Assembly (NCBI RefSeq): GCF_041468085.1
Contig: NZ_CP121017.1
Location: 4,029,501 to 4,093,500 of the forward strand
Reading direction: 5' to 3'
Length of the DNA: 64,000 bases
DNA from: Tistrella mobilis
GTDB taxonomy: Bacteria > Pseudomonadota > Alphaproteobacteria > Tistrellales > Tistrellaceae
The notes under the pieces were generated by a model. It saw only the letters and a list, made by a program, of their open reading frames with translations, was not told the origin of the DNA and ran no database searches. This document shows, piece by piece, positions 1 through 64,000 of this stretch. The first letter of the stretch is position 1. Each line of letters begins with the position of its first letter. Both the position numbers and the translations under genes were made by a program.

Positions 1-1334
1 GCCCGGCCGGCGGGCAGCACGGCCGACAGGGCGGCGGGCACCAGCATGGCGACCGCAAGGCCGATCAGCGCCAGCATCGCCAGCGTCATCTCGCGCGCCT
101 CGATCTTCTTGCCCATGTATTCGGGTGTCCGGCCGACCATCAGCCCGGCGGCAAACACCGCGATCACGGCGAAGATGATCAGCCCGTAGAGCCCGCTGCC
201 GACGCCGCCGAAGATCACCTCGCCCAGCATCATGCCGATCATGGCGACCATGCCGCCGAGCGGGGTGAAGCTGTCATGCATGGCATTGACCGAGCCGTTG
301 GATGCGGCCGTGGTCGCCGCCGCCCAGATCGCACTGTCGGTCGCCCCGAAGCGGACCTCCTTGCCTTCCATGTTGGGGCCGGCGAGGCCCAGCGCGTGGT
401 GGATCGGGTTGCCGGTCGTCTCCGCCCAGACGGTCAGCCCCACGAACAGCGCGAAGGGGATCAGCATGGCCAGGAACAGCGCCCGACCCTGGCGCGGGTC
501 GCCGGCAAGGCGACCGAAGGCGAAGGGCATCGCCGCCGGCAGGGCCAGGATCGCCACCACCTCGATCAGGTTCGACCAGGCGGTCGGGTTTTCCAGCGGA
601 TGGGCGGAGTTGACGCCGTAGAAGCCGCCGCCATTGGTACCGAGCTGCTTGATCGCCACCTGCGAGGCCACGGGCCCGAGCGGAATGGTCTGGGCATGGC
701 CGTCGAGGCCGATGGAGGCGAGCGTGCCCGACATCACCTGCGGCACACCCTGCAGCACCAGCAGGATGGTCACTGCGATCGCCAGCGGCAGCAGCAGGCG
801 CAGCGTGATGCGGGTGACGTCGGTGGTCAGGCAGCCGATGGTCGGCGTCTCGGCACGGGCGAACCCGCGCGCCAGCGCCACCATCACCGCAATGCCGGTG
901 GCCGCCGACAGGAAGTTCTGCACCCCCAGCCCGAAAGCCTGCGAGAAGGAAGACAGCTGCGCCTCCCCCGAATAGGCCTGCCAGTTGGTGTTGGTGACGA
1001 AGCTGATCGCGGTGTTGAAGGCGAGTGCCGGATCGAGCGGCGGAATGCCGGCCGGGTTCCAGGGCAGGACGCCCTGCAGGCGCAGCACCCCGTAGAGCAG
1101 CAGGAAGCCCGCATAGTTGAAGGCGATCAGCCCCAGCGCATAGCCGAGCCAGCTGCTCTCGCGGCCGGCACGCACGCCCGACAGGTTGAGGATGCCGGCC
1201 TCGACCGGCGCGAAGATGCGGCCCAAACGGCCGGAAGGAGATGCGGCGGCGACCGTCCAGCGGCCGAGCGGCACCGCGATCAGGGCCAGGATCGCGAGAT
1301 AGAGCGCGATCCGCCCGAAATCCAGGGATGTCAT
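1..1334 (-). CDS. kdpA: KdpA, potassium-translocating subunit of the Kdp ATPase (3' end outside window)
   Basis: This is the channel-like subunit of the inner-membrane KdpFABC pump, which takes up K+ at very low external concentration. About 444 residues are visible; the family is usually 550-600, so the C-terminus lies left of the window. The four selectivity-filter regions of the KdpA/Trk/Ktr superfamily can be located in three clear places: TNTNWQ near residues 114-119, GTNGGGFYG near 232-240 and [12 protein letters not shown] near 344-355, with a fourth Gly-rich loop [11 protein letters not shown] near 371-381. [12 protein letters not shown] near 401-412 is a KdpA hallmark. The ATG at 1334 lies 29 bp after the kdpF stop. 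kdpB and kdpC would be expected off the left edge. Confidence 0.97.
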
Positions 1335-1363
1335 GGGGTGGCAGGATCCGTGTCTGGGCGGGA

Positions 1364-1480
1364 TCAGCGATCGGGGCGCATCAGCACGGCGGCAAGCCAG
1401 GCAGCCAGCGCCGCCACGGCCAGGCCGCCCAGGATCAGCCCGATCAGATCGACCAGCCCCGGTTCAGGCAGGGGGGTCAT
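1364..1480 (-). CDS. kdpF: KdpF, small stabilising subunit of the Kdp ATPase
   Basis: A 38-residue protein with one hydrophobic segment (about residues 9-34) ending in AAVLMRPDR. The ending matches the typical KdpF tail, a hydrophobic run followed by L-x-R-P-[ED]-R. In other bacteria KdpF is a single-pass peptide that stabilises KdpA/B/C in the membrane. It sits directly before kdpA, as expected. Its ATG overlaps the stop of the preceding 27-codon frame (ATGA), which suggests translational coupling. At 39 codons it is easily missed by gene callers. The assignment rests on length, hydrophobicity, tail motif and position. Confidence 0.85.
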
Positions 1481-1560
1481 AGCCGTGCGATCCCGACGGC
1501 CGCGAGAGCTGCCAGGCCGAACAGCCCGGATCCCAGCGCCAGCATCAGAAGGTCCATCAT
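1477..1560 (-). CDS. 27-residue hydrophobic peptide upstream of kdpF
   Basis: A 27-codon frame opens with two ATGs (1560 and 1557) and encodes a single hydrophobic segment, MMDLLMLALGSGLFGLAALA followed by AVGIARL. It ends in TGA overlapping the kdpF ATG. The overlap, the clean membrane-segment composition and its position as first frame of the kdp operon suggest a real small membrane protein rather than chance. I recall similar very short membrane peptides ahead of kdpF in other Proteobacteria but cannot check this here. Function unknown; it could be an extra small Kdp subunit or a translational leader for kdpF. Confidence 0.55.
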   Translation of the reverse strand: MMDLLMLALGSGLFGLAALAAVGIARL

Positions 1561-1710
1561 GGCTCCGGTCCTTGATGTGCGGAGCGACCATCACAGGACG
1601 CTCCCGTCAGGATGGAGTGTCGGCCCGACGGCCGTAAAATCGCGATGGCGATCCTGGTCGGACTGCATAAACGGGGCGTAAAAATTCCCTGGAAGGCCCG
1701 CCGGCGGGGG

Positions 1711-2352
1711 CTATTCTCCCGGCGCACTCGCCAGGCCGAAATCCCGGAGGCTGGCGGTGATCGCCGGCACGTGTTCCTCTTCCGGCAGGATGTCGCTGCT
1801 GGTCCACGAGAACACCAGAACCGTCCAGTCGGTGATGTGGGAATAGCCATAGACCGGGCCGGTGGCATCGACGAACCGTCCGTCATGGGCATCATAGGCG
1901 ATGGCGGCCAGCTTGACCGTGCCACGGCGTTCGTCGCGCTTCACCAGGGCCAGTTCGGGGGTGCTGACATCGCTCATCGGCACCGGAATGTCGATCGCAG
2001 GCAGGCCGAGCAGCGAGCTTTCGTCATCGATCGACAGCGCGCCCGAGCGGATCTCGATCACGACATCGGCAAGCGCCCGATCCGGCATCAGCCGGGCGCC
2101 GCGGCGCAGCAGCTGTTCGCGCACGGCCCCGATCGCATACTTGCCGTCGATCGCTTCGAAATTGGTGGTGTCGAGGAAAACCGGCGCATCCTGCGGCAGG
2201 TCCAGGGTCAATTCCTGCGCCGCCCTGTCAACCGCCGAAGACAACAGAAGCTGCTCGGTCGCCGTCCTGGCCGGCAGGCTCTCGCGTGAGGATGAACAGG
2301 CTGCCAGCGCAAGGGCTGCGATCAGGGAGGCAACAAGGCTGCCGACGCGCAT
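1711..2352 (-). CDS. Putative lipoprotein of unknown function
   Basis: A 213-residue protein with a bacterial lipoprotein signal: positively charged start, hydrophobic stretch and lipobox L-A-A-C with the acylated cysteine at residue 19, followed by Ser-Ser-Ser. It should be anchored in the outer membrane or the periplasmic face of the inner membrane. The mature part is acidic and has no motif that I can tie to an enzyme. The central pattern (a segment predicting strand-helix around residues 75-105, then conserved-looking DIPVPMSDVSTPELALVKRD) resembles uncharacterised alphaproteobacterial lipoproteins. It lies between the kdp operon and a TPR gene with its own flanking gaps, so probably a single-gene transcript. 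Confidence 0.7.
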   Translation of the reverse strand: MRVGSLVASLIAALALAACSSSRESLPARTATEQLLLSSAVDRAAQELTLDLPQDAPVFLDTTNFEAIDGKYAIGAVREQLLRRGARLMPDRALADVVIEIRSGALSIDDESSLLGLPAIDIPVPMSDVSTPELALVKRDERRGTVKLAAIAYDAHDGRFVDATGPVYGYSHITDWTVLVFSWTSSDILPEEEHVPAITASLRDFGLASAPGE

Positions 2353-2482
2353 ACCGGTCCTTCCGGATGATTGGCCACAGGGCGGGGGCGAGAAGAAACC
2401 TCGCCCATCTGCGCATCATCTTCAAGTATTGCCCATTCGATCGCGTGCAGGCGGCGCGTCTTTTCACCGATTGATCACGGTG

Positions 2483-3025
2483 TCAGTTCACCGTGCGCGG
2501 CAGATCCTCGGCCAGAGCCTCGACCATCTGGCGGACATTGGCAAGATAGGGGTTGAGCCGCAGCGCCGTTTCGAAGGCAGCGAGCGCCGCGGTGCGGTCG
2601 CCGCGGCGCATGCAGATCTGACCAAAGCCACAGATCGCGCCGAAATGGCGGGGTTCCAGCTCAAGTGCCGTGCGGATGTCTTCCAGGCTCTCCTGGTCGC
2701 GTTCCTGCATGTAATAGAGCGTGGCGCGACGGTTCCAGGCTTCGGCGAAATCGGGCCAGCGCAGCACGGTGCGGTCCAGCACGCCTTCCGCGACCACCAG
2801 CCGGCCGGCGACCATGGCATCGATGGCGCGCGACAGCGCACGGGTCGCATCCGGGTCGTGATGCTCGCACCACAACGCCCAGATCATGGCCTGGATGTCT
2901 TCGGGATCGCGATCGTCGGTGGGCGCCTGCAAGGCGCGGAACAAGGCATCCAGGCGCCGGGACATCACCGGCGACGGTCGTCTTTCGGCCCCGCTCAGGA
3001 CCAGCTTCAGAACGTCGTTGACCAT
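2483..3025 (-). CDS. Tetratricopeptide-repeat protein
   Basis: A 180-residue soluble protein. The C-terminal two thirds contain at least two TPR-like units: roughly residues 92-125 (FAEAWNRRATLYYMQ, then SLEDIRTALELEP) and 126-160 (HFGAICGFGQICMRRGDRTAA, shown here only as a position guide, then FETALRLNP). The N-terminal 60 residues form a helical region with the pattern LDALFRALQAPTDDRDPED. No signal peptide is seen, so cytoplasmic. TPR proteins of this size usually act as protein-binding scaffolds. The partner is not evident from neighbours (lipoprotein on one side, glpK on the other). Confidence 0.75.
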   Translation of the reverse strand: MVNDVLKLVLSGAERRPSPVMSRRLDALFRALQAPTDDRDPEDIQAMIWALWCEHHDPDATRALSRAIDAMVAGRLVVAEGVLDRTVLRWPDFAEAWNRRATLYYMQERDQESLEDIRTALELEPRHFGAICGFGQICMRRGDRTAALAAFETALRLNPYLANVRQMVEALAEDLPRTVN

Positions 3026-3148
3026 CGTCAGGTATCACCCCGTCAGGCAACGTGAACGGGCGGATCCGCACCTTCATCAGAATAGGGCGGATCCCCCGTT
3101 CGCGCCACCCCGCCGGGCGGTCGGATATGCGCGCCGATGCGCCCCGCG

Positions 3149-4693
3149 TCAGCTGCGGGTCAGGGTGCGGCGCACGGCATCCTGCCAGCCACCATAGAGC
3201 CGCTCACGCTCCGCCTCTGCCATGCCCGGCTCGAAGCGCCGGTCCAGCGCCCAGCCTTCGGCGAAGACATCCGGCTCAGGATAGACGCCGGTGGCGAGGC
3301 CGGCCAGGTAGGCCGCCCCCATGGCCGTGGTCTCGCGCAGCTTCGGCCGATCGACCGGGGTCGCCAGCATGTCGGCCAGACGCTGCATCAGCCAGTCGCT
3401 GGCGACCATGCCGCCGTCGACGCGCAGCACGGTTTCGGAAAACCCGGCACCTTCCCAATCACCGCGCATCGCCTCGACCAGATCGCGGGTCTGATAGGCG
3501 ACCGAATCCAGCACCGCGCGCGCAATCTCGCGCGGGCCGGTGGCCCGGGTCAGGCCGAACATCGCACCACGGGCATCGGCATCCCAATGCGGCGCGCCAA
3601 GGCCGGTGAAGGCCGGCACCAGATAGACGCTCTGCGCCGGATCGGCCTCTGCCGCCAGCACCTCGGTCTGGGCGGAGGTCTCGATCAGCCCAAGCCCGTC
3701 GCGCAGCCACTGCACTGCGGCACCGGCCACGAAGATCGACCCTTCCAGCGCATAGCTGCGCCGGCCGTTCAGCTGCAGCGCCACCGTGGTCAGCAGCCGG
3801 TTGCGGGACCGCACCGACTGATTGCCCGTGACCAGCAGGGCGAAGCAGCCGGTGCCATAGGTCGCCTTGACCATGCCCGGCTTGAAACAGGCCTGGCCGG
3901 TGGTGGCCGCCTGCTGGTCGCCGGCGACACCGCGGATCGGCACCGATACACCCAGCAGGTCGGGCAGGGTTTCGCCGAAATCGCCGGCGCTGTCGCGCAC
4001 CTCGGGCAGCATGCCCATCGGCACCCCGAAGACCTTGCACAGATCCGGGCACCAGGCGCCGCGATGGATGTCGTAGAGCATGGTGCGCGAGGCATTGGTC
4101 GCGTCGGTCGCATGCACCCGGCCGCCGGTCATCCGCCAGATCAGGAAGGCATCGACCGTGCCGAAGGCGAGTTTGCCCGCCTCCGCCGCCGCCCTGGCGC
4201 CCGGCACCTTGTCCAGGATCCACGAGGCCTTGGTCGCCGAAAAATACGGGTCGAGCAGCAGGCCCGAGCGGTCGCGGACCAGCTGTTCATGCCCGTCGCG
4301 CTTCAGATCGGCGCAGATCCGCGCCGTGCGCCGGTCCTGCCAGACGATCGCCGGGTGGATGGCCCGCCCGGTCTCGCGATCCCAGACCACCGTGGTTTCG
4401 CGCTGATTGGTGATGCCGATACCGGCAAGCGCCGCAGCGCCGACACCAGCCTTCGCCAGCGCGCCACGCATGGTCTCGACGCTGGTCCGCCACAGATCCT
4501 CGGCGTCGTGTTCGACATGGCCCGAGGCGGGAAAGTGCTGGGGAAACTCCTGCTGGTCGGTCGCGACCACCTGCATGGCGCGATTGAACAGCATGGCGCG
4601 CGTCGAGGTGGTTCCCTGGTCGAGTGCCAGGATCAGACCTTCACGGGCAACATCATCCTTGCGGGCGACATCATCTTTGCGGGTGGCGGGCAT
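3149..4693 (-). CDS. glpK: Glycerol kinase
   Basis: Phosphorylates glycerol with ATP to give sn-glycerol 3-phosphate in the cytoplasm. At 514 residues it is close to the usual 495-505, with a slightly longer N-terminus. The FGGY-kinase phosphate-1 motif DQGTTSTR lies at residues 25-32, and the ATP-binding segment with [12 protein letters not shown] is in the C-terminal half. The ATG at 4693 is preceded by AGGAGG about 12 nt upstream. The N-terminus carries a tandem repeat, RKDDVA at residues 5-10 and again at 11-16, encoded by an 18-bp duplication absent from typical GlpK. glpD lies upstream on the same strand, so a glpD-glpK unit is likely. Confidence 0.97.
4647..4682. repeat. 18-bp tandem duplication inside the glpK start region
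   Basis: Two adjacent 18-bp units (4647-4664 and 4665-4682) differ at 2 positions and duplicate six codons of the GlpK N-terminus. The copies stay in frame, so the gene is intact. This looks like a recent slippage or unequal-crossover event in a flexible N-terminal tail. Confidence 0.85.
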
Positions 4694-4871
4694 GGGGACG
4701 GCGATCCTCCTCGGAAGCTGTGCCGGCCATGCGAATGCTCCCCCGCACGCCCGGCACGCCGGGGCTTGGGCCGCCCCGGTCGTTTCAGGCGTCAGTTTGG
4801 GCCGGGGAACGGGGCCCCGGCAAGTCCGGCGGTGCCCGCTGGCCGGACACCGCTATGCTTCAAAGGCACGC

Positions 4872-6416
4872 TCACGCGGCAAGACGTGCTGCGCGGCGGG
4901 CCTGCATCCAGGCGTCGAGCCGGCGGGCACCCGCTTCATCGATCCTGAGACCCAGTTTGGTGCGCCGCCAGAGCACATCCTCTGCCGTGCGCGCCCATTC
5001 ATGATCCATCAGCCAGGCGATCTCACGAGCGTAGAGCCCGGCTCCGAAATGCTCTCCCAGCGCCGACGGGTCGGCCGCGGCATCACCGATGACGCGGTAC
5101 ACCCGGCCGCCATGGGCACGGGCCAGGCGGCGGCGGGTCCGCTCGTCCAGCACCGGGTGGCTGAGCGCCAGGCTCCGGACCAGCGCCTCCACGCCACCCT
5201 CGGGCAGGCGCCCGCCGGGCAGCGGCGCATCCGCGGTCCAGGGACCGCGCAGCACGCGACCATCGCCGCGCGCGGGCAGAAGCGGCCCCAGCTTCGCCAG
5301 AACCGCCTCGGCCAGGCGGCGATAGGTGGTGATCTTGCCGCCAAAGGCGCTGATCACCGGCGCCGCCGCGGTATCGACCGTCAGCACGTAGTCGCGGGTC
5401 GCCTTCTGCGCCTTGCTCGCCCCGTCGTCATAGAGCGGGCGGACGCCGGAATAGGTCCACACCACCATATCGGGCGTGACCGGGCGCCGGAAATAGCCCG
5501 AAACGGCGCGACAGAGATAGTCGACCTCTTCGGGCGTGATCGCGACCCGGCCGGGGTCCCCCTTGTGGTCGGCATCGGTGGTGCCGATCAGGGTGAAGTC
5601 GTCCTCGTAGGGGATGGCGAAGACGATGCGGCTGTCGGCATTCTGGAAGATATAGGCGCGGTCGTGATCGAACAGTTTCGGCACCACGATATGGCTGCCC
5701 CGCACCAGGCGCACCCGCTCGGGCGTCTTCACCTTCAGCCGGTCGACCAGGGTTTCGGCGACCCAGGGGCCGGCGGCATTGACCACGGCCCGGGCACGGA
5801 TGGCCGAGATCCGGCCCGTTTCAACATCGCGCAGCGACAGCGTCCAGAGGTCGGCACCGCGATCGGCCGCGGTGAATTCGGTGCGGGTCAGAATGCGGGC
5901 CCCGCATTCCTGTGCATCGATCGCGTTCAGCACCACCAGCCGGGCATCATCGACCCAGGCATCGGAGTATTCGAAAGCGGTGCGATACGCGTCCTTCAGC
6001 GGCAGACCGGCCGGATCCCGCAACAGGTCCAGGCGGCGGGTTCCCGGCAGCTTGGGCCGCCCGCCATTGGCCCCCGCCAGATGGTCATAGATGAACAGCC
6101 CCAGCCGGATCATCCAGCGCGGCCGCAGGCCCCGATGATGGGGCAGCACGAACCGCAGCGGCCAGGCGATGTGCGGCAGCGCATCCAGCAGCACCGCCCG
6201 TTCCTGCAGGGCTTCGCGCACCAGCCGGAATTCACGATGCTCCAGATAGCGCAACCCGCCATGGATCAGCTTGGTGCTGGCCGACGAGGTGGCACCGGCA
6301 AGATCGCCCTTTTCCACCACCACCACATCCAGCCCGCGGCCGGCGGCATCGCGGGCGATGCCGCAGCCATTCACGCCACCGCCGATCACCGCAAGATCGT
6401 ACACATGCCCGGACAT
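4872..6416 (-). CDS. glpD: Aerobic glycerol-3-phosphate dehydrogenase, FAD-dependent
   Basis: Oxidises glycerol 3-phosphate to dihydroxyacetone phosphate and passes electrons to quinone at the inner membrane. It has 514 residues (family about 500-530). The N-terminal dinucleotide-binding fold VIGGGVNGCGIARDAAGRGL occupies residues 10-29. The FAD signature with SSASTKLIHGGLRYLE follows at about 44-59. The C-terminal DAO_C-like helical region is present to the end. The ATG at 6416 begins MSGHVYDLAVIGGG. A 178-bp gap separates it from glpK; it contains a 7-bp inverted repeat (GTCCGGC 4824-4830 with GCCGGAC 4842-4848) but no T-run, so partial read-through to glpK is plausible. Confidence 0.97.
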   Translation of the reverse strand: MSGHVYDLAVIGGGVNGCGIARDAAGRGLDVVVVEKGDLAGATSSASTKLIHGGLRYLEHREFRLVREALQERAVLLDALPHIAWPLRFVLPHHRGLRPRWMIRLGLFIYDHLAGANGGRPKLPGTRRLDLLRDPAGLPLKDAYRTAFEYSDAWVDDARLVVLNAIDAQECGARILTRTEFTAADRGADLWTLSLRDVETGRISAIRARAVVNAAGPWVAETLVDRLKVKTPERVRLVRGSHIVVPKLFDHDRAYIFQNADSRIVFAIPYEDDFTLIGTTDADHKGDPGRVAITPEEVDYLCRAVSGYFRRPVTPDMVVWTYSGVRPLYDDGASKAQKATRDYVLTVDTAAAPVISAFGGKITTYRRLAEAVLAKLGPLLPARGDGRVLRGPWTADAPLPGGRLPEGGVEALVRSLALSHPVLDERTRRRLARAHGGRVYRVIGDAAADPSALGEHFGAGLYAREIAWLMDHEWARTAEDVLWRRTKLGLRIDEAGARRLDAWMQARRAARLAA

Positions 6417-6870
6417 CGTCGAAGCCCCTCTGCAACCGGTCGGGTCGCTCTGGGCAAGCCGCGGATCACCCGCGCCGCCCCGTCAAACGAAATATGTTCG
6501 CACCGAAGTGAAACTTCAAACGAAACAGAACGGAAGATCTCCGGGGGCTGCCCTGCACGGCCTGCAAGCCCGTCCGGCACGGGCCGATGCGATCGCCGCC
6601 GGTGCGGCCACATCCCCCTGTTGCGGCCCCCGCCCCTGCCGGGCATAGTGGCGCTCCCTGGACATCATGACCGGAACTCATCCCGCCATGGCCCTGCTCG
6701 TCTCGGCTTATCTCGAAAAAATCAGCCGCCGGAAGGTCTGACGCCCGCACGGCCCGCAATGCCGTGCCTGCGCCTCCCGCCGCCTGCCTCGCCCCGCCTG
6801 CCGGGTGCGAGTGCCTTGCTTTGCGTCAGCAGGCGGCCCGGACCATCCCCGCAGACGGGTTTCGTTTTCC
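6417..6870. other. Intergenic region between divergent glpD and the LysE-type gene
   Basis: No protein gene or RNA gene is convincing in these 454 bp. The part nearest glpD (about 6480-6530) is less GC-rich and carries the repeats described under the operator entry. The rest is GC-rich filler that must contain the divergent promoters, but I cannot point to -35/-10 elements with confidence. Confidence 0.6.
6485..6525. promoter_or_regulatory. Candidate DeoR/GlpR-type operator upstream of glpD
   Basis: The octamer AAACGAAA occurs at 6485-6492 and again at 6518-6525 in the same orientation. Between them is the hyphenated palindrome GAAGT-GAA-ACTTC (6505-6517). Reversed, the repeat reads TTTCGTTT; TTTCG-type repeats are typical of DeoR-family operators, to which GlpR belongs. 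The cluster lies 70-110 bp upstream of glpD. No glpR gene is in the window, so the assignment is inference from motif and context. Confidence 0.5.
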
Positions 6871-7500
6871 ATGTCCATTATCGTCGAAACCGCACTCGAA
6901 GGCTTCGCGCTGGGTGCCGGCTTGATCATCGCCATCGGCGCCCAGAATGCCTTCGTGCTCCGCCAGGGCCTGATCCGTGCCCATGTCCTGCCGATCGTCG
7001 CCTTCTGTGCAGCCTCGGATGCGCTGCTCATCATGGCCGGGGCCCTTGGTCTCGGCTCGCTGATCGCAGGCCATGACCTCCTGCTCGGCTGGGTATCCGT
7101 CGCCGGCGCCCTGTTTCTCGGCGTCTATGGCCTGATGGCCGCCCGCCGCGCCCTGCATCCGGGCAGCCTGCTCCCGTCGGATGCGGCGCCGGCCCCGCTC
7201 CTCGCCACGCTCGGCACCGTCGCTGCCGTTACCCTGCTCAACCCGCATGTCTATCTGGATACGGTCGTCCTGCTGGGCAGCATTTCGGGCCGCCATCCGA
7301 TGCCGGAGCGGCTGTGGTTCGTGGGCGGTGCCGCCCTCGCCTCGATCGCCTGGTTTTCGGCGCTGGGCTGGGGCGCGCGGCTGCTGGTCCCGGTTTTCCG
7401 CCGCCCGGCCGCCTGGCGGGTGCTGGACGGGATCATTGCGCTGGTGATGTGGGCGATCGCCGCCCGTCTGGTCGGGGACGCAATCACGCTCCTCGGCTGA
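6871..7500 (+). CDS. LysE/ArgO-family amino-acid exporter
   Basis: A 209-residue inner-membrane protein with about six hydrophobic segments. The N-terminal signature G-x-x-L-x-x-A-I-G-A-Q-N-A-F-V-L-R-Q-G (residues 12-30) is the hallmark of the LysE/ArgO group, as is NPHVYLDT near residue 122. Members export basic amino acids (lysine, arginine or canavanine). I chose the ATG at 6871 because the protein then begins right before the first membrane segment; a longer frame from 6805 adds 22 residues without hydrophobic character. No LysG/ArgP-type regulator is adjacent. Substrate cannot be settled from sequence. Confidence 0.9.
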   Translation: MSIIVETALEGFALGAGLIIAIGAQNAFVLRQGLIRAHVLPIVAFCAASDALLIMAGALGLGSLIAGHDLLLGWVSVAGALFLGVYGLMAARRALHPGSLLPSDAAPAPLLATLGTVAAVTLLNPHVYLDTVVLLGSISGRHPMPERLWFVGGAALASIAWFSALGWGARLLVPVFRRPAAWRVLDGIIALVMWAIAARLVGDAITLLG

Positions 7501-7614
7501 TCTCCGGAACCGGATGGCCTATGCTGGATTGCGGGACGAACCCCGTCCTGCAACCGGCCCTGCCGCCGCCGCATCAGGCGGCGGCATGAGAAGCCATTCC
7601 GGAGACAACGCCCG

Positions 7615-8532
7615 ATGACCCAGATCCTGCGCACACCCGATGCGCGCTTCCTGGACCTGCCCGGCTGGTCCTACGTGCCGCATTACGCCGACGACCTGCC
7701 CGGCTATGAAGGCATCCGCATCGCCTGGATCGACGAGCCGGCAGCCGTCGCCGATGCGGGGGCCGACGCGCCCACCTTTCTCTGCCTGCACGGCCAGCCG
7801 AGCTGGAGCTATCTCTACCGCCGCATGATCCCCCAGCTGGTCGCCCGCGGCCGGGTGGTGGCGCCGGATCTGATCGGCTTCGGCCGCTCCGACAAACTCA
7901 CCGATGATCGCGCCTATGGTTTCCTGTTCCACCGCGGCATGCTGGTGGAGCTGATCAAGCGGCTGGACCTCGACAACGTGATCCTGGTGGTTCAGGACTG
8001 GGGCGGGCTGCTGGGCCTGACCCTGCCGCCCGAGATGCCGGAACGCTTTCAAGGGCTTCTGGTCATGAACACCGCGCTCGGCACCGGCGACCGGCCGCTG
8101 GGCAAGGGTTTCGAGGCCTGGCGTGATTTCGTCGCCAAAAGCCCGGATTTCTCGATCTCGAAGCTCTTCCAGCGCGGCTGTCCGCATCTGACGCCGGAAG
8201 AGGCGGCCGCCTATGACGCCCCCTATCCCGACGACAGCTACCGGGCGGGTGCGCGGGTCTTCCCGTCGCTGGTTCCGGATCATCCCGATGCCGAGGGGGC
8301 GCCATTGTCGCGTGCCGCCCGCGACTGGTGGCGCTCCGACTGGTCCGGCCGCTCTTCGATGGTGATCGGCATGGCAGATCCGGTCTTGGGCAAGGCGGCC
8401 ATGACCTCGCTGCATCAGGTGATCCGCGGCTGTCCGCCCCCGATCGAGGTCGAGGATGGCGGGCATTTCGTCCAGGAATGGGCGGACGCCTTCATGCCGC
8501 AGGCGCTCGACCCGCTCTTGCCGCCGAAGTGA
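7615..8532 (+). CDS. Haloalkane dehalogenase, DhlA-like (subfamily I)
   Basis: A 305-residue alpha/beta-hydrolase predicted to cleave carbon-halogen bonds of haloalkanes hydrolytically, giving alcohol and halide. Landmarks follow Xanthobacter DhlA: nucleophile Asp128 in VVQDWGG, halide-binding Trp129 just after it, cap-domain Trp169 in FEAWRD, acid Asp255 in IGMADPVLG and base His284 in DGGHFVQE. The Trp pair plus an acid placed after strand 7 define subfamily I. The oxyanion-region motif reads HGQPSW, where DhlA has HGEPTW. The start RTPDARF also matches DhlA. GGAG lies about 9 nt before the ATG. The gene stands alone between lysE-type and hemN genes. Natural substrate unknown. Confidence 0.92.
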   Translation: MTQILRTPDARFLDLPGWSYVPHYADDLPGYEGIRIAWIDEPAAVADAGADAPTFLCLHGQPSWSYLYRRMIPQLVARGRVVAPDLIGFGRSDKLTDDRAYGFLFHRGMLVELIKRLDLDNVILVVQDWGGLLGLTLPPEMPERFQGLLVMNTALGTGDRPLGKGFEAWRDFVAKSPDFSISKLFQRGCPHLTPEEAAAYDAPYPDDSYRAGARVFPSLVPDHPDAEGAPLSRAARDWWRSDWSGRSSMVIGMADPVLGKAAMTSLHQVIRGCPPPIEVEDGGHFVQEWADAFMPQALDPLLPPK

Positions 8533-8564
8533 TGCCGCATGGCGCGGCCGGAGAGGGCTGAGCC

Positions 8565-9974
8565 CTATTCGGCCGCGACCATCTCCCGCACTGCGGGGTT
8601 GAGATAGGTATCGAAGCAGGTGGCGACACGCTGCACGTCCGGGGTCATGCCCGCCGGCACCGTCAGCCGCCAGCCGTCACGCACCACCACACCCCGCGCC
8701 TCCAGCGGTGCCAGCTTTTCAAAGGCATCGGCAAGCTCCGCCGGGTCGCGGCCCCGGGCGGCGGCAACCGCCGCCACATCGACCGCGTGGTCGCACATCA
8801 GCCGCTCGATCACCGCCCGCCGCAACAGATCATCCGCGGTGACGGCGACGCCGCGCACCGTGCCGAGCCGCCCGGCAGCAATCGCCTCGCGCCAGGCACG
8901 GACATCGGTGGTGTTCTGCACATAGCCGCCCGGCAGATCGCCGATCGCGGAAGGGCCGAAGCCCAGAATGGCGGTCGCGCTGTCGGTGGTGTAGCCCTGG
9001 AAATTGCGCCGCAGCCGGCCGGCCCGCTGTGCCACGGCCAGCGGATCCCCGGGCCGCGCGAAATGGTCGAGGCCGATGCCGGCATAGCCGGCGGTCATCA
9101 GACGCAAAGCGGCGGCCTCGGCCTGCTCCAGCCGCTCGACAGCGCCAGGCAGGGCCTGTTCCGGCACCAGCCGCTGGTGCGGCTTCATGGTCGGCACATG
9201 GGCATAGCCGAACAGCGCCACCCGGTCGGGGGCCAGGGTCAGCACCTGATCGACCGTGGCGATGACACCCTCGACGGTCTGGTGGGGCAGGCCGTGGACG
9301 AGATCGATATTGATGGCATGGATCCCGCGCGCCCGCAGCTCCCGAACCGCCTGCGCCGTCGCCTCTGCCGGCTGGATGCGGTTGATCGCTTTCTGAACCG
9401 CGGGGTCCAGATCCTGCACACCCAGACTCGCCCGGTTCACGCCGGCCGTCGCCCAGGCATCCAGCCGGGCGGGATCCAGATCGCGCGGATCGATTTCCAG
9501 GGCGATCTCGGCATCGGCACCGATGTCGAAGGCGCGGGCCAGCGTCCGGAAGATCAGATCGATGTCGGCGGGCTCCAGAATGGTCGGGCTGCCGCCGCCG
9601 AAATGCAGATGGCTGACCCGATGCCGCCGGCCAAGCATCTCGGCCACCATCTCGATCTCGGCCACCAGGCTGCGGACATAGGCCTCGATCGGCCCGCGCA
9701 CATTCACCACCCGGGTATGGCAACCGCAGAACCAGCACAGTGTGTCGCAGAACGGAACATGGACATAGATCGAAACCGGCTCCTCCGCCGGCACCGCCCG
9801 CATCCAGGCCGCCGCCTGATCGGGCCCGACCGCCGCATCGAACTGCAATGCCGTGGGATAGCTGGTATAGCGCGGCAGGCGCGCGGCACGCAGGGCCGTC
9901 CGTGTGGCCTCGTCACCGCGCGGCGCGGCATGGGATGTCTGCGCGGCAGGGCGAAGTTCGACGACAGTTGCCAT
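8565..9974 (-). CDS. hemN: Oxygen-independent coproporphyrinogen III oxidase (radical SAM)
   Basis: Catalyses anaerobic oxidative decarboxylation of coproporphyrinogen III to protoporphyrinogen IX in heme synthesis. The 469-residue length fits HemN (about 450-470). The radical-SAM cysteine motif with the HemN-specific fourth Cys is present as PFCDTLCWFCGC (C-x3-C-x2-C-x-C), followed by HFGGGSPTIL. The ATG at 9974 is preceded by GGAGAGG about 9 nt upstream; the frame stays open for another 53 codons but lacks any coding character there. A perfect FNR box lies 146 bp upstream and a degenerate one at 67 bp, which fits anaerobic induction. Confidence 0.97.
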   Translation of the reverse strand: MATVVELRPAAQTSHAAPRGDEATRTALRAARLPRYTSYPTALQFDAAVGPDQAAAWMRAVPAEEPVSIYVHVPFCDTLCWFCGCHTRVVNVRGPIEAYVRSLVAEIEMVAEMLGRRHRVSHLHFGGGSPTILEPADIDLIFRTLARAFDIGADAEIALEIDPRDLDPARLDAWATAGVNRASLGVQDLDPAVQKAINRIQPAEATAQAVRELRARGIHAINIDLVHGLPHQTVEGVIATVDQVLTLAPDRVALFGYAHVPTMKPHQRLVPEQALPGAVERLEQAEAAALRLMTAGYAGIGLDHFARPGDPLAVAQRAGRLRRNFQGYTTDSATAILGFGPSAIGDLPGGYVQNTTDVRAWREAIAAGRLGTVRGVAVTADDLLRRAVIERLMCDHAVDVAAVAAARGRDPAELADAFEKLAPLEARGVVVRDGWRLTVPAGMTPDVQRVATCFDTYLNPAVREMVAAE

Positions 9975-10040
9975 GGGCGTTGACCTCTCCGGGCGTGACC
10001 TCGATTGCCATGATCCTGCCCGGACCCGTCCGCCGCTTCC

Positions 10041-10054
10041 TTGCGCAAGATCAA
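10041..10054. promoter_or_regulatory. Degenerate FNR-like site upstream of hemN
   Basis: TTGCGCAAGATCAA matches the FNR/Anr consensus TTGAT-N4-ATCAA at 8 of 10 defined positions, with the second half-site perfect. It lies 67 bp upstream of the hemN ATG, nearer to the expected hemN promoter than the perfect box at 10120-10133. Confidence 0.45.
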
Positions 10055-10119
10055 AAACGCGGATTCCGGACTGCAGGCCGGGCCTTCCGCCGCGACATCC
10101 GGTCGCACCCGCCCGCCGG

Positions 10120-10133
10120 TTGATCCAGATCAA
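10120..10133. promoter_or_regulatory. Perfect FNR/Anr box between hemN and ompW
   Basis: TTGATCCAGATCAA is an exact match to TTGAT-N4-ATCAA. It is almost midway between divergent hemN (ATG at 9974) and ompW (ATG at 10278), 145-146 bp from each. Both genes are under FNR-type control in other Proteobacteria, so a shared oxygen-responsive site is a strong inference. Confidence 0.85.
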
Positions 10134-10277
10134 CGCCTGAAAAAGGACACAGGCGCCTCATCACGCCATCGACCGGTGACGTATCGGAGAGTTCCGGACC
10201 ACCGGCTGCAGGGCGGGCCGCCTGACATGCGGCCGCCGCAGCCCGGCCGGTGACCGCTGCCAACGAAGGCCAGATCA

Positions 10278-10943
10278 ATGACGACCACGCTCAACAAAGC
10301 CCCCCGTGCCCTGAAGGCCGCCGGCCTCGCCGCCCTCGTCGCCGCCGGCACCCTTGCCGGCGCTCTCGCCGGTGCGGCACCTGCCGCCGCGGAAGAAAAG
10401 AGCCCCTGGATGCTGCGCGTCCGCGGCGTGGCCGTGGTCCCCGACGAGGGTGCCTCAATCAGCCCGATCGGCGGTGACGTGTCGATCGACAACTCGGTCA
10501 TCCCCGAGCTGGACATCACCTATTTCGCCACCCAGAACATCGCCTTCGAGCTGATTCTCGGCACCACCAAGCATGACGTCAGCGCCAAGGGCACCTCGGT
10601 CGGCGGCGTCGATCTCGGCAGCGTCTGGCTGCTGCCCCCCACCCTGACCGCGCAGTACCACTTCATTCCGGACGGCAAGATCCGTCCCTATGTCGGCGCC
10701 GGCGTGAACTACACCATCTTCTATAACGAAGACACTCCGCAGGGCATCGACATCGACTATGACAACGGTTTCGGCCTGGCTCTTCAGGCCGGTGTCGACT
10801 TCGCGATCGACGACCATTGGGTCGCCAATATCGACGTGAAGAAGCTGTTCCTGAACACCGACGTCACGATCAACAACTCGATCAAGGCCGACGTCGACAT
10901 CGACCCGTGGCTGTTCGGCGTGGGTGTCGGCTACCGGTTCTGA
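10278..10943 (+). CDS. ompW: OmpW-family outer-membrane protein
   Basis: A 221-residue protein with a cleavable signal peptide of about 38 residues ending near APAAAEE. The mature part has alternating amphipathic strands for an eight-stranded beta-barrel and ends in GVGYRF, the terminal Phe that the BAM machinery recognises. OmpW signatures include WMLRVRGVAVVPDEGA at the mature N-terminus and the segment TAQYHFIPDGKIRPYVGAGV around residues 128-147. OmpW barrels form narrow hydrophobic channels and are often induced by oxygen limitation or stress. The shared FNR box fits this. A very long hairpin follows the stop codon. Confidence 0.94.
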   Translation: MTTTLNKAPRALKAAGLAALVAAGTLAGALAGAAPAAAEEKSPWMLRVRGVAVVPDEGASISPIGGDVSIDNSVIPELDITYFATQNIAFELILGTTKHDVSAKGTSVGGVDLGSVWLLPPTLTAQYHFIPDGKIRPYVGAGVNYTIFYNEDTPQGIDIDYDNGFGLALQAGVDFAIDDHWVANIDVKKLFLNTDVTINNSIKADVDIDPWLFGVGVGYRF

Positions 10944-10972
10944 ACCACCCGCCGGCCGACCATCACGACGAA

Positions 10973-11014
10973 CCGCGTGCGGCCCCGACACTGCCCTGTC
11001 GGGACCGCACGCGG
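10973..11014 (+). terminator. Long hairpin after ompW
   Basis: Arms 10973-10990 and 10997-11014 pair over 18 positions with a single C-A mismatch and enclose a 6-nt loop (CTGCCC). It begins 30 bp after the ompW stop. No T-run follows, so it may be a factor-assisted terminator or an mRNA 3'-end stabiliser rather than a classical intrinsic terminator. Confidence 0.7.
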
Positions 11015-11341
11015 ACCCGCCCCAGACCCGCTCCGCCGGCACAAGGGGATGTGCTGCTGCGGGATGTCGGCACGACGCCATCCGCAGCCCGGAACGGGCC
11101 GGTGCATCGACCGGTACGGCAACAGGCCACCGGCTGATACCCGACCAGCATAAGGCTACGGTCGGACCGACGTCTTGCCATCTGGTATACAAAAGCTTTC
11201 GCCACAGTGACCTGAAAGGCGAGGCTCTTCGCTCGTATGATGCAATACGCATCACGACGGCGTTTGCCATTGCATGCATTCTTCTCCACGACATCCAATG
11301 TGCCGTTGGCACTTGTCCGGTTCGTGGAGCGCGAAGTCATC
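11015..11341. other. Intergenic region before the AraC-family gene
   Basis: About 330 bp without a convincing gene. The 3' part (11150-11340) is less GC-rich than its surroundings (TGGTATACAAAAGC near 11180) and probably holds the promoter of the AraC-family gene. An in-frame ATG at 11240 would add 34 residues to that gene, but their composition is not protein-like for this genome. Confidence 0.5.
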
Positions 11342-12307
11342 ATGGGGATACGGGTCCTCGACATCCGGTGCCGGTCGCTGCCAGGTGTTGAGCGCTGGCG
11401 CGACGCGCTGACCGACATTTACTGCGCCTTTGATGTCATTCCCGATCGACAACCCTTTCATGCCCGTATCGTCGAAAGACGGATCGGCTCGCTGTCGCTC
11501 ACCAGATTTTCCTGTGACGACTGCACCTTGATCCGCAGCACGCCGCATATCGGGCAGGACGGGGTGGCAGGATTTTCGGTGTCGATCCCGGTGTCTGGCC
11601 GGATGGTGCACTGTCATGGCGACAGGTCCGGCTGTATCCGCCCCGGAGAAGCGCTGGTCACCGACCTCTCCCGGCCCTACGGCTTCCGCTGCATCGACGG
11701 TCTGGCGAGTGTCTGTGTGAAGATCCCCGCGAACGCGGCGCTGTCGGGCGGCAGCTTCGCCATCGCCCCCGCCGTGACGGACGGGCGGCGAGCCGCGGAT
11801 CCGGCCCTGCTGAAGGGCGTCACCGCGATGATCGAGGCGTTGCTTCAGACGCCGCAACCCGTCGATCAGAGGCGCGCCGGCCATGCCGCCGGCCGCTTGC
11901 TCGACCTCATCGCGCTGATGTTCGCGGCCCCTCCGGACGAGACGCCGCCGACACCCGGGCTGGCGGCGCTCCGCCGGCGGGCCGAGGCCCTGATCCAGGC
12001 GGAGGGCACCGACCCGGGCCTGACACCACAGACGGTGGCGGAGCGGCTGGGCGTCAGCCGCGGCTATCTGCACCGGGCGATGCGCGGCAGCGGCCATACC
12101 CTTCAGGGGTTGATCCGCGAAACCCGGATCGCCGCCGGCATCAACATGCTGATGGATCCGGAAAAGAGCGACCTGACCATCGCCCGGATCGCCTATGACG
12201 CCGGTTTCGCCAGCCATGCCAGCTTTACCGACGCCATCCGCCGTCGTCACGGCCGCACCCCGCGCGAGGTTCGCGATCAGGCGCTGCGCCGTGACGATGA
12301 CGGTTGA
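11342..12307 (+). CDS. AraC-family transcriptional regulator
   Basis: A 321-residue regulator. The C-terminal 100 residues carry the double helix-turn-helix of the family: TPQTVAERLGVSRGYLHRAM followed by the second motif with IARIAYDAGFASHASFTDAIRRRHGRTPRE. The N-terminal 180 residues resemble the cupin-like AraC_binding_2 domain (region with FDVIPDRQPFHARIVERRIG) and should sense an effector. It converges on the adjacent ABC-transporter/HisD-like operon with only 19 bp between stops, so regulation of that operon is possible but not shown. I chose the ATG at 11342; an in-frame ATG at 11237 gives a longer form. Confidence 0.9.
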   Translation: MGIRVLDIRCRSLPGVERWRDALTDIYCAFDVIPDRQPFHARIVERRIGSLSLTRFSCDDCTLIRSTPHIGQDGVAGFSVSIPVSGRMVHCHGDRSGCIRPGEALVTDLSRPYGFRCIDGLASVCVKIPANAALSGGSFAIAPAVTDGRRAADPALLKGVTAMIEALLQTPQPVDQRRAGHAAGRLLDLIALMFAAPPDETPPTPGLAALRRRAEALIQAEGTDPGLTPQTVAERLGVSRGYLHRAMRGSGHTLQGLIRETRIAAGINMLMDPEKSDLTIARIAYDAGFASHASFTDAIRRRHGRTPREVRDQALRRDDDG

Positions 12308-12326
12308 GCGGAGGCGGAAACGGCGA

Positions 12327-13649
12327 TCAGCGCTTCAGCAGCGCGTCGCGCACCTCCGAGACCGCCGCGGCATGGGCCTCGAAGCCCTCGTAACGGGCGA
12401 GCACGCCGGCATGGCGGGCAAGCTCCGGATAGGCCCGGGCAGTGACATAGCCCACCGACGACCGCTTCATGTAGTCGAACACCGACAGCGGCGAGAAGGT
12501 GCGGGCGGCGGCATTGGTCGGCAACACGGCATTGGGGCCGAGCACGAAATTGCCGAGCGTCACCGGGGTGCGGTTGCCGAGCAGGATCTCGCCCGCATTC
12601 ACCAGCCGGCCCAGATGGGCAAAAGGCTCGTCGCCCAGCACTTCCAGATGTTCCGGCGCATAGTCGTTGACGAAGGCATAGGCCGCTTCCAGATCCGGCG
12701 CCAGCACCACGCCGCCGCGCGGACCGGTGAGCACGGTGGTCGAGAAGCCGCGGCGCTGCTCGCCCATCTTCGCCCAGTAGCCGTCGAGGGCCGCGATCGC
12801 ATCCTCGGCGACCTTGCGGCTGGTGGTGACCAGATAGGCCGAGCTGTCGGGGCCGTGCTCCGCCTCGACCAGCAGGTCGAGCGCCGCAAGCCGGCCGTCG
12901 GCAGTGTCATCGGCGAAGATGATCGCCTCGCTGGGGCCCGCCGGGATGCCCGGGTCGATCACATCCGACAGCAGGCGCTTGGCCGCCACCACCCAGGGAC
13001 TGCCGGGGCCCACGATCTTCACCGCCTTGCGGACGGTTTCGGTGCCATAGGCCACCGCCGCGACGCCCTGGGCGCCGCCGCATTTGTAGACGGTCTCGAC
13101 ACCGGCAAGCCGTGCTGCAACCAGCGTCGCCGCGTCGACCTCGCCATCGGGACCGGGCGGCGTGATGATCGAAATCTCGGGCACCCCCGCCACCACCGCC
13201 GGCACGGTGGTCATCATCACCACGCTCGGGAACGAGCCCTTGCCGCGCGGCACATAGCAGGCGACCGAGGGGATGGGCAGGAAGCGGTCACCGGCGAAGG
13301 CGCCGGGGCGAACCTCATGCAGCCACATCTCTTCGGGCTTCTGGTCCTGGTGGAAGCGACGGATGTTGTCGACCGCAAAGCGGATCGCCTCGATCACCTC
13401 GGGCTCGACCTGGTCGAAAGCCCGGTCGAAGGCTTCCGGCTCGACCCGGATCCGCGCGGGATCGACGGGCGCCCTGTCGAAATCGCGGGCGAAGCGGGCG
13501 AGTGCCGCATCACCCTCGGTGCGCACCGCCTCGATGATCGGCCGGACCTTGTCGAGGAAGGGGCCGAGATCGCTTTCGGCACGCTTGAGCAGGTCGGCGC
13601 GGGCGGCGGCGTCGAGGGTCGAGAGGTCGTGGAGGTTGACGGCCGGCAT
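12327..13649 (-). CDS. Histidinol-dehydrogenase-like NAD-dependent dehydrogenase, probably not histidine biosynthesis
   Basis: A 440-residue HisD-superfamily protein that is the last gene of a polyamine-type ABC operon. By comparison with E. coli HisD, the catalytic pair Glu-His is kept (E333-H334 in APEHLEV), as are His265 in EAEHGPDS and C-terminal His426 in EGFEAH. Two other zinc-ligand positions differ: Gln is replaced by Glu262, and the Asp of the GDYASGTNHVLPT region is replaced by Asn367 in GNFVLGPNAVLPT. That segment also has Ala where HisD has His. These changes and the operon context argue for another alcohol substrate. HisD-like sulfopropanediol dehydrogenases are one known precedent. 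The ATG at 13649 has AGGAG upstream and 29 bp to the permease stop. Confidence 0.85.
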   Translation of the reverse strand: MPAVNLHDLSTLDAAARADLLKRAESDLGPFLDKVRPIIEAVRTEGDAALARFARDFDRAPVDPARIRVEPEAFDRAFDQVEPEVIEAIRFAVDNIRRFHQDQKPEEMWLHEVRPGAFAGDRFLPIPSVACYVPRGKGSFPSVVMMTTVPAVVAGVPEISIITPPGPDGEVDAATLVAARLAGVETVYKCGGAQGVAAVAYGTETVRKAVKIVGPGSPWVVAAKRLLSDVIDPGIPAGPSEAIIFADDTADGRLAALDLLVEAEHGPDSSAYLVTTSRKVAEDAIAALDGYWAKMGEQRRGFSTTVLTGPRGGVVLAPDLEAAYAFVNDYAPEHLEVLGDEPFAHLGRLVNAGEILLGNRTPVTLGNFVLGPNAVLPTNAAARTFSPLSVFDYMKRSSVGYVTARAYPELARHAGVLARYEGFEAHAAAVSEVRDALLKR

Positions 13650-13678
13650 GGCGCAGGACTCCTCAGGGAGGTAGATGC

Positions 13679-14491
13679 TCATTTTGAGCGCAGGAACAGG
13701 TCGAGCCCGACCAGCTTGTCGAGAGCCCGGATGGCGAGGGCGGCGACCAGGATATAGACCACCGACACCGCCGCGAGATCCGGCGTGATCACGCTGCGGA
13801 TCGAATTGTAGATCTGCACCGGCAGGGTCACGATGCGCGCATCGACCAGCAGCAGGCTGACCAGGAACTCGTTGAAGGCGAGCACGAACATCAGCAAAGC
13901 GCCGGTGATCACCCCCGGCATCACGGCGGGCAGGGTGACGGTCAGGAAAGTCTGCACCGGCGGCGCGCCACAATTGGCCGCCGCATTCTCAAGATCAGGG
14001 TCGAGCGCATTCACCGAGGCCCCCACCGCCCAGATCATGAAGGGCAGATTGATCACCGCACAGGCAAGCCCCACCGGCCAGAGCTGGCCCAGAATGCCGA
14101 TCCGCCCGAAGAGCAGCATCATGCCGATGCCCGAGGCGATCAGCGGCACGGTGAAGGGCAGCAACAGATAAACCTGGAGCGTGCGCCCGAAGGCGATCCG
14201 CCAGCGGGCGAGTGCGATGGCGGCAAGCGTGCCCGCCGGCAGGCTGATCAGGGTGCAGACCACCGCCACCCAGAGCGACCGCCAGAAGGCCTGGCGCAGC
14301 TCGTAGGCGCCGACCACCTTTTCGTACCATTGCAGCGACAGACCGTCGGGCGGAAAGGTCACGATATTGCCGGCGGTGAACGAGGCGCCGAGCACGATCA
14401 GCGTCGGCAGGGCCAGGATCAGCAGGTCGAAACCGATCACCGACCAGAGCAGCAGCCGCTTGGAGCGGGGGGTGGTGCCGGCGGCGCTCAT
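13679..14491 (-). CDS. ABC transporter permease, PotC type
   Basis: A 270-residue inner-membrane permease with six hydrophobic segments. The cytoplasmic EAA loop that docks on the ATPase is present as ENAAANCGAPPVQTFLTVTLP in the region of residues 165-185 (Glu-Asn-Ala-Ala-x3-Gly). It belongs to the MetI-like fold used by spermidine/putrescine-type importers. Its ATG (14491) overlaps the potB-like stop by 4 bp (ATGA), showing translational coupling. It forms the membrane channel together with the potB-type permease. The true substrate is unknown and may be the substrate precursor of the downstream HisD-like enzyme. Confidence 0.9.
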   Translation of the reverse strand: MSAAGTTPRSKRLLLWSVIGFDLLILALPTLIVLGASFTAGNIVTFPPDGLSLQWYEKVVGAYELRQAFWRSLWVAVVCTLISLPAGTLAAIALARWRIAFGRTLQVYLLLPFTVPLIASGIGMMLLFGRIGILGQLWPVGLACAVINLPFMIWAVGASVNALDPDLENAAANCGAPPVQTFLTVTLPAVMPGVITGALLMFVLAFNEFLVSLLLVDARIVTLPVQIYNSIRSVITPDLAAVSVVYILVAALAIRALDKLVGLDLFLRSK

Positions 14492-15486
14492 GCTCCGCCT
14501 CCCTTTGCGGATGCGCGCCCGCCCATGCCGAGCGTACCGGCACCGGCGATCGCCAGGATGATGCCGACGATGGTGCTGCCGAGGAAGGTCAGCACGATGG
14601 CGAGAGCCGCCCCCAGGCCGCTGTCCGAGATCCGGAAGAAGGCGTCGTAGATGGCGTTGGCCGCAAAGTCGTTGGTGCCGCCGCCCAGGATATTGGGGAT
14701 GGCGAAATCGGTGAGGGTCAGCGTGAAGACCACCACCCCGGCCGCAATCAGCCCGGGGCGGGCCATGGGCAGCACCACGGTCGCAAAGCCCCGCCACCAG
14801 TTGGCGCCAAGCGAGGAGGCCGCCATCTCCACCTCCTCGCCGATCGCGGTGATCGCGGGCGCGATCAGCAGCACGGCGAAAGGCAGCATGTACTGCACCA
14901 GGCCGAACAGGATGGTCTCGTAGGTGTAGATCAGCTTCAGCGGCTCGAAGCCGAGCCCGGTGATCGCGCCGTTCACGATGCCCTTGGCACCCAGGATGAT
15001 CAGCCAGCCATAGGCGCGGACCACCTGGCCGATGAAGAAGGGCAGGAACAGGCTGATGAGCAGCACCCGCCGCACCACCGGCGACGACGTGCGCACCATC
15101 ACATAGGCATAGGGGAAGGCGAGCAGCAGGGTCGCCGCGGTGACGATCACGCCCGCCAGCAGGCTGCGCCAGATGACGGTCGCATAGATCGGCCGGTCGA
15201 TCAGCTGGGCATAGTTGCCGAGGCTCATCGCCTCGGCCGGCAGGAAGGTCGCCGTGTCGAGGACGTGCAGGCTGTCGGACGCCATGTCGACCAGCCCCCA
15301 GACCAGCACCGCGACCAGCAGGATGGCAGGGGCAAGAAACAGGGCCGGCACGACCAGCTCGGGCCGTTTCGGACGGATCAGCCCCACGGCCGCCTCGGCC
15401 GCATCGAGCAGCCGCCAGGACAGCGGATAGGCGCGTTTCGACGGGCGGAGCATAACGGCGACCGGCATCCTCGGAAGATTTGTCAC
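14488..15486 (-). CDS. ABC transporter permease, PotB type
   Basis: A 332-residue permease with about six transmembrane segments and the EAA loop EEVEMAASSLGANWWRGFATV near residues 217-237. It pairs with the PotC-type permease. The start is uncertain: the longest frame begins with GTG at 15486, and in-frame ATGs follow at 15465 and 15453. The GTG lies only 4 bp from a 13-bp perfect hairpin (15491-15522) that could limit ribosome access, and no clear Shine-Dalgarno sequence precedes it. The gene is separated from the solute-binding-protein gene by a cluster of hairpins, an arrangement often used to keep binding-protein mRNA more abundant than permease mRNA. Confidence 0.88.
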   Translation of the reverse strand: MTNLPRMPVAVMLRPSKRAYPLSWRLLDAAEAAVGLIRPKRPELVVPALFLAPAILLVAVLVWGLVDMASDSLHVLDTATFLPAEAMSLGNYAQLIDRPIYATVIWRSLLAGVIVTAATLLLAFPYAYVMVRTSSPVVRRVLLISLFLPFFIGQVVRAYGWLIILGAKGIVNGAITGLGFEPLKLIYTYETILFGLVQYMLPFAVLLIAPAITAIGEEVEMAASSLGANWWRGFATVVLPMARPGLIAAGVVVFTLTLTDFAIPNILGGGTNDFAANAIYDAFFRISDSGLGAALAIVLTFLGSTIVGIILAIAGAGTLGMGGRASAKGGGA

Positions 15487-15490
15487 GGAT

Positions 15491-15606
15491 CGGGCGGCAC
15501 CGGATTGCGCCGGTGCCGCCCGCAGGGCGTCAGCCCTGCATGACCTTGGAAAGTACAGGGCGTCAGCCCTGCACGACCCTCATACCGCGCAGGGCATCAG
15601 CCCTGC
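15491..15606 (-). repeat. Array of four hairpins between the binding-protein and permease genes
   Basis: One 13-bp perfect stem (15491-15503 with 15510-15522, loop ATTGCG) is followed by three near-identical short hairpins of the form GCAGGGC-[GA]TCA-GCCCTGC at 15522-15539, 15556-15571 and 15589-15606, spaced 33-34 bp. The last one contains the stop codon of the solute-binding-protein gene, so the other two copy the gene's own 3' terminus. The array probably stabilises the upstream mRNA or causes partial termination. Confidence 0.85.
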
Positions 15607-16724
15607 ATGATCTCCTTGAAGGTCTGGAACCATTCGCGCTCGTGCTCGACCAGCACCGGGGTCGGCACGCTGATCAGCCGGGCGAAATCCTCAGGCGTGG
15701 TCGGATAGGCCGGGTCGCCCGCCAGATCGGCCGGCGGCGTCAGGCCGGGCTGAACGCCGGGAAGGCCCAGCTTCTCGGTCCAGGCCTGCTGCGCGCCCTT
15801 GGAAAGGGCGTGGTTCACATACTGCTTGGCCCAGTACAGCTCGCTTTCAGGCAGGCCCTTGGGCACCCAGAGCGCATCGGTATCGACCTTCGCACCCTCT
15901 TCCGGCACGGTCCAGTCCACCTTGATGCCGTTCTGCTTCGCTTCGCGGGCATTGGAAATGATCGTGCAGGCGATGTCGATCTCGCCCTGCTGGAACCAGT
16001 TGGTGAAATCCGGATCCTCGCCCAGCAGCGGCTGCTGCGCCTTCAGCTTGCGGATGAACTCCCAGGCCGGCTCCATATTGGCCGGAATGTCGGAAACCTT
16101 GCCGCCGCCTGCGACCTGGGCCGACGGATGGAAGCCGATGCCGTCATTGTAGAGGGCGACCCGACCCTTGAACTTCGGGTCGAGCATGACCTTCCAGCTC
16201 TTCGGCGCGCCGTCGGGGAAGGCCTCGGTCCGGTAGGCCAGGACATAGACATAGGAATAGGTGTTGACGATCGGCCAGCCCTCCAGCCCGATCGGCTTCG
16301 CCACCGGCAGCAGCTGCGACAGGTTGGACAGATCCGACAGATCCTCGGTCACGCCGCGCAGCGCCGACTTGGTGGCGTTGGTCGAGGTGTCCCAGTTGAC
16401 ATGGATCGGCGGCACCCGCTTCTGCGCCACGGCGGCCCAGATCTTGGGCTGAATCTCGTTGTCCTCGGTCAGATCGTGGCGGACCCGGATGCCGGTCGCC
16501 TCGGTGAAGCTCTGCGACACGCCTTTGTCCAGCGCCTCGACCCAGACGCCGCCCCAGGCGCGGACGATGATCTCGGCCGGCTTGGCCGGCTCGGCGGCAA
16601 AGGCCCGGCGGCCCAGAACCAGCGCCGGAGTGCCGGTCAATGCCGCCCCGGCCGCGGCCATCACACCGCCCTTCAGCACCTGACGGCGGCTGGCGCCGCG
16701 CATCGCGTCGTCATGCTTGCTCAT
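15597..16724 (-). CDS. Periplasmic solute-binding protein, PotD/PotF type, Tat-exported
   Basis: A 375-residue binding protein of the spermidine/putrescine class. The N-terminus has a twin-arginine signal, SRRQVLKGG, followed by a hydrophobic stretch and a likely cleavage site after RAFA near residue 43, so it may be exported folded. The mature part begins AEPAKPAEIIVRAWGGVWVEA, typical of extracellular solute-binding proteins. The motif NTYSYVYVLAYRTEAFPDGAPKSW is in the middle. I chose the ATG at 16724; a longer frame adds 27 non-signal residues in front of the Tat motif. Gene order potA-potD-potB-potC-dehydrogenase indicates one operon. Confidence 0.92.
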   Translation of the reverse strand: MSKHDDAMRGASRRQVLKGGVMAAAGAALTGTPALVLGRRAFAAEPAKPAEIIVRAWGGVWVEALDKGVSQSFTEATGIRVRHDLTEDNEIQPKIWAAVAQKRVPPIHVNWDTSTNATKSALRGVTEDLSDLSNLSQLLPVAKPIGLEGWPIVNTYSYVYVLAYRTEAFPDGAPKSWKVMLDPKFKGRVALYNDGIGFHPSAQVAGGGKVSDIPANMEPAWEFIRKLKAQQPLLGEDPDFTNWFQQGEIDIACTIISNAREAKQNGIKVDWTVPEEGAKVDTDALWVPKGLPESELYWAKQYVNHALSKGAQQAWTEKLGLPGVQPGLTPPADLAGDPAYPTTPEDFARLISVPTPVLVEHEREWFQTFKEIMQG

Positions 16725-16801
16725 CGCCCTGTTCCCTGTTTTTGCGGGCCGCATCCGGCGGCCGTCCCTGGATCGTGAAGTCGTAGGCCGGGGGTGATCG
16801 C

Positions 16802-17929
16802 TCACGCCGGATAGACCAGCAGGTCGCGTGCGGTCCAGCCCAGATGCACCGACTGGCCCGGTGTCCAGGCGCGATGGGCCGCCGGATCATGATCGAAGAC
16901 CCTGAGCACCGCATTGCCCAGCGCCGGAACCCGGGCCGCATAGACCGACCGCTCGCCCTCGAAGATCGCCTCGGTAATGGTCGCCCGCACGATCACCTCC
17001 AGCCCGCCGCCGGTACCATCGGTGTCGAGTGCATCGGCATCATCGGCGATACGCAGCTGCTCGGCGCGGATCGACACCGTCACCGGCGCGCCGGCCGCGA
17101 TGCCGCCCGTCCCCGCCGGCGTTGCCTGGCATTCCAGATTGCCGAAGGCGACCATCTGGCCGCCGGCGGTGAGCGCACGGCCCTCCAGCAGATTGGTCAC
17201 GCCGATGAAACCGGCGACGAAGGGGTTAGCCGGGCGGCGATAGGTCTCGACCGGCGCCGCCAGCTGCTGGGTCCGGCCGCCATCCATCACCAGGATCTCG
17301 TCCGACATCACCAGCGCTTCGCGCTGATCATGGGTGACGTTGATGGTGGTGACGCCCAGTTCGCGCTGAATGCGGCGGAATTCCAGCTGCATCTCCTCCC
17401 GCAGCTTCTTGTCCAGCGCCGCCAGCGGCTCGTCGAGCAGCAGCAGATCGGGTTCGAAGACCAGCGCGCGGGCGATCGCCACCCGCTGCTGCTGCCCGCC
17501 CGACAGTTCGTGGATCCGCCGGCCGCCATAGCCGCCCAGCCGGACCAGTTCCAGATAGCGCTCCACCCGATCCGGAATGGTGCGGGCGTCGAAGCGGCGC
17601 ATGCGCAACGGATAGGCGACGTTCTCGGCCGCGGTCATATGCGGGAACAGCGCCAGTTTCTGGAACACCATGCCGATCGAGCGGCGATGCGGCGGCTCGG
17701 CCGAAACCGGCCGTCCGGCCAGCACGATCTCGCCGCCGGTGGGGGCAAGAAAGCCCGCGATCATGCGCAGCAGCGTGGTCTTGCCCGACCCGCTGGGGCC
17801 GAGGATGGTGAGAAAATGCCCACGCGCCAGCGTGAAGGACACCTCGTCCACCGCCTTGGTGCCGTTGAAGCTCCGGCTGACCCGGTCGACGCGCACCATC
17901 TCGGGCGTCGCCGCTGCATCTGCGGACAT
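16802..17929 (-). CDS. ABC transporter ATPase, PotA type
   Basis: A 375-residue ATPase energising the importer. Walker A GPSGSGKT is at residues 44-51, the Q-loop lies in GMVFQKLALFPHM, the signature motif is LSGGQQQR, Walker B is LLLLDEPLAALD and the switch His is in NVTHDQREA. The C-terminal 120 residues form a TOBE-like regulatory domain (PVTVSIRAEQLRI). It is the first gene of the operon, 77 bp before the binding-protein ATG. The promoter should lie in the 108 bp between 17930 and 18037. The polyamine-type assignment is by family; substrate is open. Confidence 0.94.
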   Translation of the reverse strand: MSADAAATPEMVRVDRVSRSFNGTKAVDEVSFTLARGHFLTILGPSGSGKTTLLRMIAGFLAPTGGEIVLAGRPVSAEPPHRRSIGMVFQKLALFPHMTAAENVAYPLRMRRFDARTIPDRVERYLELVRLGGYGGRRIHELSGGQQQRVAIARALVFEPDLLLLDEPLAALDKKLREEMQLEFRRIQRELGVTTINVTHDQREALVMSDEILVMDGGRTQQLAAPVETYRRPANPFVAGFIGVTNLLEGRALTAGGQMVAFGNLECQATPAGTGGIAAGAPVTVSIRAEQLRIADDADALDTDGTGGGLEVIVRATITEAIFEGERSVYAARVPALGNAVLRVFDHDPAAHRAWTPGQSVHLGWTARDLLVYPA

Positions 17930-18037
17930 CGATACTCTGCTCCAGGGAAGGGTTCGGCGGCCAGTCCACCGGATCGTCGGAAAACTGTCAAGATCGCCCG
18001 CCCGGCCTGCCGCAGCATGCGGCGCGGGCGGTTTCCG

Positions 18038-19405
18038 TCAGGGGGTGACCGCGTCCAGCATGGTGGAGAGCGGATCGGTGGCGCCACCTGCGGGCTCGGC
18101 CCCCATGGCGACCGCGATCGCAAGCCCCAGCGCCGAGGCGGCGGGGCCGTGACCGCCGCCATCGGGGCCGGCGCGCAGGTTCATCACCAGGGTCGGGCAG
18201 CAGAACAGCGCCAGTTTCACCACCCGTCGCCAGTCTGCATCAAGCTGCCCGCGTGCCGCCAGGGCCTGCAACAGCGGCCGCCAGAGCAGGTCCCCCTTGG
18301 CTGCCAGGAAGGCCCGACGCAGGGGACCCGGATCATGATCATGGTCGATGGTGATCCCCCGCCCGTCGGCATCGAGCCGCGCCCGTACGGTGTAGAGCCC
18401 CTCCGCCGCCTTGGCGTCGTAGAGCCAGAAGGGATGGGCGAAGATGTTGTGGAAGGTGGTCTTCACCTCGGCCAGCAGGGCCGGCACATGCGCGCCGGCG
18501 AAGGCCGGATCGAAAAAGACCAGCCGGTCGGCCATGCCGTCCGTCCCGGTTTCGAACCAGACATTGGCATTATGGGCGTCACCATGGGCAACGACGCCGG
18601 CCCCGGCGCAGCGGGCCGGCAGCAGCCGTGCCCGGGCCTCGTCGAACAGCGTCCCCAGGCCGCGGTCATAGGTGATATCGCCCACCGTCCAGCGCAGATC
18701 CTTGAGCTGATGCCACGAGAGGGTGAGGTCCGGTGCCTCGGCCCGGCCGCCCAGATGGAAGACGCGCCCCTCGTAGAACCGTGCCATCCGCCCGCCCGGC
18801 CGGTCCGGCGCGCCGTGATCGACCAACCGGTCATGGAACAGCCGGTGCAGCGGCTCGGCGGCAGCCTCGTCTGCCGTGATGTCGTGAAGCGTCGCCAGAT
18901 AGCGGTCGGCGACCAGCCGGTCGGCATCGGCCTGGGCTGCGATCAGCCGGTCGGCCGCAACCGGCGCCGGCCCGCCGATACCGGCCGCCTCCGCCTCGAC
19001 CGCACGCGCAAGATCCGCCAGCCGCGGCTGATCGCGCCGGGCATAGATCAGGATCTGGCGGCCGACCGCACCCGACGCGACCACCGGCCGATCGACGGGG
19101 AAGCCTGCGCCGGCCAGAAGCTCCGCACGATAGTACTCCCCCACCGTCTCGGCCTCGTCCTCCTCCTGGTGGAATTTGAAGAAGAAGGACCGGCCGTCGG
19201 CTGCCTCGATGAAGCCGTTGACCGAATTCAGGCTGTAGCCGTCGCGGTTGATGGTCACCCGTGACGGCGTGAAGTCCGCCACCTCGGCCACCAGGCCGGC
19301 GATCACCGCCTCGGCCTCTGCAATCCGGCCGGCCCGCGCCAGATTGCGGGCCAGCGCGGTGGGAGCCAGGGCGGTGGAGGACGGAGTGGCGGCGGTCGCG
19401 GTCAT
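18038..19405 (-). CDS. Aminoglycoside-phosphotransferase-fold kinase
   Basis: A 455-residue protein with the APH/choline-kinase fold. The catalytic loop H-G-D-A-H-N-A-N is at residues 274-281, and the metal-binding Asp299 follows in FFDPAF. A likely ATP-binding Lys77 is in FFFKFHQEEDEAE. It should phosphorylate a small hydroxylated molecule in the cytoplasm. The substrate is unknown, and there is no reason to call it an antibiotic-resistance gene. Start chosen at ATG 19405, with GAGG 8 nt upstream; the frame stays open for another 198 codons, but these run antisense to the SDR gene and are not real. It is divergent from the SDR gene with 133 bp between them. Confidence 0.85.
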   Translation of the reverse strand: MTATAATPSSTALAPTALARNLARAGRIAEAEAVIAGLVAEVADFTPSRVTINRDGYSLNSVNGFIEAADGRSFFFKFHQEEDEAETVGEYYRAELLAGAGFPVDRPVVASGAVGRQILIYARRDQPRLADLARAVEAEAAGIGGPAPVAADRLIAAQADADRLVADRYLATLHDITADEAAAEPLHRLFHDRLVDHGAPDRPGGRMARFYEGRVFHLGGRAEAPDLTLSWHQLKDLRWTVGDITYDRGLGTLFDEARARLLPARCAGAGVVAHGDAHNANVWFETGTDGMADRLVFFDPAFAGAHVPALLAEVKTTFHNIFAHPFWLYDAKAAEGLYTVRARLDADGRGITIDHDHDPGPLRRAFLAAKGDLLWRPLLQALAARGQLDADWRRVVKLALFCCPTLVMNLRAGPDGGGHGPAASALGLAIAVAMGAEPAGGATDPLSTMLDAVTP

Positions 19406-19538
19406 CGGGCAGGCCTCGGGCTTATGGACGATACCGGCGATTGCCGCCGGCACGCGATGGAAGGATTGATACCGCATCGCCCGCATCCGATCATCACCCG
19501 AACGCCGCCCTGTCCTCCAGAGCCCGGGATTGTCTCCC

Positions 19539-20324
19539 ATGTCCGATACCACCGCCTCCGTTCTCTCCCGCTTCTCCCTGGCCGGCCGCAAGGCCCTGGT
19601 CACCGGTGCCAGTCGCGGCATCGGCCGGGCCCTCGCCACGGGCCTCGCCGGGGCCGGGGCCGCGGTCGCCGTCTCCGGCCGCGACGAGGCCGCACTCGAA
19701 GCGGTGATCGCCCGGATCATCGGCGCCGGCGGCCGCGCGGTCGCGGTACCCTTCGACGTGTCCTCGGTGGAAGAAACGCGCGCCGGCGTGGCCCGGGCTG
19801 CCGAAAAGCTCGGCGGGCTCGACATCCTGGTCAACAATGCCGGCATGGAACAGGTCTGCCCCTCACTCGATGTCGACGAGGCCTTGTGGGACAGGATCCA
19901 GGACACCAATCTGAAGGGCGCCTTCTTCTGCGCCCAGGCGGCCGCCCGGATCATGAGCGGCGCCGGCGGCGGTGCGATCATCAACCTCTGCTCGCTCACA
20001 TCGGAAGTGGGCGTGCCGACAGCTGCCGCCTATGGCGCCTCCAAAAGCGGTCTTCTGGGCCTCACCCGCACGCTTGCAACCGAATGGGCGTGCCACGGTA
20101 TCCGGGTCAACGGCATCGGCCCCGGCTATTTCCGCACCGACATGACCGAAATCTTCTTTGAAGACCAGGCCTGGGCCGACCGCATGCGCGCCGGCATCCC
20201 CGCCGGGCGTTTCGGAGAGGTCGACGACCTGATCGGCGCCGCGATCTTCCTCGCCTCCCCGGCCGCGGCCTATGTGACCGGCACCCTGCTCTATGTCGAC
20301 GGCGGCTACATGGCCGCGATCTGA
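19539..20324 (+). CDS. Short-chain dehydrogenase/reductase
   Basis: A 261-residue classical SDR. The cofactor loop TGASRGIG is at residues 22-29, NNAG at 99-102, and the catalytic Ser152, Tyr165 and Lys169 (YGASK) are all present. It ends with the family motif GTLLYVDGGYMA. The basic residue in the cofactor loop (Arg26) leans to NADPH. Similar sequences are annotated as gluconate 5-dehydrogenase or 3-oxoacyl-ACP reductase; the substrate cannot be fixed. I used the ATG at 19539; an upstream TTG adds three residues. Its 3' end overlaps the convergent TetR gene by 19 bp. Confidence 0.92.
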   Translation: MSDTTASVLSRFSLAGRKALVTGASRGIGRALATGLAGAGAAVAVSGRDEAALEAVIARIIGAGGRAVAVPFDVSSVEETRAGVARAAEKLGGLDILVNNAGMEQVCPSLDVDEALWDRIQDTNLKGAFFCAQAAARIMSGAGGGAIINLCSLTSEVGVPTAAAYGASKSGLLGLTRTLATEWACHGIRVNGIGPGYFRTDMTEIFFEDQAWADRMRAGIPAGRFGEVDDLIGAAIFLASPAAAYVTGTLLYVDGGYMAAI

Positions 20325-20917
20325 GGCGCGAGACCGCGGAAGATCACCGTCATCACCTCGTCCAGCGCGGCGGGCGTGCAGCCGGCAGGATGGCTGCGGA
20401 TCGACCAGGGGTCGCGGAAGCGGGTGGTCATCACCTCGACCAGGGCCGCAACCCGGTCGGGGTCGTCCCGGGCGATGACACCTGCCGCCATCGCCTCGCC
20501 GACCGCGCGGGCGAGCATGGCGCGCATGCGGACGAGATGCCCTTCGACCACCGAGAGATCGCGGGCGGCAAGGTCCAGGCAGGCATCGAAGAAGCCCGGA
20601 TCACGCTCCAGGCGCTGGCGCTTCATGTCCATCTGACATCGGATCAGCCGGGTGATGCGGCCTGCCGGATCGAGACCCGGATCGACCAGGATCGCGGCCA
20701 TGCCGGTCTCGATGTCCTGGAACCAGTGGTCGGCAACCGCCACCAGCAGCGCATGGCGGCTGGCGAAAAAGCGATAGGCGCCGGATTGCGACATGCCGCA
20801 GGCGGCGGCGACATCGGACATCGTCACCTTGTCGGGGCCGTGGCGCCTGAGCAGTGCCTCGGTTTCCGCCACCATGCGCGCGCGCACCGCCTCCGCATCG
20901 ATCCTGGGTCTCGCCAA
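20306..20917 (-). CDS. TetR-family transcriptional regulator
   Basis: A roughly 203-residue repressor. The N-terminal helix-turn-helix reads VTMSDVAAACGMSQSGAYRFF, ending in the usual aromatic pair, followed by a helical ligand-binding region. The start is uncertain. The TTG at 20917 gives a complete first helix and has GGGAGGG about 10 nt upstream; the next ATG (20872) would truncate the DNA-binding domain. It lies 22 bp downstream of the small methyltransferase gene on the same strand, so the two are probably co-transcribed. A palindrome upstream of that pair could be its operator. Confidence 0.85.
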   Translation of the reverse strand: MARPRIDAEAVRARMVAETEALLRRHGPDKVTMSDVAAACGMSQSGAYRFFASRHALLVAVADHWFQDIETGMAAILVDPGLDPAGRITRLIRCQMDMKRQRLERDPGFFDACLDLAARDLSVVEGHLVRMRAMLARAVGEAMAAGVIARDDPDRVAALVEVMTTRFRDPWSIRSHPAGCTPAALDEVMTVIFRGLAPQIAAM

Positions 20918-20939
20918 GGTGTCCTGTCCCTCCCAGCCG

Positions 20940-21383
20940 TCAGAGCCACCGCCGCGTGCGCCGGCGATAATCGTCGTAGGCGGCGCCGAACTGCGCCGAC
21001 ATGCGCGCCTCTTCGAACGGAATGTACCAGCGATCGGTGATGAGCACGAAAGCCAGAGCCGGCAGCAGGGCCACCGCCGCACCGGACAACAGGGCCGCAC
21101 CAAGCAGGATCAGGGCGAAGCCCAGATAGATCGGGTTGCGGGAGATGCGGAACGGCCCGTCGGCCACCATCACATCCGGGTCACGAAAGGTGTTGATGTT
21201 GGTCCGGACCCGCCGGAAGAGACGGGAGACCATCAGGGGCAGAGCGATGCCGGCCAGCAGGAGCACCAGGCCCAACAGGTGCCAGGGATCGGACAGCAGC
21301 CCCGGCTCCGGCCAGAGCCGCGCCAGAACCGCCATCAGGATCAGCAGGATCAGGACCAGGATCGGGGGCAGCAGCCATGTCAT
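20940..21383 (-). CDS. Small integral-membrane methyltransferase (ICMT/phospholipid methyltransferase type)
   Basis: A 147-residue membrane protein with about four hydrophobic segments. The C-terminal half has the family pattern DGPFRISRNPIYLGF, later IPFEEARMSAQFGAAYDDYRR, and a terminal Arg-Trp. These are the SAM-binding elements of the isoprenylcysteine carboxyl methyltransferase/PEMT-like group. Bacterial members methylate lipids or unknown small molecules at the membrane. I preferred ATG 21383 (GAAGG 8 nt upstream) to the GTG three codons earlier. It precedes a TetR gene. Confidence 0.85.
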   Translation of the reverse strand: MTWLLPPILVLILLILMAVLARLWPEPGLLSDPWHLLGLVLLLAGIALPLMVSRLFRRVRTNINTFRDPDVMVADGPFRISRNPIYLGFALILLGAALLSGAAVALLPALAFVLITDRWYIPFEEARMSAQFGAAYDDYRRRTRRWL

Positions 21384-21438
21384 CGCCGTCACCTTCGGGA
21401 ACGGGGCCTCATGCCCCGGAGGATCTGGCGTCAGTATA

Positions 21439-21462
21439 TTGATAAATTTTTTATTTTATCAA
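21439..21462. promoter_or_regulatory. AT-rich inverted repeat, candidate operator
   Basis: TTGATAAA (21439-21446) and TTTATCAA (21455-21462) form a perfect 8-bp inverted repeat with an 8-nt AT spacer. It stands in an AT-rich island of about 45 bp inside otherwise GC-rich DNA, some 55 bp upstream of the methyltransferase-tetR pair and just after the YdeP-type gene. It could be the TetR operator or an AT-rich terminator/promoter overlap. Confidence 0.45.
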
Positions 21463-21471
21463 TTATCATTT

Positions 21472-23811
21472 TTATAGGGCCCGAGATCCGTCTCGCGGGC
21501 CCGTGGGTGCCGCTTCCGACCCGACTGCCACCTCGGCGGCGATCCTGACCGGCACCGATTTGGCGGCCGGCGTCAGGCTGTCGCGCTCGTGATGCGAGAG
21601 CGGCACCAGCACGTTGCATTCAGGGTAATAGGCGGCGAGGCAGCCCTTCGGCACGTCATAGGCCAGCACGGTGAGCCCGGCCTTGCGGCGCGGGATGCCG
21701 TCTTCGGCAACGGTGGTCAGGACCACCCGCGCGCCGGAGACCAGGCCCATCCGCTCGATATCCTCGCGGTTCATCATCACCACCATCCGCGATCCGTCGA
21801 TGCCGCGGAAACGGTCGCGATAGCCATAGATCGTGGTGTTGAACTGGTCGTTGGACCTGAGCGTGATCAGCCGGAAGATCGTGTCGTCGTCATCGGGGTC
21901 GAAGCTGGCGTTGAGCGCGGCGGGCGTGCGGAAATTGGCCTTGCCCGTCTCGGTGGTCCAGCGCCGGTCGCGCGCCGCCAATGGCCGGGCGAAGCCGCCG
22001 GGGGTGAACATGCGCGCATTCATGTCGTGGAAGTCCTCGGGGAAGGTTCGGGCGATGGCATCGCGGATGCGGCCGTAATCCGCCACCCAGTCATCCCAGG
22101 GTACCCGCGCGGTTCCGGACAGCGTCGCCTTGGCCAGTTCGGCGACGATCCGGATTTCAGAGAGCAGATCGGGGCTCGCCGGCCGCGCCCGCCCGCGCGA
22201 GGCGTGGATATGGGCGGTCGAATCCTCCATCGTCACCACCTGCGGACCGCCGGCCTGAACATCCTCTTCCAGCCGGCCCAGGCAGGGCAGAAGATAGGTT
22301 TCATCCGCCGTCACCAGATGGCTGCGGTTCAGCTTTGTCGCCACATGGACCGCCAGCTTCAGCCGGCTCCAGGCCGGTTCCATCCGCGCATGATCGGGCA
22401 CCGCCCGCAGGAAGTTGCCGCCAAGACCGATGAAGGCGTCGACGCCGTCCTCCAGCATGGCTTCGCAGGCCTCGACCGTCGTGAAGCCCTTCTTCCGCGG
22501 CGGCACGAACCCGTACATCTTGCCCAGCCGGTCGATCGGCACCAGTGCCGGATCGTCGGCGATGCCGACGGTGCGCTGCCCCTGGACGTTGGAATGGCCG
22601 CGCACCGGCAGGATCCCGGCGCCGATGCGGCCGATCTGCCCGCGCATCAGCAGCAGGTTGACCAGCATGCCGACGCTGTCGGATCCCAGCCTGTGCTGGG
22701 TCAGCCCCATGCCGTAGATCGCGATCGCACGTTCGGCACGGGCATAGATGCGGCCGGCATCCTCAATCGCCGCACGGGTCAGGCCGGCATTGCGTTCGAT
22801 CTCGTCCCAGCCGGTCCTGCGGACCATCTGCTCGAAGTCCTCGAACCCGTGGCAATGCTCGTCGATGAAAGCCTGGTCGAGCACGCGCGGCTCCCCCGCC
22901 GCCTGGGCCGCATCGTCCAACGCCAGCAGCGTCTTGGCCATGCCCGTCATGACGGCGATGTCACCCGCCGGCCGCGGTTGATGATAGCGCGAGGCGAGCC
23001 GCGTCGGGCGCCCCGACAGCATCTGTCCCGGGTTCTGCGGATCGACGAAGGTCAGCCAGCCCCGCTCGCGCATCGGATTGAAGACCAGCATCGACACGCC
23101 GCGCTCCGCTGCGCGCTGCAATGGGTGCAGCATCCGCGGCGCGTTGGATCCCACATTCTGCCCGAAGGCCAGGATGCAGTCGGTGTGCTCGAAATCATCC
23201 AGGTCCACGGTACCGACCGGCACGCCGATGCTCTTCGGCAGCGCCTTCGAGGTCGTCTCGTGGCACATGTTGGAACTGTCGGGCAGGTTGTTGGTGCCGT
23301 AGATCCGCGCGAAAAGCTGGTACATGTACGAGGCTTCGAGCGAGGCGCGCCCCGAGGCATAGAACACCACCCGGTCGGGATCGAAGGTCTTCAGCCGGCG
23401 GCCGATCGCGGCGAAGGCCTCCTCCCACGAGACCGGCAGGTAGCGGTCGGTTTCGGGGTCGTGGCGCATCGGGCAGGTCAGCCGACCCTCGTTCTCCAGG
23501 TCGAAATCTTCCCGGCCCCGCAGCTCCTTCGTGGTATGGCGGGCGAAAAAGTCGGGTGTCGCCCGTTTCGAGGTCAGCTCCCAAAAGGTCGCCTTGGCGC
23601 CGTTCTCGCAGAACTCCGCCGGATGCGGCTCGGCCGGCTTGGCCCAGGCGCAGCTGACGCACATGAAGCCGTCGGGCTTGTTCTGGCGCGGCAGTTCCCC
23701 GAGCGCACTGCCCCAGACCTGCTGGCGGCTGGCATGGCGGACAAGCGACTGCATTGATCCCCAGCCGCCTGACGGCGCGTCATACGGGTGGTGGCGGAGC
23801 GGGCGGGACAT
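21472..23811 (-). CDS. FdhF/YdeP-family molybdopterin oxidoreductase
   Basis: A 779-residue molybdenum enzyme of the YdeP branch. The N-terminus holds a CxxC pair (Cys51 and Cys54 in GFMCVSCAWAKP) instead of the four-cysteine Fe-S motif of classical formate dehydrogenases. The molybdopterin domain contains DSSNMCHETTSKALPKSIG, GQNVGSNAPRMLHPLQ and GNFLRAVPDHARME. The C-terminal molydop-binding domain has SNDQFNTTIYGYRDRF. E. coli YdeP is linked to acid resistance, but its reaction is unknown. The ATG at 23811 has GGAGG 8 nt upstream and is better than the one five codons earlier. fdhD is not in the window. Confidence 0.92.
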   Translation of the reverse strand: MSRPLRHHPYDAPSGGWGSMQSLVRHASRQQVWGSALGELPRQNKPDGFMCVSCAWAKPAEPHPAEFCENGAKATFWELTSKRATPDFFARHTTKELRGREDFDLENEGRLTCPMRHDPETDRYLPVSWEEAFAAIGRRLKTFDPDRVVFYASGRASLEASYMYQLFARIYGTNNLPDSSNMCHETTSKALPKSIGVPVGTVDLDDFEHTDCILAFGQNVGSNAPRMLHPLQRAAERGVSMLVFNPMRERGWLTFVDPQNPGQMLSGRPTRLASRYHQPRPAGDIAVMTGMAKTLLALDDAAQAAGEPRVLDQAFIDEHCHGFEDFEQMVRRTGWDEIERNAGLTRAAIEDAGRIYARAERAIAIYGMGLTQHRLGSDSVGMLVNLLLMRGQIGRIGAGILPVRGHSNVQGQRTVGIADDPALVPIDRLGKMYGFVPPRKKGFTTVEACEAMLEDGVDAFIGLGGNFLRAVPDHARMEPAWSRLKLAVHVATKLNRSHLVTADETYLLPCLGRLEEDVQAGGPQVVTMEDSTAHIHASRGRARPASPDLLSEIRIVAELAKATLSGTARVPWDDWVADYGRIRDAIARTFPEDFHDMNARMFTPGGFARPLAARDRRWTTETGKANFRTPAALNASFDPDDDDTIFRLITLRSNDQFNTTIYGYRDRFRGIDGSRMVVMMNREDIERMGLVSGARVVLTTVAEDGIPRRKAGLTVLAYDVPKGCLAAYYPECNVLVPLSHHERDSLTPAAKSVPVRIAAEVAVGSEAAPTGPRDGSRAL

Positions 23812-23893
23812 GGGCGGAACCTCCATCCGGTTGTCAGACCGCGAGGCCGGCGCTGACCTCTCCGGCGAACCGGTGCCCGCGTCGATGGTTCCG

Positions 23894-24547
23894 TCAACCC
23901 GGAGGTACCGCCTTTGTCACCGGTGCCGCCGCCCGCTCCAGCACCCGGATATGCTGATCGAGCAGAGTGACGGCGCGGGCGCCGTCGCGCGCCTTCAGCG
24001 CCTCGAAGATCTGCCGATGGGCAAGATTGGATCCGGGCCGCCAGCCGGCGCCGCGATTGGCCGACAGGATGATCCGCGCATTGGCCAGCTGCAGATCCTC
24101 GATCATCGCGATCAGCCGCGGCATCCGGCAGGGGGCGGCCAGTTCGCGGTGAAAGGCGCGGTTGGCCAGTTCCCACTCGGCCATGGTCCGGGCCTCGTCG
24201 CCCGCGATCAACGCCCGCTCGATCCGCTCCAGCGCGGCGGCATTCAGCTTCGGCACGGCGTATTTCAGCGCCAGCACCTCCAGCGATGCCCGGATCTCGG
24301 TCATTTCCTGCACCGCCGCCGCATCCAGCGGCGCGACCCGCATGCCGCGCCGGGGCTCCGAGACCAGCAGCCCCTGAGCCTTCAGCATCTGAAAGGCCTC
24401 GCGCGCCGGCACATGGCTCGCCTCGAATTCCTCGGCAATCCGGTCCTGCCGCACCGGTGTGCCGGGTGCCAGTTCTCCCGAGACGATCCTGTCCCCCAAC
24501 ACCCGGGCGATACGTTCCGCCGTGGTCTCTGCCATGACCTCTCTCAT
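23894..24547 (-). CDS. bioR: BioR, GntR-family repressor of biotin synthesis
   Basis: A 217-residue GntR/FCD-type regulator. The N-terminal winged helix is at residues 8-72 (GELAPGTPVRQDRIAEEFEA, later REAFQMLKAQGLL) and the FCD-like helical effector domain follows. It is divergent from bioBFDA with 141 bp between, and that gap holds two copies of ATAGATTATCTAT. This matches BioR of other alphaproteobacteria, which binds TTATCTATAA-type boxes and represses bio genes. One box overlaps the first ATG (24547), implying autorepression and making the ATG at 24535 a possible true start; neither has an ideal ribosome site. Confidence 0.92.
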   Translation of the reverse strand: MREVMAETTAERIARVLGDRIVSGELAPGTPVRQDRIAEEFEASHVPAREAFQMLKAQGLLVSEPRRGMRVAPLDAAAVQEMTEIRASLEVLALKYAVPKLNAAALERIERALIAGDEARTMAEWELANRAFHRELAAPCRMPRLIAMIEDLQLANARIILSANRGAGWRPGSNLAHRQIFEALKARDGARAVTLLDQHIRVLERAAAPVTKAVPPG

Positions 24548-24560
24548 AGATTATCTATGA
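24544..24560. promoter_or_regulatory. BioR box at the bioR start
   Basis: TCATAGATTATCTATGA is a perfect palindrome around a single central T, containing the core ATAGATTATCTAT. It overlaps the first possible bioR start codon, so BioR bound here would block its own gene. Confidence 0.85.
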
Positions 24561-24618
24561 TAATAACGGATGCCTCCGCAAATGCGATTGATATAGTAAT
24601 CCCAGGAACGGTTCAATA

Positions 24619-24633
24619 ATAGATTATCTATAA
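24619..24633. promoter_or_regulatory. BioR box upstream of bioB
   Basis: The same 13-nt core ATAGATTATCTAT recurs at 24619-24631, 73 bp from the first copy, and extends into an exact TTATCTATAA (24624-24633), the published BioR-type box. It lies about 55 bp before the bioB ATG, a typical promoter-operator position. Confidence 0.9.
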
Positions 24634-24688
24634 TCTGACCCTTGGAAGTTTATGTCTCTCTCCACTGGGTCGGATCAAGGAGGATGCC

Positions 24689-25675
24689 ATGCCTGCACAA
24701 GTCATCCCTGCCCCGGCAACTGACAGACGGCGCACGGACTGCTGGACGTATGAGGCTGCACGTGAAATTCACGACATGGCCTTCGCCGATCTGATGTTCC
24801 GGGCCCAATCGGTGCATCGGGCACATTTCGACCCGAATCGGCTGCAGCTCAGCCGGCTGCTCAACATCAAGACCGGCGGCTGCCCCGAAGACTGCGGCTA
24901 TTGCAGCCAGTCGGTGCGCAATGCCACGGGGCTGAAAGCCGGACGGTTGATGGCCGTGGAGCAGGTGGTCCGCGAAGCCCGCAAGGCGCGCGACGGCGGC
25001 GCCACCCGCTATTGCATGGGGGCTGCCTGGCGGGGGCCCAAGGATCGCGACATGGAAACCCTGGTCGCCATGGTGCAGGAGGTGAAGGCCCTGGGGCTGG
25101 AAACCTGCATGACGCTGGGCATGCTCTCCGACGATCAGGCGGATACCCTCGCCGCCGCCGGGCTCGACTACTACAACCACAATCTCGACACGTCGGAGCG
25201 TTTCTACCCCGAAATCGTGACCACCCGCAGCTATGCCGACCGGCTGGACACCCTGGCGCGGGTGCGCGCGGCCGGCATCAAGGTCTGTGCGGGCGGGATT
25301 CTGGGCCTCGGGGAAACGACAGCCGACCGCATCGACATGATCGTGACGCTCGCCAACCTGCCTGAACCGCCGGAAAGCGTGCCGATCAACATGCTGATCC
25401 GCATTCCGGGGGCGAAGCTCGCCGATGCTGATCCGGTCGATCCGTTCGATTTCGTGCGCAGCATCGCGCTCACCCGGATCGTGATGCCGCGATCCCATGT
25501 CCGGCTGACGGCGGGGCGCAGCATGATGAGCGACGAGCTTCAGGCGCTGTGCTTCCTGGCCGGGGCCAATTCGATTTTCGTGGGCGACACCCTGCTCACC
25601 GCCGCCAATCCGGGCGAAGACCGCGATGCCGCCCTGCTCCGCCGGCTGGGCATGACGGCAGAGACAGCGGGATGA
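24689..25675 (+). CDS. bioB: Biotin synthase
   Basis: Radical-SAM enzyme inserting sulfur into dethiobiotin, the last step of biotin synthesis. It has 328 residues (family 315-350). The SAM [4Fe-4S] cysteines are Cys65, Cys69 and Cys72 in [13 protein letters not shown]. The residues binding the auxiliary [2Fe-2S] cluster are represented by Cys99/131-type positions in [10 protein letters not shown] and [10 protein letters not shown]. The C-terminal motif [14 protein letters not shown] is complete. AAGGAGG lies 5 nt upstream of the ATG. First gene of bioBFDA; its stop overlaps the bioF ATG (ATGA). Controlled by the BioR box upstream. Confidence 0.98.
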
Positions 25676-26808
25676 TCCTCGCCCGCCATGCCGGCCGGCT
25701 GGAGCAGCTGGCAGAGGGCAGCCGCCGCCGGACGCTGATGCCCCGCGGCGGGCTCGATTTCACCTCCAACGACTATCTGGGCCTTGCGGCCGCAGAGCGG
25801 ATGGCAGCCGCGGTCGCCGAGGCCCTGGCCCGGGGCGTGCCGGTCGGCGCCGGCGGCTCGCGTCTGCTGCGCGGCAATCACGCGGAACACGAAGCACTCG
25901 AAGCCGAGGCCGCCCGGTTTTTCGGCGCCGACCGGATGCTGTTCTTCGGCGCCGGCTATGCCGCCAATCAGGCAGTGCTCGCCACCCTGCCCCAGGATGG
26001 CGACCTGGTGGTCCATGACAGGCTGATCCATGCCAGCGCCCATAGCGGCCTGCGGCTGGGTCGGGCCGCATCCGTCGCCGTCCCGCACAACGATGCCGGG
26101 GCGGTGGACGATGCCATCCGCCACTGGCGCCGGGCCGGCGGCACCGGCCATCCCTGGATCGTGGCCGAAAGCCTCTATTCCATGGATGGCGATACCGCAC
26201 CGCTCGCCGATCTGGCGGCGATCGCCCGCGCCCATGACGGTTTCCTGTTCATCGACGAGGCCCATGCGACCGGCGTCCACGGGCCGGACGGGCGCGGTCT
26301 CGCCGCCGGGCTGGAGGGCCGGCCCGAGGTGATCGTGCTGCACACCTGCGGCAAGGCGTTGGGGGCGGCCGGTGCCCTGGTCGGCGCCGACGCCATCCTC
26401 TGCGACTATCTGATCAACCGTGCGAAGCCGTTCATCTACGCAACCGCGCCCTCTCCGCTTCAGGCAGCCGCGGTGCGGGCGGCGCTCCGGATCCTGACCG
26501 ACGAGCCGGAACGCCGCAGCCGTCTGCATGGCCTGATCGCCACCGCCCATGCCGCCGCCGCCCGGCACGGCTTTGCGACCGGCACCACCCAGATCCTGCC
26601 GGTGATCCTGGGCGATGATGCCCGCACGGTCCGCGTCGCCCGACGGATGCAGACCGCCGGCTTCGACCTCCGCGCCATCCGTCCGCCGACCGTCCCCCCG
26701 GGCACCGCCAGGCTGCGGATCTCGATCACCCTCAACATCGATGCCGCCGCGATCGAGGCGCTGTTCGCCGCCCTCACCGTCGCGGTGGCAGAGGAGACCA
26801 CGCCATGA
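25672..26808 (+). CDS. bioF: 8-amino-7-oxononanoate synthase
   Basis: PLP enzyme condensing pimeloyl-ACP (or -CoA) with alanine. It has 378 residues. The PLP-binding Lys228 lies in [11 protein letters not shown], the Asp of the cofactor pocket in [12 protein letters not shown], and the N-terminal signature is [12 protein letters not shown]. The ATG overlaps the bioB stop by 4 bp, and its own stop overlaps bioD the same way, so translation of the whole operon is coupled. No bioC, bioH or bioZ gene is in the window, so the source of the pimeloyl group is not shown here. Confidence 0.97.
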
Positions 26809-27443
26809 CCGGCCATCTGGTCGTCACCGGCACCGATACCGGCATCGGCAAGACCGTGGTCGCAGCCGGTCTCGCCGCCGCCCTCGGCGCCGGCTATTGG
26901 AAGCCGGTCCAGTCGGGCCTGGAGGGCGAGACCGATGCGGAGGCCGCAGCCCGGCTCGGCCGACTGTCGCCCGAACGGGTTCTGCCCGAAGCCTGGCGGC
27001 TGGCCACCCCGGCCTCGCCGCATCTGGCAGCCGATATCGACGGCGTGGCCATCGATCCGGACGCCATCGACCCGCCGCCGACGGCCGGTCCGCTGGTGAT
27101 CGAAGGGGCCGGTGGCGTGCTCGTGCCGCTGACCCGGCAGGTGGTCTTCGCCGATCTCTTCGCCCGCTGGCAATGGCCGGTGGTGCTCTGTGCCCGCACC
27201 GGGCTCGGCACCATCAATCACAGCCTGCTCTCGCTCGAAGCCCTGCGGGCCCGCCGCGTGCCGGTTGCCGGCATCGTCTTCATCGGCGAGGCCCGGCCCG
27301 ACAGCGAAGCCGTCATCACGGCCCTCGGCCGGGTTCCGCATCTGGGCCGCCTGCCCCGGCTGGATCCGCTCACCGCGGAAGCCCTGGCGGCCGCCATCCG
27401 CCGCGGGATCGATCTCGCCCGCATTGAAAGGATCAGAGGATGA
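26805..27443 (+). CDS. bioD: Dethiobiotin synthetase
   Basis: ATP-dependent carboxylase that closes the ureido ring of dethiobiotin. It has 212 residues. The P-loop variant GTDTGIGKT is at residues 9-17, and YWKPVQSG supplies the substrate-binding Lys. The Glu/Gly motif [11 protein letters not shown] is also present. Starts at an ATGA overlap with bioF and ends at an ATGA overlap with bioA. Gene order bioB-F-D-A is common in alphaproteobacteria. Confidence 0.97.
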
Positions 27444-28774
27444 CCGCGCCTGCCCCCAACTCGCCGGGCCCCGCCTCTCCTGTCTGGCATCCGTTCCGCC
27501 AGCACCTGACCGAACCCGTGATCCGCGCCATCGCCCGCACCGAGGGTGCCCGGTTGATCGATGCCGATGGCCGGTCGATCTTCGATGCGATCTCATCCTG
27601 GTGGGTGATCACCCATGGCCATCGCCCGCCCGCGATCATGGCCGCGATCCGCGACGCCACGCTTCGGCTGGACCAGGTGATCTTCGCCGAATTCACCCAT
27701 CAGCCGGCCGAGGATCTGGCCCGGGGGTTGATCGAGCTTGCCCCGCCCGGCCTTGCCCATGTCTTCTATTCCGACAGCGGCTCGACCTCGGTCGAAGTCG
27801 CATTGAAGATGGCGCTGGGCACGTTCCACAACCGCGGCGCGCCGCGATCACGGATCGTGGTCATGGACCACGGCTATCATGGCGATACCATCGGCACCAT
27901 GTCGGCCGGCGCCCGCGGCGTGTTCAATGCCGCCTATGCGCCGCTGCTCTTCGATGTCGATACCATCCCCTTCCCCGAACCCGGCCGGGAACAGGCGACG
28001 CTGGACGCGCTGGAGGGCTTCTGCCGGACCGGCCGCGCCGCAGCGCTGCTGATCGAGCCGCTGGTTCTGGGGGCGGGCGGCATGAAGATGTACCCGCCGC
28101 ATCTGCTGGCAGACTTCCGCCGGATCACCGAACGCCATGGCACGCTGATGATCGCCGACGAGGTGATGACCGGCTGGGGGCGCACCGGCACGCTCTTCGC
28201 CTGCGACCAGGCCGGTATCACCCCGGACATCATGTGCGTGTCCAAAGGCATCACCGGCGGCACCCTGCCGCTGGCGGCAACACTGTGCACCGGCCCGGTT
28301 TTCGAGGCGCATCTGTCCACCGACCGCGCCCGGACCTTTTTCCACTCCAGCTCCTACACCGCCAACCCGATCGCCTGTGCGGCAGCACTCGCCAATCTCC
28401 GGATCTGGCAGGAGGAACCGGTGGTGGCCCGCATCGCCGCCCTCGCCCGCCGGCAGGAGGCCTGGGTCACCCGCTTCCGCCAGAACCCGCGCTTCCGCAA
28501 TGTCCGCCGGACGGGCACGATCGCCGCACTCGACCTCGACGTGGCGGAAGCCGGCTACCTCTCGGACGTCGGGCCGAGGCTGCGCACCTTCTTCCGCGAC
28601 CGCGACCTGCTGATCCGACCGCTCGGCAATGTGATCTATCTGATGCCGCCCTATTGCAGCACGGCAGACGACATCGATCGCGCCTGGGAGGCGATCGCCG
28701 AGGCGGCGGAGGTCATTCTGCCCCGGATCCCACAGGCCCCGACCGCAGGGGCCCGCGCCCGAGCCGCCGGATGA
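27440..28774 (+). CDS. bioA: Adenosylmethionine-8-amino-7-oxononanoate aminotransferase
   Basis: PLP aminotransferase making 7,8-diaminononanoate with SAM as amino donor. It has 444 residues. Lys269 in CVSKGITGG binds PLP and Asp240 in [15 protein letters not shown] contacts its ring nitrogen. The SAM-type signature [11 protein letters not shown] is near residues 51-61. The last 62 bp overlap the convergent siderophore-permease gene, an unusually long overlap of two real genes. No bioO/bioY-like gene follows. Confidence 0.97.
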
Positions 28775-29948
28775 GCGGCAGGGCTCCGAGCGCCAGGGCC
28801 GCCGCCAGCGCGAAGAACACGCCATAGCCCAGATGCTGCGCCACCACCCCCGCCGTCAGGCCGGCGAGCATGCTCACCGAGGCGTCCATGCACTGGAACA
28901 GGGTGAAGTCGACCCCCGCCTGACGGGGATCGGACCAGCGCATGAACTGGGCGTAGAGGGCCACGAAGCCGATCGGCATCACGAAGCAGGCGCCGGCCAG
29001 CGCCAACCCCATCGCCGCCTCGCGCGGCAGCAGGGCGGTGCTGGCCTGGACGGCGAACCCCGCCAGTACCAGGGCCTGGAGCAGAACCGCCAGGATCATT
29101 ACCCGGCCGATCCCCAGCCCGCGGACCAGCGCCCCGCCGGCCAGCGCGCCGGTGAAGCCCAGGACCAGACTGCCCAGCCCGTTGAGCACCCCCACTTCGT
29201 CGAGGCCGATGCCCTGGTCGATCAGGAAGGGGCCGACCATGCCCATCGCCGTCTTCTGGGCGATGACGAACAGGGCGGTCAAGATCAACCCGCGCCGCAC
29301 CTCCGGCCGCCGGAGCGTGACGCGAAGCGACGGTGCATGATCGTTACCCGGCGCCATCCGCCCGGACCGGCGGCGGGCATGGGCAAGGAAGGGCAGGCCA
29401 AGCAGGGCCACCAGGGCGGCCATGGTCCAGAGTCCCGCCTGCCACCCGGCCCGGTCGACGATCACCAGCAGCAGCCCGCCGCCGAGTGCTGCCCCGACAT
29501 AGGCGCCCCCGACCTGGGCGGCATTGCCCCAGCCGAGTTCGGCCTCGCGCAGGCTTTCGACCGCATAGCCGTCGCAGGCGATGTCGACGGTGGCGGTGGC
29601 GAAGGCGACCGCCAGCAGCACGGCCAGAACCGGCAGCACCGGGGCCGGCCCGATCACCCCGACCAATGCCAGGCCCGCCACCGAAAAGCCGCCACCGGCC
29701 GCGACCATCAGCGCGGAGCGGTCACCGCCGGTTCGCGGCAGGCGCCAGCGCTCTGCCGCCGGGGACCACAGCACCTTCAGCGCCCAGGGCAGTACCAGCA
29801 GCGAGAGCAGCCCGACATGATCGAGCGGCAGCCCCTCTGACCTGAGGATCGCCGGCAACCCTGTCCAGGTGACGCCGCCGATCACGCTCTGCGCGACATA
29901 GAGCCCGCCGATCGATCCGATCAGCGACCAGAGGCCGCGACGCGCCAT
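28713..29948 (-). CDS. MFS transporter, RhtX/FptX-like siderophore permease
   Basis: A 411-residue major-facilitator protein with about 12 hydrophobic segments. It starts [20 protein letters not shown], and [13 protein letters not shown] near residues 51-63 is the pattern of the AmpG/RhtX/FptX group. These single proteins carry ferric siderophore or its parts across the inner membrane. The start codon overlaps the TonB receptor stop by one base (TGATG), so the two are co-translated. The link to siderophore use comes mainly from this coupling. Its C-terminal end overlaps bioA by 62 bp on the other strand. Confidence 0.85.
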
Positions 29949-32023
29949 CAGAAGCGATAGCGCAGCGAGGTGGTGACGACCCGCCCCTCGTCGCGATAGC
30001 AGTAACCGGCGCTGCAGCTCTGGTCGTCGCTGTCGAAGAGATTGCGGGCGTTGAGCTGGATCTCCGCCCCCGGCTGGCCCAGGCTGGCGAGATTGTAGGA
30101 GATGGCGGCATCCAGGAAGGCGCGGTCGTCATTCTTGAAGCTGTTGACGTCGTCGCCCCAGCTCTCGCCGAAGTAACGCAGACCTGCGCCCAGGCCCAGA
30201 CCGTCCAGGGCACCGCCTGCGATGTCGTAATGCACCCAGAGCGAGGCGATATCGTTGGGGGTGGCCGACAGCTCCTTGCCTTCTGCGCCGACGATGCCCT
30301 TCTCGATCTTCACCCGCTGATGGGTATAGGCGGCAACCACGCTCCAGCCGTCATCCAGCGACACCACGGCTTCGAGTTCGATGCCGCGGGAATTCATGTC
30401 GAGCTGACGCTGCCTGTTGACGCCGGTGGTGGCGTCGAAGACCACCCCGTCTTCCTGGTCGATATCGAACAGCGCCGCCGAAAGCAGGCTGTTGGTGCCG
30501 GGGATCTGGTATTTGACGCCGACCTCCTTCTGCACCGCCCGGGTCGGCTCCGCCGCCCGGCCGGTGCCGGCATAGGGGTCGTCATAGACCAGGCCGATAT
30601 TGGGCGAGAACGAGCTGGAGACGTTGGCATAGGGGGTGAGGCCGTTCTCGAAGGCGTAGGACACGCCCAGCCGGCCCGAGAAGGCCTGGTCTTCCTGATC
30701 CGAAACGCTGCGGTCGGCCGCGATGACGCTGGTATCGACCCGGTCGTATCGGCCGCTGGCGAAAACGGTCCAGCCCCCGAACACCATCTGGTCGTGCAGA
30801 TAGATACCGTACTGGTCGGTCTCCTGCCCGCCACCATAGCCGAGCCGCGCCGCAGCCGCGGCGGCCGACGAGACGGTACTGCCGGCAGACCAGGCATCAT
30901 AGCTCGCCCGGGTGTAATCGAAGCCGGTGACCAGTTCATGGGTCACGTTGCCGGTGTCGAACACCATCTTGGCCAGGGTATCGACCGTCACGCCATCCAT
31001 CGCCTCGCGGTAATGCCCCCAATAGGGAAAGGCGAGCCCGCCGACCTGATAGCTTCGGTATTCGAGGTCGGAGGAGACGTCGGTATAGCGCAGCTTCTGC
31101 TCCAGGGTCAGCACGTCGTCGACCCGATGGCTGAACTCATAGCCGGCCCGCCACTGGGTCTGGTCGAAATCATTGTAGTCGGGATCGCCGGCATAGCGGT
31201 GAGAGGCGACCCCATAGCTGGGATTGTAGAAGACCGCGGTCCCGCCCACCGTCGCATCCGAATATTCCCCAAGAAGGGTGAGCTGCGTGTCCTCGTCGAA
31301 GCGGATGGTCGCGGCCGGCGCGATCAGGGTCTTGTCGTCGGGATAGCCGTCGAGCGTGGTGTCGCTCTCGCGGGCGAGCCCGGTGAGACGATAGAGGACA
31401 CGCCCCTCGTCATCGACCGGCCCCGACAGGTCGAAGGCCGCCTGGCGCCGGTCATCGGTGCCGCCCAGCAGTTCGATCTCGTGGAAGGGCTGATCCTTCG
31501 GCCGCTTGGTGACCAGATTGACCAGCCCGCCCGGACCGCTGACGCCATAGAGCGACGAGGCCGGCCCCTTGAGGATGGCGACGCCTTCCACCGTATAGGG
31601 ATCGTTGCGGAACCAGGCCGACGGACCGTTATATTGCCGCAACCCGTCACGGAACATGCCGGTGTAATGGGCGGGGAAGCCGCGCAGCTTGAAGGCGTCA
31701 TAGCGCGTGTCGAAACCGAAGGTGCCGGTATCGACCCCGGCGGAATAGCTGATCGCCTCGTTCAGCGTCCGCGGCTTCTGATCCTCCATCTGCGCCTGGG
31801 TGACGGTCGAGACCGCCTGCGGAATCCGGGCGATCGGCGCATCGACCTTGGTCGCCTGCTGGCCCTGGATCGCGACATAACCGTCCTGCCGCAGCGTCTC
31901 ACCGCTTTCGGATTCCACCATCAGCGGCGCCAGCATCGTGGCGCCGTTTTCCGCAGCGACGGAAAGAGACGGGGCGATCAGTGAAATCGCGGCGGAGGCA
32001 AAAAGAAGGCGGTGCATCGTCAT
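29948..32023 (-). CDS. TonB-dependent siderophore receptor
   Basis: A 691-residue outer-membrane receptor importing ferric siderophores with TonB energy. The signal peptide is about 22 residues (ending LSVAAE). The TonB-box/plug region follows, with [20 protein letters not shown] and the plug motif [29 protein letters not shown] near residues 145-173. The 22-strand barrel ends in TSLRYRF with terminal Phe. It resembles the FhuA/FpvA/ferrichrome-hydroxamate class, but the ligand is not deducible. Starts are possible at ATG 32023 or 32017. A Fur-like box lies 80 bp upstream. Confidence 0.94.
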
Positions 32024-32102
32024 ATCCCGATACCATTGCATGACCCGTCCCGCAGGCGGAACGTCGTCCTGGCTCCTGAATGCCATCGGATCGCCTTTAT
32101 TT

Positions 32103-32121
32103 GCAATTCATTTTCATTCTC
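32103..32121 (-). promoter_or_regulatory. Fur-like box upstream of the TonB receptor
   Basis: Read on the gene strand, GAGAATGAAAATGAATTGC matches the 19-bp Fur consensus at 13 positions, within an AT-rich stretch otherwise rare here. It lies 80 bp before the receptor start, so iron repression of the receptor-permease pair is likely. Confidence 0.65.
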
Positions 32122-32300
32122 AAAATATGTGACCCCATATATCCGCCGCCCGTCAGACTGCCACTCTGCGGACCCCGTGTATGACGGTGCAGCTCGGGAC
32201 TGGATGTCCCGCCCCACCCCATCTACCATCGCCTTCACCCCTGCACATGTTGGCGTGACGGCCGGACCGTCGCGCCACGACGGGGGAGTGTCTGCACGTG

Positions 32301-33002
32301 ATGCATGTCTACATCGATGGCAGCCGGCAGCCGCTGGGCGCCGGGTTCGACGACTATCTGAACCCCACCCGCACGGCAGTGGTGTCGATCGATCTGCATC
32401 GGGGACATCTGGAGGATGATCCCGATTGCCCCTGCCCCGCCCCCAGGGCGCGGGCGATCGTCGAGGGCGTGAACCGGTTTCACGCCGCGGCGCGCGCAGC
32501 CGGCGTGCCGGTGATCCATGTCCGCAGCACGCTGCGCAAGGGCGGCGTCGACGACATCGCCGGCATTCCATCGGCCTGGCGGCGGGTGTTCCCGCTCCAT
32601 GTCGGCCCGATCCCCAATTCCGACGGCCATGCCATCGAAGGATCGCGCTGGACGGAGTTCGTGACCGCGGTCGACGATCGCGATCTGGTGGTTTCGGGCA
32701 AGAAGCGGCTTTCGGCCTTCTACCCCACCGATCTCGACTTCCTGCTGCGCAATATGGGCGTCGAGGCGCTGATCCTGAACGGCTGCCTGGCCGATTGCTG
32801 CGTACTCAACACCGCCTTCGACGGCTCGAACATGGGCTATCGGGTCACGGTGCTGCGCGATCTGGTGGCCGGCACGACCGAGGATCTGGAAGCCGCATCG
32901 CTGAAGATCGTCGCCATGCATCTGGGCCTGGTCGCCGATGCGGACGATCTGCTCGGCGCCTGGCGCGAGATGCAGCCCGCCACAAAAAAACGGGCGGGAT
33001 GA
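32301..33002 (+). CDS. Isochorismatase-like cysteine hydrolase
   Basis: A 233-residue hydrolase of the isochorismatase/nicotinamidase superfamily. The catalytic triad positions can be seen: Asp31 in VVSIDLHRGH, Lys134 in SGKKRLSAF, and nucleophile Cys167 in LADCCVLNTA. The preceding residue is also Cys. Members hydrolyse amides (nicotinamide, N-carbamoyl compounds, biuret) or isochorismate; the Trp/His pattern gives no clear substrate. A GTG at 32298 sits directly before the chosen ATG; GGGGAG is upstream of both. Its position next to siderophore genes does not by itself make it a siderophore-biosynthesis isochorismatase. Confidence 0.88.
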   Translation: MHVYIDGSRQPLGAGFDDYLNPTRTAVVSIDLHRGHLEDDPDCPCPAPRARAIVEGVNRFHAAARAAGVPVIHVRSTLRKGGVDDIAGIPSAWRRVFPLHVGPIPNSDGHAIEGSRWTEFVTAVDDRDLVVSGKKRLSAFYPTDLDFLLRNMGVEALILNGCLADCCVLNTAFDGSNMGYRVTVLRDLVAGTTEDLEAASLKIVAMHLGLVADADDLLGAWREMQPATKKRAG

Positions 33003-33045
33003 GAACCATCCCGCCCGTCTGCCGCTCTTGCGGATCAGCCCCGGC

Positions 33046-34821
33046 TCAGGCCGCAGCCGATGCCGCGGGTTTCGCCAGCGGCTTCTTCAGGATCCGCAGC
33101 ATGATCGCCGTCACCACGGTGCCGGCGATCAGGGCGACCAGATAGCCGCCGAGCGAGACCACGGCATTGGGGATCGGCAGCACGAAGATGCCGCCATGGG
33201 GCACCTTGAGCTGGGCGCCCACCGCCATCGAAATCGCACCGGCAAGGGCCGATCCGACCATCAGCGACGGGATCACCCGGAACGGATCGCGGGCCGCGAA
33301 GGGGATGGCCCCCTCGCTGATGAAGGCAAGGCCGAGCACGGCCGCGGCATTGCCCGCCTCACGCTCGTCGCCCGTGAACCGGCCGGGGAAGAGCTTGGTC
33401 GCAAGCGCGATGCCGAGCGGCGGGGTCATGCCGGCCGCCATGGCCGCCGCCATCGGCCCGTAGATTTCAGAGGCGATCAGGCCGGTGGAGAAGGCATAGG
33501 CCGCCTTGTTGACCGGGCCACCCATGTCGAAGGCCATCATCAGCCCGATGATCAGGCCGAGCAGGACGGCGCTGCCGCCCTGCATGTTGCGCAGCCAGTC
33601 GCTGAGCGTCGCCAGGAGCTGCGCCACCGGCTCGCCCACCACGAACAGCATCAGCAGCCCGGTGAGCAGCGAGCCCAGGATCGGCAGGATCAGGACCGGC
33701 TTCAGCCCCTCCAGATTCCTGTGCAGGCGGATGTTGCGGTTGAGCCAGGCGGTGCCGTAGCCGGCGATGAAGCCGGCGACGATCCCGCCCAGGAAGCCGG
33801 CGCCGATCTGGGTGGCGATCATGCCGCCGATCATGCCCGGCGCGATACCCGGCCGGTCGGCCACCGAATAGGCGATGTAGCCGGCCAGCGCCGGCACCAT
33901 CAGCGCAAAGGCACCCTTGGCGCCGATCTGGAACAGGGCATAGGCGAGCGTGCCCTGATTGGCGTCCTCATAGGCATAGATGCCGCCCAGGGCAAAGGCG
34001 ATCGCGATCAGCAGGCCGCCCGTGGTGACGAAGGGCAGCATGAAGGAAACGCCGGTCATCAGATGGCGATAGGGGCCCGTGCGGCCGGATCCCTGTCCGC
34101 CCGCCGTCTTCGCCGCAGCCGGTGCCGTATCATCCGGGGCCGCGGCGCCCCTGCCCTGAACCTTCGCATCGGCGAAGGCGCGGTTGATCAGCCCCTGACC
34201 GTCATTGATCGCGGGCTTGGTGCCCGAAAGATAGACCCGCTTGCCGTCGAAGCGCGACAGGTCGACCTGGGTGTCGGCGGCGATGATCACCAGATCGGCG
34301 GCGCGGATCTCGTCGGCCGTCAGCCCGTCCCGCGCGCCCACCGAGCCTTGCGTCTCCACCCGAGCCTCGTGCCCCAGCGCCTTCGCCGCCTGAAGGATGC
34401 CCTCGGCAGCCATGAAGGTATGGGCGATGCCGGTCGGGCACGAGGTGATGGCGACGATCCGCCGGCCGCCTTCCGGTGCCGCGGCTGCGGCCCTGGCGGG
34501 CGCAGCCTTGCCCGCCAGGGCGCGGCCGAGCACCGCCGCCGGATCCCGCAGCACGTCATCGACGGTTGCGGCCGTCACGGCCTTGCCGGCAAAGCGCGGA
34601 TCATTGCCGCTGCCGCCGACCGCCAGCACCGCATCGGCGCCGGCGATGGCGGCGGCTTCCAGCACGTCGCGCGCCGTCTCGCCGTCGTGGAATTCGATCG
34701 CGATCGCATGACCGCCGTCATGGGCGTGCTTGCGCAGCGCTTCCGCCGCCAGCACCGCCCTTGTGCCGAGCCGTTCGGTCCCGGCCTCTTCGGCCGTGAT
34801 CACGGCCACCAGTTTCGACAT
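33046..34821 (-). CDS. fruA: PTS fructose-specific EIIBC component
   Basis: Imports fructose while phosphorylating it to fructose 1-phosphate. It has 591 residues. Residues 1-100 form a degenerate EIIB-like domain ([14 protein letters not shown]). The active EIIB domain follows, with phospho-Cys128 in [16 protein letters not shown]. The EIIC membrane domain runs from about 250 to the end, with [18 protein letters not shown] and the conserved region [14 protein letters not shown]. The ATG at 34821 has AAGGGGG upstream, 34 bp after the fruK stop. Third gene of fruBKA. Confidence 0.97.
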
Positions 34822-34855
34822 GTTTCCCCCTTCTGCCGCGCAATGCGGCAGCGGA

Positions 34856-35836
34856 TCAGTTCCGGACCTGAAGACGGTCGGCGATATCGGCCTCGGCCAG
34901 ATGCACGCGGGCCATGGCCGCCTCGACCACGCCCCGTGGCGGCAGATGCGGCCCCACAAGGCCAAGCTTGGTCGCGGCGAAGGCGGTGCCGGCGCGGGCG
35001 ATCCGCTCCAGATCCCCCCCCTCTGCCTGAGCGGCGACGATGCCGGCGACCATGGCATCACCCGCCCCCACCGTACTCAGCACCCGCTCGGGCGGCAGGC
35101 CGGCATGGATCGCGCGGGTGGCGGTCACGAACAGGGCCCCCTCCGCCCCCATCGAGACCACCACCAGCGCGATCCCCCGCGCAACGAGGCCCTGCGCCGC
35201 CGCCAGCAGATCGGCCCTGGTTTCAAGCCGCCGGCCGGCCCAGGCGGCAAGCTCGTCCCGGTTGGGCTTCACGCAGTCGGGCAGCGCATCCTCGTCGGCA
35301 CCCAGGGCGGCGGCGAGCGGCGCGCCGCTCGTATCCAGCACCACCCGGGCGCCGCGGGCGCGGAGCCTGCGGCAGAGATCGGGATAGATGTCCACCGCCA
35401 CCCCTGACGGCAGGCTGCCGGCCAGCACCACCACCGATTCCGGCCCCGCCACCTCGTCGAGCACGCTGCGAAGCCGGCCGAGATCGGCCGCCCCGACGCC
35501 AAGCCCGGGCAGGTTGATGTCGGTGGTATCCGCAGCCGCCAGATCCGCCAGCTTCACATTGACCCGGGTCTCCCCCGGAACCCTGAGGAAGCGGTCAGCG
35601 ATGCGCCCGGCGGCGAACAGCCCGTCGAAGGCCGCGGCATTGTCGCGCCCCAGGATGCCGGTCGCGGTGACCCGGAACCCCCAATCGGCCAGACAGCTTG
35701 CGACATTGACGCCCTTGCCGCCGGGGCTGCGTTCCACCCGCTTCGCCCGATGAACCTCTCCCGGCACCAGATGGTCGATCACGATCGTCTGGTCGATCGC
35801 CGGGTTGAGGGTGACGGTGATGATTGCCGCCGTCAT
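34856..35836 (-). CDS. fruK: 1-phosphofructokinase
   Basis: PfkB-family kinase converting fructose 1-phosphate to fructose 1,6-bisphosphate. It has 326 residues. The N-terminal signature is [10 protein letters not shown] with [10 protein letters not shown] at about 37-46. The PfkB signature with the catalytic Asp is in [13 protein letters not shown] near residues 253-265. The ATG overlaps the fruB stop by 4 bp (ATGA). It acts on the product of FruA/FruB and feeds lower glycolysis. Confidence 0.97.
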
Positions 35837-38376
35837 GCGCCGAGCCTCGCCTCCAGCGCCCGGACGTCGGCGGCGGTGCCGGCGGCGAGGGCCTCGTCGG
35901 CCAGCGCCTTCAGCGCCCCGTGGTCCAGACCGCGCAGCCGGGCCTTGACCGCCGGAATGTCCCGCGGGGTCATCGACAGCTCGCGCACGCCAAGGCCTGC
36001 AAGCAGCGCCGCGCCGAAGGGATCGCCGGCGATACCGCCGCAGACGCCGACCCAGCGGCCGGCACGGGCGGCGCCGTCGACCGTCATCCGGATCAGACGC
36101 AGCACGGCCGGGTGCAGGCTGTCCGCCTCGGCGGCCAGCTCCGGATGCTGGCGGTCGATCGCCAGGCCGTACTGGGTGAGATCATTGGTGCCGATCGAAA
36201 AGAAATCGACATGGGGTGCAAAGACATCCGCCTGCACGGCCGTCGACGGCACCTCGACCATGATGCCGAGCGGTACCTCGGGTGCATCGAGATCGGCGCG
36301 GATACGGTCGGCGATCCGGCGCAGTTCCAGCACCTCGCCCAGCGAGGTGATCATGGGGAACATGATCGAGAGCCTTGCGCCGTCGCGGGCCGCGCGATAG
36401 AGCGCGCGCAGCTGCGGCTCCAGCAGATCGGGCCGGCGCAGCAGCAGCCGGGCGCCGCGCACGCCAAGGAACGGGTTCTCTTCATGCGGCAGATGCAGAT
36501 GCGCCACCTGCTTGTCGCCGCCGATATCGAGCGCCCGCACGATCAGCGGCCGGCCGTCGAGGGCAGCCGCCATGTCGCGATAGAAGGCGTATTGTTCGTC
36601 TTCGTCCGGCGTGCGGTCGCGTTCGAGGAACAGGAATTCCGTCCGCATCAGTCCGACGCCTTCAGCCCCCTGATCGAGCGCCAGCGGCACCTGGTCGGGA
36701 CGGTTGACATTGGCACCGATCTCGACGGTGTGGCCGTCGGTTGTCCGGGCCGGCAGGCCGCGTTCCTCCGCCTCCCGCGCCCGCAGGGCCGCCTGCTCGT
36801 CGGCCCAGGTCCGGGCGGCGGCGAGGGCCGCCTCGGACGGGTCGACATAGAGCCGCCCGGCCTGGCCGTCCAGGATCACCTGCGTGCCGGGGGCGAGGTC
36901 GAGCAGCGCGCCACCCGCGGCCACCATCGCCGGCAGGCCGAGCGTGCGCGCCAGAATCGCGGTATGGGAGGTGGGGCCGCCCTGGGCGGTGGCGAGACCG
37001 ATCACCTTGCCCGTATCCAGCCCGGCCGTGTCGGAGGGGGAGAGATCGGCGGCCAGCAGGATCACCGGCCCCTCGGGCAGGTCGCCGATGCCGCCCTGGG
37101 CCAGGCCCGGTTCGATCCGCAGCAGAACCCGCCGGCCGACATCGCGCAGATCCGCAGCCCGGGCCGCGAGCACCGGATTGTCGGAGGCCGCCAGCCGGCC
37201 GGCCAGCCGCTCCACCGCCTCGTGCCACGACCAGGCGACGCCATGGCCTTCGACCATCAGCTGACAGGCGAGCGTCACCAGATCGGCATCGTTCAGCAGT
37301 TCGGCCTGGGCCTCGAAGATCTTCGCTTCGGCAGCCCCCAGCCGGCGGGAGGTGTCGTCCGCCAGAACCTTGAGCTGTTCGCGGGTCAATTGCAGCGCGC
37401 CATGGAGCGCATCGCCGCCCTCGATCAGCGGCACCGGCCGGTCCGGCACGGTGATCGGGCCGGATGCCAGCACATGAACGCGGCCGATGGCGAGGCCGGG
37501 GGAAGCGGGCAGGCCCGCCACCGGCACCAGCCCGGCATCGGCGGGCGGGGTCCAGCCGGCAACCGGTGCGGCGGCCCGCTCGGCCGCTCGGGCGGCTGCC
37601 GCCCGCTCCTCCTGCCCCAGGCGGTCCATCACCGCCTTCATCTGCTGCAGCGCCCGGGCGGCATCGGCCCCGTCGGCCGAAACCCGGACGCTGTCGCCCT
37701 GCTTCAGGCCAAGCTGGAGCAGGGGGATCATGTTTTTGGCGTCCGCCGCCTCGCCGCCATGACGGATGCGGATCCGGGCCTGGAACCGCCGGGCCGTATC
37801 GGCCCAGACAGAGGCGGGGCGGGCATGAAGGCCGGTCGGGTAGTCGACCGTCCAGTCGAAACCTTCGGCGAAGTCGGCCACGTCGCCGGCCGCGGCAGCC
37901 GGCCCGTCTTCGCCGGCCAGTGCCCCGATGATGTCTTCGACCCGGGTGGTGCGGGTAAGCCGGGCAAGCCGCGCCTCGTCGTTCAGCAGCCGGGTCAGAC
38001 GGCGCAGAATCGCGATATGGGCATCGGATTTTGCCGCGATCGCCACCACCAGACGGGCCGTCTGGCCGTCATTCCAGGTCACGCCGTCGGGCACCTGCAG
38101 CACCGCGACGGCATTGCCGTGGACCAGTGCCCGGTCGTCGACCATGCCATGGGGGATGGCCACGCCCGCCCCCAGAAAGGTGTTCGCCACCGCCTCGCGC
38201 TTCAGCATGCTCTCGACATAGGCCGGCGCGCAGATGCCGGCGGCGACCAGCATCTGCGCCGCCTCGCGAATGGCTGTCGGCTTGTCGGCCGGGGCAGCCC
38301 CCAGCCGGATGAGATCACGACGGATGGCGGCGGCGCCATCAGCCGGCGGCGCGAAGGGCTCGGGGGCTGGCGTCAT
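35833..38376 (-). CDS. fruB: Fructose-specific multiphosphoryl transfer protein (EIIA-HPr-EI)
   Basis: An 847-residue fusion carrying the whole soluble phosphorelay for fructose. EIIA-Fru spans about residues 15-155 with phospho-His76 in VAIPHGMVDD. HPr spans about 170-260 with His184 in PTGLHARPAS. Enzyme I spans about 280-840 with His471 in QGGPTSHTAIL, and the PEP-binding Cys is in GVCGGIAGD. The order EIIA-HPr-EI is the common alphaproteobacterial one. The ATG at 38376 is used; upstream codons run into the operator region. First gene of fruBKA, divergent from the LacI-type regulator. Confidence 0.97.
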   Translation of the reverse strand: MTPAPEPFAPPADGAAAIRRDLIRLGAAPADKPTAIREAAQMLVAAGICAPAYVESMLKREAVANTFLGAGVAIPHGMVDDRALVHGNAVAVLQVPDGVTWNDGQTARLVVAIAAKSDAHIAILRRLTRLLNDEARLARLTRTTRVEDIIGALAGEDGPAAAAGDVADFAEGFDWTVDYPTGLHARPASVWADTARRFQARIRIRHGGEAADAKNMIPLLQLGLKQGDSVRVSADGADAARALQQMKAVMDRLGQEERAAAARAAERAAAPVAGWTPPADAGLVPVAGLPASPGLAIGRVHVLASGPITVPDRPVPLIEGGDALHGALQLTREQLKVLADDTSRRLGAAEAKIFEAQAELLNDADLVTLACQLMVEGHGVAWSWHEAVERLAGRLAASDNPVLAARAADLRDVGRRVLLRIEPGLAQGGIGDLPEGPVILLAADLSPSDTAGLDTGKVIGLATAQGGPTSHTAILARTLGLPAMVAAGGALLDLAPGTQVILDGQAGRLYVDPSEAALAAARTWADEQAALRAREAEERGLPARTTDGHTVEIGANVNRPDQVPLALDQGAEGVGLMRTEFLFLERDRTPDEDEQYAFYRDMAAALDGRPLIVRALDIGGDKQVAHLHLPHEENPFLGVRGARLLLRRPDLLEPQLRALYRAARDGARLSIMFPMITSLGEVLELRRIADRIRADLDAPEVPLGIMVEVPSTAVQADVFAPHVDFFSIGTNDLTQYGLAIDRQHPELAAEADSLHPAVLRLIRMTVDGAARAGRWVGVCGGIAGDPFGAALLAGLGVRELSMTPRDIPAVKARLRGLDHGALKALADEALAAGTAADVRALEARLGA

Positions 38377-38527
38377 CGTCTGGTCTTCCTCCCCTGCCCG
38401 GCCATCTGCATCGGGCCCCTGTTTTCGGGACCACCGGGCGTGTCGACAGGCACGCAGCCGGGGCGGCCCGCCTGGCCGATCTCGGGGCGTGCGGAATTTT
38501 CGTGCCGGATGGCACCTCGGGGTGAAT

Positions 38528-38541
38528 TGAAATCGATTACA
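38528..38541. promoter_or_regulatory. LacI/Cra-type operator, fru side
   Basis: TGAAATCGATTACA is a near-perfect palindrome centred on TCGA and resembles Cra/FruR operators. It lies about 150 bp upstream of fruB and 110 bp upstream of the divergent regulator gene. Confidence 0.6.
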
Positions 38542-38637
38542 CAAACACTGTCAAGACAGCACCCTTTCACACATATGCTGCACCGCAGCAAATGCTTGCA
38601 TTCCGCCAGCCGATGGGCGAAAATTCAGCCTACGAAG

Positions 38638-38653
38638 CTGAAAACGATTTCAG
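38638..38653. promoter_or_regulatory. LacI/Cra-type operator at the regulator start
   Basis: CTGAAAACGATTTCAG is a perfect CTGAAA/TTTCAG inverted repeat with 4-nt spacer, ending 3 bp before the regulator ATG (38657). This position predicts autorepression; it also covers the spot where a Shine-Dalgarno sequence would be. Confidence 0.7.
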
Positions 38654-38656
38654 GTC

Positions 38657-39667
38657 ATGTCCACGCTCAAGGCCAGAATCAAGGATGTCGCCCGCGAAGC
38701 CGGGGTCTCGGTCGCAACCGTATCCCGGGTGCTGACCGGCGGCCCGGTCAGCACGCAGTTGCGCGACAAGGTCGATGCGGCGATCCGCGCCACCGGCTAC
38801 CGGCCCAATCTCTCGGCGCGCCGGCTGCGCTCTCAGCACAGCCGGACGATCGGCCTGATCGTGTCCGACATCCGCAACCCCTTCTTCACCGCGGTCAGCC
38901 GTGCCGTCGAAGATGCCGCCTACGAGGCCGGCATGCGGGTCATCCTGTGCAACACCGACGAAAACCCTGAAAAGGAGGCGATGTATCTGCGCCTCATGCA
39001 GGAAGAGCGGGTGACCGGGCTGATCTTCGCGCCCACCCGCACCTCGGCCGAAGCCCTGTCGCAGACCGCGCTGGATTTCCCGGCGGTGCTGATCGATCGC
39101 GTCGGCCCGCCGGGCCTGCACGATGCGGTGGTGCTCGACAACGCCGCCGCCGCCCATACCCTGGTCTCGCATCTGATGGAACAGGGCTATCGCCGGATCG
39201 GCGGCCTGTTCGGCAATACGAGTACGACGGGCATCGAGCGCCATGCCGGCTTTGCCGCAGCCCTGGCCGCCCGGGGCCTGGCGGCACCCGCCCGTTTCAT
39301 CCCGCCCACCGCAGATGCGGGCGAGGCAGAGTTGCTGGACTGGATGCAGTCGTCCGATCGCCCGGATGCACTGATCGCAAGCAACGGCCAGCTGCTGCTG
39401 GGCGTCGCCCGGGCCATCCGCCGCCTGGGGCTCAGCATGCCCCACGATCTGGCGGTTGCCGGTTTCGATAACGAGACCTGGACCAGCCTGGTCGGCCCCG
39501 GCCTGACCGTCATCGAACAGCCGGTTCACGAGATCGGCACCACTGCCATGTCGCTGCTGTTCGATCGGCTGCAGCGCCCCGGCGGCCCTGCCCGCAAGAT
39601 GGTGCTCTCGGGCCGGCCGATCCTGCGCGGCTCCACCGGCGCACGGCTGCGCGCCGTCGCAAACTGA
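38657..39667 (+). CDS. LacI-family fructose-operon regulator (FruR/Cra-like)
   Basis: A 336-residue LacI/GalR repressor. The helix-turn-helix with hinge is at residues 1-60: IKDVAREAGVSVATVSRVL, then SARRLRSQHSRTIGLIVSDI. The periplasmic-binding-protein-like effector domain follows to the end (DALIASNGQLLLGVARAIR near residue 236). Divergence from fruBKA and two fitting operators make it the probable fructose-operon regulator, with fructose 1-phosphate as the likely effector by analogy. Only a weak CAGG precedes the ATG. Confidence 0.9.
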   Translation: MSTLKARIKDVAREAGVSVATVSRVLTGGPVSTQLRDKVDAAIRATGYRPNLSARRLRSQHSRTIGLIVSDIRNPFFTAVSRAVEDAAYEAGMRVILCNTDENPEKEAMYLRLMQEERVTGLIFAPTRTSAEALSQTALDFPAVLIDRVGPPGLHDAVVLDNAAAAHTLVSHLMEQGYRRIGGLFGNTSTTGIERHAGFAAALAARGLAAPARFIPPTADAGEAELLDWMQSSDRPDALIASNGQLLLGVARAIRRLGLSMPHDLAVAGFDNETWTSLVGPGLTVIEQPVHEIGTTAMSLLFDRLQRPGGPARKMVLSGRPILRGSTGARLRAVAN

Positions 39668-39675
39668 TCCACCCG

Positions 39676-39698
39676 GCCCGGCCCTGCCGGGCTGTTTT
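39676..39698 (+). terminator. Intrinsic terminator after the fru regulator gene
   Basis: GCCCGGC (39676-39682), loop CCT, GCCGGGC (39686-39692), then TGTTTT. The perfect 7-bp stem and T-run lie 8 bp after the stop codon. Confidence 0.8.
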
Positions 39699-39710
39699 CT
39701 GCCTCGACTC

Positions 39711-39727
39711 ATCCCCTCCAGGGGGAT
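39711..39727. promoter_or_regulatory. CsoR/RcnR-type operator
   Basis: ATCCCC-TCCAG-GGGGAT, an inverted repeat with a G/C tract flanked by A-T, is the style of site bound by CsoR/RcnR/NcrB-family repressors. It ends 12 bp before the regulator ATG, so autorepression of the regulator-exporter pair is expected. Confidence 0.7.
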
Positions 39728-39739
39728 AGGATCCAGGTC

Positions 39740-40021
39740 ATGACAGAGCATCCGCATCTCCATGCCAGCCATCCGGACGTGATCAAGCGCCTGAAGCGCG
39801 CCGAGGGCCATCTGCGCAGCGTCGTGCAGATGATCGAGGCCGGGCGCCCCTGCCTCGACGTCGCCCAGCAGCTCCATGCGGTCGAAAAGGCGGTGGCACA
39901 GGCCAAACGCACCCTGATCCAGGATCATCTGGACCACTGCCTCGACGATGTCGCGGCACCGCTGGATGGGGCGCGGCGGCAGGTGCTCACCGACTTCAAG
40001 GCAATCGCAAAGTATCTCTGA
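39740..40021 (+). CDS. CsoR/RcnR-family metal-sensing repressor
   Basis: A 93-residue all-helical repressor of the CsoR/RcnR/FrmR family. The metal-site fingerprint reads Cys38 (GRPCLDV), His63 and Cys67 (DHLDHC), the C-H-C arrangement of CsoR, plus an N-terminal His cluster (His4, 6, 8, 11) as in Ni/Co sensors of the RcnR/NcrB type. Metal binding would release the operator just upstream. The next gene is a His-tailed MFS exporter 37 bp away, resembling nreA-nreB or ncrB-ncrC nickel-resistance pairs. Nickel or cobalt is favoured, copper not excluded. Confidence 0.88.
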   Translation: MTEHPHLHASHPDVIKRLKRAEGHLRSVVQMIEAGRPCLDVAQQLHAVEKAVAQAKRTLIQDHLDHCLDDVAAPLDGARRQVLTDFKAIAKYL

Positions 40022-40058
40022 CCTCCCGGAATCCCCGACCTCCCGGAGAACCCGTTCC

Positions 40059-41378
40059 ATGGCGGTACTGCCCGCGAACCGTGTCTGGCGTCGCCTGTTC
40101 CTGGCGCAGATCGTGGCGCTGTCGGGCACGGGGCTTGCCACTGTGGCGCTCGGCCTGCTGGCCTGGGATCTGGCGGGGCCTCAGGCGGGCACCGTGCTCG
40201 GCACCGCGCTCGCGATCAAGATGGTCGCCTATGTCGGCGTGGCGCCGGTTGCAGCCGCATTTGCCGAACGGCTGCCAAGACGGCGGCTGCTGGTCGGGCT
40301 GGATCTCGTCCGGGCGGCGATGGCGGCCTGCCTGCCTTTCGTGACCGAGATCTGGCAGGTCTATCTGCTGATCTTCCTGCTGCAATCGGCCTCCGCCGCC
40401 TTCACACCGACCGTGCAGGCCCTGATCCCCGACATTCTGACGGACGAGGCCGCGTATACCAGGGCACTGTCCGCCTCACGCCTCGCCTACGACCTTGAGG
40501 CGGTGGCAAGTCCGGCCCTCGCCGCCGCCCTGCTCAGCGTCACGGGCTTTCACGCCCTGTTCGGTGGAACCGCCCTGGGCTTCCTGGTCTCGGCAGGGCT
40601 GATCGCCGGCCTCGCCCTCCCGGCGTTCCGGGCGGCCGGTCCGCGACCGCCTCTCGGCCGGCGAAGCCTCGACGGCCTGCACATCATCCTGGCCACCCCC
40701 CGGCTGCGGGCGCTGGCAGCCATCGATCTGGCCCTGGCCGCGGCCGGCGCCATGGTGATCGTCAACACGGTGGTGATCGTGCAGGGCCGGCTTGGCCTGA
40801 ACGAAAGCCGGACGGCACTCCTGCTCGCGATCAACGGCGCAGGCTCGATGCTCGCCGCCCTTACCCTGCCGCGCCTGCTCGACCGGTTGCCGGAACGACG
40901 GGTCATGCTGACGGGCACGGCGCTGCTCGCCCCCTGCCTTCTGGCCGGGCTGACGACCCCCACCCCCCTGACCCTCGCCGCCCTCTGGTTCACGCTGGGG
41001 CTGGCATCGGCATATGCCCAGACGCCGGCGGGCCGGCTCCTCCGCCGGTCGGCAGCCCCCGAGGACCGCCCGGCCCTGTTCGCGGCGCAGTTCGCGGTCT
41101 CTCATGCCTGCTGGCTGCTTGCCTATCCGCTGGCCGGCTGGGGCGGTGCGGTCCTCGGCACGGATGCGGCATTCGCGATGATGGCCGTGATCGCCGGCAT
41201 CGCCGCCACCGCGGCCATGCTGTTCTGGCACAGCCATGATCCGGCGGTCGTGGAGCACGTGCACGCGGCCCTGCCAGAGGGACATCCGCATCTCGCCGAT
41301 GCCCGCCCCGGCCCCCGGGGCCACGTGCACGCCCATGCCTTCGTGATCGACCGTCACCATCGCCACTGGCCCCGGTGA
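40059..41378 (+). CDS. MFS metal exporter with histidine-rich tail (NreB/NcrC-like)
   Basis: A 439-residue major-facilitator protein with about 12 membrane segments. The C-terminal 45 residues are cytoplasmic and His-rich (HSHDP, EHVHAALPEGHPHL, HVHAHAF, DRHHRHW), about a dozen histidines. That layout is characteristic of NreB/NcrC nickel exporters, where the tail binds the metal. It follows a CsoR/RcnR-type repressor, supporting metal-inducible efflux. GGAG lies about 10 nt before the ATG. Specificity (Ni, Co or other) is inference. Confidence 0.88.
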   Translation: MAVLPANRVWRRLFLAQIVALSGTGLATVALGLLAWDLAGPQAGTVLGTALAIKMVAYVGVAPVAAAFAERLPRRRLLVGLDLVRAAMAACLPFVTEIWQVYLLIFLLQSASAAFTPTVQALIPDILTDEAAYTRALSASRLAYDLEAVASPALAAALLSVTGFHALFGGTALGFLVSAGLIAGLALPAFRAAGPRPPLGRRSLDGLHIILATPRLRALAAIDLALAAAGAMVIVNTVVIVQGRLGLNESRTALLLAINGAGSMLAALTLPRLLDRLPERRVMLTGTALLAPCLLAGLTTPTPLTLAALWFTLGLASAYAQTPAGRLLRRSAAPEDRPALFAAQFAVSHACWLLAYPLAGWGGAVLGTDAAFAMMAVIAGIAATAAMLFWHSHDPAVVEHVHAALPEGHPHLADARPGPRGHVHAHAFVIDRHHRHWPR

Positions 41379-41422
41379 CGGGAGGGCGCGATCGCGACCG
41401 CATGGAAGCGGAAGCCGCGCGT

Positions 41423-41653
41423 TCAGTCGGGAAGCTTCACCACCGGCACCAGCTGATCACCCCAATGGCCGACACCGTCGTGGATGCGGCTGACGCGATG
41501 CAGCTCGACCGTCGCCCCCGCCTGAACCGCTGCCGAGACGGCATGGTTCAGGCGATGAACATGGTCGGCAAGACGGCGGATGGCGGTGTCGCGATCCGGG
41601 GGATGCGGACAGGAACCGCTGCCCGGAATGGCGATCATCTCGGCGTCGTACAT
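41423..41653 (-). CDS. 76-residue conserved-looking small protein downstream of aceA
   Basis: A 76-residue soluble protein with no recognised domain. GAGGAGG lies 7 nt before the ATG (41653), and the gene starts 13 bp after the aceA stop on the same strand, so it is probably co-transcribed with isocitrate lyase. The sequence has a His-rich central part (RLADHVHRLNHAV) and ends in GDQLVPVVKLPD. I do not recognise it. The strong ribosome site makes it a real gene rather than a shadow frame; a function linked to the glyoxylate shunt is only a guess from position. Confidence 0.7.
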   Translation of the reverse strand: MYDAEMIAIPGSGSCPHPPDRDTAIRRLADHVHRLNHAVSAAVQAGATVELHRVSRIHDGVGHWGDQLVPVVKLPD

Positions 41654-41666
41654 GGGAACAGCCTCC

Positions 41667-42965
41667 TCACTCGGCCGCGGATTTGTCGACGGATTTGTCG
41701 AATTGTGCGGCCTCGGTCGATTCCGCCATGGCGGTGGTCGACGACCGGCCGCCGGTGATGGCCAGGGACACGGCGTCGAAATAGCCGGTGCCGACCTCGC
41801 GCTGATGGCGGGTGGCCGTGTAGCCGGCGGCCTCCGCGGCGAATTCGGCCTGCTGCAGCTCGGCATAGGCCGCCATGCCCCGATCGCGGTAGCCGCGGGC
41901 CAGTTCGAACATGCCGTGATTGAGCTGATGGAAGCCGGCCAGCGTCACGAACTGGAAGCGGTAACCCATCGCCCCCAGCTCCCGCTGAAAGCGGGCGATA
42001 TCAGCGTCCGACAGCTTCGCCCGCCAATTGAACGACGGTGAACAGTTATAGGCGAGCAGCTTGCCCGGATACTGCGCCTGCACCGCTTCGGCAAACCGGC
42101 GCGCATCGGCCAGATCCGGATGCGACGTTTCCCACCACAGCAGATCGGCATAGGGCGCATAGGCGAGGCCACGGGCGATACAGGCATCGACACCATTGCG
42201 GAAGGCGTGGAAGCCTTCGGACGTGCGCTCGCCCGGCTCGATGAACGGCCGGTCGCGCTCGTCGATGTCCGAGGTGATCAGCTTTGCCGCCTCGGCATCG
42301 GTACGGGCCACGATCAGCGTCGGCACCCCCATCACATCGGCTGCGAGGCGGGCCGCCGTCAGGTTGCGGATATGGGCCGCGATCGGAATCAGGACCTTGC
42401 CGCCCAGATGGCCGCATTTCTTTTCCGACGCCAGCTGGTCTTCAAAGTGAACGCCGGCCGCTCCGGCCTCGATATAGGCCTTCATGATCTCGAAGGCGTT
42501 GAGCGGGCCGCCGAAGCCGGCCTCGGCATCCGCCACGATCGGCGCGAACCAGTCATCCACACTGCGCCGGCCTTCGGCATGCTCGATCTGGTCGGCGCGC
42601 TGCAATGTACGGTTGATTCGCCGGGCGAGTTCCGGTCCCGAATTGGCCGGGTAGAGGCTCTGATCCGGATACATGGCGCCGGCCTGGTTGGCATCCGCGG
42701 CCACCTGCCAGCCCGAGAGATAGATCGCCTTCAGCCCGGCGCGCACCATCTGCATGGCCTGATTGCCCGAAAGCGCACCCAGGGCATTGATGTAGGGCTC
42801 GTCCTGAAGCAGTTGCCAGAGGCGGTTGGCGCCGCGCTCGGCCAGGCTGTGGGCGATGCGCACCGATCCGCGCAACCGCTCGACATCGGCCGCAGAATAG
42901 CTGCGGGTGATGCCGTCGAAACGGCCGGCGGGCGCGCCGGGCACAAGGGTGGCGAAGCTGGTCAT
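41667..42965 (-). CDS. aceA: Isocitrate lyase
   Basis: Splits isocitrate into glyoxylate and succinate, the first step of the glyoxylate shunt, in the cytoplasm. It has 432 residues, the short bacterial form. The catalytic signature KKCGH is at residues 182-186 with active Cys184. The Mg-binding region is in [16 protein letters not shown], and the C-terminal substrate loop NCSPSFNW is present. It follows aceB by 40 bp on the same strand, so both shunt enzymes and the 76-aa protein form one unit. Needed for growth on acetate, fatty acids or C2 units. Confidence 0.98.
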
Positions 42966-43005
42966 GGGGAGGGGGCTCCTCGTCGATCGTCGGTGGAGGA
43001 CGTCG

Positions 43006-44604
<1,599 letters not shown>

Positions 44605-44681
44605 GGCCATGTCTCCGGTCGTCATTTCCTCGTGTCACAGGATTGACAGACCGGCGGCGCACGTTCACCACTGAAATACCG

Positions 44682-44742
44682 AAAAAGGTTTGCAAGTCAA
44701 AGTTTTGACCTTGCCTGTCGCCATCATGTAAAGTTTGTGAAA
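44682..44742. promoter_or_regulatory. RamB-like sites between aceB and its likely regulator
   Basis: AAAAAGGTTTGCAAG (from 44682) and AAAGTTTGTGAAA (44730-44742) resemble the A-rich/TTTGCAAA motif reported for RamB of corynebacteria. Between them is a perfect GTCAAA-GT-TTTGAC palindrome (44696-44709). The cluster lies in the 151-bp divergent promoter region and is a reasonable target for the adjacent regulator. Confidence 0.5.
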
Positions 44743-44755
44743 GTCGCCGCGGCAT

Positions 44756-46192
44756 ATGGACAGGAAAATCTTCGCCGGCGCACGCATGCGCCATCTCCGC
44801 GAGAGCCGCGGCCTCACCCAGAGCGCCATGGCCCGCGATCTCGGCGTCTCGGCAAGCTATCTCAATCTCGTCGAGCACAATCAACGGCCGCTGACTGCAC
44901 AATTGCTGCTGAAGCTGGCGACGACCTATGCCATCGACCTGCGCGATCTCGGCGGCGAGAACGAAGCCAGGATGGCCTCGGAACTGGCGGAAGCACTGGC
45001 AGACCCGGTGGTCGCCGATCCGCGGGATCCGGCCGGCCGGCCGGGCCCCGCCGAAATCAACGACGCCGTCACCTCAAGCCCGCGCATCGCCCGCGCCCTC
45101 GTGACCCTCTACCGCGCCTGGCGGCGCAATGCCCGGCAGGCCGACGACCTCGCCTCGCTGGCGCTCGGCCGCGATCGCCGGCCGGTTGCCGATGACGACC
45201 GTTTTCCGATCGAAGAAGTGCGGGACTATTTTCACGCCCGCGGCAACCATGTCGCCGAACTGGATACCGCAGCCGAGGAACTGGCCGCCGCGCTGCCCGG
45301 TCCCGATCGTATGGCCGGACTGATCGAGCGCCTGCGCGAACGTCACGGGCTGGCGGTCACCATCCTGCCCGTGCATGTGATGCCGGACATGCAGCGGCGC
45401 CATGATCACCACACCCGCCGCCTGTTCCTTTCGGAACTGCTGCCGCGTCCCAGCCGCTGTTTCCAGGTGGCGGTGCAGATCGCACTCATGGAACATGGCG
45501 AACTGATGGACCAGCTGGTCGCCGGGGCCGGGTTTCGAACCGCGGAAGCACGCAGCCTCTGCCGGATCGGCCTCGCCAACTATTTCGCCGGGGCGGTGAT
45601 GATGCCATATGCCGGCTTCCTGGAAGCGGCCAGGCGCTGCCGTTATGACGTCACGGTGCTTGCCGCCCGCTTCGATGCCAGCATCGAACAGGTGGCCCAC
45701 CGCCTGACGACGCTCCAGCGGCCGGACGCCCGCGGGATTCCGTTCTTCCTGCTCCGCGTCGACAATGCCGGCAATGTGTCGAAGCGTTTTGCTGCCGGCG
45801 GCTTTCATTTCGCCCGCCATGGCGGCACCTGCCCGCGCTGGCGGGTCCACGATGCCTTCGCAACCCCGGGGCAGACCATCATCCAGCCGGTGGAGATGCC
45901 CGACGGCACGGTCTATCTCACCGTCTCGCGAACCGTCGATACCCTGCCGGTGCCGCATCCCGGCAGCCCGAGGCGGCTTGCGATCAGCCTCGGCTGCGAG
46001 ATCGGCCATGCCCCGAACGTGGCCTATGGCGACGGGCTCGACCTGTCGAGCCCTGCGGCGGTGACGCCGATCGGCGCCACCTGCCGGCTTTGCGAGCGCC
46101 CCAACTGCACCGCTCGCGCCTTCCCGCCGATGACCCGGCCGCTGGTCATCGACGGCAGCCGCAAGAACCTCTCGGCCTTCGAATTCGGCTGA
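44756..46192 (+). CDS. ScfR/RamB-type short-chain acyl-responsive regulator
   Basis: A 478-residue regulator. The XRE-type helix-turn-helix is at residues 8-62 (LRESRGLTQSAMARDLGVSA). An ImmA/IrrE-like (DUF955) region lies in the middle, and a DUF2083-like C-terminal domain contains the Cys cluster CRLCERPNC near residues 447-455. This architecture is that of ScfR/RamB proteins, which control acetate/propionate and glyoxylate-cycle genes in response to acyl-CoA state. It is divergent from aceBA, the expected target. The HExxH motif of active ImmA proteases is not obvious, so it is probably a non-catalytic sensor. Confidence 0.9.
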   Translation: MDRKIFAGARMRHLRESRGLTQSAMARDLGVSASYLNLVEHNQRPLTAQLLLKLATTYAIDLRDLGGENEARMASELAEALADPVVADPRDPAGRPGPAEINDAVTSSPRIARALVTLYRAWRRNARQADDLASLALGRDRRPVADDDRFPIEEVRDYFHARGNHVAELDTAAEELAAALPGPDRMAGLIERLRERHGLAVTILPVHVMPDMQRRHDHHTRRLFLSELLPRPSRCFQVAVQIALMEHGELMDQLVAGAGFRTAEARSLCRIGLANYFAGAVMMPYAGFLEAARRCRYDVTVLAARFDASIEQVAHRLTTLQRPDARGIPFFLLRVDNAGNVSKRFAAGGFHFARHGGTCPRWRVHDAFATPGQTIIQPVEMPDGTVYLTVSRTVDTLPVPHPGSPRRLAISLGCEIGHAPNVAYGDGLDLSSPAAVTPIGATCRLCERPNCTARAFPPMTRPLVIDGSRKNLSAFEFG

Positions 46193-46209
46193 CAGGTCCC
46201 CGGCCGCGG

Positions 46210-46566
46210 TCACCCGGCCTCGGGCCGGGTGAAGTGCTCCAGCCGCACCACCTGCACGTCCGAGATGAACATCACCCCCGACTGCTTGCGGAAGAGCGGC
46301 GCCAGGCCGGCGGCGATCCGGCGGATGGCGGTCTCGGGCGCAACGGCGAGCAGCATCACCAGGCTGGCCTGATCGTTGAACAGCAGCCGCCCCTCCTGGA
46401 AGCGGTGATGCCCCTTGCCGGCGACATCGCGGATGAGGGTGTAGCCCGAGACGCCCGAATCGTCGAGCAGGCGCCGGACGAAGGGTTCGGTCTCGCCGGT
46501 GACGATGATCTCGATCTTCTTGAGCGGGTGGAACAGGATCTGATCGGAAGCAGCTGCGTCGGTCAT
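46210..46566 (-). CDS. PII-like protein linked to DabAB
   Basis: A 118-residue PII-superfamily protein: LKKIEIIVTG start, GYTLIRDVAGKGHH in place of a full T-loop, and a C-terminal strand GVMFISDVQVV. Classical GlnB motifs (the uridylylated Tyr51 T-loop) are missing. It lies 36 bp after dabA in the same direction with GAGGAG upstream. Known PII-like proteins such as CPII of Thiomonas or SbtB accompany bicarbonate transporters and sense nucleotides or bicarbonate. This one has no cysteine at all, so the redox switch described for CPII cannot operate. It probably modulates DabAB activity. Confidence 0.85.
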   Translation of the reverse strand: MTDAAASDQILFHPLKKIEIIVTGETEPFVRRLLDDSGVSGYTLIRDVAGKGHHRFQEGRLLFNDQASLVMLLAVAPETAIRRIAAGLAPLFRKQSGVMFISDVQVVRLEHFTRPEAG

Positions 46567-46602
46567 GGAGTACGTCTCCTCGGGATCGGATCAGCAGTCG
46601 GT

Positions 46603-49080
46603 TCAGGCCGGAATCGGGGTCGCGGAGGCAAGGGCGCCGGTCTCGGACATCACGTCGGGCAGCCGTTCGGGCAGCGCCTGAAGCCAGGCGCCGCTACGGT
46701 CGCGCCGCCAGCTGCATCCGGTTTCGGGGTCGAGCACCGCCAGCGCGACCCAGCCGTTGTCGAACAGGGTGGAGAGCACGGCATGGCGTTCGATGGCCGC
46801 CTCCACCCGGGCGCGCGGCGCCTGAACCACGGCCATCAGCCGAAGCGGCTCGTGCCGGATCTGCCCGTCCGCCACCATCACCGACTGGAGCGGCAGACCG
46901 ACGGCGAGATCGGGGCCGTTGCCCTTCAGCACGCCCAGCCCCGCCACCGGATCGTGGATGGTCTTCGATCCCGCCCCCCAGATGTCGTTGTCGAGCGTCG
47001 AGAACAGATACTGGGTGTTGATCCACTCCGCGACCACCATCGGCGCGGTCAGGATCACCTCCAGAAGCCGGCCGTCGGCATCCGCCTGCCAGTCATAAGA
47101 ATGCAGGAAGGTCCGCCCGCCAAGGTCGAGATGACGGGTGAGCGCCCGATCGCCGACGATGAAGGCGGCATTGCCGGCCAGTGCCCATTCGGGTCGGACT
47201 TCGGACCAGTCGGCGGCCCGCTTTTCCACCGCCCGGACCGGATCGGCCGGATCGGCATCGGTCAGGTGCGACACCCGCTCGGCAGCCGCCGCCCGCCGCG
47301 CCCGGTCCAGATCGGCCTGAAGCCGCCGGAAGCTCTGCCGGGACGCCGCCACCGGATCCGGATCGAGGGAGACCCGATCGGTGGTGGTGTCATGCTCGGC
47401 CGACAGGAAGCGGGTGGTCTTGGGGATCAGAATGCCCCGCTCCGCCAGCGCCGCCCGCACCGCCGGCGCATTCAGCAGCGCCGCCAGGATCCGGGCGTTG
47501 GGTCCGCCCCGGTTGCCACCGCAGGCACCGCAATCCAGGCCCGAGGCGAAGACGTTGTTGACCGTATGGCCGCCATGGCCGCAGAAAACCACCAGCTCGG
47601 CGAAGCCCTTCGTCAGGCCCATCACCCGCAGCGCGCCCTCGGCGAAGAAGGCCTGCTCGGCAGGCGACAGCCCCAGGATCAGATCCTCCGCGTCGTCATG
47701 GTGGTGGTGGTGATGATCATGGCCGTGATCACGATCGTGATGCAGATCCAGGCCCGGCGCGACCGGCACCTTGGGCATGACGGCCCGGCCGAAACCGGTC
47801 GACAGCCGCTCCGCCAGCCGGGGGGTCAGCGTGCGCAGCATCATGGCCGCACCATGGGCAAGGCCCGTCGCCTCGATATAGCCGAAGCTGCCGGCAACGC
47901 CCGCCTTCAGCTCCTTGACCAGAGACTTCAGCCCGCCCAGCCGCCGCCGGCCGGCGAGGTGCCGCGCCGCCAGATCCGCCGCCTCGGGCAGCGGGTGTTC
48001 GTCGACCAGATGACGGGGCCGGAGCAGCACCGGGCAGGAGGCATGGGGGTCATCCTCGCCGAAGGGCCGCACCGCGACCGGCACGCCGAAGAAGCCGGCG
48101 AAGCCGAGCGTCTCCCAGGGGCCCGTCGCCTCCAGATGCCGCCGCAGCACTTCCGAGCGCACGTCGATGCACAGGACGATCTGGCCGAGGGGCCGGTCCG
48201 TCCCGGCAGCATCCGCCGCGGGCGGGGTGGCAGTCAGCATGGTCAGCAGCCGCTGGCGGTGGCTTTCCTCCCAGGCTTCCAGCGCCACCAGACCGGCCGG
48301 CGCGCGCAGCCGCTTATCCGTCGTCCCGGCCGGCGCTGCAACCGGCGGCAGGGTCACCCCCAGCAGATCCGCGAGCGCCAGCCGCACCGCCACATAGTCG
48401 AGCAGAGAGGCGGGGGCAACGGCATTCCAGGGATGATGCCCCCCTTCGGCCACCCGCCAGCGCAGATGCGCAACCCAACCCGGCAGGGCGACCAGATGGG
48501 CCCGGATGATCCCCTCCCGGGTGGCAACGTCCAGCCCGGCCAGACGCTGGTGGACCAGCACCGCCGGATCGTCCGGAAGCCCGTCGATCCGCCGCCGCTC
48601 GGGGATCGCCCGATCATGGCGTGCCAGCCGCCGCCAGGCCCGGTAGAAGCCCAGCTCCCGGTCCGGCATCGGCCAGCTCGCCTGCCCCTGGTCGAGGAAG
48701 GCCGCAAGCCAGAAGCCGGTCAGCCGGTCGAGTTCGGCGGCGGCGGCGGTGGCCGCCCGCCGGCCGGGCAGGACCTCGTGCCGCAGCGCCTTGATCAGGC
48801 GGTCGGGATCGGCCAGCTCCGGCCGACCATGGCGCAGCGCGGCAACCGTCAGCACCGGGGCAGAGATCCGGCCATCGGCCAGGGCCGGGGCCACCATCCC
48901 GGCATCGGGCCAGGGCCGACCGCCGAACAGCCGGGCCGCCTCGGCGGTCGCCGCCTCGAAGGGCAGATCCTCCAGCCCCTGAAGAGGGTTGATGGCGATC
49001 ATGGTGTGGAGGGGCCGCCAGGGAGCGATGCAGGCAGCAGCGGCTTCGATTTCGGCCAGGAGCCGTGCAGTCTCAGGCAT
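46603..49080 (-). CDS. dabA: DabA, cytoplasmic carbonic-anhydrase-like subunit of the DAB inorganic-carbon transporter
   Basis: An 825-residue UPF0753/DUF2309 protein. The zinc/active-site positions of the family are present: Cys304 and Asp306 in VLCIDVRSE, His502 in CGHGGH, and Cys517 in SGLDCGAC. The spacing His-Cys of 15 equals that of the characterised Halothiobacillus DabA. With DabB it is thought to convert CO2 to trapped bicarbonate using membrane energy. An unusual His/Asp-rich segment, HHDRDHGHDHHHHHHDD, occupies about 447-463. The ATG at 49080 overlaps the dabB end by 8 bp. A longer frame exists but runs into dabB. Confidence 0.95.
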   Translation of the reverse strand: MPETARLLAEIEAAAACIAPWRPLHTMIAINPLQGLEDLPFEAATAEAARLFGGRPWPDAGMVAPALADGRISAPVLTVAALRHGRPELADPDRLIKALRHEVLPGRRAATAAAAELDRLTGFWLAAFLDQGQASWPMPDRELGFYRAWRRLARHDRAIPERRRIDGLPDDPAVLVHQRLAGLDVATREGIIRAHLVALPGWVAHLRWRVAEGGHHPWNAVAPASLLDYVAVRLALADLLGVTLPPVAAPAGTTDKRLRAPAGLVALEAWEESHRQRLLTMLTATPPAADAAGTDRPLGQIVLCIDVRSEVLRRHLEATGPWETLGFAGFFGVPVAVRPFGEDDPHASCPVLLRPRHLVDEHPLPEAADLAARHLAGRRRLGGLKSLVKELKAGVAGSFGYIEATGLAHGAAMMLRTLTPRLAERLSTGFGRAVMPKVPVAPGLDLHHDRDHGHDHHHHHHDDAEDLILGLSPAEQAFFAEGALRVMGLTKGFAELVVFCGHGGHTVNNVFASGLDCGACGGNRGGPNARILAALLNAPAVRAALAERGILIPKTTRFLSAEHDTTTDRVSLDPDPVAASRQSFRRLQADLDRARRAAAAERVSHLTDADPADPVRAVEKRAADWSEVRPEWALAGNAAFIVGDRALTRHLDLGGRTFLHSYDWQADADGRLLEVILTAPMVVAEWINTQYLFSTLDNDIWGAGSKTIHDPVAGLGVLKGNGPDLAVGLPLQSVMVADGQIRHEPLRLMAVVQAPRARVEAAIERHAVLSTLFDNGWVALAVLDPETGCSWRRDRSGAWLQALPERLPDVMSETGALASATPIPA

Positions 49081-50545
49081 GGGAAGCACCCTTCGTGACG
49101 GAGAACGTGGTGGCGGCGGGCCGTCCCGCCGTGGCAAAGAAGGTCCAGGCAGCGGCGGCCCGACGATCGAGGCCAAGGGCGGTTGCGCCCCAGCCCATGA
49201 GCAGGGCCACCGGCAGCAGAAGATGATGCAGAGCGAGCGGCTGCGGTGCCGCCCCGACACCCGTCAGGGCATCGACGATCAGGATGACGGCGCCGTAGAG
49301 ACCGCCGGCGATCAGGGCCGCCACCGGCAGCGCCAGCACCACCACCATGGTCCGGGCTCCGGTGCGCAGGACACCGGTTGCGAGCTGCAGCCCGGCCAGG
49401 CCCGCGATCGCCACCAGGATGGCGCCGGTGTCGGCCCGGCCCCCGAGCGTTGCGTCGAGCTTGCCGGTCACCAGGGCGAAGCCGGCGCCGGCGGCGATGG
49501 CCGCAGGCCAGGCGAGCATCAGGCGGGACGCCGTCGCCGGCACCGACGCCCGGGGTGCATGGGCACCGGCCAGCGCCGAGCCCGCCCCCAGGAAGAGGCT
49601 CGCCTTGTAGAGCCCGTGCAGCACCAGATGGGCAAGGGCGGCGCCGGGGAAGCCCAGAGCGGCCTGGACCGTCATATAGCCCATCTGCGCGCTGGTGGAG
49701 GCCGCCAGCCCCCGCTTCACGCCCGTCTGGGCCCGCGACGCGGCCGCCCCGATCAGCATCGCAAGGCTGCCCATGGCGAAGGCCGCAACGGTTGCCGCCG
49801 GCACCGCCTCGAAGACCGGCAGGGTCCGCAGCATCAGGATGCCGCCGGCATTGACCAGGCCTGCATGCATGAAGGCGGAGACGGGGGTGGGCGCGGTCAT
49901 CGAGGCCATCAGCCAGCCATGGGCGGGTGGCAGGGCACACTGCACCACCACCACGGCCACGAAGGCCAGCGCCGCCAGGGTGATCATCATGGGATCCGCA
50001 GCGGCCAGCCCGCCGGCCGCAAGCGCAGAGAACCGGTGCCCGCCCGTGGCAAGCCAGAGCAGCAGCAATCCGGCCGCCAGGAAGACGGTCCCGCCGATCA
50101 GGCTGCGCCGCGCCAGGGCGGCTGCGGCATCGGCCGCCCCCCAGCCCCGGGCGTGGCCGATCGCCCGCGGCAGCACCAGTGCCACCACCACCCAGGCGCC
50201 GAGGAAGGCCAGCATGTGGTCGGCGGCCGCCAGAACCAGGGCCGCGAGCGTCAGGATGCCGAGCCGGCGATCGAAACCGCTGCGGTCGCGGTCACCGTCC
50301 ATGTACCGCCAGGCGAAGCCCTGGACCAGGGCGGACAGGCCCAACACCGCCGTGGCCAGGAAGAGCGCCGCCCTGTCGATGGTGAGCGGGCCGAGGACGA
50401 TGCCATCCCCGACCGGCAGCGCCACAAGCGCAGCCGCGGCCGCCAGCGCGGCGGCGCCGGTCAGATGGCGAAGCCCCGGGCGGTGACGACCGGTGGCCTG
50501 CGGCAGAGGCTGAACGCTGCGCGTCGCTGTCTGAAAACCGGTCAT
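49073..50545 (-). CDS. dabB: DabB, proton-conducting membrane subunit of the DAB transporter
   Basis: A 490-residue membrane protein related to the NuoL/MrpA antiporter-like subunits, with about 13 hydrophobic segments. The Proton_antipo_M hallmarks are LPPAHGWLMASMTAPTPVSAFMHAGLVNAGGI (near 205-235) and ASTSAQMGYM with HLVLHGLYKASLFLGAG. In DAB systems it couples ion gradient to DabA. It starts at ATG 50545 with GGAGG 9 nt upstream and overlaps dabA by 8 bp. It is not part of a complex I operon here: no other nuo or mrp gene is near. Confidence 0.94.
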   Translation of the reverse strand: MTGFQTATRSVQPLPQATGRHRPGLRHLTGAAALAAAAALVALPVGDGIVLGPLTIDRAALFLATAVLGLSALVQGFAWRYMDGDRDRSGFDRRLGILTLAALVLAAADHMLAFLGAWVVVALVLPRAIGHARGWGAADAAAALARRSLIGGTVFLAAGLLLLWLATGGHRFSALAAGGLAAADPMMITLAALAFVAVVVVQCALPPAHGWLMASMTAPTPVSAFMHAGLVNAGGILMLRTLPVFEAVPAATVAAFAMGSLAMLIGAAASRAQTGVKRGLAASTSAQMGYMTVQAALGFPGAALAHLVLHGLYKASLFLGAGSALAGAHAPRASVPATASRLMLAWPAAIAAGAGFALVTGKLDATLGGRADTGAILVAIAGLAGLQLATGVLRTGARTMVVVLALPVAALIAGGLYGAVILIVDALTGVGAAPQPLALHHLLLPVALLMGWGATALGLDRRAAAAWTFFATAGRPAATTFSVTKGASHA

Positions 50546-50597
50546 CTGCGGACACCTCCGTTGCGTGGGGACGTGACCGCTTTTCGCATACGCAGAA

Positions 50598-50616
50598 AAA
50601 TCCGTGAAACGGATTT
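50598..50616 (-). terminator. Intrinsic terminator between lysR and dabB
   Basis: On the gene strand, AAATCCGT-TTC-ACGGATTT is a perfect 8-bp hairpin running into TTTTT. It lies 21 bp after the lysR stop, so the dab genes need their own promoter or read-through. It may equally serve as an attenuator. Confidence 0.75.
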
Positions 50617-50637
50617 ATTTAATCGATCTTATCAGTT

Positions 50638-51537
50638 TTATCGATAAGTCTGGACCCGGTCGCGGATGAAACCGGCCAGCGCCGCAGTCGCCGGATCCGG
50701 CCGCGGCACCGACAGAAGACAGATCTCCGCATCACTCAGCATGGGCCAGCCGCGACGGGAATCGAACCCGACCAGCCCCTCGGGCACCATGGTCCGGGGC
50801 AGTACGGTGAACCCCAGCCCGGCCTTCACCGCCGCCACGGCGCCGGCGAAACTCGGGCTGGAATAGGCCACCGTCCAGGGCAGGCCGATCTCCGCCAGCG
50901 CGCGGGTCGCACGCGCCCGATAGACGCAGGGCGGCGGCGACAGCACCAGCGGCAACGGGGCCGAGGCCGCGCCATCCGCCACCTCGGCAAAGGGCGTTTC
51001 CGGATCCAGATCCGGCCCGCCGACCCAGACCAGATGTTCCCGCCAGAGCCGGATGCTGTCGGCATGCAGGTCGTCGGGATCCTGCTTGATCACGATCAGG
51101 TCATAGCGCCCGGCCTTCAGACCGTCGATCAGATGCAGGGTCAGATCGCAGTTCACATCCAGCCGGATGCGGGGATGGGCGGCGGCGAAGGCCGCCAGGA
51201 TTTCGGGCAGATAGCGCGTGGCGAAGTCCTCGGGTGAGCCGAAGCGGACCTCGCCCGCGATCTCGGGCGTGCGGAACCGGTCGAGCATCGTATCCGACAG
51301 CCGGATCATCTGTCGGGCATAGCCCAGCAGCACCTCGCCCTCGCGGGTCAGGCGGACATTGCGCTTGTCCCGGTCGAACAGGGTACAACCGACCAGATCC
51401 TCCAGCTTGCGGATCTGGGTGCTGACCGCCGATTGCGACCGCCCGACCCGTTCGGCCGTGCGGGAGAAGCTGCGTGTTTCAGCCAAAGAGACGAAACTCC
51501 GCAGCAGCGCCGTATCGATATCATGCACCGCAGACAT
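50638..51537 (-). CDS. LysR-family regulator of the dab cluster
   Basis: A 299-residue LysR regulator. The winged helix is at residues 9-67 (SFSRTAERVGRSQSAVSTQI, LFDRDKRNVRLTREGE), with the periplasmic-binding-like effector domain after residue 95. It lies 20 bp downstream of ppc and 92 bp upstream of dabB, all in the same direction. LysR genes accompany DAB operons in other bacteria, so control of dabBA by inorganic-carbon status is the natural guess. GGGGAGG lies only 1-2 nt before the ATG; the GTG three codons later is better spaced. Confidence 0.9.
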   Translation of the reverse strand: MSAVHDIDTALLRSFVSLAETRSFSRTAERVGRSQSAVSTQIRKLEDLVGCTLFDRDKRNVRLTREGEVLLGYARQMIRLSDTMLDRFRTPEIAGEVRFGSPEDFATRYLPEILAAFAAAHPRIRLDVNCDLTLHLIDGLKAGRYDLIVIKQDPDDLHADSIRLWREHLVWVGGPDLDPETPFAEVADGAASAPLPLVLSPPPCVYRARATRALAEIGLPWTVAYSSPSFAGAVAAVKAGLGFTVLPRTMVPEGLVGFDSRRGWPMLSDAEICLLSVPRPDPATAALAGFIRDRVQTYR

Positions 51538-51557
51538 GCCTCCCCAGCTCTGCAGGC

Positions 51558-54335
51558 TCAGCCACTGTTGCGCAGACCGGCCGAGATCCCGTTGATGGTG
51601 AGATGGATACCGGAAAGATGGCGGTCGCTGCCCGCCTCCGACCGGTGCTGGCGCAGCATTTCGACCTGAACATGGTTCAGCGGGTCCAGATAGGGAAAGC
51701 GATCACGGATGGAGCGCGCCAGCTGCGGCGTCCGCTCCAGCACCATCGTCTGACCGGTGATCGCCAGAAGCGCCGCCTCGGACGACTGCCATTCGGCACG
51801 GATCCGGCCGAACACGGCCTCGCGCAGCGCCTCGTCGGGCACAAGTTCCGCATAGCGGGATGCAATCGCCATGCTGGTCTTGGCCAGCACCATCTCCATG
51901 TTCGACAGCAGCGTGGTGAAGAAGGGCCAGTCGCGATACATGCGCCGCAACCGGTCGAGCCCGGCATCGCCATGACGGTCGCGCCAGGCAGTCACCGCCG
52001 CTCCGAATCCGTACCAGCCGGGCAGCATGGCCCGGCATTGCGACCACGAGAACACCCAGGGGATCGCGCGCAGATCCTCGATCCGCCGGGTGCGGCTGCG
52101 CGAGGCGGGCCGGCTGCCGATATTGAGCGAGGCGATCTCGGTGATGACGGTCGATGCCCAGAAATAATCCTCGAAGCCCGGCGTTTCGTAGACCAGGTCC
52201 CGATAGGCCGCAAAGGCGGTTCCGGACAGCTCTTCCATCGCCGCCATGTCGGCCTCGATATCGGCACAGGCCGGCTGGGGCAGAAGGCTCGCTTCCAGCG
52301 TCGCCGCGACGAAGGTTTCGAGATTGCGCCGGCCGAGCCCGGGATTGGCGTATTTGCTGGAAATGATCTCGCCCTGTTCGGTGACGCGGATCCGGCCGCC
52401 CACGGCACCGGCCGGCTGGGCCAGGATCGCGTCATAGGCCGACCCGCCGCCCCGACCGACCGAGCCGCCGCGACCATGGAACAGGCGCAGCGCCACCCCG
52501 GCCTCGCGGAAGCAGGCGACCAGCTCGGTCTCGGCCTTGTAGAGTTCCCAGCGCGAGGTGACGAAGCCGCCATCCTTGTTGCTGTCCGAATACCCCAGCA
52601 TCACTTCCTGCATCTCCCCGCGCGATGCGACGAGGCGGCGATAGGCCGGGCAGGCAAAGGCGCGACGCATGATCCCGGGTGCGGCACGCAGATCGGCAAT
52701 GGTCTCGAACAGCGGAACGATATTCACGGCGGCGCCGCCGTCGGGCCGCACCATGCCGACTTCCTTGAGCAACAGCGCCAGCTCCAGCAGATCGGAGGCG
52801 CTATCGGTCTTCGAAATGATCACGTTCTCGATCGCCTGCGGCCCGAGGCGACGGTGGATCGCGGCGGCTTCTGCGAAGATTGCGAATTCCGATGCCGTTT
52901 CTTCGCAATATTTTGCGAAGGGTGACACCAGCGGTCGGGCGGTGACGAGTTCGCGTTCGAGCAGGGCGATGCGTGCCTCCTCGTCCAGCGACAGATAGTC
53001 GGTGCCGGGGGCGGCCACCTCCAGCAGCTCGGCCACCGTGCGCTCATGCACGGCCGAGTTCTGACGCAGGTCGAGCACTGCCAGATGGAAGCCGAAGCAA
53101 TCCGCCGCCCGCCGCAGCCGCCGCAGCCGGCCGCGGGCGAGCAGCACCGATCCGTTGGCGACCAGACTGGCGTGGATGATATCGAGATCCCGCGCGAATT
53201 CGGCGGGATCGGCATAACGCGGCGCCTCGGGCACCGCCCGGATCACGGCATCGGCCGCATCCAGGGCCACGGCTGTCGCCGCCATCCGCGCGTGAACCCC
53301 GGCAACCGCCAGGCGATAGGGCTCCTGGCGCTGATGTTCGGGGGTCACCGGCGAGGCCGCCGCCAGGGCCGCCAGATCGTCGGTCACCGGCACCAGCGTC
53401 GCCGAGAGCGAAAGTTCGGCCCCCAGCTCATGCAGTTCGGCAAGGTAGAATTTCATCGCCTGGCGGGTGTGCAGCCGCATGGTCGTGCGCAGCACATCCG
53501 CCGTCACGAAGGGATTGCCGTCCCGGTCCCCGCCGATCCAGCTGCCCATCTTCAGGAACGACGCGAGTCCGGGCCGCGCCTCGGCCGTGCTGCCGGCGCG
53601 GCGGGCGAGCATATCCTCCACCCGGGCATGAACGGCCGGCACCTCGGTGAGGAAGGTTTCGTCGTAATAGCTCAACCCGTTGACCACCTCGTCGATGACG
53701 GTGAGGCGGGTGCGGCGCAGCATGGCGGTCTGCCAGAGGGTGAGCACCGCGCGGGTAACCTCTTCCTCGATCGCCGCCGCCTCTTCACCCTGCGGCCGCT
53801 CACGGTCCCGGCGGTCGAGCAGACGGGCGATTTCCGCCTCGCGGGTCAATGTGCTTTTCCGGCGGACCTCGGTCGGATGCGCGGTCAGCACCGGCCCCAC
53901 CCGCGCGCCGTCGAAGAAGGCGGCAAGGACGTCGGGATCCAACCCTTCGGTTGCGGCGCGTGCCATCGCGTAATCGAGCGTCCCCGCCGCCGGCCCGTCG
54001 CCGTCGGGCATGCCCGCGCGCGACTGGCGCAACCGGTCCTGGTCCTCCGCGATATTGGCCAGGTGAGAGAAGTAGCTGAAGGCACGGACGATCTTCAGCC
54101 CTTGTACCGTATCCATGCCGCCGAGCAGGGCATCGAGTTCGTCATGGGCTGCACGATCTTCGTCACGATGGAAGCGGATCGAAGTCTGGCGGATCCGCTC
54201 CACCAGATCAAAGACCTCCGCCCCCTCGTGAAGGCGGACGATGTCGCCCAGGATCCGGCCGAGGAAGCGGATGTCGTCCTTGAGCGCCGCGTCGGACCCG
54301 TTGCCATTGCCGCCCCTGGCGACACCGCGCGTCAT
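51558..54335 (-). CDS. ppc: Phosphoenolpyruvate carboxylase
   Basis: Carboxylates PEP with bicarbonate to oxaloacetate, the main anaplerotic reaction. It has 925 residues (family 880-970). Catalytic His153 is in [13 protein letters not shown]; further signatures are [11 protein letters not shown], the glycine-rich loop [13 protein letters not shown], and [14 protein letters not shown]. The end, LRNSG, matches the essential C-terminal tail. ATG 54335 has GAGG 8 nt upstream; a GTG six codons earlier is nearly as good. The dab genes start 1 kb downstream in the same orientation. Confidence 0.97.
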
Positions 54336-54510
54336 GCCTTCGTCCTCGCTCACGCCCTGCTCCCTGCGTCTCTGGCGGCCATGCCATCTGCTGCCGCACC
54401 CCTCTATTGGTAAGGCCGAGGGCGCGGCACCACAAGGCGAAGACTTGCTCCTTTCGCCGCAATGCGGCAGAGAAAGCCTCATGCCAGCCACCCGTCACCG
54501 GAACCCGATC

Positions 54511-54984
54511 ATGGCCACCACGCCGCCCGCGATTCTCTTCGTCTGCCTGGGGAATATCTGCCGTTCGCCACTCGCGGAAGCCGCCATGCACCGGGCAGCC
54601 GCCGCTGCGGATCTGGAGGTGGTGATCGATTCCGCCGGCATCGGCGGCTGGCACGCAGGCGACATGCCCGATGGCCGCGCCCGGGCGGTGGCCGCCCGCC
54701 ACGGCATCGACATCAGCGGCTATCGGGCCCGCCAGGTGACCCGGTCCGACTTCACCCGCTTTACCCATCTGGTCGCCATGGACCACGAGAACCTGGAGGC
54801 GCTCCGCCGTCTGGCCCCCGCCGGAGCCACGGCCGCCCTGTCCCTGATGCTGGATCACGTCCCCGGCCGGGCGGGACAGGCGGTGGCCGATCCCTATTAC
54901 GGCGCCGATGCCGGCTTCGACCGCACCTGGGCCGAGGTGTCCGCCGGCGCCGAGGGGCTGGTTGCATTGCTGCGCCAGGGCTGA
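54511..54984 (+). CDS. Low-molecular-weight protein-tyrosine phosphatase
   Basis: A 157-residue cytoplasmic phosphatase. The P-loop CLGNICRS (Cys12 nucleophile, Arg18) sits at the N-terminus and the general acid Asp127 in ADPYYG, both at family positions. An earlier in-frame ATG at 54481 is possible. It is divergent from ppc and 128 bp ahead of an aldo/keto reductase. No exopolysaccharide kinase partner is nearby, so it is probably a housekeeping phosphatase. Confidence 0.94.
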   Translation: MATTPPAILFVCLGNICRSPLAEAAMHRAAAAADLEVVIDSAGIGGWHAGDMPDGRARAVAARHGIDISGYRARQVTRSDFTRFTHLVAMDHENLEALRRLAPAGATAALSLMLDHVPGRAGQAVADPYYGADAGFDRTWAEVSAGAEGLVALLRQG

Positions 54985-55112
54985 TCATCCCCGGCAGGAC
55001 GAATTCCGCTCAGGCTGCCCCCCGGCCGATTTGGGGGTGACCCCGGGTCCCGCTTCCGCTCTGCTGCATGTCGCAGGCCTTGCGCGACAGAACGCAAAGG
55101 GGAGGAAGATCC

Positions 55113-56138
55113 ATGGACTACCGCACGCTCGGCGGCTCGGGGCTCAAGGTTCCGGCGCTGATCCTGGGCACCGCCACCTTCGGCGGCAGCACCGAATTCT
55201 TCCGCAAATGGGGGGAGACCGGGGTGGCGGAAGCCAGCCGGCTGGTCGATATGGCGCTGGATGCCGGCTGCACCATGTTCGACACCGCCGACAGCTACTC
55301 GCTCGGCCGGTCGGAAGAGATCCTGGGCGAAGCGATCCGCGGCCGACGCGACCGGCTGCTGATCGCAACCAAGACCGGCATGGCGCTGGGCCCCGGCCCC
55401 AACGATCTCGGCACCTCGCGCAGCCGGATCATCGCCTCATGCGAGGCAAGCCTGAAGCGGCTCGGCACCGATCGGATCGACCTTTACCAGCTCCACGCCT
55501 TCGACGCGGTGACGCCGGTGGAAGAAATGCTGCAGGCGCTGGACATACTGATCCGCGACGGCAAGATCCGCTATGCCGGGGTCTCGAACTATTCCGGCTG
55601 GCATCTGATGAAGATGCTGGCCGCAGCCGACCGCCTGGGCCTGCCCCGGCCGGTGGCACACCAGGTCTACTACTCCCTCGTCGCCCGGGACGTCGAGTGG
55701 GAACTGATGCCCCTCGGGCTCGACCAGAAGGTCGGCACCCTGGTCTGGAGCCCCCTCGGCGGGGCGCAGCTGTCGGGCCGGATCGGACGCAACCGACCGG
55801 CACCGGCCGACAGCCGGGCTGCGACCGATGCCAGCTGGCAGGTGCCGGAAGAGCGGCTCTATGCGATCACCGACGTGCTTGATGCCCTGGCGGCCGAGAC
55901 AGGACACAGCGTTCCTCAACTCGCCCTCGCCTGGCTGCTGGGCCGGCCGGGGGTTTCAGGGCTGGTGATCGGCGCCCGCACCCCGGAACAGCTGGCGGCA
56001 AATCTGACGGCCGGGGAAATCATGCTCGACGCGGATCAGATCGCCCGGCTCGATGCGGCAAGTGCAGCCCGTCCACCCTATCCCTATTGGCACCAGCAGC
56101 GGACCATGGCCGTCCGCAATCCCTCGCCGGTGCGCTGA
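55113..56138 (+). CDS. Aldo/keto reductase
   Basis: A 341-residue (beta/alpha)8 NADPH-dependent oxidoreductase. The catalytic tetrad is Asp57, Tyr62 (FDTADSYSLG), Lys87 (ATKTG) and His128 (LYQLHAFD). The C-terminal cofactor motif is PGVSGLVIGARTPEQL. It resembles the YajO/YhdN-like AKR group. The ATG at 55113 is preceded by GGGGAGGAAG; a longer frame adds 15 residues. Substrate unknown. It converges on the ion-channel gene with 12 bp between stops. Confidence 0.93.
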   Translation: MDYRTLGGSGLKVPALILGTATFGGSTEFFRKWGETGVAEASRLVDMALDAGCTMFDTADSYSLGRSEEILGEAIRGRRDRLLIATKTGMALGPGPNDLGTSRSRIIASCEASLKRLGTDRIDLYQLHAFDAVTPVEEMLQALDILIRDGKIRYAGVSNYSGWHLMKMLAAADRLGLPRPVAHQVYYSLVARDVEWELMPLGLDQKVGTLVWSPLGGAQLSGRIGRNRPAPADSRAATDASWQVPEERLYAITDVLDALAAETGHSVPQLALAWLLGRPGVSGLVIGARTPEQLAANLTAGEIMLDADQIARLDAASAARPPYPYWHQQRTMAVRNPSPVR

Positions 56139-56150
56139 GCCCGGCTGCGG

Positions 56151-56753
56151 TCAGTCACCGGCCCCGCCGTCGCGATCCTGCCGGTGGCGCACCTCCTGAA
56201 TATGAGGCCGCCACGGCGCATGCGGATGCCAGGGCTGCCAGGCGGCATGCGGGACCGGCTGACCGTCGCGCGCCTTGCGCGCAGACCGACGCTCGTCATG
56301 ACGCTCGATGGCGCTGGTCAGCACCGCCACCACCACCGCGGTGGTCCAGCCGAACAGAATGATGCCGTTGACCGAGGCCATCGCACCCAGCAGCCGCCAT
56401 TGGTTGTCGAGCACGATGTCGCCATAGCCAAGGGTGCTGAAGGTCACCACCGAGAAGTAGAGTGCGGATTCGAGGTGCGAGAATTCGCCGAGCCAGAGCA
56501 GCATCACCGCCCAGCCCCAGATCTCCAGCGTATGGGCAACGAGCATTCCGAGGGTCGCCGCCGCGACCATCATCGGGACCGCGATGAACGCGTCGCCCAG
56601 AAGCTTCGACATCGCCGGCTCGAAGCGTCTGAGCCCGGCGATCACCGCGACCGTTGCGATGGTATGCAGTGCGATATTGCCGAGGATCGCTGCCGTGGCA
56701 ACCACGAGCTGGAGGCTGACGCCAATATCGGGGGCGATGTCGACTTCGGTCAT
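56151..56753 (-). CDS. Two-pore-helix potassium-channel family protein
   Basis: A 200-residue membrane protein with about four hydrophobic segments. The pore loop and filter read ALYFSVVTFSTLGYGDIV, with TLGYGD at residues 107-112, a K+-selective filter where the usual TVGYGD Val is Leu. The last 50 residues are hydrophilic and rich in His, Trp and Arg. No RCK/TrkA_N domain is attached, so gating is unclear. Separate from the kdp genes at the other end of the window. Confidence 0.88.
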   Translation of the reverse strand: MTEVDIAPDIGVSLQLVVATAAILGNIALHTIATVAVIAGLRRFEPAMSKLLGDAFIAVPMMVAAATLGMLVAHTLEIWGWAVMLLWLGEFSHLESALYFSVVTFSTLGYGDIVLDNQWRLLGAMASVNGIILFGWTTAVVVAVLTSAIERHDERRSARKARDGQPVPHAAWQPWHPHAPWRPHIQEVRHRQDRDGGAGD

Positions 56754-56940
56754 GAAGGGCGGCTCCGGAAGCGGGCATCAAGCGCCCGCAGGGTACGCCG
56801 TCAGCCTAACGCCGCCACCGCCACCGGCAAAGCGCCGGTGACAGCGATCTCCATGCCACAGAGCCCGGTACGAAACACCGCACCGCCGCGGAAGGCGGCG
56901 ATGCGGTCGTCAAGCTCGGGGCAGGGTTTGGGTGGATGCC

Positions 56941-57498
56941 TCAGCGGCGCCAGCGCTTGCGGCCGGTGACCATGGCGGCGACCAGATTCACCCGGCCGAA
57001 CAGGCTCTCCAGGATCGCGACCGCAGCATGGACCAGGGCGAGCGGAATGATCGCCTCGGCCGCGGCCTCATGCAGCCCTTCCACCCACGCGACGCCCCAG
57101 AAGGTATCGGTGGTCGTCATGATGCCCGTCACCGCAACCACGGCCAGCAGGGCCATCAGCGCCAGCATCATGACCGCACCCGCCGGATTGTGTCCGACAT
57201 AGTCGCGCGCCCGGCCGGCCGGAAGGTCCCGCAGATAGCCGGCAAGCCGGCGCGGCGCGGGGATGAAGTCGGCGAAGCGCGCATGACGCGTGCCCACGAA
57301 TCCCCACAGGATCCGGATGGCCAGCACCGCCGCCAGCACATAGCCGACCAGACGATGCGGCGTTTCGCCTTCTTCAAGCAGACCCAGATCGAGCACGCAG
57401 CCCGCGACCGTGATCCAGTGGAAGGCGCGCACGACCGGATCCCAGACCCGGACCCCGGGCCCGCCCGGCCGTGCGGCCGCCTCGATCCCCGCAGCCAT
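56941..57498 (-). CDS. Cytochrome b561-like membrane protein
   Basis: A 185-residue diheme b-type cytochrome of the Cytochrom_B561/Ni-Fe hydrogenase cytochrome-b group, with four hydrophobic segments. Candidate heme ligands are His27 in RAFHWITV, His48 in TPHRLVGY, and His143 and His156 in EGLHEAAAEAIIPLALVHAA. It lies 3 bp after the PepSY gene, so the two are co-translated. Such pairs usually pass electrons between quinones and periplasmic partners. No hydrogenase is nearby. Confidence 0.9.
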   Translation of the reverse strand: MAAGIEAAARPGGPGVRVWDPVVRAFHWITVAGCVLDLGLLEEGETPHRLVGYVLAAVLAIRILWGFVGTRHARFADFIPAPRRLAGYLRDLPAGRARDYVGHNPAGAVMMLALMALLAVVAVTGIMTTTDTFWGVAWVEGLHEAAAEAIIPLALVHAAVAILESLFGRVNLVAAMVTGRKRWRR

Positions 57499-57501
57499 GG
57501 C

Positions 57502-57792
57502 TCAATCGATCTCCTGCTTCACGATATGGCCATCGGTCGGGTCGAAATAGACCTCGACCTTCCGGCCTTCCTTGTCGTGGCCGTAGATCTCGTAGCAATT
57601 GCCCTTGGTGGTCTTGAAGGTGCGGATGTCCTTGTAGCCCATCCCGGCGATCTTCGCCTTCATCTGGTCTTCGGACATCCACTTGTCCCTGGGGGCGCTG
57701 GTGCAGGTCGTGCTGGCCAGGGCCGGTGCGGCCAGGACGGTCAGAACCGCGGCGGGGGCCGCGACGGCGGCAAACAGACGGGCATACGACAT
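57502..57792 (-). CDS. Secreted PepSY-domain protein
   Basis: A 96-residue periplasmic protein: a signal peptide of about 27 residues (ending APALAS), then a PepSY fold with MSEDQMKAKIAGMGYKDIRT and the typical end EVYFDPTDGHIVKQEID. Two Cys residues in the mature part (STTC and GNCYEIY) may form a disulfide. It directly precedes cytochrome b561. PepSY/b561 pairs are common and are thought to help membrane electron transfer. ATG 57792 chosen; upstream codons lack protein character. Confidence 0.9.
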   Translation of the reverse strand: MSYARLFAAVAAPAAVLTVLAAPALASTTCTSAPRDKWMSEDQMKAKIAGMGYKDIRTFKTTKGNCYEIYGHDKEGRKVEVYFDPTDGHIVKQEID

Positions 57793-57944
57793 GGGGAGAG
57801 ACTCCAGAGGGCAGTGGGGAAGCTGATCCGATGTGGCGGCGCAGACGACCCCGTCCCGCGCCACGTCATCAGCCTACCCATGCGGGCTTTCACCCCGCTT
57901 ACCCACGGCTTGCGCGATCCTTACGGCCCGCGCCCGAGACGATC

Positions 57945-59930
57945 TCAGCGCCCCAGAAGCCCCTTCAGCGCATCGCCGAAATTGCCCGAGCGGACGTCGT
58001 CGAGCGTCTTGCGCGCGGCGTCGGGATCTTCGAGCGTGCGCTTGACGGTTCCTTCCAGATCCGGCCGGAACGACAGGTTGTCCCACGGGCCCTGAACCAG
58101 AACCGGCACCAACACGCCAGCGAGCCCGGTCTGTCCGCCCTGGCCTTCCAGATTGGCCACGGCCTTGGGCTCGATGCGGTAATCGACCCGCCGTGCCGGC
58201 AGATCGACCCTGCCCTGGCCACCGACCCGCAGGAGCGGTGCCTGCATTTCGGCGTCGCGATTGGTCAGAATGCCCTTGTCGATGGTGTAGGTACCGGCAA
58301 GACGGGCGAAATCGGTCTTGCGCACATCGGTCGCCTCCCCACGCAACGCGCTGGCCGGGTCGCGGATCAGGGCGGCAATATTGATGCCGCGGATCGCACC
58401 ATCGGTGAACTCGAAGAGCCCCTTGCCGCCAAGCGACCCGATCAGGGCACGCTGGCTGTTGCCGCGTGCCGTCAGATCGGCCTCCAGCCGGCCCTTGCCT
58501 TCCAGACGATCGAAATCGGCCGACGCCTTCAGCAGAGGCAGCATGTCGAGACCGCTGAAGGTGGCCTTGACGCTCATCGACGCAGGCGTCGCCCGGCCGT
58601 CCAGGCCGATGGTCGCCGATCCGCTGCCGCCATAAAGCGCGGTCTTCGGCACCTCGATCCGCGCCCGCCGGTCATCCAGGGCCAGGCGGAGTTCGGTCGC
58701 CCCCAGCTTCGTATCGCCGAGGCTGACCGAGGTCGCATTCAGCGTGACATCGGCATCGAACAGACCGAGGACAGAGAGATCGATCGGATCGTCGCTCCAG
58801 CCGCCCGCGGCCTTGTCGGTCCCGGTCGCACCGCTCCCGGCACCGGCCTCCGATGATCCGCCTGCGACATAGCGATCAAGCACCAGATCGCCGGTGGTCA
58901 GCCCGGCCGTGATCTTCGGGCGCGGCCCTGCGATATCGGCCGAGAGCGAGCCCGTGGCCTCGATATCGTCGACGCCCAGTTTCATGTCGGTGAGGGCGAT
59001 CCGCGCCGCCGTGGCGTCGATCCGGCCATCGAGGTTGAGCCGGGTGGCGACACCCTCCGGCAGGGCCGGCCCGGGGGCGGCGGCGGCGATGATCGACCGC
59101 AGATCCGGCAGCGACAGCCCGGCCGTCCCCGTGAAGCCCGGAGAGGTCCCAAGGACCGCGTCACCGGCAAGGTGGATCTTCCCCTCACCCAGCGCGAGGT
59201 CCAGACTGACCGGCGTCTGTCCACCTTCGAGCACCGCCCGCGCCTGCCCTGCCTCGGCCGAAACCGTCAGCGCCTGGTCCCGCCAGCGGGCATCGCCCGC
59301 AAGCGTCAACCGGCTGTCCAGGTCGGGGGCGGCGATGGTCAGGTTCACGTCGTCGAGCCGCTCGTCGGTACCGGTCACCGCATCGGTGTAGACGACCGTG
59401 CCGTTGGCGATCTTCACCTCGCCGAGGCTGAGACCGGAAAGCCCACCGCCGGAAGATGAGGTCCCGGCCGGTGCGGCCGGCGCCGGGCCCGTGGTCGGGG
59501 GCGCCGCCGGCGTCAGGGTCCCGCTGCTGGTCTGCCCCCCGGCATTGATCTGCCAGTTGGCCGCGCCGTCGGCATTGCGCTCAAGCCGGATCACCGGCTC
59601 TTCCAGCACGAACCGCCGCACCTGAACATCGCCCGACAGAAGCGGCCAGAGCGCGAGTTCGACCTGAAGCTGGCCGATCCGCGCCATATCGCCGGCATCG
59701 GACCAGGGGGCATTGGCAAATCGGGCCCCGTCGACCCGGACCGCAAGATCGGGCAGCAGATCGAGACCGACATCTCCCTCGATCACCAGCTTGCGCCCGG
59801 TGCGGGCCTCGACCTCGGCGGTGACCCGCTGCACGATCGCCCCGGTCGGGATCAGGAAGGGTGCTGCGACGGCGGCTCCCACCAGCACGACCACCAGCAC
59901 CGCCGCTGCGATCAGGATCTTCTTCACCAT
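57945..59930 (-). CDS. AsmA-family envelope protein
   Basis: A 661-residue protein with an N-terminal membrane anchor (residues 5-28) and a long periplasmic part. The N-terminal AsmA signature is GRKLVIEGDVGLDLLPDLAVRVDGARFANAPW, spanning about residues 45-76. The C-terminal repeat-like part ends with DLPARRVDYRIEPKAV and LEGTVKRTLEDPDAARKTL. AsmA-like proteins bridge inner and outer membrane and carry phospholipids. A low-complexity linker rich in Ala, Pro, Thr and Ser is near 133-165. Single-gene unit. Confidence 0.93.
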   Translation of the reverse strand: MVKKILIAAAVLVVVLVGAAVAAPFLIPTGAIVQRVTAEVEARTGRKLVIEGDVGLDLLPDLAVRVDGARFANAPWSDAGDMARIGQLQVELALWPLLSGDVQVRRFVLEEPVIRLERNADGAANWQINAGGQTSSGTLTPAAPPTTGPAPAAPAGTSSSGGGLSGLSLGEVKIANGTVVYTDAVTGTDERLDDVNLTIAAPDLDSRLTLAGDARWRDQALTVSAEAGQARAVLEGGQTPVSLDLALGEGKIHLAGDAVLGTSPGFTGTAGLSLPDLRSIIAAAAPGPALPEGVATRLNLDGRIDATAARIALTDMKLGVDDIEATGSLSADIAGPRPKITAGLTTGDLVLDRYVAGGSSEAGAGSGATGTDKAAGGWSDDPIDLSVLGLFDADVTLNATSVSLGDTKLGATELRLALDDRRARIEVPKTALYGGSGSATIGLDGRATPASMSVKATFSGLDMLPLLKASADFDRLEGKGRLEADLTARGNSQRALIGSLGGKGLFEFTDGAIRGINIAALIRDPASALRGEATDVRKTDFARLAGTYTIDKGILTNRDAEMQAPLLRVGGQGRVDLPARRVDYRIEPKAVANLEGQGGQTGLAGVLVPVLVQGPWDNLSFRPDLEGTVKRTLEDPDAARKTLDDVRSGNFGDALKGLLGR

Positions 59931-60090
59931 CCGCGCCTCTCTCCCCGGGGGATCAGGATCCAGTCAGATGTTCCACTCTTCACCATGCCTGATCCGGGCG
60001 CGCCTGTCCGGTGACAGAACTTGTCCGGTGCCGGAAACCACCCACGGACCCGATCGCCAGGCCGTCCCATGATGACCGGACCGCCCATGA

Positions 60091-60128
60091 AAAAAGGGCG
60101 GACCCGCCGGAGCGGAGCCACCCTTTTT
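60091..60128 (-). terminator. Intrinsic terminator after the OmpA-like lipoprotein gene
   Basis: AAAAAGGG-C-GG (60091-60101) pairs with CC-A-CCCTTTTT (60118-60128), one mismatch, around a GC-rich loop that can itself fold. Runs of A and T on the two sides make it work in both directions. It ends about 60 bp after the gene. Confidence 0.75.
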
Positions 60129-60189
60129 GGTCGTCTTCGCGATCTGCGGGCCGGTTACCCGGCCCGGCGTCGGTCAGGATCGATCAGGA

Positions 60190-61035
60190 TCACTGGGCCA
60201 GACGGATGATCACGACGCGGTTGCGCTGCTCACGCACGCCGTCGGCCGTCGGCACCGGCACCTCACGCTCGCCATGGGCGACCGCGGTGATGGCGTTGCG
60301 CGGCACGCCCAGCTTCACCAGCTCGGCGGTCACCGACTCGGCGCGGCGGGTCGACAGGCGGTCGTTGTACGGGATCGGGCCCGAACGGTCGGTATGGGCG
60401 TCGAGCCGCAGGGCGACCGACTTGCGCTCCTTATAGGCCTGGGCGGCATCACGGATGATGTCATAGGCCTGACCGTGCAGCTGGGCGCTGTCCCACGGGA
60501 AGAAGATCTGGAACTCGACCGGCTTCACCACGGCAATCGGCTGCGGCGCCGGGGCGGCCTTGGCTTCAAGCTCGGCCATCGCGTCCTCGAACATCTTGCG
60601 GCAGGCCGCGATGTCCTCGGGCTGATGGTTCTCTTCCTGCTCCTGGACCCAGCAGTCGAAGCCGGCCTGGGCCTTGGCGGCCGCAACGGGCTTCGCCGAG
60701 GTCGCGCCGCCGTTCAGCTGCGTCATCAGACGCTGGCGGGCCGAGGACAGGGCCGGAACCGACGCGGCCGGCAGGTACCAATCCGAGAGCTGCTCCGGCG
60801 GCACCATGGTGCCTTCGCGGGCCCACTCACCCTTCTGCGCAAAGACGTCGCCGTCGACCCAGTCGAACTCGGCGCGCTCGGCGCGGGCCAGCGCCAGATA
60901 CTCGTCCGACAGGGCCGCGAGGAACGGGTCGGCCGGGGCCGGGGTCTGCGCGATGCTGTCGGGGTCGATCAGACCGCAGGCAGAGATGCTGCCGGCAACG
61001 AGGCCGACCACGGCAATGCGGTTCAGCGCGTTCAT
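60190..61035 (-). CDS. OmpA-family peptidoglycan-associated lipoprotein
   Basis: A 281-residue lipoprotein. The lipobox S-I-S-A-C places the acylated Cys at residue 20. The N-terminal 150 residues are an Ala-rich helical region of unknown fold, and residues 175-280 form the OmpA C-like peptidoglycan-binding domain with LDAHTDRSGP and YNDRLSTRRAESV. It tethers the outer membrane to the wall. AAGGAGGG lies upstream of ATG 61035. Not the Pal gene of a tol operon, as no tol genes are adjacent. Confidence 0.93.
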   Translation of the reverse strand: MNALNRIAVVGLVAGSISACGLIDPDSIAQTPAPADPFLAALSDEYLALARAERAEFDWVDGDVFAQKGEWAREGTMVPPEQLSDWYLPAASVPALSSARQRLMTQLNGGATSAKPVAAAKAQAGFDCWVQEQEENHQPEDIAACRKMFEDAMAELEAKAAPAPQPIAVVKPVEFQIFFPWDSAQLHGQAYDIIRDAAQAYKERKSVALRLDAHTDRSGPIPYNDRLSTRRAESVTAELVKLGVPRNAITAVAHGEREVPVPTADGVREQRNRVVIIRLAQ

Positions 61036-61551
61036 TATGGATTACCCTCCTTGGTGAAGCCGTTGGGGTGGTTGCCGGGCATCCTATCGAATACGGCACA
61101 TGATGCCCGAGTCATCGTCGTGGCTTTTTCGTCACCCTTGATGCCCACCATAGAACACGGCCTGGATCAGGGTTTCTGGCACGTGATTTCCGGTGTTCGA
61201 CCGGGTTCAGGACGGTCGGGCACCGCAGCTCACGCAGCCATTCGGAGATCATGCAACCCCCGCTGTGCTTCGCGAGCCTGCACCTCCTCCACGCCGCCCG
61301 GCGAGGGGATGGCGGCAGACTTCGCACGAAGGCGCGGTTTCGAGAATACTCCCGAAACCGGCCGGGAAAAACAGGCAACCGGCGCCATTCCAGCCGATCG
61401 GAGATCGCGGCGGCGGCCTCCGGCGTGCCCTTCGCCCCTCAACTCCGACGACCGTTTTACGATCCATGATGGGCGGACCGGATTGACGCCACATATTGTC
61501 ACAGCATCCTTAATGTTTCGCGACACGGGTCCAGGTCAAGGGTTGCTTCGG
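61036..61551. other. 516-bp gene-free region upstream of the deacetylase gene
   Basis: No convincing gene. Open frames on both strands lack ribosome sites and protein-like composition. A perfect inverted repeat CGGTTTCG (61335-61342) and CGAAACCG (61353-61360) with a 10-nt loop is the only clear structure. This is the longest empty stretch of the window; it could hold a small RNA or a decayed gene. Confidence 0.5.
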
Positions 61552-62469
61552 ATGAGTCTGACCTTGGTGCATCATTCCTGCTACACTGTGCCCTTCCCGC
61601 CACGGCACCGTTTCCCAATCGGCAAGTTCGCGGCCCTGAAGGCGCATCTGGACCGGGGGCCGTTCGCCGACAGGTTTTGTCATCTCGTGCCCGAGCCCGC
61701 CGATGCCGCCCTGCTGGAGCAGGCCCATACCCCCGATTACGTCGCCGACGTCCTTGCCTGCCGGCTGGACCAGACGGCGATCCGCCGCATCGGTGTACCC
61801 GTTACCCCACCTGTCGTGATGCGGGCGACGGCATCCGTGGGCGGCACGGTCGCCGCGGTCGAGGCGGCCCTCGCCCGCGGTATCGCCAGCAACACCGCCG
61901 GCGGCAGCCATCACGCCCATGCGGGCTACGGGGCGGGGTTCTGTGTGTTCAACGATGTCGCCGTAGCCGCCTGCCACGCGCATGCCACGGGCCGGGCGAA
62001 ACGGGTGGTGATCATCGACCTCGACGTTCACCAGGGCGACGGGACTGCCCGGATTCTGGAAGAGCAATCCTGGGCCATCACCTTCTCGATGCATGGCGCG
62101 CGCAACTTCCCCGTGCGCAAGGCACGCAGCACCATCGATATCGAACTGCCCGACGGCACCGGCGATTCTGCCTATCTGGATCAGCTGGAAGAGGCCCTGC
62201 CCGGGTTGCTGGACGCTCCCCGGCCGGATCTGGTCATCTATCTGGCGGGGGTCGATCCGCATCAGGACGACCGGCTGGGGCGGCTGGCGCTCACCGATCG
62301 CGGCCTGGCGGCCCGCGAACATCTCGTGCTCGACCGGTGTCTCGCCCGTGGCATTCCGGTGGCGACCGTGCTGGGGGGCGGCTATGACGAGGATGTCGAG
62401 GCCCTGGCCCGCCGCCACGCGCTTGCGATCGAGACCGCCGTCAGACTTGCAGAGGCCTACAGATTGTGA
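61552..62469 (+). CDS. Histone-deacetylase-like amidohydrolase
   Basis: A 305-residue zinc deacetylase of the arginase/HDAC superfamily. Catalytic His120-His121 lie in GGSHHAHAGYG. Zinc ligands are Asp158 and His160 in IIDLDVHQGDGT and Asp235 in LAGVDPHQDD. The oxyanion Tyr is in VLGGGYDED. Bacterial members deacetylate acetylpolyamines or protein lysines. The stop overlaps the mmcB start (TGATG), so the two are co-translated. Two further upstream in-frame starts exist (for example 61513). Confidence 0.93.
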   Translation: MSLTLVHHSCYTVPFPPRHRFPIGKFAALKAHLDRGPFADRFCHLVPEPADAALLEQAHTPDYVADVLACRLDQTAIRRIGVPVTPPVVMRATASVGGTVAAVEAALARGIASNTAGGSHHAHAGYGAGFCVFNDVAVAACHAHATGRAKRVVIIDLDVHQGDGTARILEEQSWAITFSMHGARNFPVRKARSTIDIELPDGTGDSAYLDQLEEALPGLLDAPRPDLVIYLAGVDPHQDDRLGRLALTDRGLAAREHLVLDRCLARGIPVATVLGGGYDEDVEALARRHALAIETAVRLAEAYRL

Positions 62470-62939
62470 TGGACGACGAGTTGAAGACCGTCGGTGCCGG
62501 CCATTCGGTTGCAGGCATTGCCGCGATGGTGGCCGCGGGCACCCGGCGGATGCTGGAAGAGGCGATGGATATGGCGGTCCTGGCGGAATTTCCGCTCGCC
62601 TCGGGCCGGCGGGCGGACCTGATGGCCCTGGACGCGAAGGGGCAGTTCACGCTGATCGAAATCAAGAGCGGCGCCGCGGATTTCCGCACCGACCGGAAAT
62701 GGCCGGAATATGCCGGCTGGGCGGATCGCTTCCTGTTCGCCGTCGCTCCGGATTTTCCGCAGCAGATCCTGCCCGAAGACGAGGGCCTGATCCTGTCCGA
62801 CGGCTTCGAGGCGGCGATCCTGCGCGAGGCGAAACCACGCCCACCGCTCGCACCCGCCCGGCGCAAGGCGCTTACCCTGCGTTTCGCCCGCATTGCCGCA
62901 CGGCGGCTTTCCGGCGGACCGGTCCCCTCAGGGTTCTGA
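62469..62939 (+). CDS. MmcB-family DNA repair protein
   Basis: A 156-residue DUF1052-type protein with a PD-(D/E)xK-like nuclease core: RRADLMALDAKGQFTLIEIKSG near residues 47-68 supplies Asp, Glu-x-Lys. Caulobacter MmcB is LexA-controlled and involved in DNA repair. Here the gene has no LexA box of its own because it begins inside the stop of the deacetylase gene (TGATG). A GTG one codon earlier is an alternative start. The pairing with an HDAC-like gene is unexplained. Confidence 0.88.
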   Translation: MDDELKTVGAGHSVAGIAAMVAAGTRRMLEEAMDMAVLAEFPLASGRRADLMALDAKGQFTLIEIKSGAADFRTDRKWPEYAGWADRFLFAVAPDFPQQILPEDEGLILSDGFEAAILREAKPRPPLAPARRKALTLRFARIAARRLSGGPVPSGF

Positions 62940-62946
62940 CGGTCGC

Positions 62947-63588
62947 TCAGTCCAGGGCCGCCTGCCGTTGCGGCAGAACGGCCTCGATCGCCGCGATGAT
63001 CTCACGGTCGGTCGGCTCCACCCGCGAGGGCCAGCTCTTCACCGCATGCCCCTGAGCATCGATCAGGTATTTGTGAAAATTCCAGCGCGGAGCCGCGTCG
63101 TCGCCAAGTGACGTGGTCAGCCAGCGAAACAGCGGATGTGCATCGCTGCCACGTACCGTCTGCTTTTCCGCCAACGGAAAATCAACGCCGTAGGTCACGG
63201 TGCAGAACTCCTTCGTGCGGCCGGCATCGTCATATTCCTGGCCACCGAAATCGCCCGAGGGCACGCCGATCACGACCAGGCCGCGCTCCCGATAATCCTG
63301 CCAGAGCTTCACCAGCCCTTCATATTGCCGGGTAAAACCACAAAGCGAGGCGGTGTTGACGATCAGCAGCGGCCGGCCCCGCCAGGCCGCCATGTCGATC
63401 GTGCCGCCATCGATCGCCGGCAGGGAAAAATCATAGGCCGTCATGCCGGTCGCCTCCGCCGTCATATGTCTCAACGCCTCGCCGCCGGTGCTGCGCGGCA
63501 GTGCCGAGGCGGGCAGCACCGCCACGGCCCAGATCGTCGCCGCTGCGGTCGCAGCAATCCCCGCAGCCAGGATCCTGCCGATGGTCAT
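62947..63588 (-). CDS. Exported glutathione-peroxidase-family protein
   Basis: A 213-residue thiol peroxidase. The catalytic tetrad is complete: Cys83 in VNTASLCGFT, Gln117 in FGGQE, Trp169 and Asn170 in RWNFHKYLID. An N-terminal signal of about 29 residues (ending VLPASA) sends it to the periplasm, unlike most bacterial homologues. A second Cys at position 129 could act as resolving Cys. GGGAGGG lies 8 nt before ATG 63588, better than the GTG three codons earlier. It converges with mmcB with 7 bp between stops. Confidence 0.92.
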   Translation of the reverse strand: MTIGRILAAGIAATAAATIWAVAVLPASALPRSTGGEALRHMTAEATGMTAYDFSLPAIDGGTIDMAAWRGRPLLIVNTASLCGFTRQYEGLVKLWQDYRERGLVVIGVPSGDFGGQEYDDAGRTKEFCTVTYGVDFPLAEKQTVRGSDAHPLFRWLTTSLGDDAAPRWNFHKYLIDAQGHAVKSWPSRVEPTDREIIAAIEAVLPQRQAALD

Positions 63589-63732
63589 GACGCGCACCCT
63601 CCCGGCTGAAAACAGCCGACCTGAAACGCCGAGGGCCGTCCTGCCCTCTCCCGTCTGGGGAGAGAATAGGACGGCCCGTCATCGGTTCAAGCCCGGAACC
63701 GGGGGTGCGGCCCTGTGGCGTGATCCCGGCGC

Positions 63733-64000
63733 TCAGCTTTGCTGACGGCGGTCTGCGAAGTAGTTGCGGGCATTCACCAGGATCTGGCGCCGGCCGACAT
63801 GGTCGGGCGGGCTGACCATGCCCTCGGCCTCCATCCGCTCCACCAGCCGGGCGGCGCGGTTGTAGCCGATCTGCAGATGGCGCTGGATGAAGCTCACCGA
63901 GACCTTGTCTTCACGCAGGATGAGCGAAACGGCCTGGGCGAAAATGTCACCGTCATCCTCGCCCTCGGCGGTAACGTCATCCGAGGGCAGCCCCTCGACC
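63733..64000 (-). CDS. ftsK: DNA translocase FtsK, C-terminal end (rest outside window)
   Basis: The last 89 codons are visible. They encode the gamma winged-helix domain that reads KOPS sequences: KVSVSFIQRHLQIGYNRAAR followed by LVERMEAEGMVSPPDHVGRR and a tail NARNYFADRRQQS. This is the C-terminal domain of the septal DNA pump that drives chromosome dimer resolution and segregation. The motor and membrane domains lie to the right of the window. Confidence 0.95.
   Translation of the reverse strand, partial: VEGLPSDDVTAEGEDDGDIFAQAVSLILREDKVSVSFIQRHLQIGYNRAARLVERMEAEGMVSPPDHVGRRQILVNARNYFADRRQQS

Follow-up and report, generated by a model that had tools for sequence, protein, structure and literature searches.

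A conserved small membrane peptide encoded ahead of kdpF, a candidate accessory component of the Kdp potassium pump

The window, the whole 64,000-nucleotide stretch of Tistrella mobilis DNA analysed here, opens with part of a kdp operon on the minus strand, in which we located the following features:

1477 to 1560, minus strand: gene of a conserved single-span membrane peptide, 27 codons (or 26, from the second ATG at 1557), assigned from sequence, homologs and dN/dS
1563 to 1566, minus strand: GGAG, likely ribosome-binding site of the peptide, assigned from sequence and from the SD-like motif common to family starts
1477 to 1480, minus strand: ATGA overlap of the peptide stop with the kdpF start, a putative site of translational coupling
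1364 to 1480, minus strand: kdpF, 38 residues, C-terminus ...MRPDR, from its match to PF09604
1 to 1334, minus strand: kdpA, starting at 1334, 566 residues overall and running past the window, from PF03814, TIGR00680 and genome neighbourhood
1667 to 1682, minus strand: predicted KdpE-like box TTTACG-CCCCG-TTTAT, 122 nt upstream of the peptide ATG, from a pattern based on E. coli half-sites

The peptide frame is hydrophobic, reads ATG ATG GAC ... CTA TGA from 1560 to 1477, and its TGA overlaps the ATG at 1480 with which the KdpF frame begins; this arrangement, with kdpF preceding kdpA, is the one that the first-pass annotation had described. The GGAG lies 2 bases from the first ATG and 5 bases from the second, and since the second is the better spaced of the two, the product may have 26 residues. 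The KdpF of the window scored 20.7 bits against Pfam PF09604, slightly below the gathering score of 21.2, so automatic calling may miss kdpF as well; it is without the usual final aromatic residue. The part of kdpA inside the window scored 578.9 bits with PF03814 and 529.5 bits with TIGR00680. Beyond kdpA, the same strand carries long frames that we named kdpB, kdpC, kdpD and kdpE from their order and resemblance, and a KdpD profile match is present among the frames after kdpA in the host genome. Directly upstream of the operon, at 1711 to 2352 on the minus strand, is a frame of 213 residues whose N-terminus resembles that of a lipoprotein (ACSSS).

We collected kdpA loci from the 80 nearest KdpA matches, from a sample of Alphaproteobacteria (n = 289 genomes) and one of Pseudomonadota (n = 299), from phylum samples around Thermomicrobiales, Planctomycetaceae and Nitrospirae-titled genomes, and from plasmid records picked by hand. 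Three loci without usable upstream sequence (L098, L254, L335) and six with weak partial KdpA-like matches only (L301-L306) were dropped before counting. The latter six are Planctomycetota frames of ~500-700 residues that match PF03814 only weakly and in part (at about positions 310-509), and probably represent other K+ transporter relatives and not KdpA. The 331 loci retained are not independent of one another, as they include close strains, hand-chosen plasmids and seven second copies (L247-L253: two from plasmids, one each from Chloroflexota, Planctomycetota and Nitrospirae, and both Verrucomicrobia rows). The peptide profile was seeded with 36 hand-picked peptides, iterated on the regions upstream of kdpA and applied with a threshold of 12 bits.

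The iterated profile found the peptide at or above the threshold upstream of kdpA in 251 of the 331 loci, distributed over eight phyla, with control maxima of 9.1 bits for antisense and 7.4 bits for codon-shuffled sequence. The loci counted here are those on which the final profile had been iterated; as a hold-out we used the un-iterated seed profile on the non-seed loci, where it recovered the peptide in 162 of 288 (controls at most 5.2 and 7.9), including 36 of the 66 held-out loci from the three samples outside Pseudomonadota. By sample, the peptide was present in 63 of the 80 nearest-KdpA loci, 42 of 56 alphaproteobacterial loci, 65 of 100 further Pseudomonadota loci, 29 of 30 in Chloroflexota (taken from the best 30 of 38 genomes above the cut-off), 7 of 10 in Planctomycetota, 25 of 29 in the Nitrospirae-titled phylum, 18 of 23 plasmid picks and one of two Verrucomicrobia rows, the window itself being counted as one. 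Positive plasmid picks include Streptomyces, Nonomuraea, Arthrobacter, Rhodococcus, Deinococcus and one Bacillus; Verrucomicrobiota and Bacillota contribute a single positive locus each to the eight phyla. The first-pass annotation had proposed conservation at the amino-acid level in relatives as one point on which the peptide would stand or fall, and that conservation extends far beyond the Alphaproteobacteria, tied to kdpF-kdpA.

The remaining 80 loci fell below the threshold, seven of them being probable diverged members as judged by eye. They are chiefly of the Pseudomonas and enterobacterial types and include the plasmid picks from Lactiplantibacillus, Parabacteroides, Synechococcus, Halobacterium and Tsukamurella. 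E. coli K-12 has no such peptide before kdpF: the best profile score there was 1.0 bits, compared to 26.6 bits for its KdpF. The profile likewise did not find the peptide in the sampled Pseudomonas loci. Since many Kdp loci are without it, the peptide is not generally essential. We placed 322 rows, 244 of them positive, on a KdpA tree, leaving out the seven second copies, the fragment L100 and one short row. The Pseudomonas-type and enterobacterial-type loci make up two entirely negative clades on it, of 29 and 12 rows, and presence of the peptide changed at least 23 times, or 18 times if the seven diverged candidates picked by eye are scored as present. In one genome (G006, contig C8, 559000-564299) two kdpA genes (L092 and L099) lie on opposite strands at a distance of ~2 kb. 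Both are accompanied by a peptide-like frame, the second of these frames being diverged (7.1-7.5 bits).

The 27-codon frame is a real protein-coding gene. Across 41 independent homolog pairs its dN/dS was 0.27 (bootstrap 0.22-0.32); the first, second and third codon positions differed 117, 70 and 227 times, respectively. When the pairs were read in the two alternative frames, 30 and 11 of 41 ran into a stop, and the remainder gave dN/dS values of 0.98 and 2.08. The start codon is ATG in 232 of 250 family members and an SD-like motif precedes 213 of 246 starts, compared to 24.6 expected from the same window placed 30-90 nt further upstream. The commonest lengths are 26-27 residues, kdpF begins a median of 10 nt after the peptide, and the ATGA overlap seen in the window recurs in a minority of loci (41 of 250, or 39 of 244 once second copies are set aside). 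The level of translation is inferred.

Alignment of the 250 peptides outlined a set of hallmark residues, namely D3 (92%), F14 (84%), Y20 (54%), C24 (58%), D/E25 (68%), R26 (70%) and L27 (68%), of which the window peptide retains D3, F14, R26 and L27 but not Y20, C24 or D/E25. The family is predicted to have a single hydrophobic span in one orientation. K or R is absent from residues 1-5 of all 250 peptides and occurs in the C-terminal part of 237, which under the positive-inside rule would place the C-terminus in the cytoplasm. Conservation showed no significant helical periodicity along the peptide (p = 0.067).

Next, we searched 289 whole alphaproteobacterial genomes with a 55-row profile, which includes peptides from some of those genomes, and obtained 43 matches at E <= 0.05. 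Thirty-nine of them lie on the same strand and at most 600 nt upstream of a kdpA, the other four having E values of 0.001-0.033; the contig fragment G021:C195 was absent from the kdpA list used for this count. By genome, matches occurred in 38 of 51 with kdpA compared to 3 of 238 without it. In the genomes searched, linkage to kdp is therefore nearly exclusive. KdpF was found in 320 of the 331 loci and in 250 of the 251 peptide loci, so that the distribution of the peptide is nested within that of KdpF. Among the 250 loci with both, no natural in-frame fusion of the peptide to KdpF was found.

The family did not correspond to any known one that we searched. At E <= 10 Pfam returned no family for the window peptide, and no PDB chain matched the family profile; a search of solved structures gave two matches with E values of 1 and 3.3. 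When 55 members were compared with NCBIfam and Pfam, the best weak matches reached E = 0.019 and 0.023, respectively, and fell in assorted unrelated families, of which photosystem II protein T came up most often (4 of the 55); PF09604 was not among the three Pfam families matched by any member at E <= 0.1. That the peptide might be the KdpF of the operon itself is rejected by the separate KdpF present in 250 of 251 peptide loci. We also rejected the idea of a KdpF paralog, as profile-profile comparison showed no relation between the two (hhalign probability 4.3-4.5% in local mode, over one aligned column, and 0.9% in global mode).

The first-pass annotation had further expected standard annotation to miss the gene, and this was borne out for the plasmid records examined. 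A tblastn search with a Rhizobium peptide matched 164 plasmid records; among the 60 matches listed, 8 fell in unannotated records, 51 had no feature at the match and one was a 'hypothetical protein', in a plasmid gene table that is itself incomplete. A 'hypothetical protein' covers the place of the peptide in two records, one of them already among those 60 matches. With a Mycetohabitans peptide as query, 8 of 9 Mycetohabitans rows bore the name 'potassium ABC transporter ATPase'. The RefSeq protein WP_191287747.1 (Mycetohabitans, L084 1248-1352) has this name, the same position and the same family membership (34.5 bits against the iterated profile), but its 34 residues are too few for an ATPase domain and its record gives no function, so the name looks like a misnomer. 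A literature search on that name returned nothing beyond an integron paper. In the open-access literature searched we recognised no paper describing the peptide, and prior mention is possible in subscription papers and supplements, which lie outside that search. The portion available of a Caulobacter paper reports an unannotated kdpF and names no second peptide, and the main text of a small-proteome paper on S. meliloti, as available, does not contain 'kdp'.

We file the peptide as a new family within a known kind, the small single-span proteins encoded with a membrane complex, with which it shares amino-acid selection, a predicted span of fixed orientation and gene linkage. The closest comparison is KdpF (PF09604, about 29 residues), which is also tiny and single-span and is encoded in the same operon by the adjacent gene. 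Their motifs differ, M-x-D...F14...Y...C-[DE]-R-L in the peptide and ...YL..AL.RPE[RK]F in KdpF, even though the two genes lie side by side. KdpF is described, in the text available of two papers, as a stabilising subunit of the Kdp complex (PMC9062700, PMC5401905). CydX, the small subunit of cytochrome bd, is likewise a small single-span protein whose gene accompanies those of a large membrane complex and is difficult to annotate; it belongs to another complex and is treated in the available text as an established subunit (PMC4325964), whereas the peptide is a candidate subunit.

As to function, our leading reading, which we consider somewhat better than an even bet, is that the peptide acts as an accessory subunit or as an assembly or stabilising factor of the Kdp K+ pump, because of its linkage, its apparent co-regulation, its nesting within KdpF and the selection on its amino acids. 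It would be made together with KdpF and KdpA, in the window by way of the ATGA overlap, and would work beside KdpF to stabilise the pump or help to assemble it. Physical membership in the Kdp complex would fit the evidence. Counting against this reading are the many kdp loci that do without the peptide, the lack of any natural fusion to KdpF, the non-significant helical periodicity and the loss, on independent pairs, of the links between peptide absence and KdpF residues.

The peptide could instead modulate the pump by binding the P-type ATPase KdpB and tuning its turnover or degradation. Other P-type ATPases are known targets of single-span peptides, such as MgtR/MgtS and sarcolipin/phospholamban, and the candidate has a single span in common with them, binding to KdpB being only a possibility. 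Its nearly constant position beside kdp in the genomes searched and its dispensability in several lineages would suit such a role, but it travels with kdpF-kdpA and not with kdpB, and we regard a modulator as unlikely.

A regulator of the sensor kinase KdpD, providing a feedback signal made by the operon itself, seems a little less likely again. Sensor kinases can be targets of small peptides, MgrB being an example, and in the alphaproteobacterial and Chloroflexota samples we found no peptide in a genome clearly without KdpD, which was matched in all 51 alphaproteobacterial genomes with kdpA and in 37 of the 38 Chloroflexota genomes with kdpA over the cut-off. KdpD is nevertheless present in genomes with a peptide-less kdp locus (e.g., G016, G028, G036 and G277) and in E. 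coli, so KdpD does not need the peptide. Presence of the peptide does not track KdpD, which accompanies kdpA with or without it, and co-occurrence consequently neither requires nor excludes a KdpD role. A dependence of peptide loss on KdpF residues (P26, E27, D5, L11) was also rejected: it was strong by Fisher test but confounded by descent, and on independent pairs, few of which were informative, the median p was 1 among the columns listed. In peptide-lacking Pseudomonas- and enterobacteria-type loci, the conserved acid near the C-terminus of KdpF is frequently preceded by A and not by P, an association confounded by descent.

A leader or upstream open reading frame, inert as a peptide, whose translation controls kdpF-kdpA by coupling or attenuation, would account for the ATGA overlap in 41 of 250 loci and for a position behind a KdpE-like box. 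The E. coli KdpE half-sites are given in the available text as TTTATA and TTTACA with a 5-bp spacer (PMC3264566), from which we built the pattern TTTWYR-N5-TTYWY, with expectations from mononucleotide shuffles. The pattern preceded the peptide in 55 of 246 loci compared to 1.4 expected, at a median distance of 102 nt (122 nt in the window), and between the peptide start and kdpA in 2 loci, a stretch of mean length 215 nt compared to 384 nt upstream; under this strict pattern most loci have no box. Where a box is present, the peptide seems to head the genes that follow it, and may be under KdpE control. In 11 loci of three lineages, however, kdpB lies upstream on the same strand (kdpB-peptide-kdpF-kdpA): two from Deinococcus, one from an alphaproteobacterium (L235) and eight from the Nitrospirae-titled sample (all rows: L326-L329, L331-L334, L089, L260 and L235). 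In Deinococcus ficus the peptide sits between kdpB and kdpF, and the distance from the aligned KdpB end to the peptide is 14-90 nt in ten of the 11 loci and 455 nt in D. radiodurans. A promoter region upstream of kdpB has been studied in D. radiodurans, according to the available text of PMC5716572. Being internal to the operon in three lineages, the peptide goes with kdpF-kdpA and is more than a 5' leader. Purifying selection on its amino acids, a motif kept across phyla and a median gap to kdpF of 10 nt, by which coupling would often not run through an overlap, also speak against an inert leader. We disfavour the pure leader or attenuator and rank it just below the KdpD regulator.

Finally, a chance open frame, conceivable for only 27 codons in high-GC DNA rich in spurious frames (100 ORFs of at least 20 residues in 8 kb), is rejected by the conservation, dN/dS and linkage and is next to impossible.

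Most of what is known about Kdp, a textbook ion pump, comes from E. coli, which is without this gene, and to our knowledge the solved KdpFABC structures are also from that species. Under the accessory-subunit or assembly-factor reading, a further small partner of the pump is probable, one that studies of E. coli could not have revealed. We give about even chances to the broader proposal that the ancestral bacterial Kdp pump included a fifth membrane subunit, which survives at most loci in most of the sampled phyla but has disappeared from the enterobacterial and Pseudomonas lineages. If true, the solved structures would represent a pump that has been reduced, and the helix absent from them would affect how the pump is assembled or coupled in many other bacteria. 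The gene lies ahead of kdpF in many lineages, has no family model and is often left out of annotation, so operon definitions, knockouts, heterologous expression and structural models made without the peptide may miss a component for many bacteria. Being short, the gene is open to direct testing, and a family profile could let annotators name the peptide.
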